Shown here piece by piece: positions 1 through 64,000 of a stretch of DNA of 64,000 nucleotides. Each line of letters starts with the position of its first letter. Within the stretch, counting starts at the first letter, position 1. A program made the translations under genes and the position numbers. Source of the DNA: Chitinophagaceae bacterium (GTDB taxonomy: Bacteria; Bacteroidota; Bacteroidia; Chitinophagales; Chitinophagaceae); assembly GCA_003168265.1 (NCBI GenBank), contig PMSV01000012.1, positions 248,001 to 312,000 of the forward strand. The letters run 5' to 3'. The notes below the pieces were generated by a model that worked only from the letters and a program-made list of their open reading frames with translations, was not told the DNA's origin and ran no database searches.

Positions 1-1648
1 TATAAGTCAGCGAAGGGTTCTGGCAGGCTGAGGAAGTCATGCAACTGCCGTCGGTGATGAATACATTCCTGACATCATGCATCTGGCTGAATCCATTCAG
101 GACAGAGGTTTTGGGATCCCTGCCCATGCGGGCAGTACCCATTTCATGGACCGCTGATCCCGGAGGCTGATCGTATTCGAAAGTCTCAATATTCCTGAAG
201 CCAGCCTCAGTCAACATTTCAGCTGCGCTGTCCTTAATATCCTTTTTCATCGCCTTTTCATTCTCGTGATATTCGAACCGTATCCTGACGAGGGGCAGAC
301 CCCATTGATCCTTTTTATCTTTATCCAGAGTCACCGCATTTTCAAAATAAGGAAGGGTCTCGCCCCAGGCTCCCATCCACATTTGCCAGGGGCCTGGTAT
401 CAATAGTTGTTTTTTATATTCTTCCCCAAAACCATCCGAGCCGCTTTGAGCCTTCCATTCTGCCCTGGAACCGCTTGCCTGGTAGGCATAGCCCCTTAGA
501 AAATCCTTTCTACGGCTTTTTTCATCTACGTTACGAAATCGGGGAATATAGATGCCGGTCGGCCTCCGGCCGGAATAATACTCATCCGAAAAACCATCAT
601 GGACACCCTGAGCTCCCGAACCAATAGAATGATCCATCAGGTTATGCCCGATCTGTCCGCTCGTATTCCCCAATCCCTGGGGGAAACGGTTTGAAAGAGA
701 GTTTAAAAGTATCGCCGAAGTGGCTACCGTCGAAGCATTTAAAAATAATATGCGTGCCCGATATTCTGATACCTCCTTTGTAAGCGCATTCATCACCCTG
801 ACACCTGCAGCCTTGTTTTTTTGTTCATCAAACAGGATTTCAGTGACGATGGAATCCGGGAGAAGGGTCATGTTTCCGGTAGCGGCCGCAGCTGGCAGAG
901 TAGCGGCATTGCTGCTGAAATAACCGCTAAAGGGGCAGCCACGGTCGCAGAGATTCCTGAATTGACAAGGCCCTCTCCCATTGATCTGAGTGGTAAGATT
1001 AGCTACCCGGCCGATCGTGACGATCCTGTCACTGAAATGAGCCCTTACTTTTTGGGAAAAATGAGATTCAATACAGGTCATTTCCATCGGAGGCAGGAAC
1101 CTGCCATCTGGCAAATGTGGAAGCCCTTCAGACTGACCGCTGATCCCGGCAAAAGACTCCACATAATCATACCAGGGTTCGATATCCTTATAACGAATAG
1201 GCCAGTCTACGGCAATCCCTTCCCGCTGATTGGCTTCAAAATCCAAATCACTCCAGCGGTAACACTGCCTTCCCCAGGTCAATGATCTTCCGCCAACCTG
1301 GTATCCCCTGATCCAGGCAAAGGGGCTTTCCTGTATATAGGGGTGTTCCCTGTCATCTACGAAAAATGATTTGCTCCCCTCGTTATAGACCTTGCTTTGA
1401 ACGGGATTCTCCTCCTGGTCTTTGAGGCTATTATGCAGCCGGTAGGGGAATTGCCATGGACTCAGGAAAGCTGTAGTATAATCCTTAACATGCACAACAT
1501 TTCTGCCTCGCTCCAATACAAGCGTCTTCAATCCCTTCTCGCAAAGTTCCTTGGCCGCCCAGCCCCCACTGATGCCCGATCCGATTACAATAGCATCGAA
1601 ATCATGAATTGAAGGCTTAGTAATAATTCCCTGTTTCGGATCGCCCAT
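1..1648 (-). CDS. GMC-family flavoprotein oxidoreductase (3' end cut off by the window)
   Basis: This is an FAD-dependent oxidoreductase of the glucose-methanol-choline family. It probably oxidises a sugar, sugar acid or alcohol in the periplasm. The start is the ATG at 1648. The dinucleotide-binding motif GSGISGG lies at residues 23-29. Further on come the GMC region around GYQVGGRSLTWGRQ, the CxxxCDRGCPFSG cysteine cluster seen in the gluconate/fructose dehydrogenase branch, and a C-terminal NPSLT motif just before the window edge, so only about 20-30 residues are missing. About 549 residues are visible. It follows the subunit-3 gene by 10 nt on the same strand, so the two form one operon and probably one complex. 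The true substrate cannot be read from the sequence. Confidence 0.9.
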   Translation of the reverse strand, partial: MGDPKQGIITKPSIHDFDAIVIGSGISGGWAAKELCEKGLKTLVLERGRNVVHVKDYTTAFLSPWQFPYRLHNSLKDQEENPVQSKVYNEGSKSFFVDDREHPYIQESPFAWIRGYQVGGRSLTWGRQCYRWSDLDFEANQREGIAVDWPIRYKDIEPWYDYVESFAGISGQSEGLPHLPDGRFLPPMEMTCIESHFSQKVRAHFSDRIVTIGRVANLTTQINGRGPCQFRNLCDRGCPFSGYFSSNAATLPAAAATGNMTLLPDSIVTEILFDEQKNKAAGVRVMNALTKEVSEYRARILFLNASTVATSAILLNSLSNRFPQGLGNTSGQIGHNLMDHSIGSGAQGVHDGFSDEYYSGRRPTGIYIPRFRNVDEKSRRKDFLRGYAYQASGSRAEWKAQSGSDGFGEEYKKQLLIPGPWQMWMGAWGETLPYFENAVTLDKDKKDQWGLPLVRIRFEYHENEKAMKKDIKDSAAEMLTEAGFRNIETFEYDQPPGSAVHEMGTARMGRDPKTSVLNGFSQMHDVRNVFITDGSCMTSSACQNPSLTY

Positions 1649-1658
1649 TCTTTTGTTT

Positions 1659-2234
1659 TTAGTGTGTCGCCCAGGATTTCTGACCAGGTTGCAGAGGCAT
1701 ACAGCCGATGAATTTGCCAGGTATGAAGGAATAAGCGAGGCCCTGATTCGCTCCAATCTCAGAACTGCAGTAGCCTTCCGCCGTAAGATTCTTTAGTGTC
1801 GCAAAAAATGATCTGCCAAAGAATTTATTTTCCACTTTACCCATAATCCCGCCATAGGATTTTCCTCTTTCTTCGAAATGAATAAGTGTCTTGTTTTTTT
1901 CATCCTGATTACACTCGCTGAAATCATGACTGAAATTGGAATGGCAAAAACGCTGCAATTCCTTTAATCCGTCGATGAACTTATTCTGAGATTTTATTTC
2001 CGTACAATCCTTTACCATAAGGATGATAAACTCAGACACCCTGGCATCCTGAGCCCCGGGAATATCTGTCTTTGGAATAATGGTATTTGCCAGTGAAGCG
2101 ATAAGGGTCTTGTTCGCATCCAGGTAAATAAAGTCGGGACCCTTATTCCAGTCCCACCATTTATAGCCAGAATAGCCGGCAATGGCTCCTCCGCTGATCA
2201 ATAAAATCCGGCTAATAGCCTGTCTGCGCTTCAT
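1659..2234 (-). CDS. gluconate 2-dehydrogenase subunit 3 family protein
   Basis: This is the small accessory subunit that partners membrane-bound or periplasmic GMC dehydrogenases. I chose the ATG at 2234, the second in-frame Met, because it gives an N-terminus MKRRQAIS with twin arginines followed by a hydrophobic stretch, which resembles a Tat signal. The upstream Met at 2267 would add 11 hydrophobic residues before it. The product is about 191 aa. The segment from 'LIASLANTIIPKTDIPGA' matches the conserved start of the subunit-3 domain, and the C-terminus has the family's GxIP-like 'YSFIPGKFIGCMPL'. It lies directly upstream of the GMC oxidoreductase. Tat export would allow the folded FAD subunit to be carried across with it; that is inference from the family. 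Confidence 0.85.
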   Translation of the reverse strand: MKRRQAISRILLISGGAIAGYSGYKWWDWNKGPDFIYLDANKTLIASLANTIIPKTDIPGAQDARVSEFIILMVKDCTEIKSQNKFIDGLKELQRFCHSNFSHDFSECNQDEKNKTLIHFEERGKSYGGIMGKVENKFFGRSFFATLKNLTAEGYCSSEIGANQGLAYSFIPGKFIGCMPLQPGQKSWATH

Positions 2235-2452
2235 AAGATAAGCAAAAAATTTCCATAAAAATAACAAGATTGCTCAATACTTACCCGGAGTTTCCTGATA
2301 ATCCTCAATTAGGTTGCAATTCCAACTCTGTTCCTTCTGGCGAAACACCTGTTCCCCTTCGTAGCTGATATCCTTTATTGAATATCAGGAACGGATTCCT
2401 CAGGCCAAAAAATACCAAGCAACATTGAAAATGCCGCAAACCCTTACCACAC

Positions 2453-2460
2453 TATATTTG
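2453..2460 (+). promoter_or_regulatory. candidate -7 element of the ruvX promoter
   Basis: TATATTTG matches the Bacteroidota -7 consensus TAnnTTTG and ends 31 nt before the ruvX ATG. The nearest TTG (2425-2427) is 25 nt upstream, a little further than the usual 17-23 nt spacing, so only the -7 element is convincing. Confidence 0.4.
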
Positions 2461-2491
2461 CCTTGGGAAACAATCAAAAATTAACCAATTC

Positions 2492-2902
2492 ATGGCCCGA
2501 ATACTTTCCATTGATTATGGCCTGAAAAGGTCGGGAATTGCAGTGACTGATCCTCTACAGATTCTTGCAACCGGTCTGACCACGGTTGAATCGGGAAAAC
2601 TGATTCCTTTTTTAAAGGAGTATTTTAAGAATGAGCAGGTGGAATTGATCCTTATTGGCGAACCCCGCAATCTCAATTATACCGATACCCATGCGACTTC
2701 CCTGGTGAAGGAGGCAGCGGAAAGGATCAGAAAAGAGTTTCCGGATATTCCTATTCGGATGGTGGATGAAAGATACACTTCCAAGATGGCGGGCAGGGCG
2801 ATGATTGACATGGGTATGCGTAAAAAGCAAAGACAAGATAAAGCGACAGTTGATCAAATTGCAGCAACGATCCTGCTCCAGGGCTGGCTGCAAAGTAGGT
2901 GA
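2492..2902 (+). CDS. ruvX: Holliday junction resolvase-like protein / pre-16S rRNA nuclease RuvX (YqgF)
   Basis: This is an RNase H-fold nuclease of the YqgF family, known for maturing the 5' end of 16S rRNA. The product is 136 aa, the normal family length. The N-terminal strand carries the SIDYG motif with the first catalytic Asp at residue 8, GEPRN sits near residue 57, DERYTS near residue 92, and a terminal helix carries D-Q-x-A-A. The ATG at 2492 is the only reasonable start. It is followed at 46 nt by def on the same strand, so the two are probably one transcription unit of translation and rRNA functions. Confidence 0.92.
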   Translation: MARILSIDYGLKRSGIAVTDPLQILATGLTTVESGKLIPFLKEYFKNEQVELILIGEPRNLNYTDTHATSLVKEAAERIRKEFPDIPIRMVDERYTSKMAGRAMIDMGMRKKQRQDKATVDQIAATILLQGWLQSR

Positions 2903-2948
2903 GGTTCTAGATCAAAATTTCTATTAAATTTGGACCAATTTTTTTAGT

Positions 2949-3530
2949 ATGCTGCTACCGATCGTTGCTTATGGTGATACCATCCTGCGGACTGTATGTA
3001 AAGATATTGATCCGGACTATCCGGGCTTGACCGAATTGATACAGGATATGTGGGAAACCATGTATTACAGTAATGGTGTAGGGCTGGCTGCACCGCAGGT
3101 CAACCGTGGTATACGCCTTTTTGTAATCGATTCGACACAGATCTTTAAAAACCTGGAGGATGATGATGAGAAGGCGGATTACCCTGATAAGCCGGGGATA
3201 AAAGAGGTATTTATCAATGCTCATTTGAAAGAACTGGATGGCGGGGAATGGAGCTATAATGAAGGTTGTTTGAGCATCCCTAAGATTAGGGAAGATATTT
3301 TGCGAAACGAACTGGTGACCCTGGAATACCTTGATGAAGCGTTTCAACCAATTACACAAACTTTTTCAGGCGTCACTGCCCGTGTGGTCCTGCATGAATA
3401 TGATCATATTGAAGGAAAGCTCTTCATCGATTATCTCAAGCCTTTAAAGAGGAAATTGCTGAAGGGAAAATTAGAAGATATTTCTAAGGGAAAGGTATCG
3501 GTGGACTATAAAATGACTTTTCCTAAATAA
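2949..3530 (+). CDS. def: peptide deformylase
   Basis: This cytosolic Fe/Zn enzyme removes the formyl group from the initiator methionine of new proteins. All three signature motifs are present: GVGLAAPQ at residues 43-50, EGCLSIP near residue 105 (Cys is a metal ligand), and HEYDH near residue 149 (two His ligands and the catalytic Glu). The product is 193 aa. A short acidic insertion (EDDDEKADYPDKPG) sits between motifs 1 and 2, as in many Bacteroidota deformylases. It lies downstream of ruvX. Confidence 0.95.
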   Translation: MLLPIVAYGDTILRTVCKDIDPDYPGLTELIQDMWETMYYSNGVGLAAPQVNRGIRLFVIDSTQIFKNLEDDDEKADYPDKPGIKEVFINAHLKELDGGEWSYNEGCLSIPKIREDILRNELVTLEYLDEAFQPITQTFSGVTARVVLHEYDHIEGKLFIDYLKPLKRKLLKGKLEDISKGKVSVDYKMTFPK

Positions 3531-3547
3531 TAAATTGCCTTTCCGGC

Positions 3548-4024
3548 CTATTTCACTTTTTTAAGGAGTAATACATAACCGCAGAGAACTTTCTTTGTTT
3601 TATTGACCTGGACCGGTTTGATCATATGATATTCTGAGAACTGCGGAATATAGGCATAACTTATAATATTCCCGTCCACATCTCCCCACATATTTTTCTT
3701 ATAAACGACCTGTTTTTCATTGTAGTCATACATCCTGACTTCGTAAAGCCGCGAAGTCGGATCGCCAATAAATACGAATTGATATAAACTGCCCTGATTC
3801 ATGGGAACTACGATGGGCATTTCATATTCGCTTTGCATTGTCATCGATGCTTCGCGGAGGACAATAAATCCTTTTGATTCAAAAAGAGTTTTGAGGCTGT
3901 CAATTGCTGTGTGGAATGGACTTGTGTCACAGTTTTCCTGTCTTATCACTTCCTGGGAAAATATGCAATGTGAAAATGCCAGAAAGAATAGGACCAAGAC
4001 AGTTTTTCTAGGGTACTTGTACAT
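3548..4024 (-). CDS. secreted protein of unknown function
   Basis: I do not recognise this family. From the ATG at 4024 the product is 158 aa and begins with a clear signal peptide (MYKYPRKTVLVLFFLAFSH, then FSQ as a likely cleavage site), so it is exported. The reading frame is open 114 nt further upstream, but a start there would bury the signal peptide. The mature part looks like a small beta-rich domain with an FVFIGDPTSRLYEVRMYDY stretch. A TAGATTTG on the minus strand at 4054-4061 resembles a -7 element 30 nt upstream of the chosen start, which supports that choice. It is convergent with def. Confidence 0.6.
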   Translation of the reverse strand: MYKYPRKTVLVLFFLAFSHCIFSQEVIRQENCDTSPFHTAIDSLKTLFESKGFIVLREASMTMQSEYEMPIVVPMNQGSLYQFVFIGDPTSRLYEVRMYDYNEKQVVYKKNMWGDVDGNIISYAYIPQFSEYHMIKPVQVNKTKKVLCGYVLLLKKVK

Positions 4025-4138
4025 GTCTTCGGTTTTAACGGATCTTAGATATTCAAATCTAAAAAAAGTTTTTGACATTTGAAATACCCTAAAGTCAATT
4101 TTTGGACCAGTATCATATATTGTGGATAAGAATTTCAT

Positions 4139-4900
4139 TTAGAAGTCTTTATGCAGGTAGAAAGAATTGGCCTGTGCGAGGCTGGTCATGGTGAGTTCAT
4201 TTATGCATACATGTGGCGGAACGGTAGCACAAAAAAAGATAACTTCTGCTATATCACTGGCCACCAGTGGTTTATACCCTTCATAGACTTTGGACGCCAA
4301 CTGATCATTTCCCTTGAACCGCACGTTGGAAAATTCGGTATCTGAGGCTCCGGGATTGATGCAGGTCACTTTGATGTGATGCCGTAAAAGGTCGATACGC
4401 ATGGCTTCTGAAATCGCATTGACGGCGAATTTGGAAGCGCAATAGATATTCCCTTTCTCATAGACTTCTTTACCCGCCGTGGAACCGATATTGATGATAT
4501 GGCCCTGTTTTCGAAGGGTCATAAGTGGGAGTATGGCTTTTGACACATAGAGAAGACCATTAATATTGGTGTCGATCATGGTCTCCCAATCATCCAGACT
4601 AGCTTCATCAAAATAATCCCGGCCCAGTGCGAGGCCGGCATTGTTCACGAGGATGCTGATATTCTTCCATTCTTCCGGCAATTTCTGAATAAATTCAAAT
4701 ACGACTTCCCTGTCCCGGACATCCAGTCCTGCAACATGAACTTCCACCAGGTATTTTGATTGTAAGTCAATTTTTAAATCATCCAGTCTTTCCTTTCTCC
4801 TACCGGTTAAGATCAGGCCAAAACCTCCTGCTGCGAATTTCTCCGCAGTCGCTTTTCCGAATCCGGAACTGGCGCCCGTGATTAAAACAATTGGATTCAT
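4139..4900 (-). CDS. SDR-family NAD(P)-dependent oxidoreductase (YdfG-like)
   Basis: This is a classical short-chain dehydrogenase. I chose the ATG at 4900 because it puts the Rossmann motif TGASSGFG at residues 8-15; the upstream Met at 4951 adds 17 atypical residues. NNAGLALG follows at about residue 84, and the catalytic YxxxK appears as YCASK with a Ser upstream in GST. The product is 253 aa. NNAGLALG followed by DWETMIDTNINGL is characteristic of the YdfG branch (3-hydroxy acid or serine dehydrogenases using NADP), which makes that the best guess at substrate. It stands alone between unrelated genes. Confidence 0.88.
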   Translation of the reverse strand: MNPIVLITGASSGFGKATAEKFAAGGFGLILTGRRKERLDDLKIDLQSKYLVEVHVAGLDVRDREVVFEFIQKLPEEWKNISILVNNAGLALGRDYFDEASLDDWETMIDTNINGLLYVSKAILPLMTLRKQGHIINIGSTAGKEVYEKGNIYCASKFAVNAISEAMRIDLLRHHIKVTCINPGASDTEFSNVRFKGNDQLASKVYEGYKPLVASDIAEVIFFCATVPPHVCINELTMTSLAQANSFYLHKDF

Positions 4901-5003
4901 CTGAATATTTATAGGTTTTCCTGATTGCCAGATATAATCTCGCATATTCATTTCCCCTGGTGCGGCAAAATACTAATGATCGGTTTATTTTTTTTGCCGC
5001 TAT

Positions 5004-6533
5004 TTAATATTTAGCTGCTTGTCCTGGTTTGGGGGTGGAATTGCGGATGAATTCACGAAGCTGATCGGATGCGACCGAAAGGTCCTCCTTTCTGAGGTAC
5101 ATCATATGACCGCTTCTGTATCCTTTCCAACTAAGTCTGTCCTTCAATCTTCCGCTTGGATCCATTTGCCAAAGACTGTATTTCGCATTGAAATAGTCGC
5201 AGGCTCCATCAAAATAACCGGACTGGATCAGTACATGCAGAAAAGGATTTTCAGCCATTGCCTGCCTCAGGTTTTCGCCGGTGTGATCATTCTTGCCGTC
5301 CCAGGGCCAAACCGGGCCGAACATATTGTATTTCAAATCGGTTTTATAACCCAGTTCTTCGCGCAAATAGATATTCATGGCAGGAGTGAAAGCATGCAGC
5401 CAGGAGTTCAGTTCTGCATTATAGTCCGGGACATCGCCCGCAGCTTCCCGGTCAATTCCCCTGTACCTTGAATCCAGCCTTCCAATAGTAAAACCCTTTT
5501 CACGGAGCAGTTCTTTCCAGAAAAAATCCGGCTTTATATCAAGATTGTGCTGGAGGATCGTTTTTTCGGAAAGGCCCGTATAGCGGGTCATCTTATCTGC
5601 AATCTTTTTTCTAAGGTCCTCATCGATGAACCCTCCCTTTGCAATAGCGGGAATTAGTTCATTAATCGTAAAATCCTCCACTTCCGGCAGCATGCTTGTA
5701 AGGTCTTTTTGCTGAAGATCCTCAGGAAGCATCTTATGGTACCAGGCAGTAGCCGCATAATAGGGTATCCGCAATGCTTCCGCAACCGGGCCACTGCGTT
5801 CAATGCCCAGGTTGGTTGGAGAAACCAGTATCACACCGTTCAGGTACATCCATTGTACTTCCTGCAGTTCGAGCGCCAGACCCGAGACGCGGGTAGTTCC
5901 ATAACTTTCACCGATCAGGTACTTGGGGGAGGCCCACCTGTTCTTACGGCTTACAAAACTGCTGATCCATTCGGCTAAGTATTTAATATCCTCATTGACA
6001 CCAAAAAATTTCGTGCCGGGTATATCCTTGCTTACAGGTCGGGAGAACCCTGTATTTACCGGATCGATATAGACAATATCGGCAATGTCAAGCAAGGAAT
6101 GGCTATTTTCATGGACGCCATATGGCTGAATAGGAAATCCCTCCTCATCCACATTGAGAACCCGAGGGCCGGTATAACCAATTTCCATCCAAACTGAAGG
6201 GGTGCCCGGGCCTCCATTGAAAGAGATCAAAACAGGACGTGTGGTTCTGTCCTTTATATCGGATCTTTCATAATAGGTATAAAATACGCTGGCGATGGGC
6301 TTGTTTTCCTCATCCCAAACCGGCATTGTGCCCGCATTGGCCGTATATGGGATTCTCACCCCGTTGATGGTTACCTCACTATGAACCGTGATCGAAGAAT
6401 CGGTATTCACCATAAGGTTTAGGGAAGCGGGCTTATCTTCTTTGGGCGCGTCCGGGGCTTTTTTCTGTGCAATCAGATCGGTGGTAATCAACCATGCTAT
6501 AAGCACTGTAATTATAAGGCAGTACTTTCTCAT
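5004..6533 (-). CDS. secreted S10-family serine carboxypeptidase-like peptidase
   Basis: This is an alpha/beta-hydrolase of MEROPS family S10. The ATG at 6533 gives a signal peptide MRKYCLIITVLIAWLITTDLIAQ; the open frame extends 30 nt further but that start is less plausible. The product is 509 aa. The oxyanion motif FNGGPGTPSVW lies near residue 105, the nucleophile is in GESYGT, the Asp in SGYFDGACDY, and the His in RSGHMMY. All three triad residues are therefore present. The likely role is peptide scavenging outside the inner membrane. Bacterial S10 members are common in Bacteroidota and Acidobacteria but their substrates are poorly known. Confidence 0.88.
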   Translation of the reverse strand: MRKYCLIITVLIAWLITTDLIAQKKAPDAPKEDKPASLNLMVNTDSSITVHSEVTINGVRIPYTANAGTMPVWDEENKPIASVFYTYYERSDIKDRTTRPVLISFNGGPGTPSVWMEIGYTGPRVLNVDEEGFPIQPYGVHENSHSLLDIADIVYIDPVNTGFSRPVSKDIPGTKFFGVNEDIKYLAEWISSFVSRKNRWASPKYLIGESYGTTRVSGLALELQEVQWMYLNGVILVSPTNLGIERSGPVAEALRIPYYAATAWYHKMLPEDLQQKDLTSMLPEVEDFTINELIPAIAKGGFIDEDLRKKIADKMTRYTGLSEKTILQHNLDIKPDFFWKELLREKGFTIGRLDSRYRGIDREAAGDVPDYNAELNSWLHAFTPAMNIYLREELGYKTDLKYNMFGPVWPWDGKNDHTGENLRQAMAENPFLHVLIQSGYFDGACDYFNAKYSLWQMDPSGRLKDRLSWKGYRSGHMMYLRKEDLSVASDQLREFIRNSTPKPGQAAKY

Positions 6534-6615
6534 TGCTATACGTTTTGGAAAATCGAAGTTCAAGATAAATCAAAAGGGGCCAGGTCCGAAATTTTTATTC
6601 GGACTAATTCCGGGA

Positions 6616-7272
6616 TCAACGATTGTCAAACAATGTCTTGGGTTTGGCTTTGTGGAAATCCAATGCCAGGCCCAGGCTAACACCGGATGAGGGCACGGCG
6701 GCTGGCTTTAGTTGCAAGCTCAGATCGTCAGTAACATTGAATTCTTTCAGATGGGCGTCGACGGTAGCGTCTACAATCTGCAGGGCATAAAAAAGAAGGA
6801 AAACAAGAACTGAATAATCTTCGTCCTGCCTGAATTCATTCCGGTATTTTATCAGGTCGGTCGCGTCGCCTATCTGAACGAAAACTAGCAGTTTGGGATC
6901 CACCGCGGCCAGGCTATCCGCATTGCCGGAACTGTTATTTGCGACGACTGCAAGTGCATAGCGGGTCTTGTTATACCAGGTCCTGTTATAAATGAAAGTG
7001 TAAACCGGAATCCCTAAACCAGCATAAACGAGGGGCAGTTTCCAGTATTTCTTGTTATAGATCTGTCCGAGTCCTGGTACTATGGCCGAATAAAGGGAGG
7101 CTCTGCCTGGGTCATATTTTTTGATTGGAGGCTTCGCCTTAGTCGTATCCGCCAATTTCCCCTTTAATGTCGAAGTATCTTTAGTCGAACGAGAACTATC
7201 GGTTTTTTGAGACGAACCGCTTTCATAAACCAAGACTGCCAGAATCAGAAGTATGTGGGTTTTACCTCGCAT
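6616..7272 (-). CDS. DUF5683 domain-containing membrane protein
   Basis: This protein of 218 aa begins with a signal peptide-like stretch (MRGKTHILLILAVLVYESG), then a Ser/Thr/Lys-rich linker, and the DUF5683 domain starting around PGRASLYSAIVPGLGQIYNKKYWK. The domain has two or three predicted membrane segments. Its function is unknown. It follows parB by 9 nt on the same strand, the arrangement found across Bacteroidota, so it is probably co-transcribed with the partition genes. In many relatives dapB and lepB come next; here a convergently unrelated S10 peptidase gene takes that place. Confidence 0.85.
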   Translation of the reverse strand: MRGKTHILLILAVLVYESGSSQKTDSSRSTKDTSTLKGKLADTTKAKPPIKKYDPGRASLYSAIVPGLGQIYNKKYWKLPLVYAGLGIPVYTFIYNRTWYNKTRYALAVVANNSSGNADSLAAVDPKLLVFVQIGDATDLIKYRNEFRQDEDYSVLVFLLFYALQIVDATVDAHLKEFNVTDDLSLQLKPAAVPSSGVSLGLALDFHKAKPKTLFDNR

Positions 7273-7281
7273 AGTATATAA

Positions 7282-8199
7282 TTAACCCCCGCTTAACCCC
7301 ATTTGTTCCAGTATGCGATTCAATTCTTCGAGCGAATAATATTCGATCAAAATACTGCCATTGTTTTTCTTAGTGCGGCTAAGTTTCACGCGGGTGCTTA
7401 AATGAGAGGCTAAATTATCTTCAATTTTCTTGAAATCCGGAGGTAAAGGGGGTTTTGCGGAATTTTTAACAGCAGAGGATGACTTATATATCTGGCGTAC
7501 GAGCTCTTCCGTTTGCCTTACGGAAAGATCTTTTTTCTTTATTTCATGAAATATGAAGATTTGCTTTTCTATTGTATCCACATTGATCAGGGCGCGGGCA
7601 TGGCCCATGCTGATAATATTGCTCCTTACGGCAACCTGAATATCCGGCGGCAATTTGAGGAGCCTGATATAGTTAGCCACGGTACTTCGTTCTTTTCCCA
7701 TCCGTTCTGCGGTTTGTTCCTGAGTAAGGTCCAGCTCTTCCATCATGCGCTTATAACTGAGCGCGATTTCCATGGCATTCAGGTCTTCACGCTGTAAGTT
7801 CTCAATCAGAGCCAGTTCTAATAATTCCTGGTCATTTGCAGACCTGACATAAGCAGGCATGTCCTTCAATCCGGCCATTTTAGCCGCCCGGTAACGTCTT
7901 TCTCCTGATATAAGCCGGAATTTGCCCGATGCGAGTTTTGCAACTGTAATGGGTTGAATGATATCATGCATTTTTATGCTGGCGGCGAGTTCCTGCAGCG
8001 CCTGTTCATCAAAATCCCTTCTCGGTTGTTTGGGATTGGTTTCGATCTGGCCGATCGGTATCCGGTTGATATGGATCGGGGCTTCAGTTCCGGATCCTTT
8101 CAGTATGCCGGATGTGGTTTCCAGATCACTGTTAATGCTCTGCAATAGGGATCTGATTCCTTTCCCGAGTGCTTCCTTATTCTGTTTGGGATTAGTCAT
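7282..8199 (-). CDS. parB: chromosome-partitioning protein ParB
   Basis: This is the CTP-dependent centromere-binding protein of the ParABS system, 305 aa. The N-terminal ParB/Sulfiredoxin domain contains IETNPKQPRRDFDE near residue 52 and the CTP-binding GERRYRAAK near residue 99. A helix-turn-helix segment (LTQEQTAERMGKERSTVANYIRLL) follows near residue 155, with SMGHARAL after it. The C-terminus is the dimerisation domain (ILIEYYSLEELNRILEQMG). It is downstream of parA by 53 nt and upstream of the DUF5683 gene. I did not find a convincing parS site in this window. Confidence 0.95.
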   Translation of the reverse strand: MTNPKQNKEALGKGIRSLLQSINSDLETTSGILKGSGTEAPIHINRIPIGQIETNPKQPRRDFDEQALQELAASIKMHDIIQPITVAKLASGKFRLISGERRYRAAKMAGLKDMPAYVRSANDQELLELALIENLQREDLNAMEIALSYKRMMEELDLTQEQTAERMGKERSTVANYIRLLKLPPDIQVAVRSNIISMGHARALINVDTIEKQIFIFHEIKKKDLSVRQTEELVRQIYKSSSAVKNSAKPPLPPDFKKIEDNLASHLSTRVKLSRTKKNNGSILIEYYSLEELNRILEQMGLSGG

Positions 8200-8252
8200 G
8201 TAAATGATCGTTTGTCGATTTTGGCAGGATGGAGGAATTTTCCGGGCGAATT

Positions 8253-9053
8253 CTATTCAAAAACCCGCTCCTCCTGTTTGATTTTGGTCATATTGTTTTT
8301 TTGCAATACCTCCTTTGCCAGGTTGAGATAATTGGTGGCTCCTTTACTGAACGCATCGTAGAGTATGACCGGTTTGCCGAAGCTTGGAGCTTCGCTGATC
8401 TTAGTATTGCGATGGATGATTGTATTGAAGACCATTTCATCAAAATGTTTTCTGACCTCACTCACTACCTGGTTGCAAAGCCTGAGCCTTCCGTCGTACA
8501 TGGTCATTAAAATTCCTTCGATGGCCAAATGTGGGTTAAGTCGGTTCTGAACGATCTTGATCGTATTCAATAATTTCCCGAGCCCCTCAAGGGCAAAAAA
8601 TTCCGTTTGAACAGGGACGATCACTGAATCGGCTGCAACGAGAGCATTTACAGTGATCAAACCAAGGGAAGGGGAACAATCAATTACAATGAAATCATAT
8701 TGGTCTTTGATAGGGTCAAGAATATTCTTCAAAACGTTTTCCCGGCTTGGCGAGTTGATCATTTCTATTTCAGCGCCTACCAGATCAATATGAGAGGGGA
8801 TCAGATAAAGATGTGGGATCTCCGATTTCAGGACCACATCTTTCGCCTGGGTTCCGTTGACCATGCAATCATACAAACTGTGGGTGATATTATGCAGGTC
8901 AAAACCTATTCCCGTGGTGCTATTGGCCTGCGGATCGGCATCGACAAGCAGGGTCTTAAATTCCAAGACGGCCAAACTGGCGGCCAGATTTATGGCCGAA
9001 GTGGTCTTTCCAACGCCGCCTTTTTGGTTTGCAACTCCGATCGTTCTTGCCAT
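8253..9053 (-). CDS. parA: chromosome-partitioning ATPase ParA (Soj)
   Basis: This is the deviant Walker ATPase that moves ParB-bound origin regions. I chose the ATG at 9053 ([18 protein letters not shown]), which places the deviant Walker A KGGVGKTT at about residues 11-18; two more in-frame Met codons lie up to 12 nt upstream. Walker A' and B are visible as [12 protein letters not shown] and [11 protein letters not shown]. The product is 266 aa. It heads a parA-parB-DUF5683 operon on the minus strand. A 290 nt AT-rich divergent spacer separates it from the metallophosphoesterase gene. Confidence 0.95.
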
Positions 9054-9343
9054 ATTCATTCTCAAAACCAGGTGTTTAAACCGACCCGGTCCTCCTTTTT
9101 TTACCGAATAATAATCTGTACTCTAGTAATTAAAATTCAATTCAATAATTAGAACCGCAAAATTTAATTATCCCAAGTTTGTCAACAATCAGCCTGGTAG
9201 ACAAAAATACGGTACCGACCTAAATTGCATGAACTTTTGGCTCTTACCGGCGTTAAAAGAAGCGGATTTTCGCATATATTATGGTCCTTTACAATAATAA
9301 GTTGATGAGCCCGTCTTGTTATCTGGATATTTAAAATCAATTC

Positions 9344-10606
9344 ATGAGAAGTACAAATTTTATTTGGATCGTTTTGGGTGTCATGCTGGCCCTGGATTTC
9401 TATGTATTCCAGGCGATCAAGACTGTTTCCCAGCAATATTCACTTAAATTCAGGACCATAGTATTTTACTCATACTGGAGCATTTCCATATTGGCCCTTG
9501 TCCTGATTGCACTTATTCCAATTACCCATTTTGAAGACTGGCCAAGATCCATTCGCAATTATGTCCTTGCGACCTTATTGGGTCTTTTGTTTGCCCAATT
9601 ACTGGCATCGGTATTCTTTCTCATGGACGATATCCGTAGAGTAATCCAGTGGGCAAGCGGGAAATTATTTTTCGGCCATACTGAAGGCGAAGGCCTGAGC
9701 GGCGACGGCATTAGCAGGTCCGTTTTTATGAGCTGGCTGGGACTCGGAATTGGAAGTGGACTTTTTTCTTCCCTCATCTATGGATTTACTAACAAATACA
9801 ATTACCAGGTTCGTCGGATCCAACTTTCATTTGAAAACCTGCCACCTGCTTTTAAAGGCCTGAAGATCCTCCAGATCTCCGATATCCATTCCGGAAGCTT
9901 TCAAAACAGGGAAGCAGTGAATAAAGGTGTTGATAAAATTCTCCATGAAGGAGCCGACATCATCCTGTTTACAGGAGACCTGGTAAACGACCGGGCTGTG
10001 GAAATGGAAAATTACATGGATGTATTCAGCCGTTTGCGCGCTCCCATGGGAGTTTATTCCACATTGGGAAACCATGATTATGGAGATTATTATTATGGTC
10101 CGCATCCGACCGGCGAAAAGGCCGTCGAAAAGGAAGAAAATCTGCAAAAACTGAAAGAAGTTCATCGGCAATTGGGCTGGCGTCTGCTGCTGGATGAAAA
10201 TATAAAACTGGAGAGAGGGAGTCAACAGATCGCCCTGATCGGCGTACAGAATATCAGTGGAAGAAGGACTTTTCAAACCTATGGAAGTCTTCCCAAAGCT
10301 TATGCCGGCGCTGAAAACGCCCCATTTAAAATCCTCATGAGTCACGATCCGAGCCATTGGGATTATGAAGTGATACCCAAATTCCCCAATATTGATCTGG
10401 TCCTGTCCGGTCATACGCACGGCATGCAATTTGGGGTTGAATTACCCGGAATTAAATGGAGTCCCGTTCAATACGTCTACAAGGAATGGGCAGGGCTCTA
10501 TGAAAAAGGGAACCAAAAGCTATATGTGAATCGTGGGTACGGATTTATTGGTTACCCGGGAAGAGTGGGGATATTACCGGAGATCACTGTCATCGAACTC
10601 GTATAG
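9344..10606 (+). CDS. membrane-anchored metallophosphoesterase
   Basis: This protein of 420 aa has about four N-terminal membrane segments in residues 1-150 and a calcineurin-like phosphoesterase domain after that. The metal-binding motifs appear in order: ISDIHSG (D-x-H), FTGDLVNDR (G-D), LGNHDYGD (G-N-H-D), MSHDPSHW, and SGHTHGMQ (G-H-x-H). This is the YkuE/YaeI-like layout, a family that includes UDP-diacylglucosamine hydrolases and other phosphodiesterases at the membrane. The substrate is not evident. It starts at ATG 9344 and is transcribed divergently from parA. Confidence 0.88.
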   Translation: MRSTNFIWIVLGVMLALDFYVFQAIKTVSQQYSLKFRTIVFYSYWSISILALVLIALIPITHFEDWPRSIRNYVLATLLGLLFAQLLASVFFLMDDIRRVIQWASGKLFFGHTEGEGLSGDGISRSVFMSWLGLGIGSGLFSSLIYGFTNKYNYQVRRIQLSFENLPPAFKGLKILQISDIHSGSFQNREAVNKGVDKILHEGADIILFTGDLVNDRAVEMENYMDVFSRLRAPMGVYSTLGNHDYGDYYYGPHPTGEKAVEKEENLQKLKEVHRQLGWRLLLDENIKLERGSQQIALIGVQNISGRRTFQTYGSLPKAYAGAENAPFKILMSHDPSHWDYEVIPKFPNIDLVLSGHTHGMQFGVELPGIKWSPVQYVYKEWAGLYEKGNQKLYVNRGYGFIGYPGRVGILPEITVIELV

Positions 10607-10849
10607 GAATAGACTCATTGATTAAACGTCCTTCGATTGTTAAGGTCAAATGCATCGAAAGCAGACCTTTCAATAATCATTAACGAATTATTAAGGCAAT
10701 TTAACAGGGTGGAACTTCTTTTGAAAAATAATCTCAGATAATTTTGACTTGTTTTGGAAACCACATATAGCTAAAAGCCGTCATTGCATGAGGTGATATT
10801 TATTCTTTTTCTAATTCCCTTTCGACTTAAATCTAAAAAACAGCAAAAC

Positions 10850-11437
10850 ATGAAAGTAAAGTCATTTTTAGTATTGGCAATTTTGATCATTTCGGTTGCC
10901 GGTTTAAAAGCCCAGGGATTTCAACTTGGCTTGAAAGGCGGAGCTAATTTCTATGAGGTTCAGGGACGGTCCTTTGATCAGGAATACAGGTTTGGTTACA
11001 ATATTGGCGGATTTGCACAACTTGATTTTTCCAAACATTTCGGCATCCAGCCCGAAATCATGTGGAATGAATACCAGACAAGAACGGCGGATGATGCCAG
11101 CCTGATCTATACGGATTTAAGCAATGGGCAGGATATCCAACTTAATTATCTCACTGTGCCGGTGCTCTTGGCCTTTAAACCTACTAAATTTCTCACTATC
11201 CACCTGGGGCCCCAATACGGCATTTTGATCAATCAGACACAGACCCTGGTGACTAATGTAGGCAATGCGTTCAAGAAAGGGGATTTGTCAATTGTGGGAG
11301 GTGTGCAGTTGAATGCTGGCTGGTTTAAATTGGGATTGCGATATACGGCAGGTTTGAACAATATGGATAATGTCGGCAATGTAGATAGCTGGAAAAACCA
11401 GGGCTTCCAGGCCTATTTAGGTGTTCGGATCATTTAA
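10850..11437 (+). CDS. outer-membrane beta-barrel protein (porin-family, OMP_b-brl_2 type)
   Basis: From the ATG at 10850 the product is 195 aa and begins with a signal peptide ending in GLKAQG. The rest has the alternating pattern of a small eight-stranded barrel: QLGLKGGANFYEVQG at the start of the mature part, IQPEIMWNE, YLTVPVLLAFKP, HLGPQYGILI, and a final strand YLGVRII with a C-terminal hydrophobic pattern. This matches the PorT-like porin domain common in Bacteroidota. The open frame extends 66 nt upstream to 10784, but that would bury the signal peptide. A terminator hairpin follows at 11465. Confidence 0.85.
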   Translation: MKVKSFLVLAILIISVAGLKAQGFQLGLKGGANFYEVQGRSFDQEYRFGYNIGGFAQLDFSKHFGIQPEIMWNEYQTRTADDASLIYTDLSNGQDIQLNYLTVPVLLAFKPTKFLTIHLGPQYGILINQTQTLVTNVGNAFKKGDLSIVGGVQLNAGWFKLGLRYTAGLNNMDNVGNVDSWKNQGFQAYLGVRII

Positions 11438-11464
11438 AAATAATTAGGGGACGGTTATTATTTG

Positions 11465-11500
11465 AGGCCTTTCTGCCATTGGTGGAAAGGCCTTTCGCTT
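11465..11500 (+). terminator. rho-independent terminator after the beta-barrel gene
   Basis: A 9 bp perfect stem AGGCCTTTC (11465-11473) / GAAAGGCCT (11485-11493) with an 11 nt loop is followed by TTCGCTTT. It lies 28 nt after the stop codon of the barrel gene. The U-tract is imperfect. Confidence 0.65.
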
Positions 11501-11623
11501 TCCCTTCCAGTCAGCCATCCGCCCGTTTTAGCATTTCATTAGATAATACCAGAAAATACTTCGGGCCCGGAGGCCGTTATAAGCCATTATCTTTCTTTAC
11601 TTTTACCAATTAAACCCCCTTGG

Positions 11624-12328
11624 ATGCATTTGTATTTTCTTCAGGTATTGATTGACTCCGCAAAAATTAAGGACAGCCTTGCCAGGTTGGCGCTGGCAGC
11701 AGGCCAGCAAAAGGAAAGTTTATGGGAAATTCTGCTCAGAGGGGGCCCGTTGATGATACCACTAGCGCTCTTGCTCATCCTGGCGATCTTCTTTTTTATC
11801 GAAAGACTTACGGCAATCAACAAAGCTTCCAAATCTGATGAGAATTTCATGAATATCATCAGGGACCATATTATATCTGGAAATGTGGCGGCAGCCAGGA
11901 GTTTGGCCAAGAACACCAATAACGCCATTGCCCGGATAATCGACAAAGGGATTCAACGGATTGGCAAGCCGATCGATGCCATTGAGAGGAGTATGGAAAA
12001 TGTGGGAAAGCTGGAATTGTACAAAATGGAACGCAATGTGTCTATTCTTTCTGTGATCGGATATATCGCGCCTTTATTCGGGTTCTTAGGTACGATCGCC
12101 GGGATGTTCCAGTTGTTTTACAGTATCGCTTCCACAGGAGAATACAGTATTTCCAATATTGCCGGGGGTATTTACGTAAAGATGATTTCCTCTGCCTCAG
12201 GGTTGATTATCGGGATTATTGCCTATGTCGGTTACCGCTACCTGAATTCCCAGATTGATAAGACCACCAACAAAATGGAAGTCGCCAGTGCTGAATTTAT
12301 TGATATATTACAGGAACCAACAAGGTGA
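11624..12328 (+). CDS. exbB: MotA/TolQ/ExbB proton channel family protein
   Basis: This inner-membrane protein of 234 aa is the channel subunit that uses the proton motive force to energise TonB- or Tol-dependent processes. There are three membrane segments: one around residues 41-63 (LMIPLALLLILAIFFFIE), and two in the C-terminal half (SVIGYIAPLFGFLGTIAGMF and a second after GIYVKMISSASGLIIGIIAY). The conserved GFLGTIAGM is the MotA/ExbB signature. The exbD gene follows at 18 nt. No tonB or tolA gene is nearby, so which system it serves cannot be told; ExbB is the more usual assignment in Bacteroidota. Confidence 0.85.
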   Translation: MHLYFLQVLIDSAKIKDSLARLALAAGQQKESLWEILLRGGPLMIPLALLLILAIFFFIERLTAINKASKSDENFMNIIRDHIISGNVAAARSLAKNTNNAIARIIDKGIQRIGKPIDAIERSMENVGKLELYKMERNVSILSVIGYIAPLFGFLGTIAGMFQLFYSIASTGEYSISNIAGGIYVKMISSASGLIIGIIAYVGYRYLNSQIDKTTNKMEVASAEFIDILQEPTR

Positions 12329-12346
12329 TTTCATAAAAGGGATTAT

Positions 12347-12751
12347 ATGAACTTAAGAAATAGGCATCGGGATGAAGGGGAAGTGCATACTGGCCCCCTG
12401 AATGATATCCTGTTTATTCTGCTTTTATTTTTTCTGATCGTTTCCACGCTGGCAAATCCAAATGTGATCAAACTTTCCCAACCTAAGTCAAAAAGCGATA
12501 CCAAGTCCAAACAAACTGTGGTGGTATCCATAGATGCGAACAAACAGTTTTATGTGGGCACTACCAAAGTTTCCATCCAGGATTTGAAAAGCCGGCTGCA
12601 GCCTATGCTGGCAAAGGAGCCAGACCAACCTGCCATAGTTATCAATGCGGACAAATCGGTGCCCATTGAAGACGTGGTCTCCGTTATGCGTATCGCCCGG
12701 GACCTTGGCGCCAAAAGCGTATTGGCTGTTGACAAAAACGGTGTTCAATAA
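12347..12751 (+). CDS. exbD: biopolymer transporter ExbD/TolR family protein
   Basis: This product of 134 aa has a single N-terminal membrane helix (LNDILFILLLFFLIVSTLA) preceded by the conserved P-L-N-D where the Asp is the proton-carrying residue of the family. The C-terminal periplasmic domain ends in the typical VMRIARDLGAKSVLAV. It is co-transcribed with exbB, 18 nt downstream. It is convergent with the ubiA-like gene, with 28 nt between stop codons and no obvious terminator. Confidence 0.87.
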   Translation: MNLRNRHRDEGEVHTGPLNDILFILLLFFLIVSTLANPNVIKLSQPKSKSDTKSKQTVVVSIDANKQFYVGTTKVSIQDLKSRLQPMLAKEPDQPAIVINADKSVPIEDVVSVMRIARDLGAKSVLAVDKNGVQ

Positions 12752-12779
12752 GAAGTAAGGCAGTTTTACATTGATGAAT

Positions 12780-13700
12780 TTAATGAAATACCAGGTCAGC
12801 AATTACAAAAAGGGCAAATACCACACTGGCAACCCCATTGGCAGTCATAAAAGCGATATTTACCCTGCTCAGATCATTAGGATTGACAATGGAATGTTGA
12901 TAGAACAGCATTCCCGTAAAAACTGCGACCCCAATCCAATACCAGGGCCCAAAATGCCATAAGACTCCGACAACAGCGACGCAGACAAAACTCAGCAAGT
13001 GCAGCAATTCGGAAACCCGCAGTGCCCTGGACTTGCCAAGCCAGGATGGCATGGAATACAATTCCTCGGATTTATCGAAATCCTCGTCCTGTAAGGCATA
13101 AATAATATCAAAACCGCTAACCCAAAAGATAACGGTCAGCGAAAAAAGTATGGGGAGCAGAGCAAAATGCCCACTCACGGCCAGATAGGCTCCGATCGGA
13201 GCCAGAGAAAGACCCAGGCCCAGAACAAAGTGACAAAGCGGAGTAAACCTCTTGGTATAACTATAGAATAAAACGACAAATAAGGCGACCGGAGACAAAA
13301 AAAAACAAATCCTATTTATAAAATAACAGCAGGCCATAAAGAGCAGGCAGCAAACAACCGCAAATCTCAAAACATGACTGGCAGAGAGTATACCCCGGGG
13401 AATTTCACGTATAGCCGTCCTTGGGTTCTTCGCATCAAAATGCCGGTCCAGGTACCTGTTAAAGGCCATGGCCGCGCTTCGCGCGAAGACCATGCATAAA
13501 ATGACAAGCAGCAACTTAAGTCCCATGCTAAAAACAGAACCTGAAAAACCATATTTTAGACCCAAGCCCTCCCCAGCCCTTGAATCGGACGCATCCGGAA
13601 CCGTGTAAAGCCCAAGAAAAAATCCAATTATCGCAAAAGGCATCGCGAAAATGGTATGGGAAAACTTAATAAGAGATAAATAATTTTTCACACTGGTCAT
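12780..13700 (-). CDS. UbiA-family polyprenyltransferase
   Basis: This integral membrane prenyltransferase of 306 aa transfers a polyprenyl chain to an aromatic acceptor in quinone synthesis. The first Asp-rich motif is NRYLDRHFD at residues 81-89, followed by NPRTAIREIPRG, and the second is DIIYALQDEDFD near residue 200. About eight membrane segments are visible. The FNRYLDRxFDAxNPRTAxREIP pattern belongs to the UbiA-like branch found in menaquinone-using bacteria, including those with the futalosine route (MqnP), so a menaquinone role is more likely than ubiquinone. An insertion of about 20 residues after TM1 (PDASDSRAGEGLGLKYG) is unusual. The upstream trmH-like gene ends 12 nt before it, so they form an operon. 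Confidence 0.85.
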   Translation of the reverse strand: MTSVKNYLSLIKFSHTIFAMPFAIIGFFLGLYTVPDASDSRAGEGLGLKYGFSGSVFSMGLKLLLVILCMVFARSAAMAFNRYLDRHFDAKNPRTAIREIPRGILSASHVLRFAVVCCLLFMACCYFINRICFFLSPVALFVVLFYSYTKRFTPLCHFVLGLGLSLAPIGAYLAVSGHFALLPILFSLTVIFWVSGFDIIYALQDEDFDKSEELYSMPSWLGKSRALRVSELLHLLSFVCVAVVGVLWHFGPWYWIGVAVFTGMLFYQHSIVNPNDLSRVNIAFMTANGVASVVFALFVIADLVFH

Positions 13701-13712
13701 ATATCAGACTTT

Positions 13713-14246
13713 TCATCCCGGTAATTTCTGCCTGAAAAGATCCCAAATCACGATCCCGGCAGCCACGGAAATATTCAGGGAATGTTTCATTCCCCATTGA
13801 GGTATTTCTATACAATAGTCACAAATCGCAAGTAATGCTTCGCCTATTCCGGACACCTCGTTTCCGAATATGACCGCCAGTTTCTCCCCCTCGCCAAATA
13901 CAAATTTCTGAAGGGGCATACTCTCCCTTGCCTGCTCTATCGCAATTATCCGGTAGCCATCCCCTTTCAATTGCTTAAGCGCCTCCACCGGATCATCTAC
14001 ATGCCGCCAGGCTACCGTTTCCGTGGCCCCAAGAGCGGTCTTGTGAATCTCCCTATGGGGCGGTTTAGGCGTATAGCCGCATAGATAGATCGACTCCATC
14101 AAAAAAGCATCCGCTGTTCTGAAAACACTTCCCACATTGTGCATACTTCTAACATTGTCCAGAACCACTACAACCGGTATTTTTTTAGACCCTATGAACT
14201 CCTCAATTGACTTGCGGTTCAGTTGATCCATGCTCAATTTCTGCAT
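13713..14246 (-). CDS. TrmH/SpoU-family RNA methyltransferase
   Basis: This SPOUT-class methyltransferase of 177 aa carries motif 1 as NVRSMHNVGSVFRTADAF near residues 32-49 (with the conserved Asn and Arg), motif 2 as FGNEVSGIGE near residue 127, and motif 3 as IPQWGMKHSLNISVAAGI near residue 149. The trefoil-knot SAM-binding site is therefore complete. Its length suggests a tRNA 2'-O-methyltransferase such as TrmH or TrmL type without an extra substrate domain, but the target nucleotide cannot be assigned. It is upstream of the ubiA-like gene and divergent from mutS. Confidence 0.87.
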   Translation of the reverse strand: MQKLSMDQLNRKSIEEFIGSKKIPVVVVLDNVRSMHNVGSVFRTADAFLMESIYLCGYTPKPPHREIHKTALGATETVAWRHVDDPVEALKQLKGDGYRIIAIEQARESMPLQKFVFGEGEKLAVIFGNEVSGIGEALLAICDYCIEIPQWGMKHSLNISVAAGIVIWDLFRQKLPG

Positions 14247-14353
14247 TGAAATCAGTATGCGGTAAATTTAGCGCAGATTCAGTTAGAAATGTAAAAAACT
14301 CGTTTTGAAAAGAAAAGCCCGTTTGATCATAACTTTTTACTTTTGGACCCGTC

Positions 14354-16966
14354 ATGTCAAAAAGCAGCTCAGATACACCCATGATGCTTCAACATCGGAA
14401 GATCAAGCAGAAATACCCCGATGCCATCCTGCTCTTCCGTGTAGGCGACTTCTACGAGACTTTCGGAGAAGACGCTATACGTGCATCTAAGATCCTGGGA
14501 ATTACCCTAACCAAAAGAAACAACGGCTCGGCATCGGCTTCAGAACTCGCAGGGTTTCCCCACCATGCCTTAGATACCTACCTGCATAAGCTGGTAAAAG
14601 CAGGATTCCGGGTGGCCATCTGTGATCAATTGGAAGACCCAAAAACAGCCAAAGGCGTGGTAAAAAGAGGGGTCACGGAAATGGTTACCCCAGGCACGGC
14701 TACTAACGAAAAACTACTAGAGCACGGAACCAATAATTTTCTTTGCGGGCTCCATTTAAATGAAAATAAATCAGGCATCGCATTTTTAGACCTTTCAACC
14801 GGCGAATTCCTGGTAGCGGAAGGGGACCTCGATTATATTGACAAATTGTTGCAAACCTTCAGGCCGGCTGAAGTGGTTTTCCAGAGAAGTCAGCAAAAGC
14901 AGTTCAAAGAAAGATTCGGACCTGATTTTTACACCTATACTCTCGAAACCTGGATATTTGACCTTCCCTTTGCGCAAGAAAGCCTTCAAAATCATTTCCA
15001 GGTTCATTCCTTGAAAGGTTTCGGTATTGAGGAAATGCCGGAAGCCATAATTGCGGCAGGCGCTGTGCTCCATTATTTAAAAGATACAGAACACCCACAC
15101 CTTCAACATATCATCTCCATCCAGCGAATTGACAGAAAAGATTACCTATGGATGGATAGGTTTACGGTTAGAAACCTGGAAATTACAGGCAGTAGTTTTG
15201 AACACGGGAATAGTTTACTTAAAGTTTTGGATCATACGGCTTCCCCCATGGGTGCCCGACTTTTGAAAAGGTGGATGCTTCTTCCTCTTCTTGATAAAAA
15301 TAAAATCGAACAGAGGCTGAACCTGGTAGAATATTTTATCCGGGATACGGACCTTAGAACCACGATCATCCATCATATTGGCCAAACCGGAGATATTGAA
15401 AGGCTGGTCAGTCGTATTCCCCTTAAAAAAATCAATCCAAGGGAAGTCCTTCAATTGGCAAGGGGCCTGCACCATGTTGGGGAGATCAAAAAGCTTTGCG
15501 ATAAAATCCCCGATGAATTGCTTGAAAGTCTCTGCAGCCGGCTCCAGCCTTGCGAGTTGCTTATACAGCGGATCAACGATCAGATTTCGCAAAACCCGCC
15601 GGTCCAGGCGGCCAAGGGCCGGGTAATCCGGGATGGGGTCAATGCAGAATTGGACGAACTCCGGAACCTGGCTTTCAATGGTAAACAATGGCTTGCTTCC
15701 TTGCAGCAGCAGGAAGCCGAAGCCACGGGCATATCTTCCTTAAAAATCGCTTTCAATAATGTATTTGGTTATTACCTCGAAGTGACCCATGCACATAAAA
15801 ATAAAGTGCCAGCCCACTGGATCCGCAAGCAGACCCTGACAAGTGCCGAAAGATATATCACTCCCGAACTTAAAGAATATGAAGAAAAGATCATGGGTGC
15901 GGAGGAAAAGATGCTTCAAATAGAGATGGTTCTTTTTGAAGAGTTATTGAGGGCATTGCAGGAATACCTTTCTCCTATGCAGTTGAATGGAAGTTTAATA
16001 GCTGCCATGGATTGCCTTTCCTGTTTTGCCTACCTTGCGATAAAATACCAGTACAAGAAACCTGAATTACATGAAGGAGATGAGCTAATCCTAAAAGACA
16101 GCCGGCATCCGGTAATCGAAAGGAACCTTCCTCCCGGCGAATCCTTTATCTCCAACGACCTAACCCTGAACCGTGATTCTCAACAAATTATAATCCTCAC
16201 TGGTCCGAATATGAGCGGTAAAAGCGCCCTCTTGCGCCAAACAGCCCTGATCACTTTAATGGCTCATGCCGGAAGTTTTGTGCCCGCTTCCCAGGCAAGG
16301 ATCCCCTTGACCGATAAAATATTCACGCGGGTAGGTGCTTCAGATAACCTGAGCGGCGGAGAATCCACATTCATGGTGGAGATGAACGAGACAGCAAGTA
16401 TCATCAACAATATCACAGCAGCTAGCCTTGTCCTTTTGGACGAAATAGGTAGGGGAACCTCGACCTATGACGGTATTTCCATAGCATGGAGTATCGCCGA
16501 ATGGCTTCATAACTCACCAGCGAGTCCCAAAACCCTTTTTGCCACCCATTATCATGAATTAAATGAATTGGAAAACCAGTTGCCCAGAATAAAGAACTAC
16601 CATATCACCAATAAGGAATCAGGATCAAAGATCATTTTTCTGCGCAAAGTGGCGCCGGGTGGTAGCACCCATAGCTTCGGCATACATGTAGCCCGAATGG
16701 CGGGAATGCCTCCCGGCCTTCTCAATCGCGCGAAAGAAATCCTGAAGCAATTGGAAGAAAGCAGGGAGCATCAGGCAGGCTCTGACCAGGGCAGGCCATT
16801 CTTTCAGTCCCAGGCGAAGCCACCCAATTTTCAATTATCAATTTTTGATGCCCATTCGGAAACATTCGAAAGCATGAGAAACTTGCTGGAGAAAACAGAT
16901 ATCAACCGGCTTACCCCGCTGGAGGCTTTATTAAAACTGGAAGAAATAAAATCCCTGCTTAAATAA
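14354..16966 (+). CDS. mutS: DNA mismatch repair protein MutS
   Basis: This 870 aa protein is a full-length MutS. The mismatch-reading F-x-E is FYE at residues 33-35 within GDFYETFGEDA. The connector, lever and clamp domains follow, then the ATPase: Walker A GPNMSGKS near residues 617-624, GGESTFMVEM, and Walker B LLDEIGRGTSTYDG near residue 695, then the ATHYHEL switch. The C-terminal tail keeps TPLEALLKLEEIK. No mutL is adjacent. TACTTTTG at 14338-14345 matches the -7 consensus but ends only 8 nt before the ATG, which would give a nearly leaderless mRNA; I treat that as unproven. Confidence 0.97.
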   Translation: MSKSSSDTPMMLQHRKIKQKYPDAILLFRVGDFYETFGEDAIRASKILGITLTKRNNGSASASELAGFPHHALDTYLHKLVKAGFRVAICDQLEDPKTAKGVVKRGVTEMVTPGTATNEKLLEHGTNNFLCGLHLNENKSGIAFLDLSTGEFLVAEGDLDYIDKLLQTFRPAEVVFQRSQQKQFKERFGPDFYTYTLETWIFDLPFAQESLQNHFQVHSLKGFGIEEMPEAIIAAGAVLHYLKDTEHPHLQHIISIQRIDRKDYLWMDRFTVRNLEITGSSFEHGNSLLKVLDHTASPMGARLLKRWMLLPLLDKNKIEQRLNLVEYFIRDTDLRTTIIHHIGQTGDIERLVSRIPLKKINPREVLQLARGLHHVGEIKKLCDKIPDELLESLCSRLQPCELLIQRINDQISQNPPVQAAKGRVIRDGVNAELDELRNLAFNGKQWLASLQQQEAEATGISSLKIAFNNVFGYYLEVTHAHKNKVPAHWIRKQTLTSAERYITPELKEYEEKIMGAEEKMLQIEMVLFEELLRALQEYLSPMQLNGSLIAAMDCLSCFAYLAIKYQYKKPELHEGDELILKDSRHPVIERNLPPGESFISNDLTLNRDSQQIIILTGPNMSGKSALLRQTALITLMAHAGSFVPASQARIPLTDKIFTRVGASDNLSGGESTFMVEMNETASIINNITAASLVLLDEIGRGTSTYDGISIAWSIAEWLHNSPASPKTLFATHYHELNELENQLPRIKNYHITNKESGSKIIFLRKVAPGGSTHSFGIHVARMAGMPPGLLNRAKEILKQLEESREHQAGSDQGRPFFQSQAKPPNFQLSIFDAHSETFESMRNLLEKTDINRLTPLEALLKLEEIKSLLK

Positions 16967-17124
16967 TAGATTTTACATGGCAACTTTAAGACGCAATTTT
17001 CCGTTTTATTGCTGGTTAGTTTTCAACAAGAATCTAACATCGGGCTCTTTTGAAAGGTTTTTTGTAATTTCCCGCAGCTTCGATAGAAATTAAAATTCTC
17101 GGCTGCTTAGACAAACAGCTTTTC

Positions 17125-18429
17125 GTGAATGATGGAAATGACAAATGTCTATTTCTAAACAACCATATTTATAATTTGAAGGTTTTCCGCAGAATCATTT
17201 CATTGCTTGTCACCATCTCACTTTTATCCGGAGTCAGATCACAGGATATTAGCATGGCCTACGCGGTTCCTTACTTATTTTCCTATGATTCCCTTCACCA
17301 GGTAGATCTGGCTGATATAGCCCGTCAGGTATTGGTGAAGAATGCGAAACCAAGAGTTGATACATCTGGTTTAAGAGATTTTAGTACCCATATATCAGCC
17401 GTTCCGGCGGTCGGATATAGCCAGGTCACCCAATATGCCGTCGTGCTCAGTTGCAATATTGCCTTCTATACTGGCAGGAAAGAAAATGACAATATTTCAA
17501 GCGTATTAACCAGCTTGACCTATTCTCAGCTAAAACAGGTGATCCTGCCCATCCAGTCAAATATATGGTGGAAGGGAGGAAAATACAATTTGCAAACGGA
17601 TTGGCGTCTTTTGCAATACCCTTCCTACACTTATGGCCTGGGCACACAGACACAGAATCTGGCAGACACCATCGACTATTCCTATTTCAGAATGCATCAA
17701 AGCCTCTATCGATCGATCGCCAAAAACCTCTACGCGGGCCTCGGCTTTGATCTTGACTATTATTGGAATATTCAACAATTGAGCAATCCTCCGGCAAGAT
17801 CTGATTTTTCCATTTACGGGTTTAGCAAGACCGAATTTGCTTCCGGAGTTTCTGTCAGCCTTCTTTTTGATTCACGGAAAAACTCCATCAATCCGGACCA
17901 GGGCTCCTATTTGAATATCTCCTACAGACCCAAATTCACTTTTTTAGGCAGCGATGCTAATTGGCAATCCATGCTGATTGAATACAAAGTATATAAAAAA
18001 TTCCCTTCTGGCACCGATAATGTGTTTGCCTTCTGGAGTTATAATTGGTTGACATGGGGTGGGAAGCCGCCCTACCTCATGCTGCCAAGTACCGGCTGGG
18101 ATGCCTATGTCAATACCGGCCGGGGTTACATACAGGGCCGATTCAGAGGAAGCGACATGGTCTATATGGAAGCGGAATACCGGTTTAATATCACTTCAAA
18201 CGGGCTATTTGGAGGAGTGATATTTGGCAATGCGGAGACCTTTTCAAGCCGGGCTTCTACAATGGCCGGAAACGCATCCTTCAATACTTTCGATCCGATT
18301 GAACCCGGATACGGCGTAGGATTGCGGATAAAGCTCAATAAGTTCTCCAGGGCGAATCTTTGCATTGACTATGGATGGGGAACTGGCGGTTCGAGAGGTG
18401 TTGCTGTCAATTTGGGTGAGGTTTTCTGA
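17125..18429 (+). CDS. BamA/TamA (Omp85)-like outer-membrane barrel protein without visible POTRA domains
   Basis: This protein of up to 434 aa matches the C-terminal surface-antigen barrel of the Omp85 superfamily: paired strands such as NIWWKGGKYNLQTDWRLL, LLFDSRKNSINPDQGSYLNI and the conserved lid-loop region YIQGRFRGSDMVYMEAEYRF, with a last strand AVNLGEVF. POTRA repeats are not evident; only about 60 residues precede the first strands. The ATG at 17125 leaves a 17-residue hydrophilic lead before a signal peptide; an in-frame TTG at 17176 would give a clean signal peptide LKVFRRIISLLVTISLLSG ending in RSQ. Function may be a stand-alone barrel or a lipid or protein assembly factor. Its last 61 nt overlap the convergent gene. 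Confidence 0.75.
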   Translation: MNDGNDKCLFLNNHIYNLKVFRRIISLLVTISLLSGVRSQDISMAYAVPYLFSYDSLHQVDLADIARQVLVKNAKPRVDTSGLRDFSTHISAVPAVGYSQVTQYAVVLSCNIAFYTGRKENDNISSVLTSLTYSQLKQVILPIQSNIWWKGGKYNLQTDWRLLQYPSYTYGLGTQTQNLADTIDYSYFRMHQSLYRSIAKNLYAGLGFDLDYYWNIQQLSNPPARSDFSIYGFSKTEFASGVSVSLLFDSRKNSINPDQGSYLNISYRPKFTFLGSDANWQSMLIEYKVYKKFPSGTDNVFAFWSYNWLTWGGKPPYLMLPSTGWDAYVNTGRGYIQGRFRGSDMVYMEAEYRFNITSNGLFGGVIFGNAETFSSRASTMAGNASFNTFDPIEPGYGVGLRIKLNKFSRANLCIDYGWGTGGSRGVAVNLGEVF

Positions 18430-19850
18430 TTCTCCCAGAACCTGTGCATAGGGTCCCCGCCTTTTTTATTATCCCTATTTCCCCTGATCATGATGGCCTG
18501 AGCCAATAAGACGAGAAACAACGGCGTCGCTTCAAAACGGAACCGCATGTTCTCGTAATGTTCAAAAAAAGAGCTTGCCAAAAAAACATAGCCAATGGTC
18601 AGCATGATGAAAATATTAAAAAGGCTGATCTCCCGGTTTCTAAAAGCCATTCCTGCCAGATATGTAAAAACCACCAAATAGAGGATCAATTGCGGGATGG
18701 CGGAAATGGAAAGCGCCAAACGTCGTTCATTCTTTCCCTCTGCAAATTGTGACAAATTAAGAGAATAAATGGCATCATACCATTTCATTTTTTTCGCCTT
18801 CACCTCCAACAGGGGATAACGGGTAACAGGGGTAAAAAAGATAATGCCCGACTCAACCACATTCTTCAGATAGCCGATAGGATGCGATTTAATGTATTTC
18901 TTGCTCGCCTTCATGTATTCATCTGACACTTGCATGTAATTAATATTATTTTCATTCACAGAACTATCATTCTTAAAGGCAGGCAATAAGTCCATGTCAT
19001 TCAGGCCTGCAAATTTTCTCTCAAGTCCACCCGAAATAAATTTCCGGTAGGTCGTGATCGGTGAAAAAGGTTCATAGGATTCAATCCGCGATGAATCCCG
19101 AATATCGCTATCATGAAAAACATTGCGTGAAAAATTCATCCCGATCCAGGTCGATGTGGTGAAATACCCGAATATTATTTTATTTTTCATATACCAGGAT
19201 CCGACCAGAACCAGACAGACCATTACAGGAACCAATAGTTTGCGAATGGGAATCGCTTTGCGCAAAAACCAAACCATGGTCGCCAAAACCACGGTCAGCC
19301 AAAGTATATGGTATAAGCTCCTGCTCAGGCACAATATGGACAAGGGAAGGATAAGAAGCCATACATTCTTAAGAGAAGGGTTTTGGGTTATCCTTACAAG
19401 CAAAAAAACCGAGCTCAATAAAAGCAGGCTGATAAATGTAGTATAGAATAGTTCATTTTCCAGGATGATCGTGCCAGGGCTAAGCATATACAAGAGACTG
19501 ATGGCAAGAACCCATTTTTCCGGAATACCGATCTTTTTGAGGATACCTCTTATCAGAAGAGTATTGGCAAAACTGATGCCTTTCAATAGCAGATTAAATA
19601 AAAGAGGGGCATAAGAGCCGCCTATTTTCAAAACAGTTCCCAAAATCAGATTGAAAATTGGAGGCTGGGCATGATCAAACCATACGCCGCGAAGTAAATT
19701 GAATCTCAATGTCTCAACATTCAGGTATTGCCAGTAACCGTAAAGAGCGATATAATCGAAATGAATTCCGACAAGACGGATCAAGATCCTGGATAAAACA
19801 AAAACAACAAGAAGGAGCCAAAAATCCCGGCCAATAATAATCTTCTTCAT
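18369..19850 (-). CDS. polytopic membrane protein, probable GT-C-fold glycosyltransferase
   Basis: This protein of 493 aa has about ten to twelve predicted membrane segments. The first loop contains FDHAQPPIFNLILG, similar in position and content to the D-x-x-H/P-P-L region of GT-C (PMT/ArnT-like) glycosyltransferases that use a lipid-linked sugar donor. A large extracytoplasmic stretch with HDSDIRDSSRIE follows, and the C-terminus is cytoplasmic and basic, ending RGNRDNKKGGDPMHR. I cannot name a substrate. It stands alone, and its 3' end overlaps that of the Omp85-like gene on the other strand by 61 nt. Confidence 0.6.
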   Translation of the reverse strand: MKKIIIGRDFWLLLVVFVLSRILIRLVGIHFDYIALYGYWQYLNVETLRFNLLRGVWFDHAQPPIFNLILGTVLKIGGSYAPLLFNLLLKGISFANTLLIRGILKKIGIPEKWVLAISLLYMLSPGTIILENELFYTTFISLLLLSSVFLLVRITQNPSLKNVWLLILPLSILCLSRSLYHILWLTVVLATMVWFLRKAIPIRKLLVPVMVCLVLVGSWYMKNKIIFGYFTTSTWIGMNFSRNVFHDSDIRDSSRIESYEPFSPITTYRKFISGGLERKFAGLNDMDLLPAFKNDSSVNENNINYMQVSDEYMKASKKYIKSHPIGYLKNVVESGIIFFTPVTRYPLLEVKAKKMKWYDAIYSLNLSQFAEGKNERRLALSISAIPQLILYLVVFTYLAGMAFRNREISLFNIFIMLTIGYVFLASSFFEHYENMRFRFEATPLFLVLLAQAIMIRGNRDNKKGGDPMHRFWENQKTSPKLTATPLEPPVPHP

Positions 19851-19947
19851 TCAGCGATTTTTTTTGAACCGAATAATAAGGTGATTTGGCTCCAGGGACA
19901 ACGAAAATAAAGAAAACAATTTGCACAATCATATATAATTTTAGCTA

Positions 19948-20421
19948 ATGAAGATCCGTGTGTTAGCCGTCGGTAAAAACCACGAAACGCAGTATAAGGA
20001 AGCGGTGGAGGACTTTACTAAAAGGCTCAAAAAATATTTTCAGGTCGAGTGGCTAATCCTCTCTCCCCCGAAAAACGCAGCCTCTCTTCCTGAAAAAGAT
20101 CTCAAAAAAAAGGAAGCCTCCCTCATCCTCTCTGCCCTTGGAGCCGATGATTTTCTCATCGCCCTCGATGAAACCGGTAACCCTTTCAATTCTAAGGAAT
20201 TGGCGGATTTCCTGCAGGCCAGGGCAAATGACAGCAAGAGAAACTGCTCATTCATAATTGGCGGGGCCTATGGGCTGGATGATTCAGTACGGAACAAAAG
20301 TTCCTTCATCTGGTCTTTGTCGCATTTAACATTTCCCCATCAACTGGTAAGGCTTATATTAGTGGAACAGTTGTATCGGGCCTGCAGTATTTTAAATAAT
20401 GAAAAATATCATCATTCTTAG
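19948..20421 (+). CDS. rlmH: 23S rRNA (pseudouridine1915-N3)-methyltransferase RlmH
   Basis: This SPOUT methyltransferase of 157 aa modifies pseudouridine 1915 in helix 69 of 23S rRNA. It starts MKIRVLAVGKN, carries IALDETGNPFNSKELADFL at residues 71-89, the SAM-binding GGAYGLDDSVR from residue 105, and the C-terminal HLTFPHQLVRLILVEQLYRA typical of the family. The length is standard. The rhomboid gene begins 3 nt after its stop codon, so the two are co-transcribed. Confidence 0.95.
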   Translation: MKIRVLAVGKNHETQYKEAVEDFTKRLKKYFQVEWLILSPPKNAASLPEKDLKKKEASLILSALGADDFLIALDETGNPFNSKELADFLQARANDSKRNCSFIIGGAYGLDDSVRNKSSFIWSLSHLTFPHQLVRLILVEQLYRACSILNNEKYHHS

Positions 20422-20424
20422 AAA

Positions 20425-21042
20425 ATGTTCGAATATACCATCGGCATAATCCTCGTAACAGGGATAGTTTCCCTGGCTGGTTTTAGAAATCAACAGATAA
20501 TAAACCAGTGTATCTTCTATCCTCCGGCGATTAAGCGGGGACAATATTACAGGTTCATTACCTCAGGTTTTATCCACGCCAATATCCCGCATCTGGCATT
20601 CAACATGATCACCCTCTATTTTTTCGGGAGGGCCATGGAAGTATATTATATGGGAGATATGGGATTGCCCCATTATACGTTTCTTGTCCTCTACCTGGGC
20701 GCCCTGGTCTTCTCCTCCCTTCCAACCTACCTCAAACATCGCAATGACAGCAATTACCGGAGCCTTGGAGCATCCGGCGCAGTCTGTGCTGTGTTATTTG
20801 CATTTATCCTGCTAAAACCATGGGTGACCATCTATGTTTTTGTTATTCCTGTACCAGCAATCATCTATGCGGTATTATTCCTCGTCTACTCGGTTTACAT
20901 GTCAAGAAAGGGGGGAGATTATATCAATCATGACGCTCATTTCTATGGGGCGCTTTTTGGAATTATATTTACTATCTGTGTACATCCATCCAATCTGGGG
21001 AATTTTATTGAAGAGTTAAGTCATCCGCATTTCAATATGTAG
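20425..21042 (+). CDS. rhomboid-family intramembrane serine protease
   Basis: This product of 205 aa has six predicted membrane helices. The catalytic Ser is S117 in GASG and the His is H172 in NHDAHFYGALFG, with the conserved FIHANIPHLAFNM segment (residues 49-61) in the helix 2 region. The active-site dyad is therefore intact. It probably cleaves single-span membrane proteins; the substrate is unknown. It sits 3 nt downstream of rlmH, and its last 27 nt overlap tilS on the opposite strand. Confidence 0.9.
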   Translation: MFEYTIGIILVTGIVSLAGFRNQQIINQCIFYPPAIKRGQYYRFITSGFIHANIPHLAFNMITLYFFGRAMEVYYMGDMGLPHYTFLVLYLGALVFSSLPTYLKHRNDSNYRSLGASGAVCAVLFAFILLKPWVTIYVFVIPVPAIIYAVLFLVYSVYMSRKGGDYINHDAHFYGALFGIIFTICVHPSNLGNFIEELSHPHFNM

Positions 21043-22350
21043 TATTTCCATCGTTTGATCCGTGATCCTGAACCTGTCATCGATGCGTAGTCCTGCCACC
21101 CAAATGATCTTTTTGTTCATTTCCAACACCCAGACTTTTTCTTTATCAGGCAGGGACATTTTATGGTCTATAAGGAAGCGGGCCAATTTCTTTTTTTTCT
21201 TCATACCCAGCGGATAGAAATAATCTCCCTTCTTCCATCGGCGGAACAACAGTGGGAATTTAATTTTCCCGGCATCTAACTGTGCAAGTTGCCGGCCAGC
21301 CCGCAAATCAACTGAATTGCCCGCCATGAGTCTCAAATGAATTCCACCCCCCTGTATCGCCCAGGAGCCGGTTTCTTCAATCAATAAATGCCCCGAACCC
21401 TCTGCATCATTGGGTGTAATAATCAGCCATTTCCTGTTTCGTAAAATGCGGTGCGTAGGGGATTGAACATATTTTCCAGTGTCGCCGGATAACAAGTTCA
21501 TGATATCATCCAATTGTTGAGGGCCAAATGTAAAATCCCTCACGATCTCGAACAATACGGATTTAAGAGGGATCGTATGCTGTAGTTTCAAGACCGGAAT
21601 ATGAACCTCTCCGTTCCTTTTTTCACATAATTTTTTCTTATGCAATTCAACGGCCTGGATGTATAAGAGTTCTGTATCCTTAAATCGCCGGATATTGGCC
21701 GCCAGATTCCCGGATACGGCAGGATAGATCGTTTCCACTAGTGGGATCAGATGATGACGTAAATAATTCCTCGCATATTTATCCGATTCATTGCTGCTGT
21801 CTTCTACCCAGATCAACCCATTCTGCCTTGCATAGCCCAGCAATTCTTCCTTTGAAAATGGCAGCAGGGGTCTTACCAGTCCTCCGTGTTTAGGCAATAT
21901 TCCTCTGAGACCTGCGATGCCGGTTCCACGGAAAAAATTCATAAGGGACGTCTCAATATTGTCATCCAGATGATGTGCCGTGAGGATAAAATCAAAAGAT
22001 TCCTTCTCCAATAACGCTCTGAACCATTCATAGCGTTGTTCCCGCGCCGCTAATTGTATGGAAATCTTATTCGAAGCGGCATATTGCAGGGTATCAAAAT
22101 GCTGAACAAAAAGATCCCTTTTGTATTTCCCGGCCATCTCTCTAGCGAAGATTTCATCGCGCCTGCTTTCCTCCCCTCTCAATTGAAAATTGCAATGCGC
22201 CATGGAAAACTCTAAACCAGCCTGGTGGCAGAGGTCGCACAATACTGCCGAATCCAGGCCTCCGCTTAGTGCAACCAGCAGCCGGTCTCCTTTATGAAGG
22301 AGTTTCTCCTCTGCAATAAATTCCTGAAAATCAGAAAGCAAATTTTTCAT
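21016..22350 (-). CDS. tilS: tRNA(Ile)-lysidine synthase TilS
   Basis: This cytosolic enzyme converts the wobble C34 of the AUA-reading tRNA-Ile to lysidine using ATP and lysine. I chose the ATG at 22350 (MKNLLSDFQEF), giving 444 aa with the PP-loop SGGLDS at residues 29-34; an upstream Met at 22380 would overlap the preceding gene. The TilS domain extends through AHHLDDNIET and GLRGILPKHGGLVRPLL, and the C-terminal domain with FRRWKKGDYFYPLGM is present, so the protein is full length. It is preceded by a small TPR gene on the same strand and converges with the rhomboid gene. Confidence 0.93.
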   Translation of the reverse strand: MKNLLSDFQEFIAEEKLLHKGDRLLVALSGGLDSAVLCDLCHQAGLEFSMAHCNFQLRGEESRRDEIFAREMAGKYKRDLFVQHFDTLQYAASNKISIQLAAREQRYEWFRALLEKESFDFILTAHHLDDNIETSLMNFFRGTGIAGLRGILPKHGGLVRPLLPFSKEELLGYARQNGLIWVEDSSNESDKYARNYLRHHLIPLVETIYPAVSGNLAANIRRFKDTELLYIQAVELHKKKLCEKRNGEVHIPVLKLQHTIPLKSVLFEIVRDFTFGPQQLDDIMNLLSGDTGKYVQSPTHRILRNRKWLIITPNDAEGSGHLLIEETGSWAIQGGGIHLRLMAGNSVDLRAGRQLAQLDAGKIKFPLLFRRWKKGDYFYPLGMKKKKKLARFLIDHKMSLPDKEKVWVLEMNKKIIWVAGLRIDDRFRITDQTMEILHIEMRMT

Positions 22351-22372
22351 GCAGTATGGTTCAAATCCCTGA

Positions 22373-22681
22373 TTAATCAAGGTCCTCCATGGCAGTCCTC
22401 ATTTCATTGAATGCATGCACATCGCCGGCGGTTCTTGCCGCATCCATTCCTTTTTTGAACCACTCTTTAGCCAGATCTGGCTGTCCGGTTCTAAGCAATA
22501 ATTTCCCCAAATGATAATAAGAGCCAATATAGCCGGGATCATGCTCTATCACTTCCTCGAACTGAGTGCGGGCCAAACCATCCTGGCCCAATTTTACATA
22601 TTCCAAACCCAATGCATGTTTCAAAAAACTGTCGGACGGGTTTTGTTTTAAAAAATCCTTCAACGTTCCGATTCTGTCCAT
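22373..22681 (-). CDS. small tetratricopeptide-repeat protein
   Basis: This product of 102 aa from the ATG at 22681 has two to three TPR motifs (FLKHALGLEYVKLGQDGLA, IGSYYHLGKLLLRTGQPDLA) and little else, so it is probably a soluble adaptor for a protein partner. The frame is open further upstream to 22771, but the added segment would run through the promoter of the divergent etfB gene and does not look like protein. It ends 22 nt before tilS, suggesting co-transcription. Confidence 0.75.
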   Translation of the reverse strand: MDRIGTLKDFLKQNPSDSFLKHALGLEYVKLGQDGLARTQFEEVIEHDPGYIGSYYHLGKLLLRTGQPDLAKEWFKKGMDAARTAGDVHAFNEMRTAMEDLD

Positions 22682-22707
22682 CGACCGGATAAATTTTTTT
22701 ATTTTGA

Positions 22708-22737
22708 TTTGAAATTTGCCCGCATCGCTTATCTTTG
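22708..22737 (+). promoter_or_regulatory. Bacteroidota-type promoter of the etfBA operon
   Basis: TTTG (22708-22711) is separated by 18 nt from TATCTTTG (22730-22737), a full match to TAnnTTTG. The -7 element ends 49 nt before the etfB ATG. Confidence 0.55.
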
Positions 22738-22786
22738 CGTTAGTTGCATAAACAACTTTATAACGTTTCAAATATCAGCAAGCCAA

Positions 22787-23530
22787 ATGAATATTCTCGT
22801 TTGTATCAGCAAAACTCCTGACACTACGGCAAAAGTAGCCTTCAAGGACAAAAATACGAAATTTGCCTCCGAAGGAGTGCAATGGATAATTAACCCCTAC
22901 GATGAATGGTATGGCTTGGTTCGCGCCATTGAATTAAAGGAGAAAGACCCTTCAATCATCATACATCTGATCACTGTAGCCGGAGCGGACGCGGATCCCA
23001 TCATCCGCAAAGCCTTGGCCCTCGGAGGTGATGAAGCTTTCCGTATCAATGTAGACAGTCAGGACAGTTATTATGTTGCCGCCCAGGTTGCTGCTTTTGC
23101 CGGCCAGGGCCGTTACGACCTTCTGTTCACCGGAAGAGAAACCATCGATTACAACGGTTCTTCTATTGGAGGAATGCTTGCCGAGCTCCTTCAATTACCT
23201 TACATCTCCTTAGCCACTCAATTTGAATTGAGTGGAACCATAGCCACCGTTAAAAGGGAAATTGAAGGTGGGGAAGAGACCGATCAGGTTTCCCTGCCTT
23301 GTGTTGTCAGTTGCCAGAAAGGCGTAGCCGAACAACGGATCCCAAATATGAAAGGGATCATGGGTGCCAGGACCAAACCTTTAAAAGTGCTGGAAGCGGT
23401 TGCAGCAGAATCCATGACCAGTATTGTCTCATTCGAATTGCCACCCGCAAAAGCCGGAGTTAAGCTTGTGCCTGCAGACCAGCCGGAAGAACTTGTCAGG
23501 CTATTGCATGAGGAAGCCAAATTAATTTGA
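22787..23530 (+). CDS. etfB: electron transfer flavoprotein subunit beta
   Basis: This is the beta (AMP-binding) subunit of ETF, which takes electrons from acyl-CoA and related dehydrogenases and passes them to the quinone pool. From the ATG at 22787 (MNILVCISKTPDT) it has 247 aa; an open frame 78 nt upstream would run through the promoter. The segment DLLFTGRETIDYNGSSIGGML at residues 109-129 and the switch-like region VSCQKGVAEQRIPNMKGIMGA match the family. It is followed 17 nt later by etfA. No ETF-quinone oxidoreductase gene is nearby. Confidence 0.95.
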   Translation: MNILVCISKTPDTTAKVAFKDKNTKFASEGVQWIINPYDEWYGLVRAIELKEKDPSIIIHLITVAGADADPIIRKALALGGDEAFRINVDSQDSYYVAAQVAAFAGQGRYDLLFTGRETIDYNGSSIGGMLAELLQLPYISLATQFELSGTIATVKREIEGGEETDQVSLPCVVSCQKGVAEQRIPNMKGIMGARTKPLKVLEAVAAESMTSIVSFELPPAKAGVKLVPADQPEELVRLLHEEAKLI

Positions 23531-23547
23531 TCATTAACAAAGATTCT

Positions 23548-24513
23548 ATGCCTGTTCTCATTTATATCGATCATGCAGATGGCCATATCAAAAAATCGTC
23601 CTATGAATTGTTAAGTTATGGCGCCGGCCTGGCGGAATTGCTCGGCACCAGCGCAGAAGGGATAATCCTCGGAACCTTCCCGGAAGACCTGAGTGCTTTG
23701 GGGAAATACGGAGTTCGAAAAATCCATCAGGTCAGCCAGGGCCATTTAAATGAGTCAGACTCACAAGTACTCACTCAAGTCCTCTCTGAAGCAGTTAAAC
23801 AAACCGGAGCCCAGGTAATGCTGTTCACCAACAATATTACAGGTAAGGCTATTGCGCCGCGTTTATCTGCCCGGTTAAAGGCTGGTCTGGTATCCGGAGC
23901 CGTTGCACTACCCGACATTTCTGATGGCTTTGTCGTCAGGAAGAATGTATTCTCCGGAAAAGCATTTGCAAACGTCAAAGTCCAAACCGAAATAAAAATT
24001 ATTTCTTTGAACCCGAATTCCTTCCAGCCAAAAGAGGTCGGCGGAACTGCGGAGATGGTCGAATTGTTCCTTTCACCTGTCAGCTCTAACCTGAAAATTG
24101 TCTCCACTGAAAAAGCTTCCGGAGAAATACCGCTTAGTGAGGCTGAAATTGTAGTCAGCGGCGGCCGTGGCCTCAAAGGCCCGGAAAACTGGGGTATCCT
24201 GCTGGATCTGGCAAAAGAATTGGGTGCCGCCACTGCATGCAGCCGGCCAGTTGCCGATGCCCACTGGCGCCCCCATCATGAACATGTTGGCCAAACCGGG
24301 CTTGCGATTGCCCCTAATCTATATATTGCGATCGGTATTTCCGGAGCTATTCAGCATCTCGCTGGAGTAAACCGCAGCAAGACCATCGTTGTTATCAATA
24401 AGGACCCGGAAGCTCCATTTTTTAAAGCAGCAGACTACGGAATTGTGGGAGATGCCTTCGAGGTAGTTCCCAAAATCACTGAAGCGGTGAAAAAGCTCAA
24501 ATCGGCCCACTAA
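23548..24513 (+). CDS. etfA: electron transfer flavoprotein subunit alpha
   Basis: This is the FAD-binding alpha subunit that pairs with EtfB. I prefer the ATG at 23548 (MPVLIYIDHADGHIKKSS); an earlier in-frame ATT/Met-like start at 23527 would overlap etfB by 4 nt. The product is 321 aa. The C-terminal FAD domain is intact: SGGRGLKGPENW, ACSRPVADAHW, VGQTGLAIAPNLYIAIGISGAIQH and INKDPEAPFFKAADYGIVGD. A clear rho-independent terminator follows, so the operon is etfBA only. Confidence 0.95.
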   Translation: MPVLIYIDHADGHIKKSSYELLSYGAGLAELLGTSAEGIILGTFPEDLSALGKYGVRKIHQVSQGHLNESDSQVLTQVLSEAVKQTGAQVMLFTNNITGKAIAPRLSARLKAGLVSGAVALPDISDGFVVRKNVFSGKAFANVKVQTEIKIISLNPNSFQPKEVGGTAEMVELFLSPVSSNLKIVSTEKASGEIPLSEAEIVVSGGRGLKGPENWGILLDLAKELGAATACSRPVADAHWRPHHEHVGQTGLAIAPNLYIAIGISGAIQHLAGVNRSKTIVVINKDPEAPFFKAADYGIVGDAFEVVPKITEAVKKLKSAH

Positions 24514-24546
24514 GTTATACGCCAGTCCAAATAAAGCTATATTTGC

Positions 24547-24576
24547 AAAGCCTTTCAATACGTCGAAAGGCTTTTC
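24547..24576 (+). terminator. rho-independent terminator of etfBA
   Basis: A perfect 10 bp stem AAAGCCTTTC (24547-24556) / GAAAGGCTTT (24565-24574) with an 8 nt loop AATACGTC is followed by a T-rich run. It lies 33 nt after the etfA stop codon. Confidence 0.8.
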
Positions 24577-24580
24577 ATTT

Positions 24581-24588
24581 TATATTTG
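24581..24588 (+). promoter_or_regulatory. candidate -7 element for the bifunctional nuclease gene
   Basis: TATATTTG matches TAnnTTTG and ends 34 nt before the ATG at 24623, immediately after the etfBA terminator. No TTTG lies at the usual -33 distance, so only half of the promoter is supported. Confidence 0.4.
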
Positions 24589-24622
24589 CTTTTATCAATC
24601 TGTTTAGCAAGGTCGAGGGATT

Positions 24623-25213
24623 ATGAAAAAAATAGAACTGGAAATAGTCGCACTTTCACATAGCATAACTCAAACGCACTCCTATGCCGTAGTGATGGGT
24701 GAGGTAAATGGCCTTCGCCGTTTACCGATTGTTATCGGAGGGTTTGAAGCGCAGGCTATTGCCGTGGCGCTTGAAAAAATGCATCCCAGCCGCCCTTTGA
24801 CACATGACCTCATGAAAAACTTCATGAGTGCATTTAATATTGATTTGCAGGAAATTATCATTTGCGATTTGCAGGAAGGAATATTCTATTCCAAACTCGT
24901 ATGCTTTAGTGAACATGATACGGTTGAAATTGATTCCAGAACTTCTGACGCCCTGGCCCTCGCTGTGCGTTTCGGTTGCCCTATCTATACCTATGAACAC
25001 ATCCTGGAAAGCGCCGGTATACTGATGGAAGACAGTTCTTCCAAAAAGAAAAAAGTGCAGACAACAACAACCGCCGAAGCCCCTTCCCGGGAAGATCTGA
25101 AAGGACTCAACCTTGATGAATTGAATACTCTCCTCAACGAAGTGCTTGAACAGGAAGATTACATTAAAGCAATCGCCATCCGCGATGAAATCAATAAGAG
25201 AAAGCAGAAATAA
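24623..25213 (+). CDS. bifunctional nuclease family protein with a C-terminal UVR motif
   Basis: This product of 196 aa has the DUF151/BFN domain in residues 1-130 (LPIVIGGFEAQAIAVALEKM, RPLTHDLMKN, EIDSRTSDALALAVRFGCPIY), then a charged linker with KKKKVQTTTT, and a C-terminal UvrB/UvrC interaction helix (LNTLLNEVLEQEDYIKAIAIRDEINK, residues about 165-193). The BFN fold is named after a plant nuclease with DNase and RNase activity; the activity of bacterial members is poorly established. The UVR helix suggests contact with repair or Clp-type partners. It is convergent with the DUF1080 gene with 19 nt between stops. Confidence 0.88.
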   Translation: MKKIELEIVALSHSITQTHSYAVVMGEVNGLRRLPIVIGGFEAQAIAVALEKMHPSRPLTHDLMKNFMSAFNIDLQEIIICDLQEGIFYSKLVCFSEHDTVEIDSRTSDALALAVRFGCPIYTYEHILESAGILMEDSSSKKKKVQTTTTAEAPSREDLKGLNLDELNTLLNEVLEQEDYIKAIAIRDEINKRKQK

Positions 25214-25232
25214 CCTCCTGGCTTTATGTTGA

Positions 25233-26597
25233 TCAATGCAGCTCCCGGATCTTTACGCTTCTGAAGCTCGCTTCATTTCCATGATCCTGTAGAAGTATAT
25301 GGCCTTCCTTCGCCTCGCCGAAATGATCCCAGATTTTGTATTTGCTGATTGCCACAAGGTCTCGAAAAGCCTGAGAGCCCCTTTCATATTCCAGCACTTT
25401 TATACCATTCAGGTAATGCTCAACGTGATTACCAGGGTAAACGATGATACGACCCGTATTCCATTGCCCGATAGGATGTATGAATCTTTTCTGCTTATTC
25501 GCCCGGATCAGGTCATAAAGAGAAGCCAGGGTCCGGTCACCGTCCCTGCCCAGTTTTGCATCCGGATGAAGGGAATCGTCCAGCAACTGGTACTCCAACC
25601 CGATAGCCGAGCCTGAATTGTGTTCAGATAAGGTCACAAAATATTTCACCCCGCTATTGGCTCCGGGAGTGAGTTTGAACTCAAAGGAAAGATCAAAGGC
25701 GCTATATTCATCCAAAGTCACAATATCACCACCACTGCCCCCCTCTTTGCCTTCCGAAGCCAACACGGTCAATATGCCATCCTGCACCTGCCATCCTTTT
25801 TCCGGGAAAGTCGGTTTATAGGCCCCCTTCCACCCTTTAGTCGAAATTCCGTCGAAAAGCAGTTTCCAACCGCTTTCCTGCTCGTAAGCGCTCAGCGAAT
25901 TCGGCTTGTCATTTACAACATAAATTCCCAAAGGAAAAGGTTGGGGGACAAGATTGCCCGTCCTTATCCGGATATTCTTAAACCATATCTTCTCCCCTGC
26001 TAGTTTGGAATTATTTCCAATACTGTGAACCTGCAGGCCGATAAAACCACGGGAATCCATTGTGTCGACAAGACAGGCCACCGGAATATCATTAAGCCAG
26101 GTCTTGATGTCGTTACCGATACATTCCACCCTCACATGGTTATAAACATCGTTCTTAAAAGCACGCTCAGCAGGTGCATTCAGGGAAACAGGATATAACC
26201 AGTCCCTTCTTCCCTCATCATATATTCCGCCGCTCCATTTGCGCGAAGAAGGATCAATCTCATATTGATACCCATAAACCAATCCTCTTCTCTCGTGACC
26301 CTCAGGGTTATAATGACTGCGAAGCTGCACGCCAGAATTGGAACTGCTGTCATCTACCTTGATATCCATTTCCAATATAAAATCACCGAATTCCTCCTCT
26401 GTAACCAGAAAACTATTTCCGGAATTTTCAACCGTCTGTCCGACAATATTTCCATTTTCCACGCTGAATTCCGCCTTACCCGCCAACTCCTTCCATCCAC
26501 TCAGGCTCTTCCCATCAAAAAGATTTCTCCAGCCTTCGTTTTGAGCAGAAACGGAAAGTCCGACGATCAAAAAGAAGAATAAATTCAGTAATCTCAT
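25233..26597 (-). CDS. secreted protein with two DUF1080 (3-keto-disaccharide hydrolase) domains
   Basis: This protein of 454 aa has a signal peptide (MRLLNLFFFLIVGLSVSAQ) and two copies of the DUF1080 jelly-roll domain. The first runs from about residue 22 (GWRNLFDGKSLSGWKELAG) and the second from about residue 243 (GWKLLFDGISTKGWKGAY). Each has the aromatic and acidic pattern of concanavalin-like folds (SSNSGVQLRSHY and GANSGVKYFVTLS). Members of this family hydrolyse 3-keto-glycosides or bind glycans, so a role in sugar breakdown outside the inner membrane is likely. A promoter of Bacteroidota type precedes it. Confidence 0.85.
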   Translation of the reverse strand: MRLLNLFFFLIVGLSVSAQNEGWRNLFDGKSLSGWKELAGKAEFSVENGNIVGQTVENSGNSFLVTEEEFGDFILEMDIKVDDSSSNSGVQLRSHYNPEGHERRGLVYGYQYEIDPSSRKWSGGIYDEGRRDWLYPVSLNAPAERAFKNDVYNHVRVECIGNDIKTWLNDIPVACLVDTMDSRGFIGLQVHSIGNNSKLAGEKIWFKNIRIRTGNLVPQPFPLGIYVVNDKPNSLSAYEQESGWKLLFDGISTKGWKGAYKPTFPEKGWQVQDGILTVLASEGKEGGSGGDIVTLDEYSAFDLSFEFKLTPGANSGVKYFVTLSEHNSGSAIGLEYQLLDDSLHPDAKLGRDGDRTLASLYDLIRANKQKRFIHPIGQWNTGRIIVYPGNHVEHYLNGIKVLEYERGSQAFRDLVAISKYKIWDHFGEAKEGHILLQDHGNEASFRSVKIRELH

Positions 26598-26617
26598 GGC
26601 AATACTTTTTCAGTCAC

Positions 26618-26647
26618 CAAATTTAATGGGTTTTTTCAGCTTGCAAA
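26618..26647 (-). promoter_or_regulatory. Bacteroidota-type promoter of the DUF1080 gene
   Basis: On the minus strand TTTG (26647-26644) is followed after 18 nt by TAAATTTG (26625-26618), 20 nt upstream of the ATG at 26597. The -33 box lies inside the 3' end of the upstream gene, which suggests the DUF1080 gene has its own transcript. Confidence 0.5.
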
Positions 26648-27091
26648 CACATTGTCAGGATCCTCTTCGATCTTCAGATATTGCTTTCTGCCAAACGTAA
26701 CATAATACAAAGCATAGAGGAAATAAGGCGCAATGGTCGCAAGTTTGAACCACCATAACCATGCCGGTCGGGTGACTGCCTCTTCCGAGTAGAAATAGCT
26801 AAGCATAAGACCAATCACAAATAAAAGTGTCAGGGGAAAATAAAATCTGGCAGCTCCCTTGCATCGCAGGTAGACTATTTCATTTCGATTAACGGCAAAT
26901 TGAAATTCGGGGCTGGAAAACCAACTGATATGACATTGAATCACGTGGTTGCCGGGCTCAACTATGAATTCTTCCCAACTGCCATTCTTTATTTTCCCGG
27001 CTTCCACGCCATCAACCATCACTTTGAATGTGCGCATCCGGTTCATCCATTCGGAATTCCGGTTCAGTATGATCTTCGATTTGTTTTCCAT
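26636..27091 (-). CDS. membrane protein of unknown function
   Basis: I do not recognise a named family. From the ATG at 27091 the product is 151 aa. The N-terminal 75 residues look like a small beta domain (TFKVMVDGVEAGKIKNGSW, then EFIVEPGNHVIQCHI), similar in feel to PEGA-type surface domains. Two membrane helices follow (FPLTLLFVIGLMLSYFY and a second around LATIAPYFLYALYYVTF) and a short charged tail. It is 24 nt downstream of aspartate kinase on the same strand and probably shares its transcript. Confidence 0.65.
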   Translation of the reverse strand: MENKSKIILNRNSEWMNRMRTFKVMVDGVEAGKIKNGSWEEFIVEPGNHVIQCHISWFSSPEFQFAVNRNEIVYLRCKGAARFYFPLTLLFVIGLMLSYFYSEEAVTRPAWLWWFKLATIAPYFLYALYYVTFGRKQYLKIEEDPDNVFAS

Positions 27092-27115
27092 ATCAGGTTT
27101 TAGTGAGGAAACCAA

Positions 27116-28438
27116 CTATTCCAGGCCAAAAAGACCATGGTTCAAAAGTTGAAGTGTCCTCGTCTTGAAAGAAGAAGGAACTAGCAAAGAGATATTGTGC
27201 TTGCTTCCTCCATAACTTACCATTCGTACCGGAATATCGGATAGTGAGCTAAAGAGCTTGCTGAGTACATCTTTCGTTTCCGCAATTTCGTTCCCTACAA
27301 TCGAAACGATAGTATGATTATCTTCCACTTCAATACTTCCAAAAGGCTCCAGTTCTTTCACTATATCTTTGAGATGAGGTGTATTTTCGATCGTCACGGA
27401 AACGGCCACCTCTGAAGTGGTTATCATGTCGATGGAAGTTCTGTATTTTTCGAATACCTCGAAGATCTTTCGCAAAAAACCATAGGCAAGCAACATGCGG
27501 CTGCTCTTGATATTTATCGCCAGAATGCCATCCTTGGCAGCCACGGCTTTCACCCCAACTGAACCTGCTTCTTCAGTGATCAGCGTTCCCCTGGCCTCCG
27601 GGTCCATTGTATTAAGCAATTTCACGGGCACCTTATAGAACTGGGCTGGCCAGATAGAAGCCGGATGCAGGATCTTCGCTCCAAAATAGGCAAGTTCGGC
27701 TGCTTCTTCGAAACTCAACTGTTCAATAGCCAGAGTCTTTTTAACGATCCGGGGATCATTGTTATGCATGCCGTCGATATCGGTCCAAATTTCGCAAACG
27801 GAGGCATTGATGGCTGCGGCCACCAGCGAAGCGGTATAATCGCTTCCGCCTCTTTTAAGGTTGTCCACTTCGCCTTTATAGTTTCGGCATATATAACCCT
27901 GTGTGATAAAAAGCTTTTTATCCGGATATTTCTGCAATAACTGGCTCAGCTTAACTTTAATGCTTCCGATCTGGGGTTCATCATGTGCGTCAATGCTCAT
28001 GAATTCAAGAGCGGGAAGCAAGACATGATCAACACCATGCTCTTCCAGGTAAATACAGAAAAGTTTGGTCGACAAAAGTTCGCCCTGGGCAAGAATATCC
28101 TTGCTCAATGCCTCACTAAAGGAAATCTTCAGGATGATATGAAGGAATTCGAAATGTTCGGCTAATATGGATTGGGCCTTTTTGTAATTTTTCTCCTCCT
28201 TTACCAATTCCTTAATAAATGATTGATAATATGCTTCCAATTTTTCAATGTGCTTTTTGGCCTGCTCTCTTTCTCCAGTCGCAATGGCATTGACTATCTC
28301 CACCAGAGAATTGGTGGTTCCGCTGAGAGCGCTCAGCACAACGATTTTCGGCTCCGCTTCCTTGGTAATCAATTCCGCCACCTGTAGCATGCGCTCCGGC
28401 TTGCCAACCGAAGTGCCGCCAAACTTCATGATCTTCAT
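27116..28438 (-). CDS. aspartate kinase (monofunctional)
   Basis: This 440 aa enzyme phosphorylates L-aspartate, the first step to lysine, threonine, methionine and isoleucine. The kinase domain starts KIMKFGGTSVGKPERM and holds GGSDYTASLVAAAINA near residue 200 and EAAELAYFGAKILHP near residue 240. Two ACT domains follow in the C-terminal third (LAINIKSSRMLLAYGFL, then VSIVGNEIAETKDVLSKL), so feedback control by an amino acid is likely; which one cannot be read. There is no fused homoserine dehydrogenase. A -7-like TATATTTA lies on the minus strand at 28458-28465. Confidence 0.94.
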   Translation of the reverse strand: MKIMKFGGTSVGKPERMLQVAELITKEAEPKIVVLSALSGTTNSLVEIVNAIATGEREQAKKHIEKLEAYYQSFIKELVKEEKNYKKAQSILAEHFEFLHIILKISFSEALSKDILAQGELLSTKLFCIYLEEHGVDHVLLPALEFMSIDAHDEPQIGSIKVKLSQLLQKYPDKKLFITQGYICRNYKGEVDNLKRGGSDYTASLVAAAINASVCEIWTDIDGMHNNDPRIVKKTLAIEQLSFEEAAELAYFGAKILHPASIWPAQFYKVPVKLLNTMDPEARGTLITEEAGSVGVKAVAAKDGILAINIKSSRMLLAYGFLRKIFEVFEKYRTSIDMITTSEVAVSVTIENTPHLKDIVKELEPFGSIEVEDNHTIVSIVGNEIAETKDVLSKLFSSLSDIPVRMVSYGGSKHNISLLVPSSFKTRTLQLLNHGLFGLE

Positions 28439-28520
28439 GTCAATTTTATTTGGAGAGTAAATATAAGAGTTTAGAAAATTGAAGATTAAATGATAGAGTT
28501 TTAAAATAGGGATATTTTGG

Positions 28521-29612
28521 TTAATTCATCTCCTGCAATGGCAAAAGCCCCAGTTTCAAGGAAAGCCTGGCCAGGTCCTCAACTACTGGGTCCAACAATG
28601 GAATTCCAGCCGCCATCCGCTCCTTTTCAAACTCCCTTTCCGGATCTCCAGGAATTAAAATCGGACGATCCGGATCTATCGCTTTGGCGCTGCGAAATCT
28701 GCGGATCCAGTGATCCATATTTTTTTTGAACTCATCTGCAGGTCTGAAAGCATCGATCCGCATAGCTCCGAAAAAGTGGCCGATACCCTTTCCCGGCATA
28801 TTTTCAGGAATCGGAACATAGGCAGGAAAAGGCGGTACCCAGGGTCCGTAATTTGCTCCGCTCAACAAGGCCGAGAAAATATCTACTATTGAACCCAAAG
28901 CATATCCTTTGTGACTACCATGTTCCCTGTCTCCGCCAAGAGGGAGCAAGGCGCCACCTTTCTTCAACTCATGAGGATCCGTGGAAATACTTCCTTCCCG
29001 GTCCTGAATCCACCCTTCCGGGGCCGATAGGTTTTTTCTCTGTAAGATCTCCAGTTTGCCGTTGGCTGCCGTCGTTGTAGCAAAGTCCGCTACAAATGCA
29101 GGTTCTGTTCCGGCCGGAACAGCGACACAAATCGGATTCGTTCCTAGCAATCTTTCCTTTGAAAAGGTCGGAGCAACCAGCGCGCTGGCATTGGTCATCG
29201 CAATACCGATCATATCATGATGCAATGCCTGCATGGCATGATAACCGGCAATGCCGAAATGATTGGAATGTTGAACGGCTACCCAACCCGTTCCCACCTG
29301 GGCGGCTTTCTCAATTGCAATCTTCATGGCAAACTGAGCCACGGTCAGCCCCAATCCGCCATCACCGTCTACAACCGCCGTGGAAGGGGTTTGATGAATT
29401 ATTCTCATTTGCGGATTTGGATTCGCCCTGCCAGCTTCCCAAAGGCGCACATAACCGCTTAACCTGGCCACACCATGTGAATCTATTCCGCGGAGATCGG
29501 CACTGATGAGTGCCTTTGCCGCTAATTCAGCCTGGTTTGCAGGCGACCCAATCCGGAGGAATATGCCGCTGACATATTCAAGCAGTTGAGCGTAGCTGAA
29601 TTTTTTCTCCAT
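28521..29612 (-). CDS. Ldh-family (malate/L-lactate/ureidoglycolate-type) dehydrogenase
   Basis: This product of 363 aa belongs to the Ldh_2 superfamily of NAD(P)-dependent 2-hydroxyacid dehydrogenases, which are unrelated to the classical Rossmann enzymes. The motifs are visible: LRGIDSHGVARLSGYVRLWE near residue 35 with the catalytic His, VQHSNHFGIAGYHAM near residue 118, LLGTNPICVAVPAG near residue 155, and DREHGSHKGYALG near residue 226. Substrate specificity in the family ranges from malate and lactate to sulfolactate and ureidoglycolate and cannot be assigned. It is followed at 82 nt by the aspartate kinase gene on the same strand. Confidence 0.88.
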   Translation of the reverse strand: MEKKFSYAQLLEYVSGIFLRIGSPANQAELAAKALISADLRGIDSHGVARLSGYVRLWEAGRANPNPQMRIIHQTPSTAVVDGDGGLGLTVAQFAMKIAIEKAAQVGTGWVAVQHSNHFGIAGYHAMQALHHDMIGIAMTNASALVAPTFSKERLLGTNPICVAVPAGTEPAFVADFATTTAANGKLEILQRKNLSAPEGWIQDREGSISTDPHELKKGGALLPLGGDREHGSHKGYALGSIVDIFSALLSGANYGPWVPPFPAYVPIPENMPGKGIGHFFGAMRIDAFRPADEFKKNMDHWIRRFRSAKAIDPDRPILIPGDPEREFEKERMAAGIPLLDPVVEDLARLSLKLGLLPLQEMN

Positions 29613-29770
29613 GCAAGTAAGAAAGTTTGGGCGTGAAGATACTCATAACAGATTATTCTGAAAACGAAGGTTCAAAACGCTGCCATTTGAAAACCTTTAA
29701 CACATTAATTTCTTTTAATCAATATTATAGTTTCTGAATAAAGCTAATTTCGTGAAGCCAAGATTTTATT

Positions 29771-30445
29771 ATGACTATTCTGCTCGTTGAAGACGAACCC
29801 AAAGTGGCCGAATTCATTAAAAAAGGGCTTCAGGAACAGCAATACCTGGTTGAGTTGGCTTATGATGGAATCTTAGGCAAATCCCTCGCTATGAATAACG
29901 AATATGACATGGTCATACTGGATTTGATACTCCCCGGAATGAATGGGATCGAACTCTGCAGTGAGATCAAAAATCTTAAACCCGATCTTCCGGTTCTTAT
30001 GCTCACGGCGCTTGGTACGGTAAAAGACAAAGTGCATGGCTTGGAATCTGGCGCTGATGATTATATGGTAAAACCATTTCATTTTGAAGAATTGCTCGCC
30101 CGGATCAAAGTGCTGATCAGAAGGCAAAAGCTGGTTTTTCCAAGTCTGGTTTATAAGGTGGCTGATCTTGAAGTGGACAGTTATCGGAAAACAGCCAACC
30201 GTGCAGGAAAAGAAATATCACTTACTGCCCGCGAATTTTCGCTGTTGGAATTACTGGTCACCAATAAGAACCGGGTGCTGTCCAGGACACAGATTGCAGA
30301 AGCGATCTGGGGGATCAATTATGACCGTGGAACAAATCTTATTGATGTATATATTAATTACCTGAGATCTAAGATCGATAAAGGCTTCGAATATCCGCTG
30401 ATCCAGACGGTCATCGGAATGGGCTATGTGCTGAAGAGCAAATAA
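29771..30445 (+). CDS. OmpR/PhoB-family response regulator, probably controlling the RND efflux operon
   Basis: This protein of 224 aa has a receiver domain with acidic pocket ED at residues 7-8, phospho-acceptor D51 in VILDLILPGMNG, T/A switch in MLTALG and the Lys in VKPF, then a winged-helix DNA-binding domain (DLEVDSYRKTANRAGKEISLTAREFSLLE and RSKIDKGFEYPLIQTVIGMGYVL). It is upstream of a sensor kinase with a 100 nt gap and of a metal efflux operon. The 11 bp TAA-centred repeats at 32022-32076 are the best candidate for its binding site. This layout resembles CzcR/CusR regulators. Confidence 0.93.
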   Translation: MTILLVEDEPKVAEFIKKGLQEQQYLVELAYDGILGKSLAMNNEYDMVILDLILPGMNGIELCSEIKNLKPDLPVLMLTALGTVKDKVHGLESGADDYMVKPFHFEELLARIKVLIRRQKLVFPSLVYKVADLEVDSYRKTANRAGKEISLTAREFSLLELLVTNKNRVLSRTQIAEAIWGINYDRGTNLIDVYINYLRSKIDKGFEYPLIQTVIGMGYVLKSK

Positions 30446-30545
30446 TCAGGGTACGAAACCGAGAAGGCGCATTTTACTGCAAACAAGGCAATCAACGTAT
30501 ATACGAGTTTACATCTGACAAATAGAAATAAAAAAAAATGGCCAG

Positions 30546-31901
30546 ATGAAAATCAGAGACAAATTATCCCTCCAATTCACAATAATATCAGCCTTGCTCT
30601 TGCTGGTAATCCTGGCCGGTGTTTTTTTGCTCGCCTCTGCCAACCGAAACCATGATTTCCGGGAAAGACTAAAAGACAGGGCGTTTATCAATGCTGAACT
30701 GTTCCTGGCCCAGGACAATCTATCTGCCGATAAATTCCTGGAAGTCCAGAAAAAATTTCCTCAATCCCTGCCCCGTGAAATCGTCAGGATCTACGATGAC
30801 AGGGACCAGCCGGTCTTTATCAAGGACAGTTCCTTTCATTTTCCACAGGAAACCATTGAGGAGGTTAAACAGCAGAAATCCCTTTATTCCAACGATCCGG
30901 GCGGAAGGCAAACCGTTGGCATATATTATCCTGATAATTCAGGCAATTTCATCGTCATTGCTTCGGCTGTCGATACCTATGGTCTGAACCAGATCAGGGA
31001 ATTGTTCTTGGTCTTGTTAGTAGCATTCCTGATATCCGTATTCATTCTCTTCTTTTCCGGTAGGCTGTTCTCGAAAATTGCCCTTTTGCCCATGGTAAAA
31101 GTCATCAATGATGTGAAATTCATTCGATCGACCAGTCTGGACAAAAGGCTTAATGTGAAGCCGGGCAAAAAAGACGAGATCAATGAACTCGCCAGCACTT
31201 TCAACAATTTGCTGGAGCACCTCGAACAATCTTTCGAAGCTCAGAAATCCTTTGTAGCTAATGCCTCTCATGAATTGAGAACCCCCATCACGGCCATCAT
31301 CGGTAATATTGAAGTCGCCCTTACTCACGAAAGAACCAATGAAGAATACAAGGTCCTGATCCGGGAAGTGCTCGCGGAATCGGAAAAGTTGAACGACCTC
31401 ATCAATAATCTCTTCGAATTGGCCCAGGCCAATATTGACATCACTGATTTTCAACCTATCAGGCTGGACGAGCTGATATGGCTCGTAAAAGACGAATGGT
31501 CCAATAAGGTCCCGGACAGCCGGATCGAATTGAATTATGAACAGGTTGAGGACAAGAAGAAATTCACCATCATTGGGAATAGTTACCTTTTGTTTATCGC
31601 ACTTGGAAACATCTTGAAAAATGCAATTAAATTTTCGGATAACAAGATGGTTATCTGCAGGCTTTCCCTTGACGATAATGAACCCGTGATCAGTATAAGC
31701 GATTCTGGGATCGGCATCAGTAAAGAGGATCTGCAGAATATCTTTCAACCCTTTTTCAGAGGCAGAAATACCTTTGGCTATAATGGTTATGGTATCGGAC
31801 TATCCCTGGCAGAAAAAATTCTGAAATTGCATAATGTGCAGATATCTGTCCGGTCTGAACTGAATAGAGGCTCCCAATTCCTTCTCAGATTTTCAATTTG
31901 A
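30546..31901 (+). CDS. HAMP-containing sensor histidine kinase
   Basis: This protein of 451 aa has a first membrane helix near residues 12-32, an extracytoplasmic sensor of about 120 residues (with EVQKKFPQSLPREIVRIYDDRDQPVF), a second helix near residues 155-175, a HAMP linker, HisKA with the phosphorylated H242 in NASHELRTP, and HATPase_c with NILKNAIKF, DSGIGIS and GYGIGLSL. It is the partner of the preceding response regulator. Gene order suggests it senses a periplasmic metal ion, but the sensor has no obvious Cys/Met/His metal site, so the ligand is open. Confidence 0.93.
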   Translation: MKIRDKLSLQFTIISALLLLVILAGVFLLASANRNHDFRERLKDRAFINAELFLAQDNLSADKFLEVQKKFPQSLPREIVRIYDDRDQPVFIKDSSFHFPQETIEEVKQQKSLYSNDPGGRQTVGIYYPDNSGNFIVIASAVDTYGLNQIRELFLVLLVAFLISVFILFFSGRLFSKIALLPMVKVINDVKFIRSTSLDKRLNVKPGKKDEINELASTFNNLLEHLEQSFEAQKSFVANASHELRTPITAIIGNIEVALTHERTNEEYKVLIREVLAESEKLNDLINNLFELAQANIDITDFQPIRLDELIWLVKDEWSNKVPDSRIELNYEQVEDKKKFTIIGNSYLLFIALGNILKNAIKFSDNKMVICRLSLDDNEPVISISDSGIGISKEDLQNIFQPFFRGRNTFGYNGYGIGLSLAEKILKLHNVQISVRSELNRGSQFLLRFSI

Positions 31902-32021
31902 AATTTTCTTGTCATACTGACAATATGGTTAAACGCAGGTTAATCAATGGCTTGATGAGTGTCCTTAATCATTATAATAAATTATTGACTATCAATATAT
32001 TGAATATGAGATTAAAATCTC

Positions 32022-32076
32022 TTAACCCTGCTTTAATCCCCCTCTAATCCTTTCCTAATCATAGCTTAATAAACCT
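32022..32076 (+). promoter_or_regulatory. array of five 11-bp-spaced TAA(T/C) repeats upstream of the efflux operon
   Basis: The 337 nt leader (31902-32238) holds TAA triplets at 32023, 32034, 32045, 32056 and 32067, each exactly 11 bp apart, in a loose consensus YTAATCC. Direct repeats at 11 bp are the known layout of OmpR/PhoB-class boxes. A -7-like TAACTTAG follows at 32081-32088 and no TTTG lies at the normal distance, which would fit an activator replacing the -33 contact. This is inferred from spacing, not from a known motif. Confidence 0.5.
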
Positions 32077-32238
32077 TTCTTAACTTAGCCCAACATTTTA
32101 AAAAAAGACCTTCCGATTGTTTATTGATGAATGCAATTGCCACTGAAAAAAAGCATTCTGAAAACTAAAGTTCCCTTAGCATTCAAGAGAAACTGTTTCG
32201 CTTCTATGTTTAACAAATTAAAATATAATACTCTCTAC

Positions 32239-33531
32239 ATGCGACCTTGGATTGTACTCTTTATCTTGTCTGGATTCCTGGCGAAAAATCCGGCCCGTGC
32301 TCAGAATCCGCAAAAAGACACTTTGAAATTGACTATTCCCCAGGCAGAAAAAATCTTTCTGGAAAATAATTACCAATTGCTTGCCCAAAGATACAATGTG
32401 GATGCACAAAGGGCGCTGATCCTTCAGGCAAAACTCTGGCCCAATCCGAATTTTTCAATCGACCAGGGTCCGATTATTCCGATCTATGATCCGACTTCCC
32501 AATACCCGCATTCCAACTTCTTTTATAACAGCGAATTGGCGGCCGGTATTTCTCAACTGATCCTGCTGGCTGGAAAAAGAAATAAACAGATCAAATTGGC
32601 CGAAGCGAATACTTCCCTTGCAGAATATCAGTTTTTCGATTTGATCAGGACGCTTAAATACACACTGCGTAGCGACTTTTTCAATATTTATTACATGGAA
32701 CAGTCAGCCAGAGTCTATGATTCTGAGATCAAGGCCCTCCAGCGTGTGGTCAATGCCTATGCACAGCAGGAAGGAAAGGGCTATATAGCCGAAAAGGAAG
32801 TCGTCCGGATCAAGGCCCAGCTTTATAGCTTTCAGGCAGAATATGTCGGGCTGTTAAACCAGATCAAAGGACTGGAAAGTGAATTGAGGCTGGTAGTCCA
32901 GGTTAAGCCAAATGTCTTTATAGATCCTGTGGTTGATTCCAATGAGTTGGCCAAACTAAATCCCTCCAAATTCACCCTTTCCGCCCTCATCGACTCTGCC
33001 TTGCGCAACCGGACAGACCTACAGATCGCGAAACAAAATACGCAGATCAACAAACTGACCTATTCCTATCAAAAGTCCTTGGCTGTCCCTGATGTCACAC
33101 TGGGCGTTTCCTACGATAAACAGGGAAGCTATGCAAATAATTTCACCTCCCTTGGCGCCTCAATCGACCTGCCGTTTCTGAATAGGAACCAGGGCAATAT
33201 CAAATCAGCAAAGATCATGATTGATAATACGCTTGCGCTGGAAAAAAATGCAGAAGCTACCGTGGAGGAAAACATTAGCAATTCCCTGGAGATCGCATAT
33301 ACTCAGGATAGCCTTTTCAAATCAATCGATCCGAAATTCTCAGGAGATTTTGAGCGACTTGCCGATGCCGAACTGGCTGCCTACCAGCGGCGGGTAATCG
33401 GATTACTCGAATTCCTTGACTTCTATGATGCATTCAAACAAAACGTCGTTCAGGTGAACACCATTCTTTATAACCGGGTCCAGGCCTTTGAAGACCTGAA
33501 TTACTATACTGCAACAACCTTTTTTAATTGA
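32239..33531 (+). CDS. TolC/CzcC-family outer-membrane efflux protein
   Basis: This is the outer-membrane channel of a tripartite metal efflux system. I chose the ATG at 32239, which gives a clean signal peptide MRPWIVLFILSGFLAK ending ARAQ; earlier Met codons at 32131 and 32206 would bury it. The product is 430 aa, with two OEP (outer-membrane efflux) repeats: the first around LTIPQAEKIFLENNYQLL and WPNPNFSIDQGP, the second around LIDSALRNRTDLQIAKQNT and LPFLNRNQGNIKSAK. The usual coiled-coil helices lie between. It is followed at 20 nt by the adaptor gene, and its stop overlaps the alternative start of that gene. Confidence 0.9.
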   Translation: MRPWIVLFILSGFLAKNPARAQNPQKDTLKLTIPQAEKIFLENNYQLLAQRYNVDAQRALILQAKLWPNPNFSIDQGPIIPIYDPTSQYPHSNFFYNSELAAGISQLILLAGKRNKQIKLAEANTSLAEYQFFDLIRTLKYTLRSDFFNIYYMEQSARVYDSEIKALQRVVNAYAQQEGKGYIAEKEVVRIKAQLYSFQAEYVGLLNQIKGLESELRLVVQVKPNVFIDPVVDSNELAKLNPSKFTLSALIDSALRNRTDLQIAKQNTQINKLTYSYQKSLAVPDVTLGVSYDKQGSYANNFTSLGASIDLPFLNRNQGNIKSAKIMIDNTLALEKNAEATVEENISNSLEIAYTQDSLFKSIDPKFSGDFERLADAELAAYQRRVIGLLEFLDFYDAFKQNVVQVNTILYNRVQAFEDLNYYTATTFFN

Positions 33532-33551
33532 TATATTTTACAGATAAGGAC

Positions 33552-34679
33552 ATGCAACGCAAGAAATTTTTAAGTGCGGGAAAGCTGCTGTTAATCTTAT
33601 TCGGAATCATAGCTTCCCTTCTGTCAATACCGGCATGTACGCGGTCGGGAGCCAAAGTCAGTGATGAGCGGGCGCCTTATATCATCCCGGATTCATTGTT
33701 AAAAACATTGAAAATCGATTCTGTCAAACAGGGAGAACTCATCAATATCATTACCCTCACCGGCCAGGTAGATTTCAATCAGGACAAGCAGGTAAATATT
33801 TTTCCCCTCGTGAGTGGCAATATCCTTGACATCAAAATACAGCTTGGAGATTATGTTAAGGCCGGGGACGTTTTGGGAACCATTCGCAGTAGTGAAATGG
33901 CGGGCTACAGCAATAATCTGGTTCAGGCTCAAACCAATGTCATGGCTACCAAAAAGCAATTGGATGCAACCCAGGACCTCGCTCAAAGCGGCCTTGCTTC
34001 CCAATTGGATGTCACCAATGCCCAGGTCAATTACGACCAGGCTGTTTCTCAACTTGAAATGGCAAAAAGGATCCTCAAAATAAATGGCAACAATACATCG
34101 GGAGATTTTACCATAAAAGCGCCGATCAGCGGTTTCATCGTTCAGAAATTCGTAACCAATGACCAGGTCATACGAACCGATAATGGAAATGCCATGTTTA
34201 CAATATCCGATTTGAAAAATGTTTGGGTATGGGCAAACGTATACGAATCAAACCTCGAAAAGGTGCACATGGGCGATAATGTGGATGTTACCACTCTCTC
34301 CTATCCGGGAAGGGTTTTCAAAGGTAAAATAGATAAGATCATGCATGTGTTGGATCCTGCCAGTAAGGTAACCAAAGTGCGGGTCGTAATTGAAAATACC
34401 GACTATGCGCTGCGGCCCCAGATGTTCGCCAGTGTCTCGGTAAGTAATACCCAACACAAGCAGGCCATTTATGTACCGAATTCTTCAGTCATTTTTGACC
34501 ACAGCCAATACTATGTCCTGGTCTATAACGGCGAGGGCAACGCCGGCATTACACCGGTTTATCCCATAGAAAGATTAGGCAATTCCAGTGAAAAGGTCTA
34601 CCTGAAAAGTGGAGTCGCGGTTGGTCAAAAATTGATCGCTTCAGATGCAATACAGATCTACGATCAGCTAAATAATTAG
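33552..34679 (+). CDS. RND efflux periplasmic adaptor (CzcB/CusB-like), probable lipoprotein
   Basis: This is the membrane-fusion subunit joining the RND pump to the TolC-like channel. From the ATG at 33552 (MQRKKFLSAGKLLLIL) it has 375 aa. The signal sequence ends LLSIPAC, a plausible but not perfect lipobox. The barrel-sandwich part is seen as VFPLVSGNILDIKIQLGDYV near residue 85, then a coiled hairpin (MAGYSNNLVQAQTNVMATKK), the returning half-lipoyl FTIKAPISGFIVQKFV near residue 185, and the beta-barrel region. No N-terminal metal-chaperone domain or Met-rich motif is visible. It ends 24 nt before the transporter. Confidence 0.9.
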   Translation: MQRKKFLSAGKLLLILFGIIASLLSIPACTRSGAKVSDERAPYIIPDSLLKTLKIDSVKQGELINIITLTGQVDFNQDKQVNIFPLVSGNILDIKIQLGDYVKAGDVLGTIRSSEMAGYSNNLVQAQTNVMATKKQLDATQDLAQSGLASQLDVTNAQVNYDQAVSQLEMAKRILKINGNNTSGDFTIKAPISGFIVQKFVTNDQVIRTDNGNAMFTISDLKNVWVWANVYESNLEKVHMGDNVDVTTLSYPGRVFKGKIDKIMHVLDPASKVTKVRVVIENTDYALRPQMFASVSVSNTQHKQAIYVPNSSVIFDHSQYYVLVYNGEGNAGITPVYPIERLGNSSEKVYLKSGVAVGQKLIASDAIQIYDQLNN

Positions 34680-34702
34680 TGCAGATCAACTAAATCTTTC
34701 AA

Positions 34703-37700
34703 ATGACAAAGTTTCTAAGAGGGGTTATTGGATTTTCCCTAAAGAACAAATATTTCATACTTTTCTCCTCCTCCCTTCTCATCATATCCGGTATCATTAC
34801 GTTTATGAATATGCCGATCGAGGCATTCCCGGATGTGACGAATACGGAGATCGATATCATCACCCAATGGCCTGGCCGCAGCGCTGAAGAAGTGGAAAAA
34901 TTCGTGACTATTCCCATTGAGATCGCGATGAACCCGGTACAGCAGAAAATCAGCCTTCGCTCAACCAGTATTTTCGGGCTCTCCTATGTCAAATTGATTT
35001 TTGACGATGACGTGATCGACAAGGATGCCAGGCAACAGGTGATGAACCTTCTACCCAATGCCAATCTCCCTGTGAATGTTCAACCGGCGGTGCAGCCCCC
35101 CACCGGTCCGACAGGGGAAATCTTTCGTTATACGATAAAAAGTACTTTTCGGGATGTGCGTGAATTGAAGACGATCCAGGACTGGGTAATTGACCGGCAG
35201 CTCAGAAGTGTAGAAGGCGTAGGAGACATCAATAGTTTCGGGGGAAAAACAAAAGCCTACGAGATCAAGGTAGACCCGGGCAAATTAACCAATCTGGGAC
35301 TTACTCCGCTGGACATTTTCAACGCGGTCCAGAATACCAATATCAATGTGGGTGGTGATATGATCATCCAGAACAACCAGGCCTATGTGGTCAGGGGGAT
35401 AGGCCTGCTTAATGATGTTGAAGAGATCAAGAACATCATTGTGGAGAATAACAATGGAGTCCCCCTCCTGGTAAAGGATGTGGCGACTGTTGTAATCTCT
35501 AATGTACCCAGATTGGGATGGATAGGCAGAAGCGATGACGTAAAAGATTCCACCGGCAAAATAGAAGTCACTGACCAGCCGGATGTGGTGGAAGCGATTA
35601 TCGTGATGCGTAAGGGCGAAAACCCTTCGGAAGTAGTGAAAGGAATTGAGGACAAGGTCAAATATATGAATGAATTTGTATTACCCGCGGATACCAGGAT
35701 CGTTCCCTATTATGACCGTTCGGATCTGATCAGGTATGCGACACACACGGTACTGCATAACCTGGTGGAAGGCGTACTGCTGGTTATTGTACTCATATCA
35801 TTATTCCTTTTTGACTGGAGAGCCACTTTTATTGTTGCGATCATCATTCCGGTCTCGCTGCTCTTTGCATTTATATGCCTCCACCTAATGCATATGAGTG
35901 CCAATTTGCTTTCCCTTGGAGCCGTGGATTTTGGGATCATCCTTGATGGTACTATTGTGATGGTGGAGGGCATATTCGTGATTCTGGATCATCGAGCGAA
36001 GGAGATCGGGATGGAGCGTTTCAACAATATCTCCAAGTTGGGCCTGATCAAGAAAAGCGCGGCCGAAATCGGCAAACGTCCATTCTATCTCAATATCATC
36101 ATCATCACTGCCCTATTGCCCATTTTTGCTTTCCAGAAAGTGGAGGGTAAAATGTTTTCGCCTCTGGCTTATACATTGAGCTTTGCATTGTTGGGATCCC
36201 TGATTACCACACTTACCCTGGTCCCTACATTGATCAACCTGCTTATGCAAAAGAATGTCCGGGAAAAACACAATCCCATTGTTGAGCCGGTCATGCGTTT
36301 TATGCTAAAAGGTTTTACAGGGACGTTCCGGCATAAGGAGATCGTCGTGACGGTCGCATTGACATTAATGGTTGCGGGCATCTATTCCTTCAAATATCTT
36401 GGTTCAGAGTTCCTTCCGCAGTTGGATGAAGGAAGTATCTGGCTGCGTATACAGGCCGATTACAGCATTTCACTGGACAAATCGGTGCAAATTTCAAAAG
36501 AGGCAAGAGAGATCATCATGCGTTTTCCTCAGGTCCAGTATTGCGTTTCGCAAACCGGCAGGCCGGATGATGGCACCGATGTAACTGGTTTTTACAACAA
36601 TGAGTTTGATATCTTGATGTTTCCGGAGGAGGACTGGAAGCCTAAAGTGACAAAAGAGCAATTGATCGATTCGATGAACAAAGCTCTTTCTGTCATTCCT
36701 GGAGTCAACCTGAACTTTTCCCAACCGATCATGGACAATGTGGAAGAAGCAGTCTCCGGTGTGAAAGGCAGTATTTGTTTGAAGATCTTCGGGGATTCGC
36801 TCAATTATATGGAAGGCGAACTCGCTAAAAGTTTTGAGGTCTTGAAAAATGTCAAGGGGATTGAAGACCTGGGTATCATGCACAATATCGGGCAGCCTGA
36901 AATCGATATCAACCTGGATCAACAGAAAATGGCCCTCTATGGGGTCGCATCGGTTCAGGCCAATGCGGTCATCAGTATGGCGATCGGAGGACTAGGACCT
37001 GGCGGTGTACCTGCAAGCACTTTATATGAGGGCATCAGGATTTTCGATATCCGCGTCCGTTTGCCGGAAGAATATAGAAGAACTCCGGAACAATTAGGAG
37101 AATTGCTTGTGCCGACCCTCAGCGGTAGCAAGGTTCCTATCAAGGAAATAGCCGACATCGTGCCCATCACAGGCGCTTGTCTCATCTACCGTGATGACAA
37201 CAGAAGATATGCAGCGCTCAAATTCTCCGTCCGTGGCCGTGATATGGGAAGCACAATAGCTGAAGCCAGGCAAAAAATTGATGAAAAAGTGCATCTCAAA
37301 AGAGGTTATTCGCTTTCCTTCCAGGGAGATTTCGAGAATCTTCAAAGGGCTCAGAAACGTTTGGCAGAGGTGGTGCCTATAAGCCTCCTGCTCATTTTCA
37401 TTCTATTGCTAAGCATGTTCGGAGACTTCAAAGATGCGTTGCTGGTATTCAGCAATGTTCCCTTTGCCATCGCCGGCGGCATGTTCGCCTTGCATCTCAC
37501 AGGAACAAATTTCAGTATTTCAGCAGGGATCGGATTTATTTGTTTGTTCGGAATTTGTATCCAGGATGGGATCATTCTGATCACGATGTTCAAGGAAAAC
37601 CTCACTCATATCGGGGGTAAGGGCTCATTCTATTATGATATGGAAAAACTCGAGATGGAGTCCCGGCATCTCGCCCCAACCGAAAGAGAAAAAAGCTATG

Positions 37701-37981
37701 GCCCCTTGTACAATGCGATTAAAATGGGGGTCAATGCGAGGATCCGTCCCGTAATGATGACTGCGCTCATGGCTGCCATCGGCCTCTTGCCTGCCGCTCT
37801 CTCACATGGAATCGGTTCCGAGAGTTCCAGACCACTGGCGAGAGTCGTTATCGGCGGTATCCTGAGCGCGATGATTTGTTCTCTCTGGGTATTCCCCCTG
37901 ATCTTCGGGTGGGCTTACAGAAATTTCCAGAAAAAAGAAGAAAAGCAAGAAGACCCGGATGAAGATGCTACGGAAGAATAG
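34703..37981 (+). CDS. heavy-metal efflux RND transporter, CzcA-type
   Basis: This inner-membrane pump of 1092 aa belongs to the HME subgroup of RND transporters and exports metal ions in exchange for protons. The N-terminus ITFMNMPIEAFPDVTNTEIDI is the family start. TM4 carries D409, D415 and E422 in VDFGIILDGTIVMVEG, spaced exactly as D402, D408, E415 of the C. metallidurans CzcA (D-x5-D-x6-E), a pattern of Zn/Co/Ni exporters; copper and silver pumps of the CusA type have a different motif. This supports a divalent cation substrate. It ends in an acidic tail (EEKQEDPDEDATEE). It closes the three-gene efflux operon and is convergent with the VOC gene. Confidence 0.93.
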   Translation: MTKFLRGVIGFSLKNKYFILFSSSLLIISGIITFMNMPIEAFPDVTNTEIDIITQWPGRSAEEVEKFVTIPIEIAMNPVQQKISLRSTSIFGLSYVKLIFDDDVIDKDARQQVMNLLPNANLPVNVQPAVQPPTGPTGEIFRYTIKSTFRDVRELKTIQDWVIDRQLRSVEGVGDINSFGGKTKAYEIKVDPGKLTNLGLTPLDIFNAVQNTNINVGGDMIIQNNQAYVVRGIGLLNDVEEIKNIIVENNNGVPLLVKDVATVVISNVPRLGWIGRSDDVKDSTGKIEVTDQPDVVEAIIVMRKGENPSEVVKGIEDKVKYMNEFVLPADTRIVPYYDRSDLIRYATHTVLHNLVEGVLLVIVLISLFLFDWRATFIVAIIIPVSLLFAFICLHLMHMSANLLSLGAVDFGIILDGTIVMVEGIFVILDHRAKEIGMERFNNISKLGLIKKSAAEIGKRPFYLNIIIITALLPIFAFQKVEGKMFSPLAYTLSFALLGSLITTLTLVPTLINLLMQKNVREKHNPIVEPVMRFMLKGFTGTFRHKEIVVTVALTLMVAGIYSFKYLGSEFLPQLDEGSIWLRIQADYSISLDKSVQISKEAREIIMRFPQVQYCVSQTGRPDDGTDVTGFYNNEFDILMFPEEDWKPKVTKEQLIDSMNKALSVIPGVNLNFSQPIMDNVEEAVSGVKGSICLKIFGDSLNYMEGELAKSFEVLKNVKGIEDLGIMHNIGQPEIDINLDQQKMALYGVASVQANAVISMAIGGLGPGGVPASTLYEGIRIFDIRVRLPEEYRRTPEQLGELLVPTLSGSKVPIKEIADIVPITGACLIYRDDNRRYAALKFSVRGRDMGSTIAEARQKIDEKVHLKRGYSLSFQGDFENLQRAQKRLAEVVPISLLLIFILLLSMFGDFKDALLVFSNVPFAIAGGMFALHLTGTNFSISAGIGFICLFGICIQDGIILITMFKENLTHIGGKGSFYYDMEKLEMESRHLAPTEREKSYGPLYNAIKMGVNARIRPVMMTALMAAIGLLPAALSHGIGSESSRPLARVVIGGILSAMICSLWVFPLIFGWAYRNFQKKEEKQEDPDEDATEE

Positions 37982-38002
37982 CATTCTGATAATTTAAAAG
38001 CA

Positions 38003-38386
38003 TTAATGCTGGGAATGCAAAGCAATCCTGTTCCCTTCCCTATCCAGGAAAACGGCCATATAACCGATCTCTTCGTTAATGGCCGACTTGGGCATCAGTA
38101 TCCTTCCTCCTTCCGTCTCAACGCGGGACAGCACTTCTGAAAGATCCGGATTCGCATTGAGATAAATCAATACGCCCTGCTCAGAAGGTTGATGAAAATC
38201 GCTTTTTACAAGGGCTCCGCTGACCTTTCCATTTCCCATTTCCATAGGAAAATAAGCCAAATGCATTTGCATCATGTGTTCTTCTTTCATGTGAATGCCG
38301 AAAGCCACCTGATAAAAATGCGTGGCTCTTGCCATATCTAAAACCGGTATTTCAAACCAGTTTATGGCGTTAGTTTCATCGTTCAT
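38003..38386 (-). CDS. VOC-family (glyoxalase/bleomycin resistance-like) protein
   Basis: This product of 127 aa starts NAINWFEIPVLDMARATHFYQVAFG and has the two beta-alpha-beta-beta-beta modules of the vicinal oxygen chelate fold, with RILMPKSAINEEIGYMAVFLDREGNRIALHS at the end. The metal ligands typical of the fold (an N-terminal His and the C-terminal Glu) are not clearly all present. Substrate unknown. It starts 94 nt from the DoxX gene on the same strand. Confidence 0.8.
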   Translation of the reverse strand: MNDETNAINWFEIPVLDMARATHFYQVAFGIHMKEEHMMQMHLAYFPMEMGNGKVSGALVKSDFHQPSEQGVLIYLNANPDLSEVLSRVETEGGRILMPKSAINEEIGYMAVFLDREGNRIALHSQH

Positions 38387-38480
38387 GATTTTATTTTTTC
38401 TTAAATATAAGAGTCTATTGTTAGGGGAAAATGACTGATCCCCGATTTAACAGAAATGTTTTATTGGAAGAAGGCCTTAA

Positions 38481-38840
38481 TTAACGCTTTTTCCCCGGAA
38501 GAAAAATCGAGGAGTCTCGCAAAAAAGCGGTCACCCAAACTAATGCAATGGGTAGTAAAGGATTGAGTATGCCATGTTCATGCGATAATTCCGTCGCCAT
38601 CGCGCCGGAAAAATAGCAGGATAATAAAATGAAGCCAATCTTCATCGTTTTTGGAAAAATAAATAAAACGGTAAAAACAATCTCCATTGCTCCGAATAAA
38701 TTAATAAATTCCGCAACTCCATACTTGCTGAGAGTATCAACAACCTGGGTATTATGCGTCAGTTTCATAATCCCACTGAATAGAACCATGGCAGAAGTAA
38801 TTACAAGAAAAATACTAGAAGCAATCTTTCGAAAATTCAT
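38481..38840 (-). CDS. DoxX-family small membrane protein
   Basis: This product of 119 aa has four predicted membrane helices and the DoxX pattern (FLVITSAMVLFSGIMKLTH, then LFGAMEIVFTVLFIFPKTMKIGFILL, and HEHGILNPLLPIALVWVTAF). The family is poorly characterised and includes accessory proteins of oxidase-related systems. It is small enough to be a single DoxX unit, unlike the tandem version at 48327. It lies upstream of the VOC gene on the same strand with 94 nt between them. Confidence 0.78.
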   Translation of the reverse strand: MNFRKIASSIFLVITSAMVLFSGIMKLTHNTQVVDTLSKYGVAEFINLFGAMEIVFTVLFIFPKTMKIGFILLSCYFSGAMATELSHEHGILNPLLPIALVWVTAFLRDSSIFLPGKKR

Positions 38841-39136
38841 GACATTTCGGTTTAGGATTCAAAAAGCAAGCAAAATAAAAAAATTTAACTCAATTCTGCC
38901 TGAAAAATGAAATTGGCAGATATATTCATTTTTACGCAAGTTCGATTTTTTTTCACTCCCGTACAATTTCATTCCCACATATTGAACTAGAAAACTATTT
39001 GTACCTTGGTTCAGAGCCAACTCTTAAACCATCATGGATTAGATAATTGCGTATTCGGCATTTCTGTTTTATTCTATTTCTTTGTTTTCGTTTTTTTGTT
39101 TGGAATTTTCCGCTTTGAGCAGAAGATGACAGCAGC
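38841..39136. other. intergenic, nothing recognised
   Basis: This 296 nt AT-rich stretch lies between the start of the DoxX gene and the 3' end of the esterase gene, both on the minus strand. I see no credible coding frame, RNA gene or convincing promoter in it. Confidence 0.6.
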
Positions 39137-39988
39137 TTAATTCCTGCACCATCCATTGTCTGTTAACCAGTCTGTCAAACGGTCAGGCCAGTGTTTTAGA
39201 CTTATGTATTCGCTGCGATAGCCCATATTGAATGCATGGGCCCCTTTTTCATAGAGGTGCATTTCAACAGGCACTTTGGCCTTTCTGTGCATTTGAACGA
39301 GTTTTACGAGTGGTTCTGAACAGCAATCGTCACCATTAGCTGCCAGCAGGAATGTAGGAGGCGCTGTGGGGCTGACTGAATCAGGAACGCAGAGAGGACC
39401 CGGATAGATCAAAATCTGGAAGGCGGGTTTTGCACAAAAACTGTCTATTAGATCCGGGTGAACAAAATGTTCCTCCTGCCAATGGTAGGAGATCCAGCCG
39501 GAAACTTCCCCACCGGCTGAAAACCCCATTACGCCGATCTTGGCGGTGTCGACTTCAAATTCAATGGCCCGGGATTTGACAAGGCGCATTGCCCTGAATA
39601 TGTCCTGTTTCACATTTTCTTCCGTGTAGGGGGAATGGTCCATTCGAAAAAGGCGGTATTTCAATACGAAAACTGTAAAGCCCAAATTGTTCAGGAATTT
39701 TGCTGGGTCTCTGCCTTCTGAGTTATATACGATGTTCTGGAAACCTCCGCCCGGGCAAAGGATGATGGCGCATCCGTTTGCATTGGCGGCAGAAGGCCGG
39801 AAAATGGTCAGAGAGGGATTGTTGATATTTCGTATCCACCAGTCCCCGGAAAGTTCGGGATCGTTTTTTTTAATTTCAAATCCAGGGGCTCCTTCATTCC
39901 ATAAATAAATCACGCTGTTTTGGGCATTTGCAGCGCTGAACAGGGTCTGTGCGATTATTGCAATCGGCAAGATCTTTTTGAGTAGCAT
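39137..39988 (-). CDS. secreted alpha/beta-hydrolase (acetyl-xylan esterase-like)
   Basis: This product of 283 aa has a signal peptide (MLLKKILPIAIIAQTLFSAANAQ) and an alpha/beta-hydrolase core. The oxyanion motif is ILCPGGGFQNI near residue 76, the nucleophile Ser is in GVMGFSAGGEVSG near residue 155 (G-x-S-x-G), the Asp is near LAANGDDCC, and the His is in KGAHAFNMG. The shape is that of BD-FAE/Axe1-type acetyl-xylan or feruloyl esterases that act on plant polysaccharides. No polysaccharide utilisation locus surrounds it. Confidence 0.83.
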   Translation of the reverse strand: MLLKKILPIAIIAQTLFSAANAQNSVIYLWNEGAPGFEIKKNDPELSGDWWIRNINNPSLTIFRPSAANANGCAIILCPGGGFQNIVYNSEGRDPAKFLNNLGFTVFVLKYRLFRMDHSPYTEENVKQDIFRAMRLVKSRAIEFEVDTAKIGVMGFSAGGEVSGWISYHWQEEHFVHPDLIDSFCAKPAFQILIYPGPLCVPDSVSPTAPPTFLLAANGDDCCSEPLVKLVQMHRKAKVPVEMHLYEKGAHAFNMGYRSEYISLKHWPDRLTDWLTDNGWCRN

Positions 39989-40093
39989 GGTTAAATGAAT
40001 AAATACTAAATTTCGGATAGGTTTTGGCGTAAATATAATTTTTGTTCTAAAAGATTCTGGATAACTTAGTTATAAATCAATAAAATAAGAATC

Positions 40094-40339
40094 ATGCAAA
40101 AAAAAACTGGAAAGCGGATGTTCTGTTCTATTTTCATTTTGCTGTTGCTCACAAGTTGCGGGCCGGATGTACATTATGCCTATGTTCAACCTGTATATTA
40201 CGGGCCGGGTGTCGGATTGGGAACCATCATAGCGGTAGTGATTTCCTGGAGTAGGAATAGGTCTATTTTGTGGGCGATTATTCATGGAATATTGGGGTGG
40301 CTATATGTTATTTATGCAATATTAGTTCCCAAAAAATAA
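40094..40339 (+). CDS. small lipoprotein with a YqaE/Pmp3-type membrane domain
   Basis: This product of 81 aa starts with a lipoprotein signal whose lipobox is LLTSC (Cys at about residue 22), then a Tyr-rich linker YAYVQPVYYGPG, and a C-terminal membrane segment GTIIAVVISWSRNRSILWAIIHGILGW followed by a second helix. That last part matches the Pmp3/YqaE family of very small two-helix proteins linked to membrane potential and stress. The N-terminal lipoprotein extension is not part of the basic family. ATG 40094 is the only good start. Confidence 0.72.
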   Translation: MQKKTGKRMFCSIFILLLLTSCGPDVHYAYVQPVYYGPGVGLGTIIAVVISWSRNRSILWAIIHGILGWLYVIYAILVPKK

Positions 40340-41170
40340 TAGACCTGATGCCTGATTACATTGCTATTTCCTAGTTCAACGCTGCTGCTAATGCAGGCAG
40401 CTCCCATGGCTTTTCACGAGATAACATCCCTTGATATTTTTAAATGCAATTTTTTTGATTTTGATGACTGCTTTGATGTCCTCTCATTGCTGACACCGCA
40501 ATGGCCGCAGATCCAATTCCTGAAATTAAGGGTTAGGGACGGATGAGCAGGATTACAGTTGCTGCATGTCTTTGATAAGGATTCGAATCTGCCGATCTGC
40601 TACAGGTTCTTTCCATACTAGTTACACTTCTAGCGGCGCATTTCCACTAACAACGCCTATCAGGAAGGTCCGATGGATCGGGACAGTTTTGGACTATTGG
40701 CCATATCGGAAACTTGCAGGCTTCCATGCAGAGGCTGTATTAGTTCTTGACCAGATTGCCGGAGAGTTTGTGTAAAAAGTCCATTCTGCGGTAGGTGATC
40801 TTTGCTTAGCAACGGTCCAGCAAAAGTCTGGAATTTTGGATGTTTTTGCTTGCTTTTTTCTTCCTTTAATTTCTTCGGCTCAGCTATTGCAAAGGAGAAA
40901 ATAACCGAGATGCTTGCTGAGCAATTCCTGATGTTCGGTGTCGGAATAGATCCTGTATTCATAGGTCTTCAGCATATGTTGCAAGTAAATAAAAGTGTCT
41001 GAAAGTTCCTATTCCAAAACAGTATAGTAATATTCCAAAAAAAAATAATTACCCACAGGACGGATGGAAGCCAATGAATGAATTGCAAAATCCAAAAGGT
41101 AGAAGAAAATTGCAGAATTTGCCTTTTAACTAAATTCAATATTTTGCACTCTAGTAAACCATATGCAAAG
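40340..41170. other. 831 nt without a recognisable gene
   Basis: Short open frames are present on both strands (for example 40361-40546 and 40660-40962) but none has a signal peptide, a recognisable motif or credible composition. One minus-strand fragment near 40490-40540 reads as a C-x-x-C-containing peptide (WICGHCGVSNE), which could be a relic of a decayed gene or chance. No RNA gene or promoter is convincing. The stretch ends at the GH65 gene. Confidence 0.5.
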
Positions 41171-43201
41171 ATGAAAAGAATAACTCTAACCCTGCTTTCC
41201 TCAATGGCCCTTGTTATTATCGCCTTGGCCCAGGATCCCTGGAAGATTACTGCCGATAAAATAGATCCATCCAATTATTATGGAGTCACTGTAGCCAACG
41301 GAATGATCGGCATCATCTCCTCACCCGAACCTTTTAAAGTCAAGGATGTTGTCCTGGCCGGCGCATATGATCTTTATGGAAGGGGAAGAGTCAGCAATTT
41401 CCTGCGCAGCTTCAACTTGCTGAATATGAAATTGAGTATCGATGACAAGGAACTTGGTGCCCGCAATGTCAGCAATCTGAAACAGGAATTGGACATGCTT
41501 CATGCGTCCTTCACCACTTCATTCGATTATTCCGATAAAGCCTCCGTTAGCTATACCTATTATTCACTAAGGCAATTGCCCTTTACAGTTCTGATGGATG
41601 TTTCAATTACCGCAAAAAAGGACATTTCAATCATCGGGTCCAGTGTGATGGAAGCGCCCGATGCCCTGAAAGAGGTGCAGAATTATTACAATGAAATCGA
41701 TAGGCCTCATGTCCTGATCAGCCTTCTTACATCCTCTGCAAAAAGCCCTACAGGCAAATTGATCCTTTGTGCGTCCACAACCTTTCTGTTCAATGAACCT
41801 CACGGGCAAGAACCCCGTGTTTTTCATGAAATGTGGGACAACAATATGCACCTGATGAAGTTTACAAAAAAAATAAAAGCAGGAGAGACCTATCATTTTT
41901 CAATCGCCGGATCCTCCATCACATCCGCTCAACACGATGACCCTTTGAATGAAGCAGAGCGGTTGACCATATATGCCAAATTGCAGGGCAGGGACCGTCT
42001 TATTCAATTCCACGACCAGGCCTGGGAAGAACTTTGGAAAAGCGATATTAAGGTCGATGGAGATCCCCAGACCCAACAGGATATACATAGCATGATCTAT
42101 CATTTATATTCTTTTGTCAGGGAAGGAACAGGATATAGCCCATCTCCGATGGGTCTTAGCGGGCTGGGTTATAACGGCCATGTATTCTGGGATGCGGATT
42201 TATGGATGTTTCCCGCTTTGTTGATGCTTCATCCGGAACTGGCCAGGTCCATGATAGACTATCGTTTCGAAAAACTCGAAGCCGCCCGGAAGAACGCATT
42301 TGCCAATGGTTATCGGGGCGCTATGTATCCCTGGGAAAGCGCCGGTACAGGAGTAGAGGAAACACCGGTATGGGCTCTAAGCGGGCCATTTGAACATCAT
42401 ATTTCAGCAGACGTGGCATTGGCAGCATGGTCCTATTTTTGTGTCACCCAGGATAAGACCTGGCTCCGGGAAAAAGGCTGGCCTATTTTATCTGCCACTG
42501 CGGAATTCTGGTCATCAAGGGTCGAACGCAATGGTCCCGGCCGATATGATATCAAAAATGTGGTTGCTGCCGACGAATGGGCTGAAAACGTCGATAACAA
42601 TGCTTTCACCAATGCGGCTGCCAAAGCGAACCTGGAAAATGCGACTCATGCCGCAGAGATCCTTGGTTTGGCAGCTAATCCCGATTGGATGAATGTGGCG
42701 CAGAATATTCCTATCTTAAAAATGGAAAACGGCATAACCAGGGAACATGCTTCTTATCAGGGCGAAGGCATCAAGCAGGCCGATGTGAATCTCCTGGCTT
42801 ATCCGTTAAAAGAAATAACCAGTACCACACAAATCAAAAAAGATCTGGAGTATTATGAAAGCCGGGTTCCCAATGAAGGGACGCCGGCCATGACCCAGGC
42901 TGTATTCGCTCTTTTGTACTCAAGGCTAGGCAATGGAGAAAAAGCATTCCATTTTTTTAAAGACTCTTATGAACCTAACCTCAATCCGCCATTCCGGGTA
43001 ATCGCAGAAACCAAGGGCGGTACCAACCCCTATTTCGCCACCGGTGCCGGAGGAATTCTTCAGAGCCTGTTGATGGGATTCGGCGGCCTGGATATCACAG
43101 CAAAAGGCATCATACAACTTAAATCCGCTTTACCAAAGGAATGGAAAGGGCTGGAACTAAAAGGTATCGGGCCGGACAAGAAAAATTACCCTGTTAAATA
43201 A
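41171..43201 (+). CDS. secreted glycoside hydrolase family 65-like protein
   Basis: From the ATG at 41171 the product is 676 aa and starts with a signal peptide (MKRITLTLLSSMALVIIALAQ). The middle and C-terminal parts match the GH65 (alpha,alpha)6 catalytic core: NGHVFWDADLWMFPALLMLHPE near residue 335, YPWESAGTGVEETP near residue 390, and VVAADEWAENVDNNAFTNA near residue 462, where the Glu is the expected general acid. The FWDxDxWMFP and YPWESAxTGxE elements resemble the ATHL1/PGGHG branch, which acts on alpha-glucosyl linkages. The enzyme is therefore likely an exported alpha-glucosidase. The next gene starts 21 nt after its stop. Confidence 0.85.
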   Translation: MKRITLTLLSSMALVIIALAQDPWKITADKIDPSNYYGVTVANGMIGIISSPEPFKVKDVVLAGAYDLYGRGRVSNFLRSFNLLNMKLSIDDKELGARNVSNLKQELDMLHASFTTSFDYSDKASVSYTYYSLRQLPFTVLMDVSITAKKDISIIGSSVMEAPDALKEVQNYYNEIDRPHVLISLLTSSAKSPTGKLILCASTTFLFNEPHGQEPRVFHEMWDNNMHLMKFTKKIKAGETYHFSIAGSSITSAQHDDPLNEAERLTIYAKLQGRDRLIQFHDQAWEELWKSDIKVDGDPQTQQDIHSMIYHLYSFVREGTGYSPSPMGLSGLGYNGHVFWDADLWMFPALLMLHPELARSMIDYRFEKLEAARKNAFANGYRGAMYPWESAGTGVEETPVWALSGPFEHHISADVALAAWSYFCVTQDKTWLREKGWPILSATAEFWSSRVERNGPGRYDIKNVVAADEWAENVDNNAFTNAAAKANLENATHAAEILGLAANPDWMNVAQNIPILKMENGITREHASYQGEGIKQADVNLLAYPLKEITSTTQIKKDLEYYESRVPNEGTPAMTQAVFALLYSRLGNGEKAFHFFKDSYEPNLNPPFRVIAETKGGTNPYFATGAGGILQSLLMGFGGLDITAKGIIQLKSALPKEWKGLELKGIGPDKKNYPVK

Positions 43202-43222
43202 TATTTCCTATCTTGCTATGTC

Positions 43223-43777
43223 TTGAAAAGGATTGCGTCCATATCGTTATTAACTATATTGCTGTTCAATTTCTTTGGATACAGGTTAGTTACTTCCTTT
43301 CTCGAAGATCAGGCTAATGCCAGGCTGGAGAGCAAGCTGGACAAGCAACAATACGATGACAATCAATTGATATCAATCAAAGTACCGGTTTCCCACCTTT
43401 CCTATTATAATACTTCGCCTCAATTCGAAAGGGTTGACGGGCAGGTTGAAATAAACGGAGCAGCCTATCATTATGTTAAACGGAGAATTTACAATGACTC
43501 CGTAGAAATGCTTTGCATACCCAACCCTGCAGTCACCAGCATCCAGTCCGCCAAAGACCAATTTTTCCAACTGGTAAATGATCTTCAACGCACTGGTCAA
43601 AGCAAAAAATCGGACCAGCATTCATCCAAAAACTTTTCTACCGATAATTATACTCTCTTAGAATCGCTTCAGTTAAGCAGGAACTCCTTCATCCGTAAGA
43701 ATAACATTTCGGTATTTAATTCCCCCGTTTCCAAACGAAGCATCCCTGTCAGTGGGCGACCGCCCGAAATTTGCTGA
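43223..43777 (+). CDS. exported protein of unknown function (TTG start)
   Basis: I do not recognise a named domain. The product of 184 aa starts with TTG at 43223 (codon read as Met) and has an N-terminal hydrophobic segment (KRIASISLLTILLFNFFGYR), so it is secreted or membrane anchored. The mature part is rich in Asn, Gln and Ser, with a beta-like region SIKVPVSHLSYYNTSPQFERVDG and a polar tail ending in Cys. No ATG start is in frame before the hydrophobic region. It is 21 nt after the GH65 gene and is followed by a terminator hairpin, so it probably shares a transcript with the GH65 gene and ends it. Confidence 0.6.
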   Translation: MKRIASISLLTILLFNFFGYRLVTSFLEDQANARLESKLDKQQYDDNQLISIKVPVSHLSYYNTSPQFERVDGQVEINGAAYHYVKRRIYNDSVEMLCIPNPAVTSIQSAKDQFFQLVNDLQRTGQSKKSDQHSSKNFSTDNYTLLESLQLSRNSFIRKNNISVFNSPVSKRSIPVSGRPPEIC

Positions 43778-43808
43778 TAATAAGAATCAGAACAGAACAC
43801 TAAAGAGC

Positions 43809-43833
43809 CATCAACGTCTGAGTTGATGTTTTG
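43809..43833 (+). terminator. candidate rho-independent terminator before the haloperoxidase block
   Basis: A perfect 7 bp stem CATCAAC (43809-43815) / GTTGATG (43822-43828) with a 6 nt loop is followed by TTTTG. It lies 31 nt after the upstream stop codon and 29 nt before the next ATG. The T-run is short. Confidence 0.5.
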
Positions 43834-43862
43834 TAAAAATCTCAATTTATTCATCTCTGATT

Positions 43863-45188
43863 ATGCGAAAGATACTGATCATTGCTTTAGCAGTGTATGC
43901 ACTTGTGTCCTGTAACGGGAAAAAAGACTATGATGCCGTCTTCAAAAACCCTTTTCTCTATTGCCGGACCGTTTATGAATTGAACAACGTAGTGATGGGA
44001 AATAATTTTGGCCCGATCATCGCATCTAGAAACTATCTCTATGCTGCCATAGCCGGCTATGAAGTCATCGCTGCAGGTTATCCTGACAGATTCAATTCAC
44101 TGGCTGGCCAATTGCATGGATTAAATGCAATTCCCAAACCGGATGCAAGCAGGAAGATAGATTATGAGTTTTGTGCATTGCTTGCTTATTGCAAGTTAGG
44201 TGAAGCTGTTACCTTCCCGGAAGGCAGCATGAAGGAATATGTGGACAGCCTGAAGAAAATGGCTTTGGACCACGGAATGCCATCAGAAATCTACGATAAT
44301 TCAGTTGAATATGCCGATACTGTTTCTGCAGTAATCATGGCCTGGAGCAAAAAGGACAACTATCTTCAGACGAGGGGAGCGCCTCAATACGTAGTGAAGG
44401 ATTCTCCTGGAAGATGGATCCCTACACCACCTGCCTATTCACCGGCTATGGAGCCCCATTGGAGAGAAATTCGCAGCCTGGTTATTGACAGTCCGCAGCA
44501 ATTCATGCCCGAACCTCCCTACAATTTCGACATGACGGACAAAAACAGTCCCTATTACAAAGAAGTCAAATTAAGCCAGAATACCGTAGATAGCCTGACC
44601 ACTGAACAGGCCTGGATCGCCGATTTCTGGGACGACAATCCGTTTAAACTCAATGTTTCAGGTCATTTAATGTATGGCACAAAGAAATTTTCGCCAGGCG
44701 GTCATTGGATGAGCGTTGTGGGCATTGCCGCAAAAAAATCCGGCGCTGACTTCCCGAAAACCGTGGAAGCCTATGCAAGAACGGCAATTGCCCTTTTCGA
44801 CGCCTTCATTCAATGCTGGAATATCAAATACACCTTCAATACATTGAGACCTGAAACGGCAATCAACAAATACATTGATGCCAATTGGAGACCACATTTA
44901 CAAACACCACCCTTTCCTGAATATACCTGCGGCCATTGCACCATCTCGGCATCAGCAGCGGAAGCGCTGACCGCCGAATTTGGCGACAATTTCGCTTTCA
45001 ATGACACAACTGAGCTGGATTTCGGAGTCAATAGTAGGAGCTTCAGGTCATTCCGGGACGCATCCATTGAAACCCTGAATTCCAGGTTCTATGGAGGCAT
45101 CCATTTTCATTATTGCTGCCTGAGAAGCAATATTATGGGAAAGGAAGTGGGTGAATTGGTGGTGTCCAGGATAAGGTTAGCTAAATAA
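43863..45188 (+). CDS. vanadium-haloperoxidase/PAP2-fold lipoprotein with altered active site (copy A)
   Basis: This product of 441 aa starts with a lipoprotein signal (MRKILIIALAVYALVSC, lipobox LVSC). The C-terminal third has the KX6RP, xSGH and SRX5H motifs of vanadium-dependent haloperoxidases and type 2 PAP phosphatases: K322-x6-R329-P, then TCGH with C356-G357-H358, then S407-R408 and H414. Two changes stand out. The conserved active-site Ser is Cys356, and the terminal Asp of SRX5HX3D is Cys418. His358 and His414, the two key His residues, remain. The protein may therefore keep an oxyanion-binding pocket but work differently from a typical enzyme. It opens a five-gene block with 23 nt to the next gene. 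Confidence 0.8.
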   Translation: MRKILIIALAVYALVSCNGKKDYDAVFKNPFLYCRTVYELNNVVMGNNFGPIIASRNYLYAAIAGYEVIAAGYPDRFNSLAGQLHGLNAIPKPDASRKIDYEFCALLAYCKLGEAVTFPEGSMKEYVDSLKKMALDHGMPSEIYDNSVEYADTVSAVIMAWSKKDNYLQTRGAPQYVVKDSPGRWIPTPPAYSPAMEPHWREIRSLVIDSPQQFMPEPPYNFDMTDKNSPYYKEVKLSQNTVDSLTTEQAWIADFWDDNPFKLNVSGHLMYGTKKFSPGGHWMSVVGIAAKKSGADFPKTVEAYARTAIALFDAFIQCWNIKYTFNTLRPETAINKYIDANWRPHLQTPPFPEYTCGHCTISASAAEALTAEFGDNFAFNDTTELDFGVNSRSFRSFRDASIETLNSRFYGGIHFHYCCLRSNIMGKEVGELVVSRIRLAK

Positions 45189-45211
45189 AACACTTTAAAC
45201 TTTAAATCATT

Positions 45212-45769
45212 ATGGCCTACATAAAATTAAATAATGAATCCCTTCCCGGCATAGTCGGGTTACTCGATTACTCCCCTGCGACTGGCAAGCCATTGAGCGA
45301 TCTGGCAGAAGTGCTTCTTGCAGACGAAGGCAATTCATTGACAAAAGCAGAAAGGGAAATAATCGCAGCATCGGTTTCATATAAAAATGATTGCCATTTT
45401 TGCCACAGTTCTCACGCAGCGGCTGCCGCCGCCCATTTGCAACTGGGGCCGGAATTCATCGATGATGTAAAAAAAGGTTTGCAAACAACTCCTGTTTCCG
45501 ATAAACTCAGGGCGCTGCTCAACATCGCCCACCAGGTTCAAAAAGGCGGCAGGTTCGTTACCGAAGCCGATATTGAACAGGCAAGAGAAAAAGGAGCTTC
45601 CGATAAAGAAATTCATGACACGGTTTTGATCGCCGCGGCCTTCTGCATGTACAATCGATATGTGGATGGCCTCGGCACCTGGGCACCGAAGGATAATGCC
45701 GAATTCATGCCCATGGGTCAGCAATTAGCAGAACACGGTTACGCAAATGCAGTAGCCATGGAAGCTTGA
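45212..45769 (+). CDS. AhpD-like/carboxymuconolactone decarboxylase-family peroxidase
   Basis: This product of 185 aa belongs to the CMD/AhpD family of alkylhydroperoxidases that reduce peroxides using a thiol pair. The active-site residues are E49, C61, C64 and H68, in the sequence EREIIAAS through DCHFCHSSH. The distances (E to C 12, C to C 3, C to H 4) equal those of AhpD E118, C130, C133, H137. It is in the peroxidase-related subfamily. The gene has no signal peptide, so it acts in the cytosol. It sits between the two haloperoxidase-fold genes, 23 nt from the first and 45 nt before the barrel gene. Confidence 0.87.
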   Translation: MAYIKLNNESLPGIVGLLDYSPATGKPLSDLAEVLLADEGNSLTKAEREIIAASVSYKNDCHFCHSSHAAAAAAHLQLGPEFIDDVKKGLQTTPVSDKLRALLNIAHQVQKGGRFVTEADIEQAREKGASDKEIHDTVLIAAAFCMYNRYVDGLGTWAPKDNAEFMPMGQQLAEHGYANAVAMEA

Positions 45770-45813
45770 TTGTTTGATTGACTGATTCATCAAAACCTAA
45801 ATTTCATAATGTC

Positions 45814-46749
45814 ATGAACCAACTTAAGAAAGGGTTAATATCCCCTTTACTGCTGATTTGTTGCTTTTCTGCCCTCGCCCAGACCGACAATGACGCCATC
45901 CTGATGAACAAATATCAATGGTGCAGCGGGGCAACTTATATGCATTCCGGTTGGAATGAATATTGGGAAGGAACCTTCAAAAGAAGTAATGCCAATCTTG
46001 GCACAGTAACCACTCAATCGGTCATGGGAATGACCAATTATGGGATCACAAACCATCTCAATATCATGGCTTCCCTGCCCTATGTATGGTCCCAGGCCTC
46101 AGCCGGCACTCTTCATGGCATGAAAGGCTTCCAGGACCTAAGTCTCTATCTGAAATGGAACCCATTGACCGTAAACGCATGGAAGGGTCAGTTCTCCCTA
46201 TTCGGAATTTTAGGATTCAGCACTCCAACAAACAATTACCTCGTGGATTACCTTCCTCTTTCGATAGGGCTGGGAACAACGAATATTTATTACCGGCTCA
46301 TGGCCTATTATAAGAGGGGTATCTTTTTTGCAAGGGCCTCCGGAACCTATATATGGAGAAGCAATGTCAAGATCGACCAGACATCCTATTATACTACGGA
46401 ACTGCAGAATACTGACATAGTGCAGATGCCCGATCAGTTGACCTTTGACGGAAGCCTGGGCGTGTATACAAAATACCTCATTGCCGAAGCAATGGTTGAT
46501 AATATGACTACACTGGGAGGATTCGATATCCGCAAGAATGACATGCCCTTTCCCAGTAATCGCATGAACAGCACAAGCATAGGCGTCCACGCAAAATATA
46601 CCCTGCCCTTCGAAATACATTTTTCCATTGTGCTCGGAGGCGATCAGGTACTAACCGGCAGAAATGTCGGACAAGCCACCGATTTTAATCTGGGATGCTA
46701 TTACGCTTTCTATGTGAAACATCATGCCCAAACCCCCAAAAACCAATAA
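45814..46749 (+). CDS. outer-membrane beta-barrel protein
   Basis: From the ATG at 45814 the product is 311 aa with a signal peptide (MNQLKKGLISPLLLICCF ending ALAQ). The rest has a barrel pattern with regular aromatic-rich strands: ATYMHSGWNEYWEGTFKR, NHLNIMASLPYVWSQ, LYLKWNPL, FSLFGILGFSTPTNNY, FFARASGTYIWRSN, and a final strand NLGCYYAFYVKHH. It resembles the channel-like transporters annotated as phenol-degradation MetA-type or DUF3187-like, but I cannot name it. It precedes the second haloperoxidase-fold gene by 1 nt, so it is translationally linked and may serve substrate passage. Confidence 0.75.
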   Translation: MNQLKKGLISPLLLICCFSALAQTDNDAILMNKYQWCSGATYMHSGWNEYWEGTFKRSNANLGTVTTQSVMGMTNYGITNHLNIMASLPYVWSQASAGTLHGMKGFQDLSLYLKWNPLTVNAWKGQFSLFGILGFSTPTNNYLVDYLPLSIGLGTTNIYYRLMAYYKRGIFFARASGTYIWRSNVKIDQTSYYTTELQNTDIVQMPDQLTFDGSLGVYTKYLIAEAMVDNMTTLGGFDIRKNDMPFPSNRMNSTSIGVHAKYTLPFEIHFSIVLGGDQVLTGRNVGQATDFNLGCYYAFYVKHHAQTPKNQ

Positions 46750-46750
46750 A

Positions 46751-48307
46751 ATGAATCGACGTATAAAAAAAGCTTATATCTTCTATATATATATCGCCTC
46801 CATACTTTTGTTCTCCTCATGTAACAAGAGCATTCATCAGGCTACGGCCGGCCTGTCACCGTTGAACCCGGCAAATGAGGATTTAAATGCAGGGACCTGG
46901 AAATCCGTGCTATTATCAAGTCCGGACAGTTTTGCAGTTGCCGCACCCGCAGCCCTGACTTCATCCTCCTACCTGGCCGACCTCAATGAAATAATAGGAT
47001 ACCAGAAAAATTTGTCAGCAGGAGATAAGCAAACCATAAGCTATTGGTCAGCTGGCGGAGTCCTGAGATGGAATGAGATCATGCGGGACCTTGTGGCTAA
47101 ATACAACCTTCCTCCCTATCAGAACAGCAGTGGAACCTATCCCATTCCGAGTTCTGCAAACCCCTTCGCCTATCCGAATTTTCCGTTTTCCAATCCACCT
47201 TATGCTGCCCGTGCCTATGCTTATGTAAGCGCTGCGCAATATGATGCCCTTATTGCCTGCTGGTATTATAAGGAATTATACAACCGGCCCGCCCCTTACC
47301 AGGTCGATTCGGCAGTACAGGCATTCGTTCCCAAAACCAACCTTCCTTCCTATCCTTCTGAGGCTGCAGTGCTAGCAGGAGTTACGGCCGAGATGATGAA
47401 ACTCCTTTTCCCGGATGAAATAGCCAATGTCCAGCAACTAGCCGATCAGGCTGAACTGGCAGCCATTCAATCGGGTGCTGCTGCTCAAAGCGATGTCAAT
47501 GCAGGCGATGCCCTTGGCAGGCAGATAGCCGATCTCTTCATTGCACGTGCAAAAACAGACAAAGCCGGGAGTGCAGTGGGAACCCCTGCGGAATGGGCAT
47601 CCCTTATAACCCAGGCCCAGGCGAACGGACAAGTTGCATGGCAGAGTCTTGAGTCCCCCGCCAGGCCGCCCATGCTTCCACTTTTTGGCCAGGTAACACC
47701 TTTTCTCTTTGACTCAGCCACTGTGGTTACATTGAGGCCCGGGCCACCTCCTTCAGCCTCAGGCAGCGAGATGGGGGAACAGCTGTCAATGGATTACCAG
47801 CAAATAAAAAATCCTACCCGCGAACAGGAAAGAGTGATACAATTTTGGGCCGATGGTGTTGGAACCTATACGCCACCCGGCCACTGGAATGCCATTGCCG
47901 CACAGGATTTTATCGGTCAGCAATTCAGTGAGGTAAGATGGGCCAGAAACATGGCGCTCTTAAACATGGCGCTCATGGATGCCGGCATCGTGTGCTGGAA
48001 TACAAAATATTATTATTTCAATCCGCGTCCATCCCAACTAAATCCGGATATCAAGACGCTTACCGGAGTGCCGAATTTCCCATCCTATATATCCGGACAT
48101 GCAACTTTCAGTGAGGCGGCCGCAACGATCCTGAGTCATATACTGCCTGCCAATGCAGCCAAATATGAATCCATGTCGCAACAAGCAGCCAACTCCAGAT
48201 TCATTTCAGGTATTCATACCCAAATTGATTGCTCAGCCGGGACACAGGTTGGAATGAATGTAGGCAATTATGCCGTTCAGAGGGCGATGATAGACGGAGC
48301 AGAATAA
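46751..48307 (+). CDS. vanadium-haloperoxidase/PAP2-fold lipoprotein, canonical active site (copy B)
   Basis: From the ATG at 46751 the product is 518 aa with a lipoprotein signal ending LLFSSC. The full PAP2/vanadium haloperoxidase signature is present: K419-x6-R426-P (KYYYFNPRP), S448-G449-H450 in YISGHATF, and S482-R483-x5-H489-x3-D493 (SRFISGIHTQID). It therefore looks catalytically competent, either as a haloperoxidase or an acid phosphatase. Its N-terminal part is long and helical with little similarity to copy A. It is the fourth gene of the block. The surrounding AhpD-like peroxidase gene favours a peroxide-linked role, which is inference. Confidence 0.85.
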   Translation: MNRRIKKAYIFYIYIASILLFSSCNKSIHQATAGLSPLNPANEDLNAGTWKSVLLSSPDSFAVAAPAALTSSSYLADLNEIIGYQKNLSAGDKQTISYWSAGGVLRWNEIMRDLVAKYNLPPYQNSSGTYPIPSSANPFAYPNFPFSNPPYAARAYAYVSAAQYDALIACWYYKELYNRPAPYQVDSAVQAFVPKTNLPSYPSEAAVLAGVTAEMMKLLFPDEIANVQQLADQAELAAIQSGAAAQSDVNAGDALGRQIADLFIARAKTDKAGSAVGTPAEWASLITQAQANGQVAWQSLESPARPPMLPLFGQVTPFLFDSATVVTLRPGPPPSASGSEMGEQLSMDYQQIKNPTREQERVIQFWADGVGTYTPPGHWNAIAAQDFIGQQFSEVRWARNMALLNMALMDAGIVCWNTKYYYFNPRPSQLNPDIKTLTGVPNFPSYISGHATFSEAAATILSHILPANAAKYESMSQQAANSRFISGIHTQIDCSAGTQVGMNVGNYAVQRAMIDGAE

Positions 48308-48326
48308 ACATTGAAAAACAATTATC

Positions 48327-49154
48327 ATGTGGTACCTGTCAAGAGAAGAAAAGATTCATTATGCGCTTCGGCTCGCAGTTTCAATGTGTTTTATTGGACA
48401 TGGTGTCTTCGGGATCATCACTAAATCGATCTGGTGCAATTATTTTGCGGTCTTCGGCATCGGTCATGATATGGCCTATCGACTCATGCCCTTCGTCGGC
48501 ATCATGGATATCCTTCAGGGCATCATTTTCCTCTTCTATCCTATAAGAGGGATTGCAATCTGGCTTGTGTTCTGGGGTGCAGTAACTGCCTCTCTTAGGC
48601 CCATGTCTGGAGAATCATTTGCGGAACTTATAGAAAGAGCGGGTAATTATGGGGCTCCGCTTGCTCTCCTATTACTTTCCGGGTCCATAACACGGGCAAA
48701 CCTTAAAAAAATATTTCAGCCCCTTATGCCAAAAAAGGCCTTAAGCACACGCGATTTGAAGAATACCATTACATGTCTTCAGGTTGTCGTATTCCTTCTG
48801 ATACTCGGGCACGGCTGGTTAAATATCATTGAAAAGAAAAGCATCCTTCAGCAATATGCAAACCTCGGCTTCTCCAACCCGCACAATATGGCCCTGACCG
48901 TGGGCATTCTGGAAATCGCCGCCGCATTTGCCACTCTGGTCAAACCTGCAATAGCCATGCTCCTGACCCTTCTTTTATGGAAGGCATTCAGCGAAATGTT
49001 TTACCCCCATTGGGAATTATTTGAATGGATAGAAAGAGGAGGAAGTTACGGAAGCATCCTGGCGCTATGGCTCGCGATCGGTTCCTTGCATCAAAGAAAT
49101 TGGGCCAGATCATTCCAAAGGAAAAAACTTTGGACAGAAAATCCTGGCTATTAA
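48327..49154 (+). CDS. membrane protein made of two tandem DoxX-like repeats
   Basis: This product of 275 aa has about eight predicted membrane helices in two homologous halves. The first half (residues about 15-125) holds FIGHGVFGIITKSIWCNYF, then GIMDILQGIIFLFYP, then ELIERAGNYGAPLALLLLSG. The second half (about 148-265) holds ILGHGWLNIIEKKSILQQYA, then GILEIAAAFATLVKP, then EWIERGGSYGSILALWLAIG. The shared GHG, GIxxI and E-x-I-E-R-x-G-x-Y-G elements show an internal duplication. Each half looks like a DoxX/SURF4-type four-helix unit. Function is unknown. It ends the haloperoxidase block. Confidence 0.75.
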   Translation: MWYLSREEKIHYALRLAVSMCFIGHGVFGIITKSIWCNYFAVFGIGHDMAYRLMPFVGIMDILQGIIFLFYPIRGIAIWLVFWGAVTASLRPMSGESFAELIERAGNYGAPLALLLLSGSITRANLKKIFQPLMPKKALSTRDLKNTITCLQVVVFLLILGHGWLNIIEKKSILQQYANLGFSNPHNMALTVGILEIAAAFATLVKPAIAMLLTLLLWKAFSEMFYPHWELFEWIERGGSYGSILALWLAIGSLHQRNWARSFQRKKLWTENPGY

Positions 49155-49180
49155 GAATTTTTGGTTTAAGCAATATAAGG

Positions 49181-49200
49181 CCCTGCGATTCTTCGCGGGG
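49181..49200 (+). terminator. hairpin after the DoxX-like gene, repeated at 49623
   Basis: CCCTGCG (49181-49187) pairs with CGCGGGG (49194-49200) around a 6 nt loop, with one G-T pair, followed by TCTTC. It is the degenerate twin of the hairpin at 49623-49640. It lies 27 nt after the stop codon and may end the preceding operon, but the T-run is weak. Confidence 0.45.
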
Positions 49201-49256
49201 TCTTCAAATTTATAGGATAATTTTTATACTAATTAAATAACTTTAAATCCGCATTT

Positions 49257-49620
49257 ATAAAGCCTTTTGTCCTCATCCTGAAAAGCTTAGGAGTCGGCCT
49301 AGGATCCTATTTTATGATTGCCTTAGCCGGCGCCTCCTTTATGGGCTGTGAGAAGGAAAAGACCATTCATGGAACAATAGCTAATTTATACCTGGATGGT
49401 CAATTGGTGAACTCACAGGTTTATTCACAAACACCCCACTATTCCTAGTACACGAGATCTATAGCTGGATACCTCGCCTTTCGCATCTACTCAATATTGG
49501 CTTAACGGAGTAATTGACGAAGTCCGGATTTACAACCAGGCTATTCCACAAAAGGACCCCGGTTACCTGAGTCTGCTTGAGAACAAATACCTCAAAGGAA
49601 AAAACAAATTAATCTACTAA
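49257..49620 (+). pseudogene. decayed copy of the LamG-domain lipoprotein gene
   Basis: This is a broken duplicate of the next gene. Its start codon has become ATA, its signal peptide and lipobox Cys (ASFMGC) are still readable in frame, and then about 590 nt of the LamG-encoding part is missing. After a short matched segment (LYLDGQLVNSQVYS) the frame hits a stop, and a further frameshifted segment (WLNGVIDEVRIYNQ to the final NKLIY stop) matches the intact copy nearly word for word. About 364 nt remain. The intact gene and this relic share matching upstream spacers, showing a tandem duplication. Confidence 0.85.
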
Positions 49621-49622
49621 AA

Positions 49623-49656
49623 CCCGCGATTCTCCGCGGGGTATTCATTTTTTTTT
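49623..49656 (+). terminator. rho-independent terminator between the LamG copies
   Basis: CCCGCG (49623-49628) pairs perfectly with CGCGGG (49635-49640) around loop ATTCTC, then a run of nine T (49648-49656) after a short spacer. It terminates any transcript through the pseudogene and lies directly upstream of the promoter of the intact copy. Confidence 0.65.
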
Positions 49657-49668
49657 GCCAAAATTTTT

Positions 49669-49676
49669 TATATTTG
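49669..49676 (+). promoter_or_regulatory. candidate -7 element of the intact LamG gene
   Basis: TATATTTG matches TAnnTTTG and ends 24 nt before the ATG at 49701. The corresponding position of the decayed copy has lost the motif (AATTTTTATACTAATTAA). No TTTG lies at the expected -33 distance. Confidence 0.4.
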
Positions 49677-49700
49677 TTAAACGACATTAAATCTGCATTT

Positions 49701-50642
49701 ATGAAACCTGCCAAACTCTTACTAGGTACCCTAGGGGCTTATTTTGTATTTACCTTAGTCGGCACCTCCTTCACGGCTTGCTCAAAAACTCAAACCGTTC
49801 ATGACACGACTTACCAGACGATAGTCGACACCAATTATGTGACGGTGAAGGACACTATCATCGTCAACGATACGGTCATCGTCGTGGATACTTTATTCGA
49901 CCCCAACAACGGTCTGGTGGCCTATTTTAATTTTACAGGAGGTAATCTCAATGATAGCAGCGGATATGGCAACAATATCAACTTTTCCAATGCCACCCTG
50001 ACCTCAGACAGGTTTGGTAATCCCGATAATGCTTATTATTTCAACGGTACTTCGACTTATATGACTGTGCCCAATAGTGCCAGCCTGAATCCAGGATCAG
50101 GCATCACTCTCTTTGCGATAGTAAAGCCTCAGGGATTCTATGAAGGCTCCTGCCATGGAAATCAGGTAATATTTAAGGGTTATGCATCTTCAGTGCAGGG
50201 CTATTATGACTTGGGCTTTTATCCTGCAAATAATGGAGTTGGTTCATGTGCCCTGTCTATAGATACTACCAAAGAGGTTTTCCAGGCCAGTTACGGAGAC
50301 GATATTCCGGTGGGTTCCAATGCAGGATCAGAAGATACGTCAGGCCCATATATACAGGAAAACCAGTGGTACACGGTAGCCTTCACTTATGATGGAACCA
50401 CGGCTAATTTTTACATCGATGGTCAATTGGTGAATTCACAAGTCTATTCAGGAATAGCTTTTACTCCCAATATGGATGACCTATACCTGGGTGCAACGCC
50501 TAATCCTCCTGATCCATATTGGCTTAACGGAGTAATTGACGAAATCCGGATTTACAATCAGGCCGTACCGCAAAAAGACCTCGGTTATCTGAGTCTTCTA
50601 AGGAACAAATACCTTAAAGTAAAAAACAAACTGATATACTAG
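49701..50642 (+). CDS. LamG-domain (concanavalin A-like) surface lipoprotein
   Basis: From the ATG at 49701 the product is 313 aa. A lipoprotein signal ends SFTAC, followed by a Thr/Val/Asp-rich stalk (VHDTTYQTIVDTNYVTVKDT). The LamG-like jelly-roll domain begins at GLVAYFNFTGGNLNDSSGYGNN, contains AYYFNGTSTYMTVP and NQWYTVAFTYDGTTANFYIDG, and ends at NGVIDEIRIYNQAVPQKDLG. It probably binds a glycan or protein at the cell surface. A decayed twin lies directly upstream. The frame is open to 49674, but the lipobox needs the ATG at 49701. Confidence 0.85.
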   Translation: MKPAKLLLGTLGAYFVFTLVGTSFTACSKTQTVHDTTYQTIVDTNYVTVKDTIIVNDTVIVVDTLFDPNNGLVAYFNFTGGNLNDSSGYGNNINFSNATLTSDRFGNPDNAYYFNGTSTYMTVPNSASLNPGSGITLFAIVKPQGFYEGSCHGNQVIFKGYASSVQGYYDLGFYPANNGVGSCALSIDTTKEVFQASYGDDIPVGSNAGSEDTSGPYIQENQWYTVAFTYDGTTANFYIDGQLVNSQVYSGIAFTPNMDDLYLGATPNPPDPYWLNGVIDEIRIYNQAVPQKDLGYLSLLRNKYLKVKNKLIY

Positions 50643-50720
50643 GCCAGGTTTGAGCGCAGTATTATGGCATGTGGAAACTCAGGCCATCTTATCTACATTT
50701 GCTGCCGATAAGAAAAAGAT

Positions 50721-51533
50721 ATGCTAAAAACCCTCTTTACATTATTGGTTCTGACCATTTTTCTCAATGCCTGCTCAAACAACAATGTCACAGAAGATCA
50801 GGATCTGAAAAAATTCTTTGATTCAGCCCGGGTGAATGGCTGTTTCGGACTCTTTGACAATGGGCAGGGGGCTTTTACAATCTATAACCTGAAAAGGTAC
50901 CGGGACAGTGCTTATTGCCCATTTTCCACCTTTAAGATCATGAACTCACTGATCGGCATACAGATCGGAGTGATAAAAAATGAAAAAATGGTCATCAAAT
51001 GGGACAGTATAACAAGATGGAATCCGGACTGGAACAAAGACCTGACTATGGAAGAGGCATTTAAGGTCTCTGCTGTCCCCTATTACCAGGAAGTAGCCAG
51101 GCGAATCGGAAGGGATACCATGAAAAAATGGATCGATTTGGTAGGTTACGGAAACAGAAACATCGGCGGACCTATCGATTCCTTCTGGCTGAACAACCGG
51201 CTCAAGATCACAGCCGACGAGGAACTTGGCTTGGTAAAAAAGATGTATTTCAATCAACTTCCCTTTTTTGCGAGGACGCAGGAAATCGTATCCAAAGTAA
51301 TGCTCCGTGAAGACAATTCGAACTATAAGCTAAGTTATAAGACAGGGACCGGTCACACTGAAAACGGGCGCTCTTTCGGTTGGATAGTTGGCTGGATCGA
51401 AGAAAACAAGCACCCCTATTTCTTTGTTATGAATGTGGATTCACCAGATCCCAAAATGGACCTCAAAGAGCCCAGGATGCACCTGATCAAATCAATCTTA
51501 GTGGAATTGGGCTTTTTCAACGGGAAAAAATAG
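50721..51533 (+). CDS. class D (OXA-type) beta-lactamase lipoprotein
   Basis: This product of 270 aa carries all class D motifs in order: S69-T70-F71-K72 (the active-site Ser and the Lys that is carbamylated in this class), S117-A118-V119, Y143-G144-N145, the F155-W156 pair in DSFWLN, and K207-T208-G209. It starts with a lipoprotein signal (MLKTLFTLLVLTIFLNAC), so it is tethered to the membrane. It probably hydrolyses beta-lactams or a related cell-wall substrate; the spectrum cannot be told. It is 79 nt after the LamG gene and 97 nt before batB, with its own unidentified promoter. Confidence 0.9.
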   Translation: MLKTLFTLLVLTIFLNACSNNNVTEDQDLKKFFDSARVNGCFGLFDNGQGAFTIYNLKRYRDSAYCPFSTFKIMNSLIGIQIGVIKNEKMVIKWDSITRWNPDWNKDLTMEEAFKVSAVPYYQEVARRIGRDTMKKWIDLVGYGNRNIGGPIDSFWLNNRLKITADEELGLVKKMYFNQLPFFARTQEIVSKVMLREDNSNYKLSYKTGTGHTENGRSFGWIVGWIEENKHPYFFVMNVDSPDPKMDLKEPRMHLIKSILVELGFFNGKK

Positions 51534-51629
51534 GTCGTTCTGCGCCGCTATATTAAAAAAATGATAAAGATAGCTGGCCTCTTTTTTGCAGGGCAATCTT
51601 CACTATTTTGCAAAGCAATTATATAATAT

Positions 51630-52640
51630 TTGATCAGATTTGATAACATAAGTTACTGGTGGTGCCTGACCGCTATCCCCTTTCTCGGTCTTCTGTTTTT
51701 CTTTCTCTTAAAATGGAAAAAAACAGTCGCAGCCAGGTTGGGGGACGCCCGCCTGATTAGCTATATCACCCGTAATTTTGCAATGCCCCGTTTCATTCTC
51801 AAATTTTTATTGGTTCTAACCGCCCTGACTATAACAGTCCTGGGCATTATGAACCTGCAACTGGAAGGAAAAACGGAAACCATTCGTCGAAAAGGGGTGG
51901 ACATCATGATGGTGCTGGACGTGAGTAAAAGCATGCTTGCAGAAGATATAAAACCCAGCCGCTTGGAAAGAGCCAAGCAATTATTGACCCTGCTCATGAA
52001 TAAATTCGAAGATGACCGTGTGGGTTTGGTCCTTTTCGCAGGAAGGGCCTATATGCAAATGCCCCTCACCACAGATCATAGCGCGGCCAGGATGTATATA
52101 GAGGAAGCGGGGCCTAATGCAGTTCCGACCCAGGGAACGGTCATTTCCGATGCCTTGCAAATGGCCAACCGCGCATTCGACAGCAAAGACCCTAAATACA
52201 AAGCCATCGTATTGATATCGGATGGCGAGGACCACGATACTGATGCCGAAAAAACAGCCAGAGAAATTGCAAAGCAGGGGGTAATGATCAACACTGTCGG
52301 AATAGGTACACCTGATGGGGCGCCCATAGTGGACCCGGCCACCAATCAATTGAAAAAAGACGCAGAAGGGCAGACTGTCATATCAAAACTGAATGAAGCT
52401 GAATTGCAGAATCTTTCAGAAATAACCAATGGGATATATATCAGGCTGGACAATATCGACGATGCATTAGCCAGTCTATCCCAGCAGCTCGACAGTGTTG
52501 AGAAAAAGTCCCTGACAGATACTGAATATGTGAATTTCAAAAGCTATTTTCAGTGGTTCCTGGCAGCGGCGCTGATCCTGTTACTTATCGAATTGATTAT
52601 ACCAGAACGAAAATGGACCGGTAAATGGAATTCAGCTTAA
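51630..52640 (+). CDS. VWA-domain membrane protein BatB-like (TTG start)
   Basis: This product of 336 aa has the Bat layout: two N-terminal membrane helices (WWCLTAIPFLGLLFFFLL and FLLVLTALTITVLGI), a von Willebrand A domain whose metal-site motif is DVSKS near residue 94 with TxxTDHSAA and SDGEDHDTD, and a C-terminal helix (FLAAALILLLIELI). It starts with a TTG (MIRFDNISYWW, as in related proteins) because no ATG lies between the last stop and the first helix. Bat proteins support aerotolerance and cell shape or protein complexes in Bacteroidota. It overlaps the next gene by 16 nt. Confidence 0.8.
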   Translation: MIRFDNISYWWCLTAIPFLGLLFFFLLKWKKTVAARLGDARLISYITRNFAMPRFILKFLLVLTALTITVLGIMNLQLEGKTETIRRKGVDIMMVLDVSKSMLAEDIKPSRLERAKQLLTLLMNKFEDDRVGLVLFAGRAYMQMPLTTDHSAARMYIEEAGPNAVPTQGTVISDALQMANRAFDSKDPKYKAIVLISDGEDHDTDAEKTAREIAKQGVMINTVGIGTPDGAPIVDPATNQLKKDAEGQTVISKLNEAELQNLSEITNGIYIRLDNIDDALASLSQQLDSVEKKSLTDTEYVNFKSYFQWFLAAALILLLIELIIPERKWTGKWNSA

Positions 52641-53281
52641 ATAAAATATTATTCCTGATCCCGCTTTTTCTCGCCGGGCAACTCAATGCCCAAAAAGAAA
52701 ATGTGGCCATCAAAAAAGGCAATCGCTTATACAAAGAACAAAAATTCGATGAATCCCAGAAACAATACCGTCAGGCGCTGGACCAATCTCCCGGCAATCC
52801 CTCTGCCAATTATAACCTAGGCAATGCCCAATTCAGGAAGAATAGTTTTGACGACGCAAATAAATCCTATGATCAGGCCATCGCTAACGCGATGGAAGAT
52901 TCCATGCTCAGAGAACAAAGTTTTTATAATAAAGGTGTAGCTGCTTCCAAACAACAAAAACTAGAGGAAAGCATCGATGACTGGAAACAGGCATTGAAGC
53001 TAAATTCCTCGGATGAAGAAGCCCGTGAAAACCTCGAAAAAGCCCTCCGGGAATTGAAAAACAAGCAGCAACAACAAAATAAAGACAAGAAAAATAACCA
53101 GCAGAAAAAAGATCAGGACAAAAAAAACCAGCAGGACCAAAACCAGCAGCCAAAAAGCAAATTGAACAAACAGCAGGTAGAACAATTGCTCAAAGCCTTG
53201 CAGCAAAAAGAAAAAGACGTGCAGGAGAAAATGAATCAAAATAAAGTGCGTTCCCTCTCCCAGCCTGAAAAGGACTGGTAA
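52625..53281 (+). CDS. TPR protein BatC-like
   Basis: This product of 218 aa starts with a signal peptide (MEFSLNKILFLIPLFLAGQL ending NAQ) and has three TPR motifs in residues 28-140 (GNRLYKEQKFDESQKQYRQA, SANYNLGNAQFRKNSFDDA, ESIDDWKQALKLNSSDEEA). A long charged tail rich in Gln, Lys and Asn follows, with a KxxVQEKMNQN-type end. This is the BatC/BatE pattern. Its start overlaps the end of batB by 16 nt, so it is translated with it. The usual neighbours batA, batD, batE and moxR are not present. Confidence 0.8.
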   Translation: MEFSLNKILFLIPLFLAGQLNAQKENVAIKKGNRLYKEQKFDESQKQYRQALDQSPGNPSANYNLGNAQFRKNSFDDANKSYDQAIANAMEDSMLREQSFYNKGVAASKQQKLEESIDDWKQALKLNSSDEEARENLEKALRELKNKQQQQNKDKKNNQQKKDQDKKNQQDQNQQPKSKLNKQQVEQLLKALQQKEKDVQEKMNQNKVRSLSQPEKDW

Positions 53282-53324
53282 GAATTTTCTTTCGCTTAAC
53301 TTTACCTCCAGATTTACATCATCC

Positions 53325-55289
53325 ATGCAACTCTACGCAGAATCCCTCACAGAGTACAAAAGACTAAAGACCAGGGAGGTCAGTGTCGGCGACCTATCCC
53401 TTGGCAATTTTCAACCCATTCGCGTTCAAACTATGACCACTACCGATACCATGGATACGGTGGCAACTGTCGAACAATCCATACGCTGCATTCAGGCAGG
53501 AGCCGAACTGATCAGGATAACTGCCCCAAGTAAGAAGGAAGCCGAGAACCTCCGACCGATCAAAGACGAACTCAGAAAAAGAGGTTACAACACCCCATTG
53601 GTTGCAGACATTCATTTCACTCCCAATGCTGCCGAAATCGCAGCCAGGATCGTAGAAAAAGTCAGGATCAATCCCGGTAACTATATTGATAAGAAAAAAT
53701 TTGAATTCATAGAATACGACGATGCTGCTTATCGGGAGGAGATTGAACGGATCAGGGATCGTTTTACGCCACTGATACGGATCTGTAAAGAATATGGAAC
53801 AGCCATGCGCATCGGCACCAATCATGGATCACTGAGTGACAGGATCATGAGCCGTTATGGAGACACAGCTCTTGGGATGGTAGAAAGCGCGATGGAATTC
53901 CTCCGTGTTGCCCGGAGCGAAAATTATCATCAGATCGTCCTGAGCATGAAATCAAGCAATCCCCAGGTCATGGTCCAGGCCTATCGCCTGTTAATCCGGC
54001 AGATGAACGAGGAATTTGCGGAATGCTATCCCTTGCATCTGGGTGTAACTGAGGCTGGGGATGGAGAAGACGGCCGGATCAAATCGGCTATTGGCATCGG
54101 ATCACTTTTAGAAGACGGTATCGGTGATACGATCCGGGTTTCACTGACAGAAGATCCTGAATTTGAGATACCGGTCTGCCGGGACCTGGTCAGAAGATAT
54201 CAAGCTTCCACCAGCCCTGAAAAGCCCTCCCGACTCAATTTGCCTTATTCCCCATTTGAATACAAAAGAAGGATTAGTGACCCAGTATTGCAGATTGGAG
54301 GTCTCCATGTTCCCGTAGTCATTGCAGATTTCAGCAGGGAGAAAAATATCAGCCGGGAAGTCCTGAAATCCATCGGCTATAATTATGAAGTCTCTTTAGA
54401 CAAGTGGTTAATAGGTGAAGCGGCAGCAGATTTCATTTATGTTGGGAACAAAAAAATAAATTTCCCCCTTCCCGGAACCCTATCAGTGATCTGCGATCAT
54501 GAAATAGTCGACGAAGATTATCTACCGATCATCGATGAAACGGAACTCCCGGGATTTCCACAAGACGTTGGCAAGACTCTTTTTGTGCGGATTAAGCTGG
54601 AAAACCTCGATAACCAAAAAACCATCGAATTAATACGAAACCGGAAAAAGCTTGTTCTTTGCCTTAGCTCAGGTGCATCCAACGGCATGCAATTAGTGAG
54701 AAACTTCATTGCGGAGCTAATGGAATCAGGTATTCAGTACCCCCTGATCCTGGAAGTGGAAAGCAATCACATTACCATCGAAGAACAGCTCATCCACTTC
54801 TCTGCCGAAGCAGGGTCCTTATTTCTTGATGGCCTGGGCGACGGAATCTGGCTGCGAAACCATAACCCGATAGAATCGATCCTTAATTCCAAATTGAACG
54901 GAAGAACCTATCTCCCCGCAGGCAACAATCATCAGTTCCTCAATAATACTTCTTTTTCCATCCTGCAGGCGAGCCGGATACGAATATCGAAAACAGAATA
55001 CATTTCCTGTCCTTCCTGCGGCAGGACCCTTTTCGAATTGCAGGAAACCACAGCCAGGATCCGTGCAGTCACAAATCATCTGAAAGGTTTGAAAATTGCC
55101 ATCATGGGATGTATCGTAAATGGACCAGGCGAGATGGCTGATGCCGATTTTGGATATGTCGGAAGCGGACCGGGGAAAATCACATTGTATAGGGGAAAAG
55201 AAATCGTAAAAAGAAATATCCCCAGTGAGATTGCCGTGCAGGAACTCCTGCAACTAATAAAGGAAAACGAAGCCTGGTTTGAACCTTAA
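53325..55289 (+). CDS. ispG: (E)-4-hydroxy-3-methylbut-2-enyl-diphosphate synthase, long form
   Basis: This enzyme (GcpE) converts MEcPP to HMBPP in the MEP isoprenoid pathway using a [4Fe-4S] cluster. At 654 aa it is the long form found in Bacteroidota, Chlamydiae and plants, with an insertion of about 250 residues in the middle compared with E. coli. The N-terminal TIM-barrel is seen in PIRVQTMTTTDTMD, LVADIHFTPNAAEI and RIGTNHGSLSDRI, and the C-terminal domain has the cluster cysteines in SCPSCGRTLFEL and GCIVNGPGEMADADFGYVG, with a further conserved stretch around it. The stop lies 3 nt from the galK gene on the other strand. Confidence 0.95.
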   Translation: MQLYAESLTEYKRLKTREVSVGDLSLGNFQPIRVQTMTTTDTMDTVATVEQSIRCIQAGAELIRITAPSKKEAENLRPIKDELRKRGYNTPLVADIHFTPNAAEIAARIVEKVRINPGNYIDKKKFEFIEYDDAAYREEIERIRDRFTPLIRICKEYGTAMRIGTNHGSLSDRIMSRYGDTALGMVESAMEFLRVARSENYHQIVLSMKSSNPQVMVQAYRLLIRQMNEEFAECYPLHLGVTEAGDGEDGRIKSAIGIGSLLEDGIGDTIRVSLTEDPEFEIPVCRDLVRRYQASTSPEKPSRLNLPYSPFEYKRRISDPVLQIGGLHVPVVIADFSREKNISREVLKSIGYNYEVSLDKWLIGEAAADFIYVGNKKINFPLPGTLSVICDHEIVDEDYLPIIDETELPGFPQDVGKTLFVRIKLENLDNQKTIELIRNRKKLVLCLSSGASNGMQLVRNFIAELMESGIQYPLILEVESNHITIEEQLIHFSAEAGSLFLDGLGDGIWLRNHNPIESILNSKLNGRTYLPAGNNHQFLNNTSFSILQASRIRISKTEYISCPSCGRTLFELQETTARIRAVTNHLKGLKIAIMGCIVNGPGEMADADFGYVGSGPGKITLYRGKEIVKRNIPSEIAVQELLQLIKENEAWFEP

Positions 55290-55292
55290 AGA

Positions 55293-56450
55293 TCAATCCT
55301 CCTTTCTCGCCCCATCCTCCAGGCTCACGATATAAGCCGGCGGAATAATTCCAAATTTTTTCTCATAAAGCCCCGGAATCTCGGATAAAAATCCGGGTAT
55401 TGATTCACTCCTGACAATATGAATAGTACAACCGCCAAAACCACCTCCCATTTGTCTGGATCCCATCACGCCCTCCAATTCAGCAGAAGCATCCACCAAA
55501 AAGTCAGACTCCTCGCAACTCACCGCATAGTCTCTTCTCAATCCTTCGTGACTAAGAAACATGAGCTTTCCGAAGGAAGAAAGGTCGCCTTGCCTTAGAA
55601 ACTGGCACCCCCTTTGCAGCCTGGCATTTTCTCCAATTACATAAAAACAGCGTTTATAAACCGTTTCTTCCAGCTCGTCACGATGACTTTCAAGTTGTTT
55701 TAGGTTCAGATCCCGCAGAGACCTTATATTCGACCTGATTTCCGGAAAGAAACGGCGCAGGGCATCCACCCCTTCCTCACATTGCTGCCTCCTCAGGTTA
55801 TATTCAGAACTGGCCAGCTCATGACTCACCATAGTATTGACAAGGACGATCTGATAGCCTGGAAAATCAAAAGGGATATATTCATAATCCATGCTTCTGC
55901 AATCCAGTTTAATCAAATGACCCCTCTTTCCATGTAAACTGGTGAACTCGTCCATGATCCCGCATTTGACACCAGCAAATTGGTGTTCGGTTTGCTGCCC
56001 CATCAACGCCAAAGACATCCGGGACTCCTTCCAACCGAAATAGTCATTTAGTGCAAACCCAAAAGCGGAACAAAGAGCAGCCGAGGAACTCATCCCCGCT
56101 CCCAAAGGAACGTCCCCGTCCACGACCAGGTCAAGGCCCTTTAGCTCATAGCCCTTGCCGCGAAACTGCTCCAGCATCCCGAGCAAATAAGTTGCCCAAC
56201 CCTTTATCGGTCGGATATCCCCAAGTTCGAAAATAAAGCGTTCTCCATATTGGCGGGCAAAAACCCTAAGAACATCCATCCCGTTTTCCGCGATGCCAAC
56301 ATAAATTTTTTTGTCAACGGCTCCAGGCAAAACAAAGCCCTCATTGTAATCTGTATGTTCTCCGATCAAATTTATTCTGCCTGGGGAAGAATAAAGCCGG
56401 GGGGCTTTACCAAATTGTTCCAGAAACAAGGCCTTAATATCTGCGAGCAT
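55293..56450 (-). CDS. galK: galactokinase
   Basis: This GHMP-superfamily kinase of 385 aa phosphorylates galactose at C1 in the Leloir pathway. It has GRINLIGEHTDYNEGFVLPGAV near residue 23 (substrate site with the acidic EHTDY), the ATP loop GAGMSSSAALCSAFG near residue 128, the active-site Asp in KCGIMDEF near residue 178, and MGGGFGGCTIHIV near residue 340. All signatures are complete. It is divergent from an aldose 1-epimerase-like gene with a Bacteroidota promoter between them. No galT or galE lies in this window. Confidence 0.94.
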   Translation of the reverse strand: MLADIKALFLEQFGKAPRLYSSPGRINLIGEHTDYNEGFVLPGAVDKKIYVGIAENGMDVLRVFARQYGERFIFELGDIRPIKGWATYLLGMLEQFRGKGYELKGLDLVVDGDVPLGAGMSSSAALCSAFGFALNDYFGWKESRMSLALMGQQTEHQFAGVKCGIMDEFTSLHGKRGHLIKLDCRSMDYEYIPFDFPGYQIVLVNTMVSHELASSEYNLRRQQCEEGVDALRRFFPEIRSNIRSLRDLNLKQLESHRDELEETVYKRCFYVIGENARLQRGCQFLRQGDLSSFGKLMFLSHEGLRRDYAVSCEESDFLVDASAELEGVMGSRQMGGGFGGCTIHIVRSESIPGFLSEIPGLYEKKFGIIPPAYIVSLEDGARKED

Positions 56451-56482
56451 TTTTAGGGAAGATTTTTATCTACATTAGCGTA

Positions 56483-56514
56483 CAAATTTATCTGATGCGT
56501 TTCTCAATATCAAA
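56483..56514 (-). promoter_or_regulatory. Bacteroidota-type promoter of galK
   Basis: On the minus strand TTTG (56514-56511) is followed after 20 nt by TAAATTTG (56490-56483), an exact match to TAnnTTTG, 32 nt upstream of the galK ATG. The -33 box lies inside the start of the divergent gene. Confidence 0.6.
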
Positions 56515-57466
56515 CAGGATAGAAAATAATCTAAAGCTCATTGTTCTGCATGACCTTAAATTAAAGACAGAAGTTGCCATTCTTCCTGAGTTGGGAGCAT
56601 CCCTTCATGCTTTCAGGATATCTTCTAAATCCGGGCCCCTCAATATCGTAGATAATTATCAATCAGCGGAGGAAGCAGAAAAAATCCTCGACCGAAGTTA
56701 CAAGAGCTCCAAACTCTCCCCCTTCACCTGCCGGATCGCGAATGGCAAATATCGTTTTGCCAACCGGGACCTCGAATTCCATAAAAAATTTCCCGATGGA
56801 TCTGCAATTCATGGATTGTTATTCAATAAAATTTTTTTAGTTGCAGAACAAATCAGCGGCGAAGACAGGGCTGCCGTCCGGCTATCCTATGTTTATGAGC
56901 GGGATGATCCCGCCTATCCATTTGATTATCGGTGCGAGATCAGCTACAGCCTGGAGCCTGAAAATCGCCTGACTCTCCAAACCCTTATCTTCAATTTAGG
57001 TGAATCTGAAATTCCGATTGCAGACGGCTGGCATCCCTATTTCAGCCTGGGATCAAAAATCGATGACTGTGAATTACAGTTTTCTGCAGGCAGCATGCTG
57101 GAATTCGACGGTCACCTCATTCCTACGGGAAACCTCTACGATTACAATCTGTTCAGGGATTCCACCCAGATTGGGCAGATAAACTTAGACAACTGCTTCC
57201 TGCCCTCCCTGCACAATGAATCCCCATTATGCCGTTTATACAATCCCTCAAATGGAATAGAACTCCTTTTCTATACTGACGGCTCCTATCCCTTCTTGCA
57301 AATTTTTACCCCGGATTCACGTCAGAGCATCGCGATCGAGAACCTGAGCGGAGCCCCGGATTGCTTCAACAACGGCATGGGGCTTGTCTTACTGGCGCCC
57401 AATTCCTCTAAAACATTTAGCGTGATCTATCAGGTTAGGATAAATGAAAAAGCTAACTTGCTCTAA
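56495..57466 (+). CDS. aldose 1-epimerase family protein (GalM-like)
   Basis: This product of 323 aa belongs to the galactose mutarotase fold. The N-terminal part has ELGASLHAFRI and the Arg/His region SPFTCRIANGKYRF and GSAIHGLLF; the catalytic pair appears as the His of DGWHPYFSLG and the Glu of IAIENLSGAPDCFNNG. It starts at ATG 56495, divergent from galK, which supports a sugar metabolism role. It could interconvert anomers of galactose or glucose. The following lipoprotein gene starts 9 nt after its stop. Confidence 0.87.
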   Translation: MRFSISNRIENNLKLIVLHDLKLKTEVAILPELGASLHAFRISSKSGPLNIVDNYQSAEEAEKILDRSYKSSKLSPFTCRIANGKYRFANRDLEFHKKFPDGSAIHGLLFNKIFLVAEQISGEDRAAVRLSYVYERDDPAYPFDYRCEISYSLEPENRLTLQTLIFNLGESEIPIADGWHPYFSLGSKIDDCELQFSAGSMLEFDGHLIPTGNLYDYNLFRDSTQIGQINLDNCFLPSLHNESPLCRLYNPSNGIELLFYTDGSYPFLQIFTPDSRQSIAIENLSGAPDCFNNGMGLVLLAPNSSKTFSVIYQVRINEKANLL

Positions 57467-57475
57467 AATTTTCTC

Positions 57476-58252
57476 ATGAAATTTCGGAAACTTGGACTAT
57501 CCTTTCTGTTTATCTTATTCCTGAGCAGTTGCGTTCAGATAGATGAAGAAGTCACCATCAACAAAGACGGAAGTGGTATATGGACAATGAAAATGGACAT
57601 GAGCCAGCTTCTTGAGCTTATGGCCAATATGGTTGGAAAGGATGAGATGGCAAAACAGATGCCGACTAAAAAGATGGACACGATAATTTACTTCAAAAGT
57701 TTTGTCGATACTTCAGGCTCCCTATCCGCTGAAAAGAAAAAGGTCTTGCGTAATGGAGAATTGTCCCTTCGCGCAAACCTCGACTCGAGCATGCTTAAAA
57801 CGGAAATGAAATTCCCTTTCAAAAGCGTGGCTGAATGGCAAACCATTTACAATTCAGTCGGAGACAGTTCCATGGGTATGGGAAACATGTTTAAGAGTCT
57901 GGGGGCCGGAGGCAATGATTCCCAGCTTGGTCAGGCTGGCCAGGGTCCCGACCCGGGGCAAATCAATTCGCTGTATCGTCTGACTTGCAGGAATGGATAT
58001 ATTTCGAGGACCCTGAATCAGGAAAAATTTCAGGCCCTGAAGCAAAGCCCTGAATTTGATCAAATGAAACAAGCGGGACAAGGAGGCATGGAGATCCCTT
58101 ATACCATCACGATTCATCTGCCACGGCCAGTCAAAAAGCTGAGCAATACTTTTGCAAAGACTTCAGAAGATAAGAAAACAGTCACCTTGAAATACAGCCT
58201 CTCGGATATGTTGGATCATCCGGAAAGATTTGAATACACGATCGAATATTGA
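57476..58252 (+). CDS. lipoprotein of unknown function
   Basis: This product of 258 aa has a lipoprotein signal ending FLSSC. The mature part has the pattern DEEVTINKDGSGIWTMKMDMS common to a family of Bacteroidota lipoproteins, then a long region of strands and polar residues, a Gly/Gln-rich stretch near residue 140 (GAGGNDSQLGQAGQGPDPGQ), and an acidic tail ending FEYTIEY. The function is not known. It follows the galM-like gene by 9 nt on the same strand and precedes nadB by 41 nt. Confidence 0.75.
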   Translation: MKFRKLGLSFLFILFLSSCVQIDEEVTINKDGSGIWTMKMDMSQLLELMANMVGKDEMAKQMPTKKMDTIIYFKSFVDTSGSLSAEKKKVLRNGELSLRANLDSSMLKTEMKFPFKSVAEWQTIYNSVGDSSMGMGNMFKSLGAGGNDSQLGQAGQGPDPGQINSLYRLTCRNGYISRTLNQEKFQALKQSPEFDQMKQAGQGGMEIPYTITIHLPRPVKKLSNTFAKTSEDKKTVTLKYSLSDMLDHPERFEYTIEY

Positions 58253-58293
58253 TACCGGATGGCTGTTGACTCAATATTCCCTATTTTTATTTC

Positions 58294-59892
58294 ATGATTG
58301 AAGCCGATATTCTGATTGTGGGATCAGGCATTGCAGGATTGAGCTATGCCCTGAAGGTGGCCGATCACCATCCTGATCAGAAAGTCGTTGTCATCACTAA
58401 GACAAAGGCGGACGAAACCAATACCAAATATGCACAGGGTGGAATTGCTGGCGTGACAGATCTTGAAAACGACAGTTTCGATAAACATATTCAGGACACT
58501 CTGATCGCCGGAGGTGGTCTTTGTAATCCCAGAACAGTCGAAATCGTGGTAAAGGAAGGTCCGGAAAGGATCCGGGAAATCATTGACTGGGGTACCCGCT
58601 TTGACAAGGATGCTGAGGGCGATTTCAAATTAGGAAGGGAAGGCGGTCATTCTGAATTCAGGATACTCCACCACAAGGATGTAACCGGAATGGAAATTGA
58701 AAGGGCACTGCTGGAAACCGTTTCCCGGCGAAAGAACATAGAGCTAATCAAGCACTGCTTTGTAATAGACATCATCACCCAGCACCATTTAGGCTTCCTT
58801 GTGACCAAATCCACGCCTGATATCGAATGTTATGGCGTCTATGCATTGAACCTGTACAACAATCAGATCGAAAAGATACTATCCCGGATCACCCTTTTTG
58901 CGACCGGCGGAAACGGTCAGGTTTATCGAAGTACCACGAATCCGAAAATCGCGACCGGTGATGGAATTGCAATGGTCTACAGGGCCAAAGGCCGGATTGA
59001 GAATATGGAATTTATCCAGTTCCATCCAACTGCACTCTATGAACCCGGTGTCAGTCCAAGCTTTCTCATTACCGAAGCCGTTAGAGGCGAGGGAGGCATG
59101 CTCCGCAATCGAAACGGAGAAGCCTTTATGGAAAGATACGATGAGCGAAAAGACCTCGCACCAAGAGATATAGTTGCCAGGGCCATTGACAATGAAATGA
59201 AACAAGCGGGAACAGAGCATGTGTTTTTGGATTGCCGGCATATTGGTAAGGATAGGTTTATCGAACATTTCCCCAATATCTATGAAAAATGCCGGAGCAT
59301 TGGAATAGATGTAACTAATCAAATGATTCCTGTCGCTCCGGCTGCCCATTACAGTTGCGGCGGCATCAAGACTGACCAATGGGGTAGGACTTCCATCAGA
59401 AACCTCTATGCCTGCGGAGAATGTGCTTCCACAGGTCTGCATGGAGCCAACCGGCTGGCCAGCAATTCCCTTCTCGAAGCCCTTGTATTCAGTCACCGCT
59501 GTTACCTCGACACTATGATCGCGGAAAAAAACAGCATCATCAATGAAAATATTCCTGACTGGAACGCACAAGGAACAACTCATCCCCGTGAAATGATCCT
59601 GATCACCCAAAGCGTGAAAGAACTCCAATTCCTCATGAGCGATTATGTCGGGATCGTACGAACCGATATGCGCCTTCAAAGGGCCATGAAAAGATTGGAT
59701 CTTCTTCATGAAGAAATTGAAACCCTTTACGAAACCACCTTCGTTTCTCCCCAGCTTTGTGAAGCGAGAAATCTCATAACCGTCGGCTATCTGATCGTAA
59801 AGGAAGCGCAGTTCCGTAAGGAAAGCAGGGGACTGCACTATAATACGGACTATCCTGAAAAAAGTGGTTTATTGCAGAATATCGTCCTTTAA
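58294..59892 (+). CDS. nadB: L-aspartate oxidase
   Basis: This FAD enzyme of 532 aa oxidises aspartate to iminoaspartate, the first step of de novo NAD synthesis. It has the FAD motif GSGIAGLSYALKVA at residue 10, TKYAQGGIAGV near residue 45, the conserved HPTALY and GGMLRNRNGEAFM regions, the active-site RDIVARAID near residue 290, and YSCGGIKTDQWGRTSIRNLYACGECASTGLHGANRLASNS. The C-terminal helical domain is complete. The other NAD genes nadA and nadC are not in the window. Its last 24 nt overlap the convergent permease gene. Confidence 0.95.
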   Translation: MIEADILIVGSGIAGLSYALKVADHHPDQKVVVITKTKADETNTKYAQGGIAGVTDLENDSFDKHIQDTLIAGGGLCNPRTVEIVVKEGPERIREIIDWGTRFDKDAEGDFKLGREGGHSEFRILHHKDVTGMEIERALLETVSRRKNIELIKHCFVIDIITQHHLGFLVTKSTPDIECYGVYALNLYNNQIEKILSRITLFATGGNGQVYRSTTNPKIATGDGIAMVYRAKGRIENMEFIQFHPTALYEPGVSPSFLITEAVRGEGGMLRNRNGEAFMERYDERKDLAPRDIVARAIDNEMKQAGTEHVFLDCRHIGKDRFIEHFPNIYEKCRSIGIDVTNQMIPVAPAAHYSCGGIKTDQWGRTSIRNLYACGECASTGLHGANRLASNSLLEALVFSHRCYLDTMIAEKNSIINENIPDWNAQGTTHPREMILITQSVKELQFLMSDYVGIVRTDMRLQRAMKRLDLLHEEIETLYETTFVSPQLCEARNLITVGYLIVKEAQFRKESRGLHYNTDYPEKSGLLQNIVL

Positions 59893-61278
59893 CCTGTTAT
59901 GTTTCTTCCTGAAATAAAAATACAAAGGCACACCGCTTAGCATCAATACCAATCCGATACTTGCCTGCTTTGTCTGGGTAATGATCGTATTAAAAAACAA
60001 TGCCGCGCTGAAGATGACGACGATCGCCGGCACGAAGGGATATCCCCAAACCTTATAAGGCCTGTACGCATCGGGCATCTTCCTTCTTAGCACAAAAACT
60101 CCAATAGCCGTTGCACCATAATAAATAAATACTGCAAAAATAATCCTGTCGGTTAGTTGATCAAAAGTCCCGGATAAAACCAGAATAGAGGCCCAGATCC
60201 CCTGAAACCAAAGCGAGACCCCTGGAACCTGCGCATTATTCAATCTAGCCGCCGAGGAAAAAAACATTCCTTCCTTCGCCATCGCATAATACATCCTGCA
60301 TGCGGATAGGATTGTCACATGCATGGCGCTCAAAGTCGTGATAGCGATCAATGCCGAAATAAAGATCACGCCGTGACTGCCCCAGAATTGGCGCACCGCT
60401 TCCACGGCCGCAATACTGTTGGGAGACCCTCCAATGGCCTCTAATTGAGGAACTGACAAGACCGACATATAAGCGACATTGACCAGCAGATAAATAGCGA
60501 TAATGATAAAAACCCCAGTGATAAGGCCCAGTGGTATATTTCTTTTAGCATTTTTAACTTCACCCCCGATATAGCCTACAGCCGCCCATCCCTGGTAAGC
60601 CCAAAATGCAGCCATCATGGCGCTAAATACTGCAGAAAGAGTCACCGGCGTGGTTCCGTACGACTTCATGTTAAAAACCTGGGAAAGGTTTGAGCGGGAG
60701 CTGCTTAGGCCGAATATCACAATGATCGATATGCCTATAAAAATAAGAACAAGCGTAATGGCGCTCAGGTCCACTCCCGTATTGATTCCCCGGCTATTGA
60801 TCCAAGTGAAAAGCAAAATCATGAAGATGCCCAGCACTTTGATATTAAAGCCGACGAATGGAAAAAAAATGCCGCCGACACTGAAATTTTCTAAAGAAGG
60901 AAAGAGATCGGGCAGGTGGATCATACTACCCACCGACTGAGCAAAAACATAGGCCAGAGAGGAAATAGCTGCCGTCTCTATGACGGCAAAAATCGACCAG
61001 CCGAAAATAAAGGCAAAAAAGCGGTTATAGATCCTTTGATAATATACATATTCACCTCCCGTATCTGCAAGCAATCCAGCCACTTCTGCATTGCTCAGTG
61101 CGCCGAACAGGCTGATGATCCCTCCCAGTACCCAGCAAATCAATATCCATCCCGAGGAATGAAGTTCAGTCGCCATCACAGACACCTTCTTATATACCCC
61201 TGAGCCAATGATATTTGCCACTGCCACGACAATCACCATCCCCAGTCCCAGCGAACGTTTTAACTGCCTTGATTCCAT
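59869..61278 (-). CDS. APC-family amino acid permease
   Basis: This product of 469 aa has twelve predicted membrane helices and the APC superfamily start: LGLGMVIVVAVANIIGSGVYKK (TM1 with the G-S-G break), GGIISLFGALSNAEVAGLLADTGGEYVYYQ, and the conserved YQGWAAVGYIGGEVKNAKRNIP near residue 225. It transports an amino acid or polyamine using the proton or sodium gradient; substrate unknown. Its start codon overlaps the end of the upstream desaturase-like gene by 19 nt, which suggests translational coupling. Its end overlaps nadB by 24 nt on the other strand. Confidence 0.9.
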   Translation of the reverse strand: MESRQLKRSLGLGMVIVVAVANIIGSGVYKKVSVMATELHSSGWILICWVLGGIISLFGALSNAEVAGLLADTGGEYVYYQRIYNRFFAFIFGWSIFAVIETAAISSLAYVFAQSVGSMIHLPDLFPSLENFSVGGIFFPFVGFNIKVLGIFMILLFTWINSRGINTGVDLSAITLVLIFIGISIIVIFGLSSSRSNLSQVFNMKSYGTTPVTLSAVFSAMMAAFWAYQGWAAVGYIGGEVKNAKRNIPLGLITGVFIIIAIYLLVNVAYMSVLSVPQLEAIGGSPNSIAAVEAVRQFWGSHGVIFISALIAITTLSAMHVTILSACRMYYAMAKEGMFFSSAARLNNAQVPGVSLWFQGIWASILVLSGTFDQLTDRIIFAVFIYYGATAIGVFVLRRKMPDAYRPYKVWGYPFVPAIVVIFSAALFFNTIITQTKQASIGLVLMLSGVPLYFYFRKKHNRLKDDILQ

Positions 61279-62312
61279 GAATGTTGGTTCTTATCCGATA
61301 AATATAGCTTACTTTTTTCCTCAAGAAAACTTCTCCGGATACTGCGAGCCGTTTTATGATCCCCAAGATGACTCCAACCAGGTGGCATGATTATATAAAA
61401 TATTTTATTGCGGATACCGGGAGCCCTCCATACATCCCTGGCGAGAAACACGATCTCACCGAAATACATGTCCCAGAAGCTGTTTGGATTTATCTTCCTG
61501 GTAACGCCATATTCCAAAGGGATATCCTTTCTTTCCTCAGTCAATGTTCCGAAAACCCGGTCCCATATATTCAGCAGGTTGCAGAAATTGGTATCCATAT
61601 ATGCCGGGTTGCGCGCATGGTGAACCCTGTGATGGGAAGGTGTCAGGATGATCTTGTTCAGAAATCCTAGCCTGCCGTCTTTAAGCAGATGCTCTCCGGT
61701 ATGAATGAATGCGCCCCAGATCCCGTCAATGAACATGATAAAAAACAGTAAGGGAGGATTTACACCAAGAAGAATGCAAATCGAAGTCCGTATAAAATCG
61801 GCATAGGGTGCTTCCAGGATAAAATGTGCATAGGTTACCGAGAGGTTCATGGTCTCCGGAACATGGTGGGTTGAATGAAGGCACCAGAGAAGGCGGATCT
61901 TATGGGCCAGGTAATGATAGATAAAATGAGAAAATTCCCATACTATATAGCTATACAGAAGCCAATACCATTTAAATGCACTATTCAGTAATCGGAATTT
62001 TTCGAAATGCCCGATGCAAAAAGCAATCACCGCAATCGAAATGACCTGGGCCGCCAGTCTGTTAAATATGTAGGTCAAAAACTGAACCTTGTAATCAATG
62101 ATCCTCCATTTCCGATAGAGCGCAGCCCGGATGATTTCAACGATGAGCAGAAAAGGAATCAATGGAGCGATCAGGTTTTCGATACCCTGCAAACTCTCAA
62201 GGGAATTATAATTTCCGTCATGAACAATCTTTAGCAAAGGCCCTATTCCCAGAAATCCAATTATCTCCTGGTAAAGCAGATTCCAAATGGCTGGTATGGT
62301 GAATAAAAACAT
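61260..62312 (-). CDS. sterol desaturase/fatty acid hydroxylase-superfamily membrane enzyme
   Basis: This product of 350 aa has four or more membrane helices and the eight-histidine di-iron signature: HYLAH near residue 138, HSTHH near residue 152, and HRVHH near residue 230, with GEHLLKDGRLGFLNKIILTPS before the last. Family members hydroxylate or desaturate sterols, carotenoids or sphingoid/fatty acids using oxygen; the lipid substrate is unknown. The C-terminal tail of about 100 residues continues past the last His box. It overlaps the next gene, the permease, by 19 nt. Confidence 0.86.
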   Translation of the reverse strand: MFLFTIPAIWNLLYQEIIGFLGIGPLLKIVHDGNYNSLESLQGIENLIAPLIPFLLIVEIIRAALYRKWRIIDYKVQFLTYIFNRLAAQVISIAVIAFCIGHFEKFRLLNSAFKWYWLLYSYIVWEFSHFIYHYLAHKIRLLWCLHSTHHVPETMNLSVTYAHFILEAPYADFIRTSICILLGVNPPLLFFIMFIDGIWGAFIHTGEHLLKDGRLGFLNKIILTPSHHRVHHARNPAYMDTNFCNLLNIWDRVFGTLTEERKDIPLEYGVTRKINPNSFWDMYFGEIVFLARDVWRAPGIRNKIFYIIMPPGWSHLGDHKTARSIRRSFLEEKSKLYLSDKNQHSWNQGS

Positions 62313-62350
62313 ATGCGAGAATTCTTACGGTTCCACTAAAATTAAAGGAA

Positions 62351-62376
62351 ATAAAAATCCCGCCAAACAGCGGGAT
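62351..62376 (-). terminator. rho-independent terminator of smc
   Basis: On the minus strand a perfect 7 bp stem ATCCCGC (62376-62370) / GCGGGAT (62363-62357) with loop TGTTTG is followed by TTTTATTT. It lies 32 nt after the smc stop codon. Confidence 0.8.
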
Positions 62377-62408
62377 CAATTAGACAAATCTTTGTTTAAA
62401 GCTGCCCT

Positions 62409-64000
62409 TCAATTCAGGCTCCTGAAATCCACCGGTACTAGACGGCTAACCCCCGGTTCCTGCATGGTCACTCCGTAAATCACATCAACAGTGCTCATCG
62501 TCATCTTATTATGCGTCACGATTATAAACTGTGAATTCTCACTAAACTGCCTTATCATGTTAGTGAACTTGCTCACATTCGCATCATCAAGCGGCGCATC
62601 CACCTCATCAAGTATGCAAAAAGGCGCGGGCTTGATTAAATAAATAGAAAATAAAAGTGCCGTAGCCGTCAGGGTCTTTTCTCCACCGCTAAGCTGGGTG
62701 ATGGAAGACGGCCTCTTGCCTTTTGGCTTGGCGACGATATCGATTCCTGTTTCAGCCAGATCATCCGGGTTTTCTAAAATCAGGTCCGCCGTATCGTCTT
62801 CCGTGAACAGGGCTTTAAATACCTTTTGGAAGTTCTCCCGAACCCTGTTAAAAGTACCCAGGAACTGTTTATTGGCAGTCGCTTCCACTTCAACGATCGT
62901 CTGCAACAAACTATCCTTGGCATTCACCAGGTCGCTTTTCTGTTCCAGGATAAATTCATACCTGCGCTTCATTTCCTGGAAAGCCTCAATGGCTGTTGGG
63001 TTGATCTCTCCCAGGTTTTCCAGCCTTTTTTTCATCCTGTCCGATTTTTCCTGCAACTCGCTGACCTCGCCCTCTGTTGTCCTGGGCTGGTCAATGATAT
63101 CGTCCAGGTTGATCCTGAATTCCACCTGCAATCTTTCCTTCATGCCTGCCAGTTGCAATTTAAGCTCATTCAATTTATCCTTTATTTCACCTAGTAAATG
63201 TTCCAATTGCTCTTTCTCTTTAACCAGGTGTCTGAGGCTGCTTTCCTTTTCATTCAGGCCCTGGCGCATCCTGTAATAAGCCTGGTCGGCCTCATTCAGC
63301 TTCTTTTCTTCCTCTTCTTTTAGCCGCAATAATAAAATCAGTTCCTCGTCAAAATTTTTCACACTTGTTGCATTCTCAGAGATTTCCCTGTTGGTCTGTT
63401 CCAATTGATCGGAATTGGAAGATACCTGTCCCTTCAGGGCATTCAACTGATTGTTCTTAAATTCCAGTTCCTGCCTGAGTGCATTGATCCGGCTCTGTTG
63501 TCTGGTGACCTGCAGGTTAAAATCATTATAAGAAGATTGAACTTCATTATAGGCAAGTTCGACTGCCTTAAATTCCTCCTCGCTGGCTAGCAAGCGCTCC
63601 TTTAGATCATTGAGCAGGATGACAAGCTTATTCCATTCGATCCTCGTGTCTTCAATCCCCATGGTCATTTCCGCCAGGTTGCGCCTGAATTCTTCTAACT
63701 TATGATTACCGGAAGATTCCTGGGCCAGGAGGTTCTCCTTCTTGTTTTGCAGGGCAAATACAAGATTGATCAGCATGTTGATATCCTCCTGGGTCTGACG
63801 GATTACCTTCTCCTTTAATTGTTCGTTGAAAGCGATCACCTCATTGTGTTTCTCCTGGATCATAGCTTTCAATCCGCTAACTATTCCATCCTGTGCGGCA
63901 ATCTGTTCAGCCAGTCTCTCAAGATTCTTAGCCCTTCCGATCTTCTTGCCCTCAAACAAACCGACGCTGCCGCCGGTCAGGGAATATTTTCCTTTCACAT
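62409..64000 (-). CDS. smc: chromosome segregation protein SMC (N-terminal part lies beyond the window)
   Basis: This is the C-terminal 530 residues or so of the SMC ATPase that compacts and separates chromosomes. The visible part begins at the end of the hinge (SLTGGSVGLFEGKKIGRAKNLE), continues as a long coiled coil rich in Glu, Lys and Leu, and ends in the C-terminal head with the ABC signature TQLSGGEKTLTATALLFSI and Walker B FCILDEVDAPLDDANV near residue 480. No start codon is inside the window: the frame continues to 64000 and the Val/Met at its edge is internal. The 5' half with Walker A is not visible. Confidence 0.93.
   Translation of the reverse strand, partial: VKGKYSLTGGSVGLFEGKKIGRAKNLERLAEQIAAQDGIVSGLKAMIQEKHNEVIAFNEQLKEKVIRQTQEDINMLINLVFALQNKKENLLAQESSGNHKLEEFRRNLAEMTMGIEDTRIEWNKLVILLNDLKERLLASEEEFKAVELAYNEVQSSYNDFNLQVTRQQSRINALRQELEFKNNQLNALKGQVSSNSDQLEQTNREISENATSVKNFDEELILLLRLKEEEEKKLNEADQAYYRMRQGLNEKESSLRHLVKEKEQLEHLLGEIKDKLNELKLQLAGMKERLQVEFRINLDDIIDQPRTTEGEVSELQEKSDRMKKRLENLGEINPTAIEAFQEMKRRYEFILEQKSDLVNAKDSLLQTIVEVEATANKQFLGTFNRVRENFQKVFKALFTEDDTADLILENPDDLAETGIDIVAKPKGKRPSSITQLSGGEKTLTATALLFSIYLIKPAPFCILDEVDAPLDDANVSKFTNMIRQFSENSQFIIVTHNKMTMSTVDVIYGVTMQEPGVSRLVPVDFRSLN

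Follow-up and report, generated by a model that had tools for sequence, protein, structure and literature searches.

The genes between positions 43863 and 49154 of the window (the whole stretch of 64,000 nucleotides analysed here) very probably represent a modular envelope locus of Bacteroidota organised around vanadium-haloperoxidase-type proteins, as judged from the modular anatomy of the locus and the linkage of its parts. They encode two such proteins (A and B), an AhpD-like protein, an outer-membrane barrel (BRL) and a tandem DoxX-like membrane protein (DXX). The initial annotation had suggested that the five act as one system. The families do recur together far above chance, but a fixed five-gene system was ruled out, with AhpD and DXX being optional in loci centred on B. 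The remark that no named system has this set agrees with the open-access literature, in which none was found (most subscription papers lie outside it). From the homology to the iodoperoxidase 4cit and the N-termini of A and B, a peroxide- or halide-linked role at the envelope can fairly be inferred, and the conserved block suggests unstudied halogen or peroxide chemistry at the cell surface.

Layout of the locus

All five open reading frames lie on the forward strand and are separated by gaps of 23, 44, 1 and 19 nt. The packed block described earlier therefore stands, with its second gap corrected from 45 nt, and the family assignments given to its five genes hold. A (43863..45188) is followed by the AhpD-like gene (45212..45769), BRL (45814..46749, ATG start), B (46751..48307, ATG start) and DXX (48327..49154). 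Upstream on the same strand are a GH65 kojibiose hydrolase gene (41078..43201; NCBIfam NF053734, 1199 bits against a cut-off of 800) and g184 (43223..43777), which encodes a small protein with a hydrophobic N-terminal segment and no Pfam or NCBIfam family over cut-off.

The terminator-like hairpin that had been taken to separate the block from the upstream genes is present between g184 and A (43809..43828, forward strand). It is a weak fold of 7 pairs, 3 of them G-C (z -1.54; 14 of 200 shuffles fold equally well), and terminator-like sites across the region are not in excess (14 seen vs 10.2 +/- 3.7 in shuffles). As a boundary of the conserved block it was rejected, because g184, which lies 5′ of it, is syntenic. 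Plasmid mobility of the whole block was also rejected: none of the 18 matching plasmid records covers 80% of it, and in the five records listed the match amounts to 1% of the query and falls within the AhpD gene.

Genes in relatives were called with a longest-ORF script and with profiles made from the same loci. The labels DUF3179, LacI, MFS12 and single DoxX-like gene were each checked on one member (for the last, MauE and DoxX matches fell below cut-off in that member), and GH13, PFKB and SLC45 were assigned by eye.

Obligate pairing of BRL and B

BRL and B form an obligate pair in the genomes examined, in which B never occurs without BRL. Among the matches listed, both were found in the same 53 of 147 family genomes (in one, B is a contig-edge fragment), a co-occurrence with a Fisher p of 2.7e-41 uncorrected for relatedness; gene counts of haloperoxidases across genomes are lower bounds. 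BRL lies directly upstream of B at all 51 assessable family loci, with a median gap of 4 nt. One further locus (L064), where BRL also precedes B, was set aside as its B gene is split. In the class, the same order was seen at 14 loci for all 15 B genes (L130 has two B genes), with a median gap of 10 nt. The pair is kept in six families, namely the home family and five others, with differing surroundings.

In the structural model of BRL (pLDDT 75.8), 12 long strands were counted. The top PDB match was the COG4313 channel Pput2725 (4rl8; E 6.9e-10), likewise a 12-strand barrel (PMC4493636); by its fold, BRL is a channel of the COG4313/Phenol_MetA_deg type. Phenol_MetA_deg, the Pfam family of such channels, matches three of 12 BRL family members (best 6.5e-8). 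BRL of the window differs from these channels in its low identity (17% to 4rl8), the lack of any Pfam match and the obligate pairing with a haloperoxidase-type gene. A second barrel, OMB3, scored 22.2 bits for Phenol_MetA_deg (cut-off 22) and is encoded within five genes upstream of B at 30 of the 51 family loci; a profile comparison of BRL and OMB3 gave a probability of 0.9%.

Proteins A and B

B contains a PAP2 domain (42.3 bits, cut-off 27.2) and matched 4cit with E values of 1.9e-11 as a single sequence and 2.9e-23 as a profile. Its model has the haloperoxidase fold, the best match being 4usz (Z 29.8; 357 residues aligned at 2.9 Å), although B is longer than this protein and just 22% identical to it. 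The next haloperoxidase scored Z 23.4, acid phosphatases Z 18.4 and below, and algal bromoperoxidases, under the phosphatases, Z 17.1 and below. All the vanadate-site residues (Lys, Arg, Ser-Gly-His, Arg and His) are present in B of the window. In 64 B-type sequences, Lys, the first Arg and Ser are found in all 64 and the other three site residues in 63 each.

A aligned end to end (residues 1-439, phmmer E 1.4e-117) with the vanadium iodoperoxidase of Zobellia galactanivorans (4cit and 4usz), which is cited in PMC5064120 and PMC11871015. The available parts of these two papers mention no BRL, DoxX or AhpD partners. Motif tables bear out the earlier distinction between one canonical and one altered protein: B is canonical, and A has CGH for SGH and lacks the Asp of the third motif. 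The motif of A reads YTCGHC where 4cit has YTSGH, and the codon of the replacing residue, Cys356, is at 44928..44930. Because Cys356 replaces the Ser of the haloperoxidase motif, A was filed as an altered homologue and not as a confirmed member of the family. The N-termini of both A and B have a hydrophobic stretch followed by a Cys and are lipoprotein-like.

The Cys is present in 62 of 171 aligned sequences, 61 of them in a single clade (support 0.963) and one outside it. Leaving 4cit aside, Trp and Lys of the WxxK motif are conserved throughout, in all 170 sequences (51 A-type, 64 B-type and 55 from the first scan, in overlapping sets).

Proposed function and alternatives

We put forward the following mechanism tentatively, with somewhat less than even confidence in it as a whole. 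A and B would be exported and lipid-anchored, and would use H2O2 to turn iodide or bromide into a hypohalous species or, alternatively, oxidise a small hydrophobic compound. COG4313-type barrels would let this hydrophobic substrate, or the product, through the outer membrane, and the DoxX-like and AhpD proteins may deal with redox or thiol damage. Glucose released by the neighbouring kojibiose hydrolase and, often, a trehalase might feed peroxide production. Several points count against this explanation. The Cys in the vanadate pocket of A, unlike the residue of 4cit, should be oxidation-prone. PAP2-fold proteins are often phosphatases, and the B model matches acid phosphatases ahead of algal bromoperoxidases. 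AhpD and DXX are missing from most B-centred family loci, and no peroxide-producing oxidase was seen among the window genes scanned.

One alternative is that A and B use the haloperoxidase fold for another, halide-free reaction, as NapH3 does, or that A of the Cys clade is thiol-based or non-catalytic, for example in peroxide sensing. The stability of the substitution within one clade is consistent with such a role, as are the presence of NapH3 (a rearrangement catalyst by its title) among the structure matches of B and the thiol-based neighbour of A in the window. However, B keeps its entire vanadate site, and among the A genes of full length at B-centred loci (41 in all), 23 have Cys and 18 have Ser although their gene contexts are alike in kind; the context therefore does not demand Cys. 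We regard this alternative as rather unlikely.

Another alternative is that A and B are envelope phosphatases or phosphotransferases of the PAP2 type, acting for instance on sugar phosphates or phospholipids and binding phosphate instead of vanadate, in which case the locus would be a sugar-scavenging unit. The B profile indeed matches acid phosphatases, including 7f17 (1.2e-11), as well as 4cit, and the third motif with its Asp is complete in all 64 B-type sequences. In relatives, glycosidases, SusD, MFS carriers and LacI-type regulators adjoin the locus, with SusD occurring near A in some genomes. The iodoperoxidase is nevertheless the best whole-length match of B and scores far higher than the phosphatases, whose matches span about 200 residues. 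The invariant Trp of WxxK, which has a role in haloperoxidases, the end-to-end similarity of A to 4cit and the thiol redox character of the AhpD-type partners also argue against phosphatases, and we consider this reading unlikely.

AhpD and DXX are optional members

In several genera, genes for tandem DoxX-like and AhpD proteins join haloperoxidase-type genes as optional additions. The AhpD-like protein belongs to the peroxidase-related proteins of TIGR01926 (85.4 bits, cut-off 81.8), which include 2prr and others, and also matched CMD (48.7 vs 23); it fell just under the cut-off of the AhpD core-domain family TIGR00778 (27.0 vs 27.8). It has the E-x11-C-x2-C-x3-H motif, whose columns are conserved in 44 AhpD relatives as E in 44, the first C in 40, and the second C and H in 44 each.

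Six of 36 family AhpD clusters lie within 10 kb of a haloperoxidase-type gene, against 0.51 expected for genomes of an assumed 4.6 Mb (Poisson 1.5e-5), and the remaining 30 are located elsewhere. Outside the family, such proximity was found in one (G384) of 20 class genomes with AhpD. In 20 further class regions no haloperoxidase-type gene was seen near AhpD; in four of these (L138, L139, L140 and L155) no AhpD gene was called and the neighbourhood was judged by labels alone. AhpD occurs in four of 52 B-centred family loci, the window included, and is absent from 48. None was found in the 49 first-scan loci, several of which are short. AhpD is thus the weakest member of the locus. The three AhpD proteins encoded directly adjacent to A or B cluster together among the 44.

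DXX was correctly described as tandem, because its first half is repeated in its second (34% identity, E 1.3e-13). The eight helices assigned to it were not recovered: in a hydropathy scan, nine hits overlapped and, once merged, left about seven peaks. DXX of the window scored 19.0 bits for DoxX_2, under the cut-off of 26.3, and is called DoxX-like only. DoxX matched six of seven DXX members weakly (best 4.9e-5), while the window protein gave 8.6 for DoxX and 0.0015 for DoxX_2. Sequence search retrieved no convincing solved relative. DXX differs from the DoxX family in having two DoxX-like units in tandem and a haloperoxidase-type partner.

Of 14 family genomes with DXX, 11 have it no more than 1.1 kb from a haloperoxidase-type gene or, in one case, in a single reading frame with it (in G145 this neighbour is a fragment of 129 aa at a contig edge). 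The exceptions are G035, with no haloperoxidase-type gene in the 17 kb region covered, G054, where a contig ends, and G046, a partial hit (35%) whose region was left out. Six class hits were obtained outside the home genome; the partial ones (G157 and G271) were left out of the neighbourhood count, and all four full-length hits lie within 2.5 kb of a haloperoxidase-type gene. Among B-centred family loci, six of 52, the window included, contain tandem DXX and 46 do not.

That these are independent genes held close by inherited order, with no common function beyond BRL and B, is quite improbable: the few B loci with AhpD and DXX, the single class genome in 20 with AhpD near a haloperoxidase-type gene and a downstream beta-lactamase-like/BatA stretch likewise kept in several relatives would fit such an origin, but the BRL-B pair persists amid differing surroundings, DXX has A-type genes as partners in one set of genomes and B in another, and AhpD directly follows A in two genera and B in a third.

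Relation to known systems

Work on bacterial vanadium iodoperoxidases has centred on marine members of the Bacteroidota and has not settled what these enzymes do in the cell. Arenibacter C-21 needs both glucose and oxygen to take up iodine, and a glucose oxidase of the membrane acting with a haloperoxidase was proposed (PMC5064120). Like the source of the window, this bacterium belongs to the Bacteroidota, and it has PAP2 proteins homologous to 4usz and a proposed glucose-linked supply of peroxide. It differs in being marine, and the responsible genes are unnamed in that paper; a peroxide-producing oxidase was not seen among the window genes scanned, the block included. The open-access literature yielded nothing on a haloperoxidase together with DoxX, with UnbV, or with SusD and polysaccharide utilization.

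A more elaborate reading, which we offer as a long shot, is that the locus would be the counterpart, in genera other than the marine ones studied, of bacterial iodide oxidation. Sugar hydrolases would release glucose for peroxide production, surface haloperoxidases would generate reactive species from iodide, bromide or a phenolic, dedicated COG4313-type pores would import the product, and A of the Cys clade would be a peroxide- or hypohalite-gated switch and not a plain haloperoxidase.

The key enzymes and microorganisms of soil halogen cycling are said to be largely unknown (PMC4926216), and the locus names candidates. The presence of the barrel with B in every genome holding either offers a genetic handle on the substrate and site of the enzymes, and the large natural Cys clade is a ready test of how the vanadate-motif residue controls activity.

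Other neighbours of the locus

Kojibiose hydrolase and g184 are closer associates of A than AhpD is, and so, in other lineages, are FG-GAP/ASPIC proteins. Kojibiose hydrolase genes lie within two genes of A at 24 of 49 first-scan loci and seven of 20 class-level A loci, and within five genes upstream of B at 21 of 51 family loci. At the same distance upstream of B, g184 was found at 43 of these 51 loci, and in the class 10 of 15 B genes have it there; it also occurs beside AhpD clusters. Both genes had been omitted from the five-gene block, and both are conserved more often than AhpD. Just one of the 15 class B genes has an A gene nearby.

No SusC or SusD was found among the larger window genes scanned (32131 to 52640), and a polysaccharide-utilisation assignment did not hold for the window. 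An RND efflux set and a hydrolase are encoded upstream. The downstream beta-lactamase-like/BatA stretch looks like shared chromosome backbone.

The five-gene block and its proteins

The five genes of the block all lie on the + strand with intergenic gaps of 23, 44, 1 and 19 nt in the ORF reading, bearing out the packed arrangement of the initial annotation. The first, A (43863-45188), encodes a full-length homologue of the solved Zobellia vanadium iodoperoxidase 4cit/4usz (E 1.4e-117). Between A and B lie an AhpD-like gene (45212-45769), scoring above the cut-off of TIGR01926, and BRL (45814-46749), modelled as a 12-strand outer-membrane barrel (pLDDT 75.8). The top match of the BRL model among solved structures was the COG4313 channel 4rl8; Phenol_MetA_deg matched three of the 12 BRL alignment members, the window BRL not being among the matches listed. 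B (46751-48307) shares the fold of 4cit/4usz and is more distant from it than A (sequence E 1.9e-11, profile E 2.9e-23). Its model (pLDDT 83.6) aligned with 4usz across 357 residues at Z 29.8, ahead of the next haloperoxidase (23.4), acid phosphatases (at most 18.4) and algal bromoperoxidases (at most 17.1). The last gene (48327-49154) encodes two DoxX-like halves in tandem, with scores below the Pfam cut-offs. Protein families, motifs and gene linkage at the locus are established by these comparisons and those below.

Conservation of the BRL-B pair

B orthologues were separated by a clear score gap and found in 52 of the 147 Chitinophagaceae genomes, with a contig-edge fragment in G131. BRL occurs as a single copy in 53 of the 147, exactly those with B or its fragment. 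Conserved synteny of all five families, raised by the initial annotation, held for BRL and B, which were always paired, and held in part for AhpD and tandem DoxX, which are optional. BRL was the gene immediately upstream of B at every family locus that could be assessed (51/51), the gap having a median of 4 nt. In the wider Bacteroidia sample the same held for 15/15 B genes at 14 loci (median gap 10 nt). In that class sample, B was present in 17 of 295 genomes; 14 of the 17 belong to five families other than the home family. The BRL-B pair is obligate.

Neighbourhood of A and B

Within five genes upstream of B, family loci carried A (41/51), the small-protein gene g184 (43/51), a second barrel, OMB3 (30/51), and a kojibiose hydrolase (21/51). 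Within five genes downstream were a TonB receptor (22/51), trehalase (19/51), a single DoxX/MauE-like gene (8/51), tandem DoxX (4/51) and AhpD (3/51); the window differs in placing AhpD upstream of BRL. In the class sample, A was near B for just one of 15 B genes, and A and B are therefore separable modules. At 20 class-level A loci, drawn from 58 matches mainly as the best match per genome, an FG-GAP/ASPIC protein lay within three genes in 17 and a kojibiose hydrolase within two genes in seven; the FG-GAP label is broad, because such repeats are common.

At L105 (G008) the two parts change places, g184-BRL-B preceding an A-type gene and OMB3. Genes of the haloperoxidase type, clusters of AhpD genes and kojibiose hydrolase all repeatedly have g184 (43223-43777 in the window; without known family) as a neighbour; it is a candidate shared regulator or sensor. 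In another bacterial family (L124:2989-5668), RidA-like, 3-hydroxyaspartate-aldolase-like and M19 dipeptidase genes come after B, DoxX-like and OMB3 genes; L125 and L127 have similar gene sizes, the protein-family assignments coming from L124 alone.

A cysteine variant of A

The motif alignment (n = 171) brought together 51 sequences with an A-type label and 64 with a B-type label, another 55 taken from the first scan, and 4cit; these sets may overlap. The first-scan loci (n = 49) were found with peptide patterns in which the SGH motif has no part. The Trp and Lys of WxxK were kept throughout. The Ser of SGH was replaced by Cys in 62 of the 171 haloperoxidase-type sequences; a single clade (support 0.963) holds all but one of these (61). 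Ser was present in 64/64 B-type proteins, which agrees with the altered and canonical haloperoxidases first described in the window. Among 52 B-centred loci, a lone A gene was of the Cys type in 22 and of the Ser type in 15; one locus had one of each, one had two Ser-type A genes and 13 lacked a full-length A. At class level, Cys occupied this position in one of 20 A genes. As judged from the alignment, the Ser-to-Cys change is stable, yet the locus does not require Cys, since both types occur in B-centred loci and Cys is rare at class level.

Tandem DoxX and AhpD-like genes

Tandem DoxX matches were found in 14 of the 147 family genomes. In 11 of these, a haloperoxidase-type gene lay no more than 1.1 kb away or shared a reading frame with the match; G035 clearly breaks the pattern, the site in G054 was not assessable and G046 fell outside the regions compared. 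In G108, DoxX and haloperoxidase form a single frame of 704 aa, which may reflect a lost stop codon and not a working fusion, because the enzyme's signal-like segment is retained mid-protein. All four full-length class-sample matches outside the home genome lay within 2.5 kb of B.

The family contains 94 AhpD-like genes in 36 clusters (27/147 genomes). At least six of the 36 had a haloperoxidase-type gene, among the matches listed, at a distance of 10 kb or less, against 0.51 expected under uniform placement, a rough control that ignores ancestry. Directly adjoining AhpDs follow A in the window and G009, and B in G007; these three group together among 44 sequences (supports 0.971 and 0.707). 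Several clusters examined instead accompany a TonB receptor, g184 and an MFS carrier, whose nearest NCBIfam model, aromatic acid/H+ symport, scored below cut-off. Against such a link, AhpD in the class sample was near a haloperoxidase-type gene solely in G384, one of 20 AhpD-holding genomes outside the family.

The genome that holds the window has a second cluster, L116 (G000:C17:330500-350000), with four AhpD-like genes at 338441-341880 accompanied by an MFS carrier, two g184 copies, an FG-GAP/ASPIC protein and a TonB receptor; no labelled haloperoxidase-type gene was found within 330500-350000. A third site, L117 (G000:C21:23158-24245), which shares its contig with the window, has two adjoining AhpD-like genes.

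Possible function

Each protein family in the block is already known. The open-access papers searched contained no description of an obligate pairing of BRL with B, of links to DoxX-like or AhpD genes, or of the Cys clade, coverage of Cys variants being non-exhaustive. The block is a firm, testable gene linkage with a putative function. Haloperoxidases, some with vanadium, are described as halogenating organic matter with H2O2 and a halide (PMC4926216), and COG4313 channels have been implicated in hydrophobic-molecule uptake (PMC4493636). A and B, putatively lipid-anchored at the envelope, may form a hypohalous species, or may instead oxidise some small hydrophobic molecule, for either of which BRL and OMB3 could provide passage, while the DoxX-like and AhpD proteins would limit redox damage. 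Kojibiose or trehalose might supply glucose for peroxide formation, an analogy drawn from the glucose-fed peroxide proposed for Arenibacter C-21 (PMC5064120). Zobellia is reported to upregulate one vanadium iodoperoxidase gene when growing on a brown alga (PMC9296495). The response is evidence that a gene of this kind can react to a host; it does not reveal the gene's role.

Further downstream, a class D beta-lactamase-like gene (50721-51533; 237.0 bits against a cut-off of 250) and the BatA-type genes that follow it are kept together in several relatives; this stretch is probably chromosome backbone.
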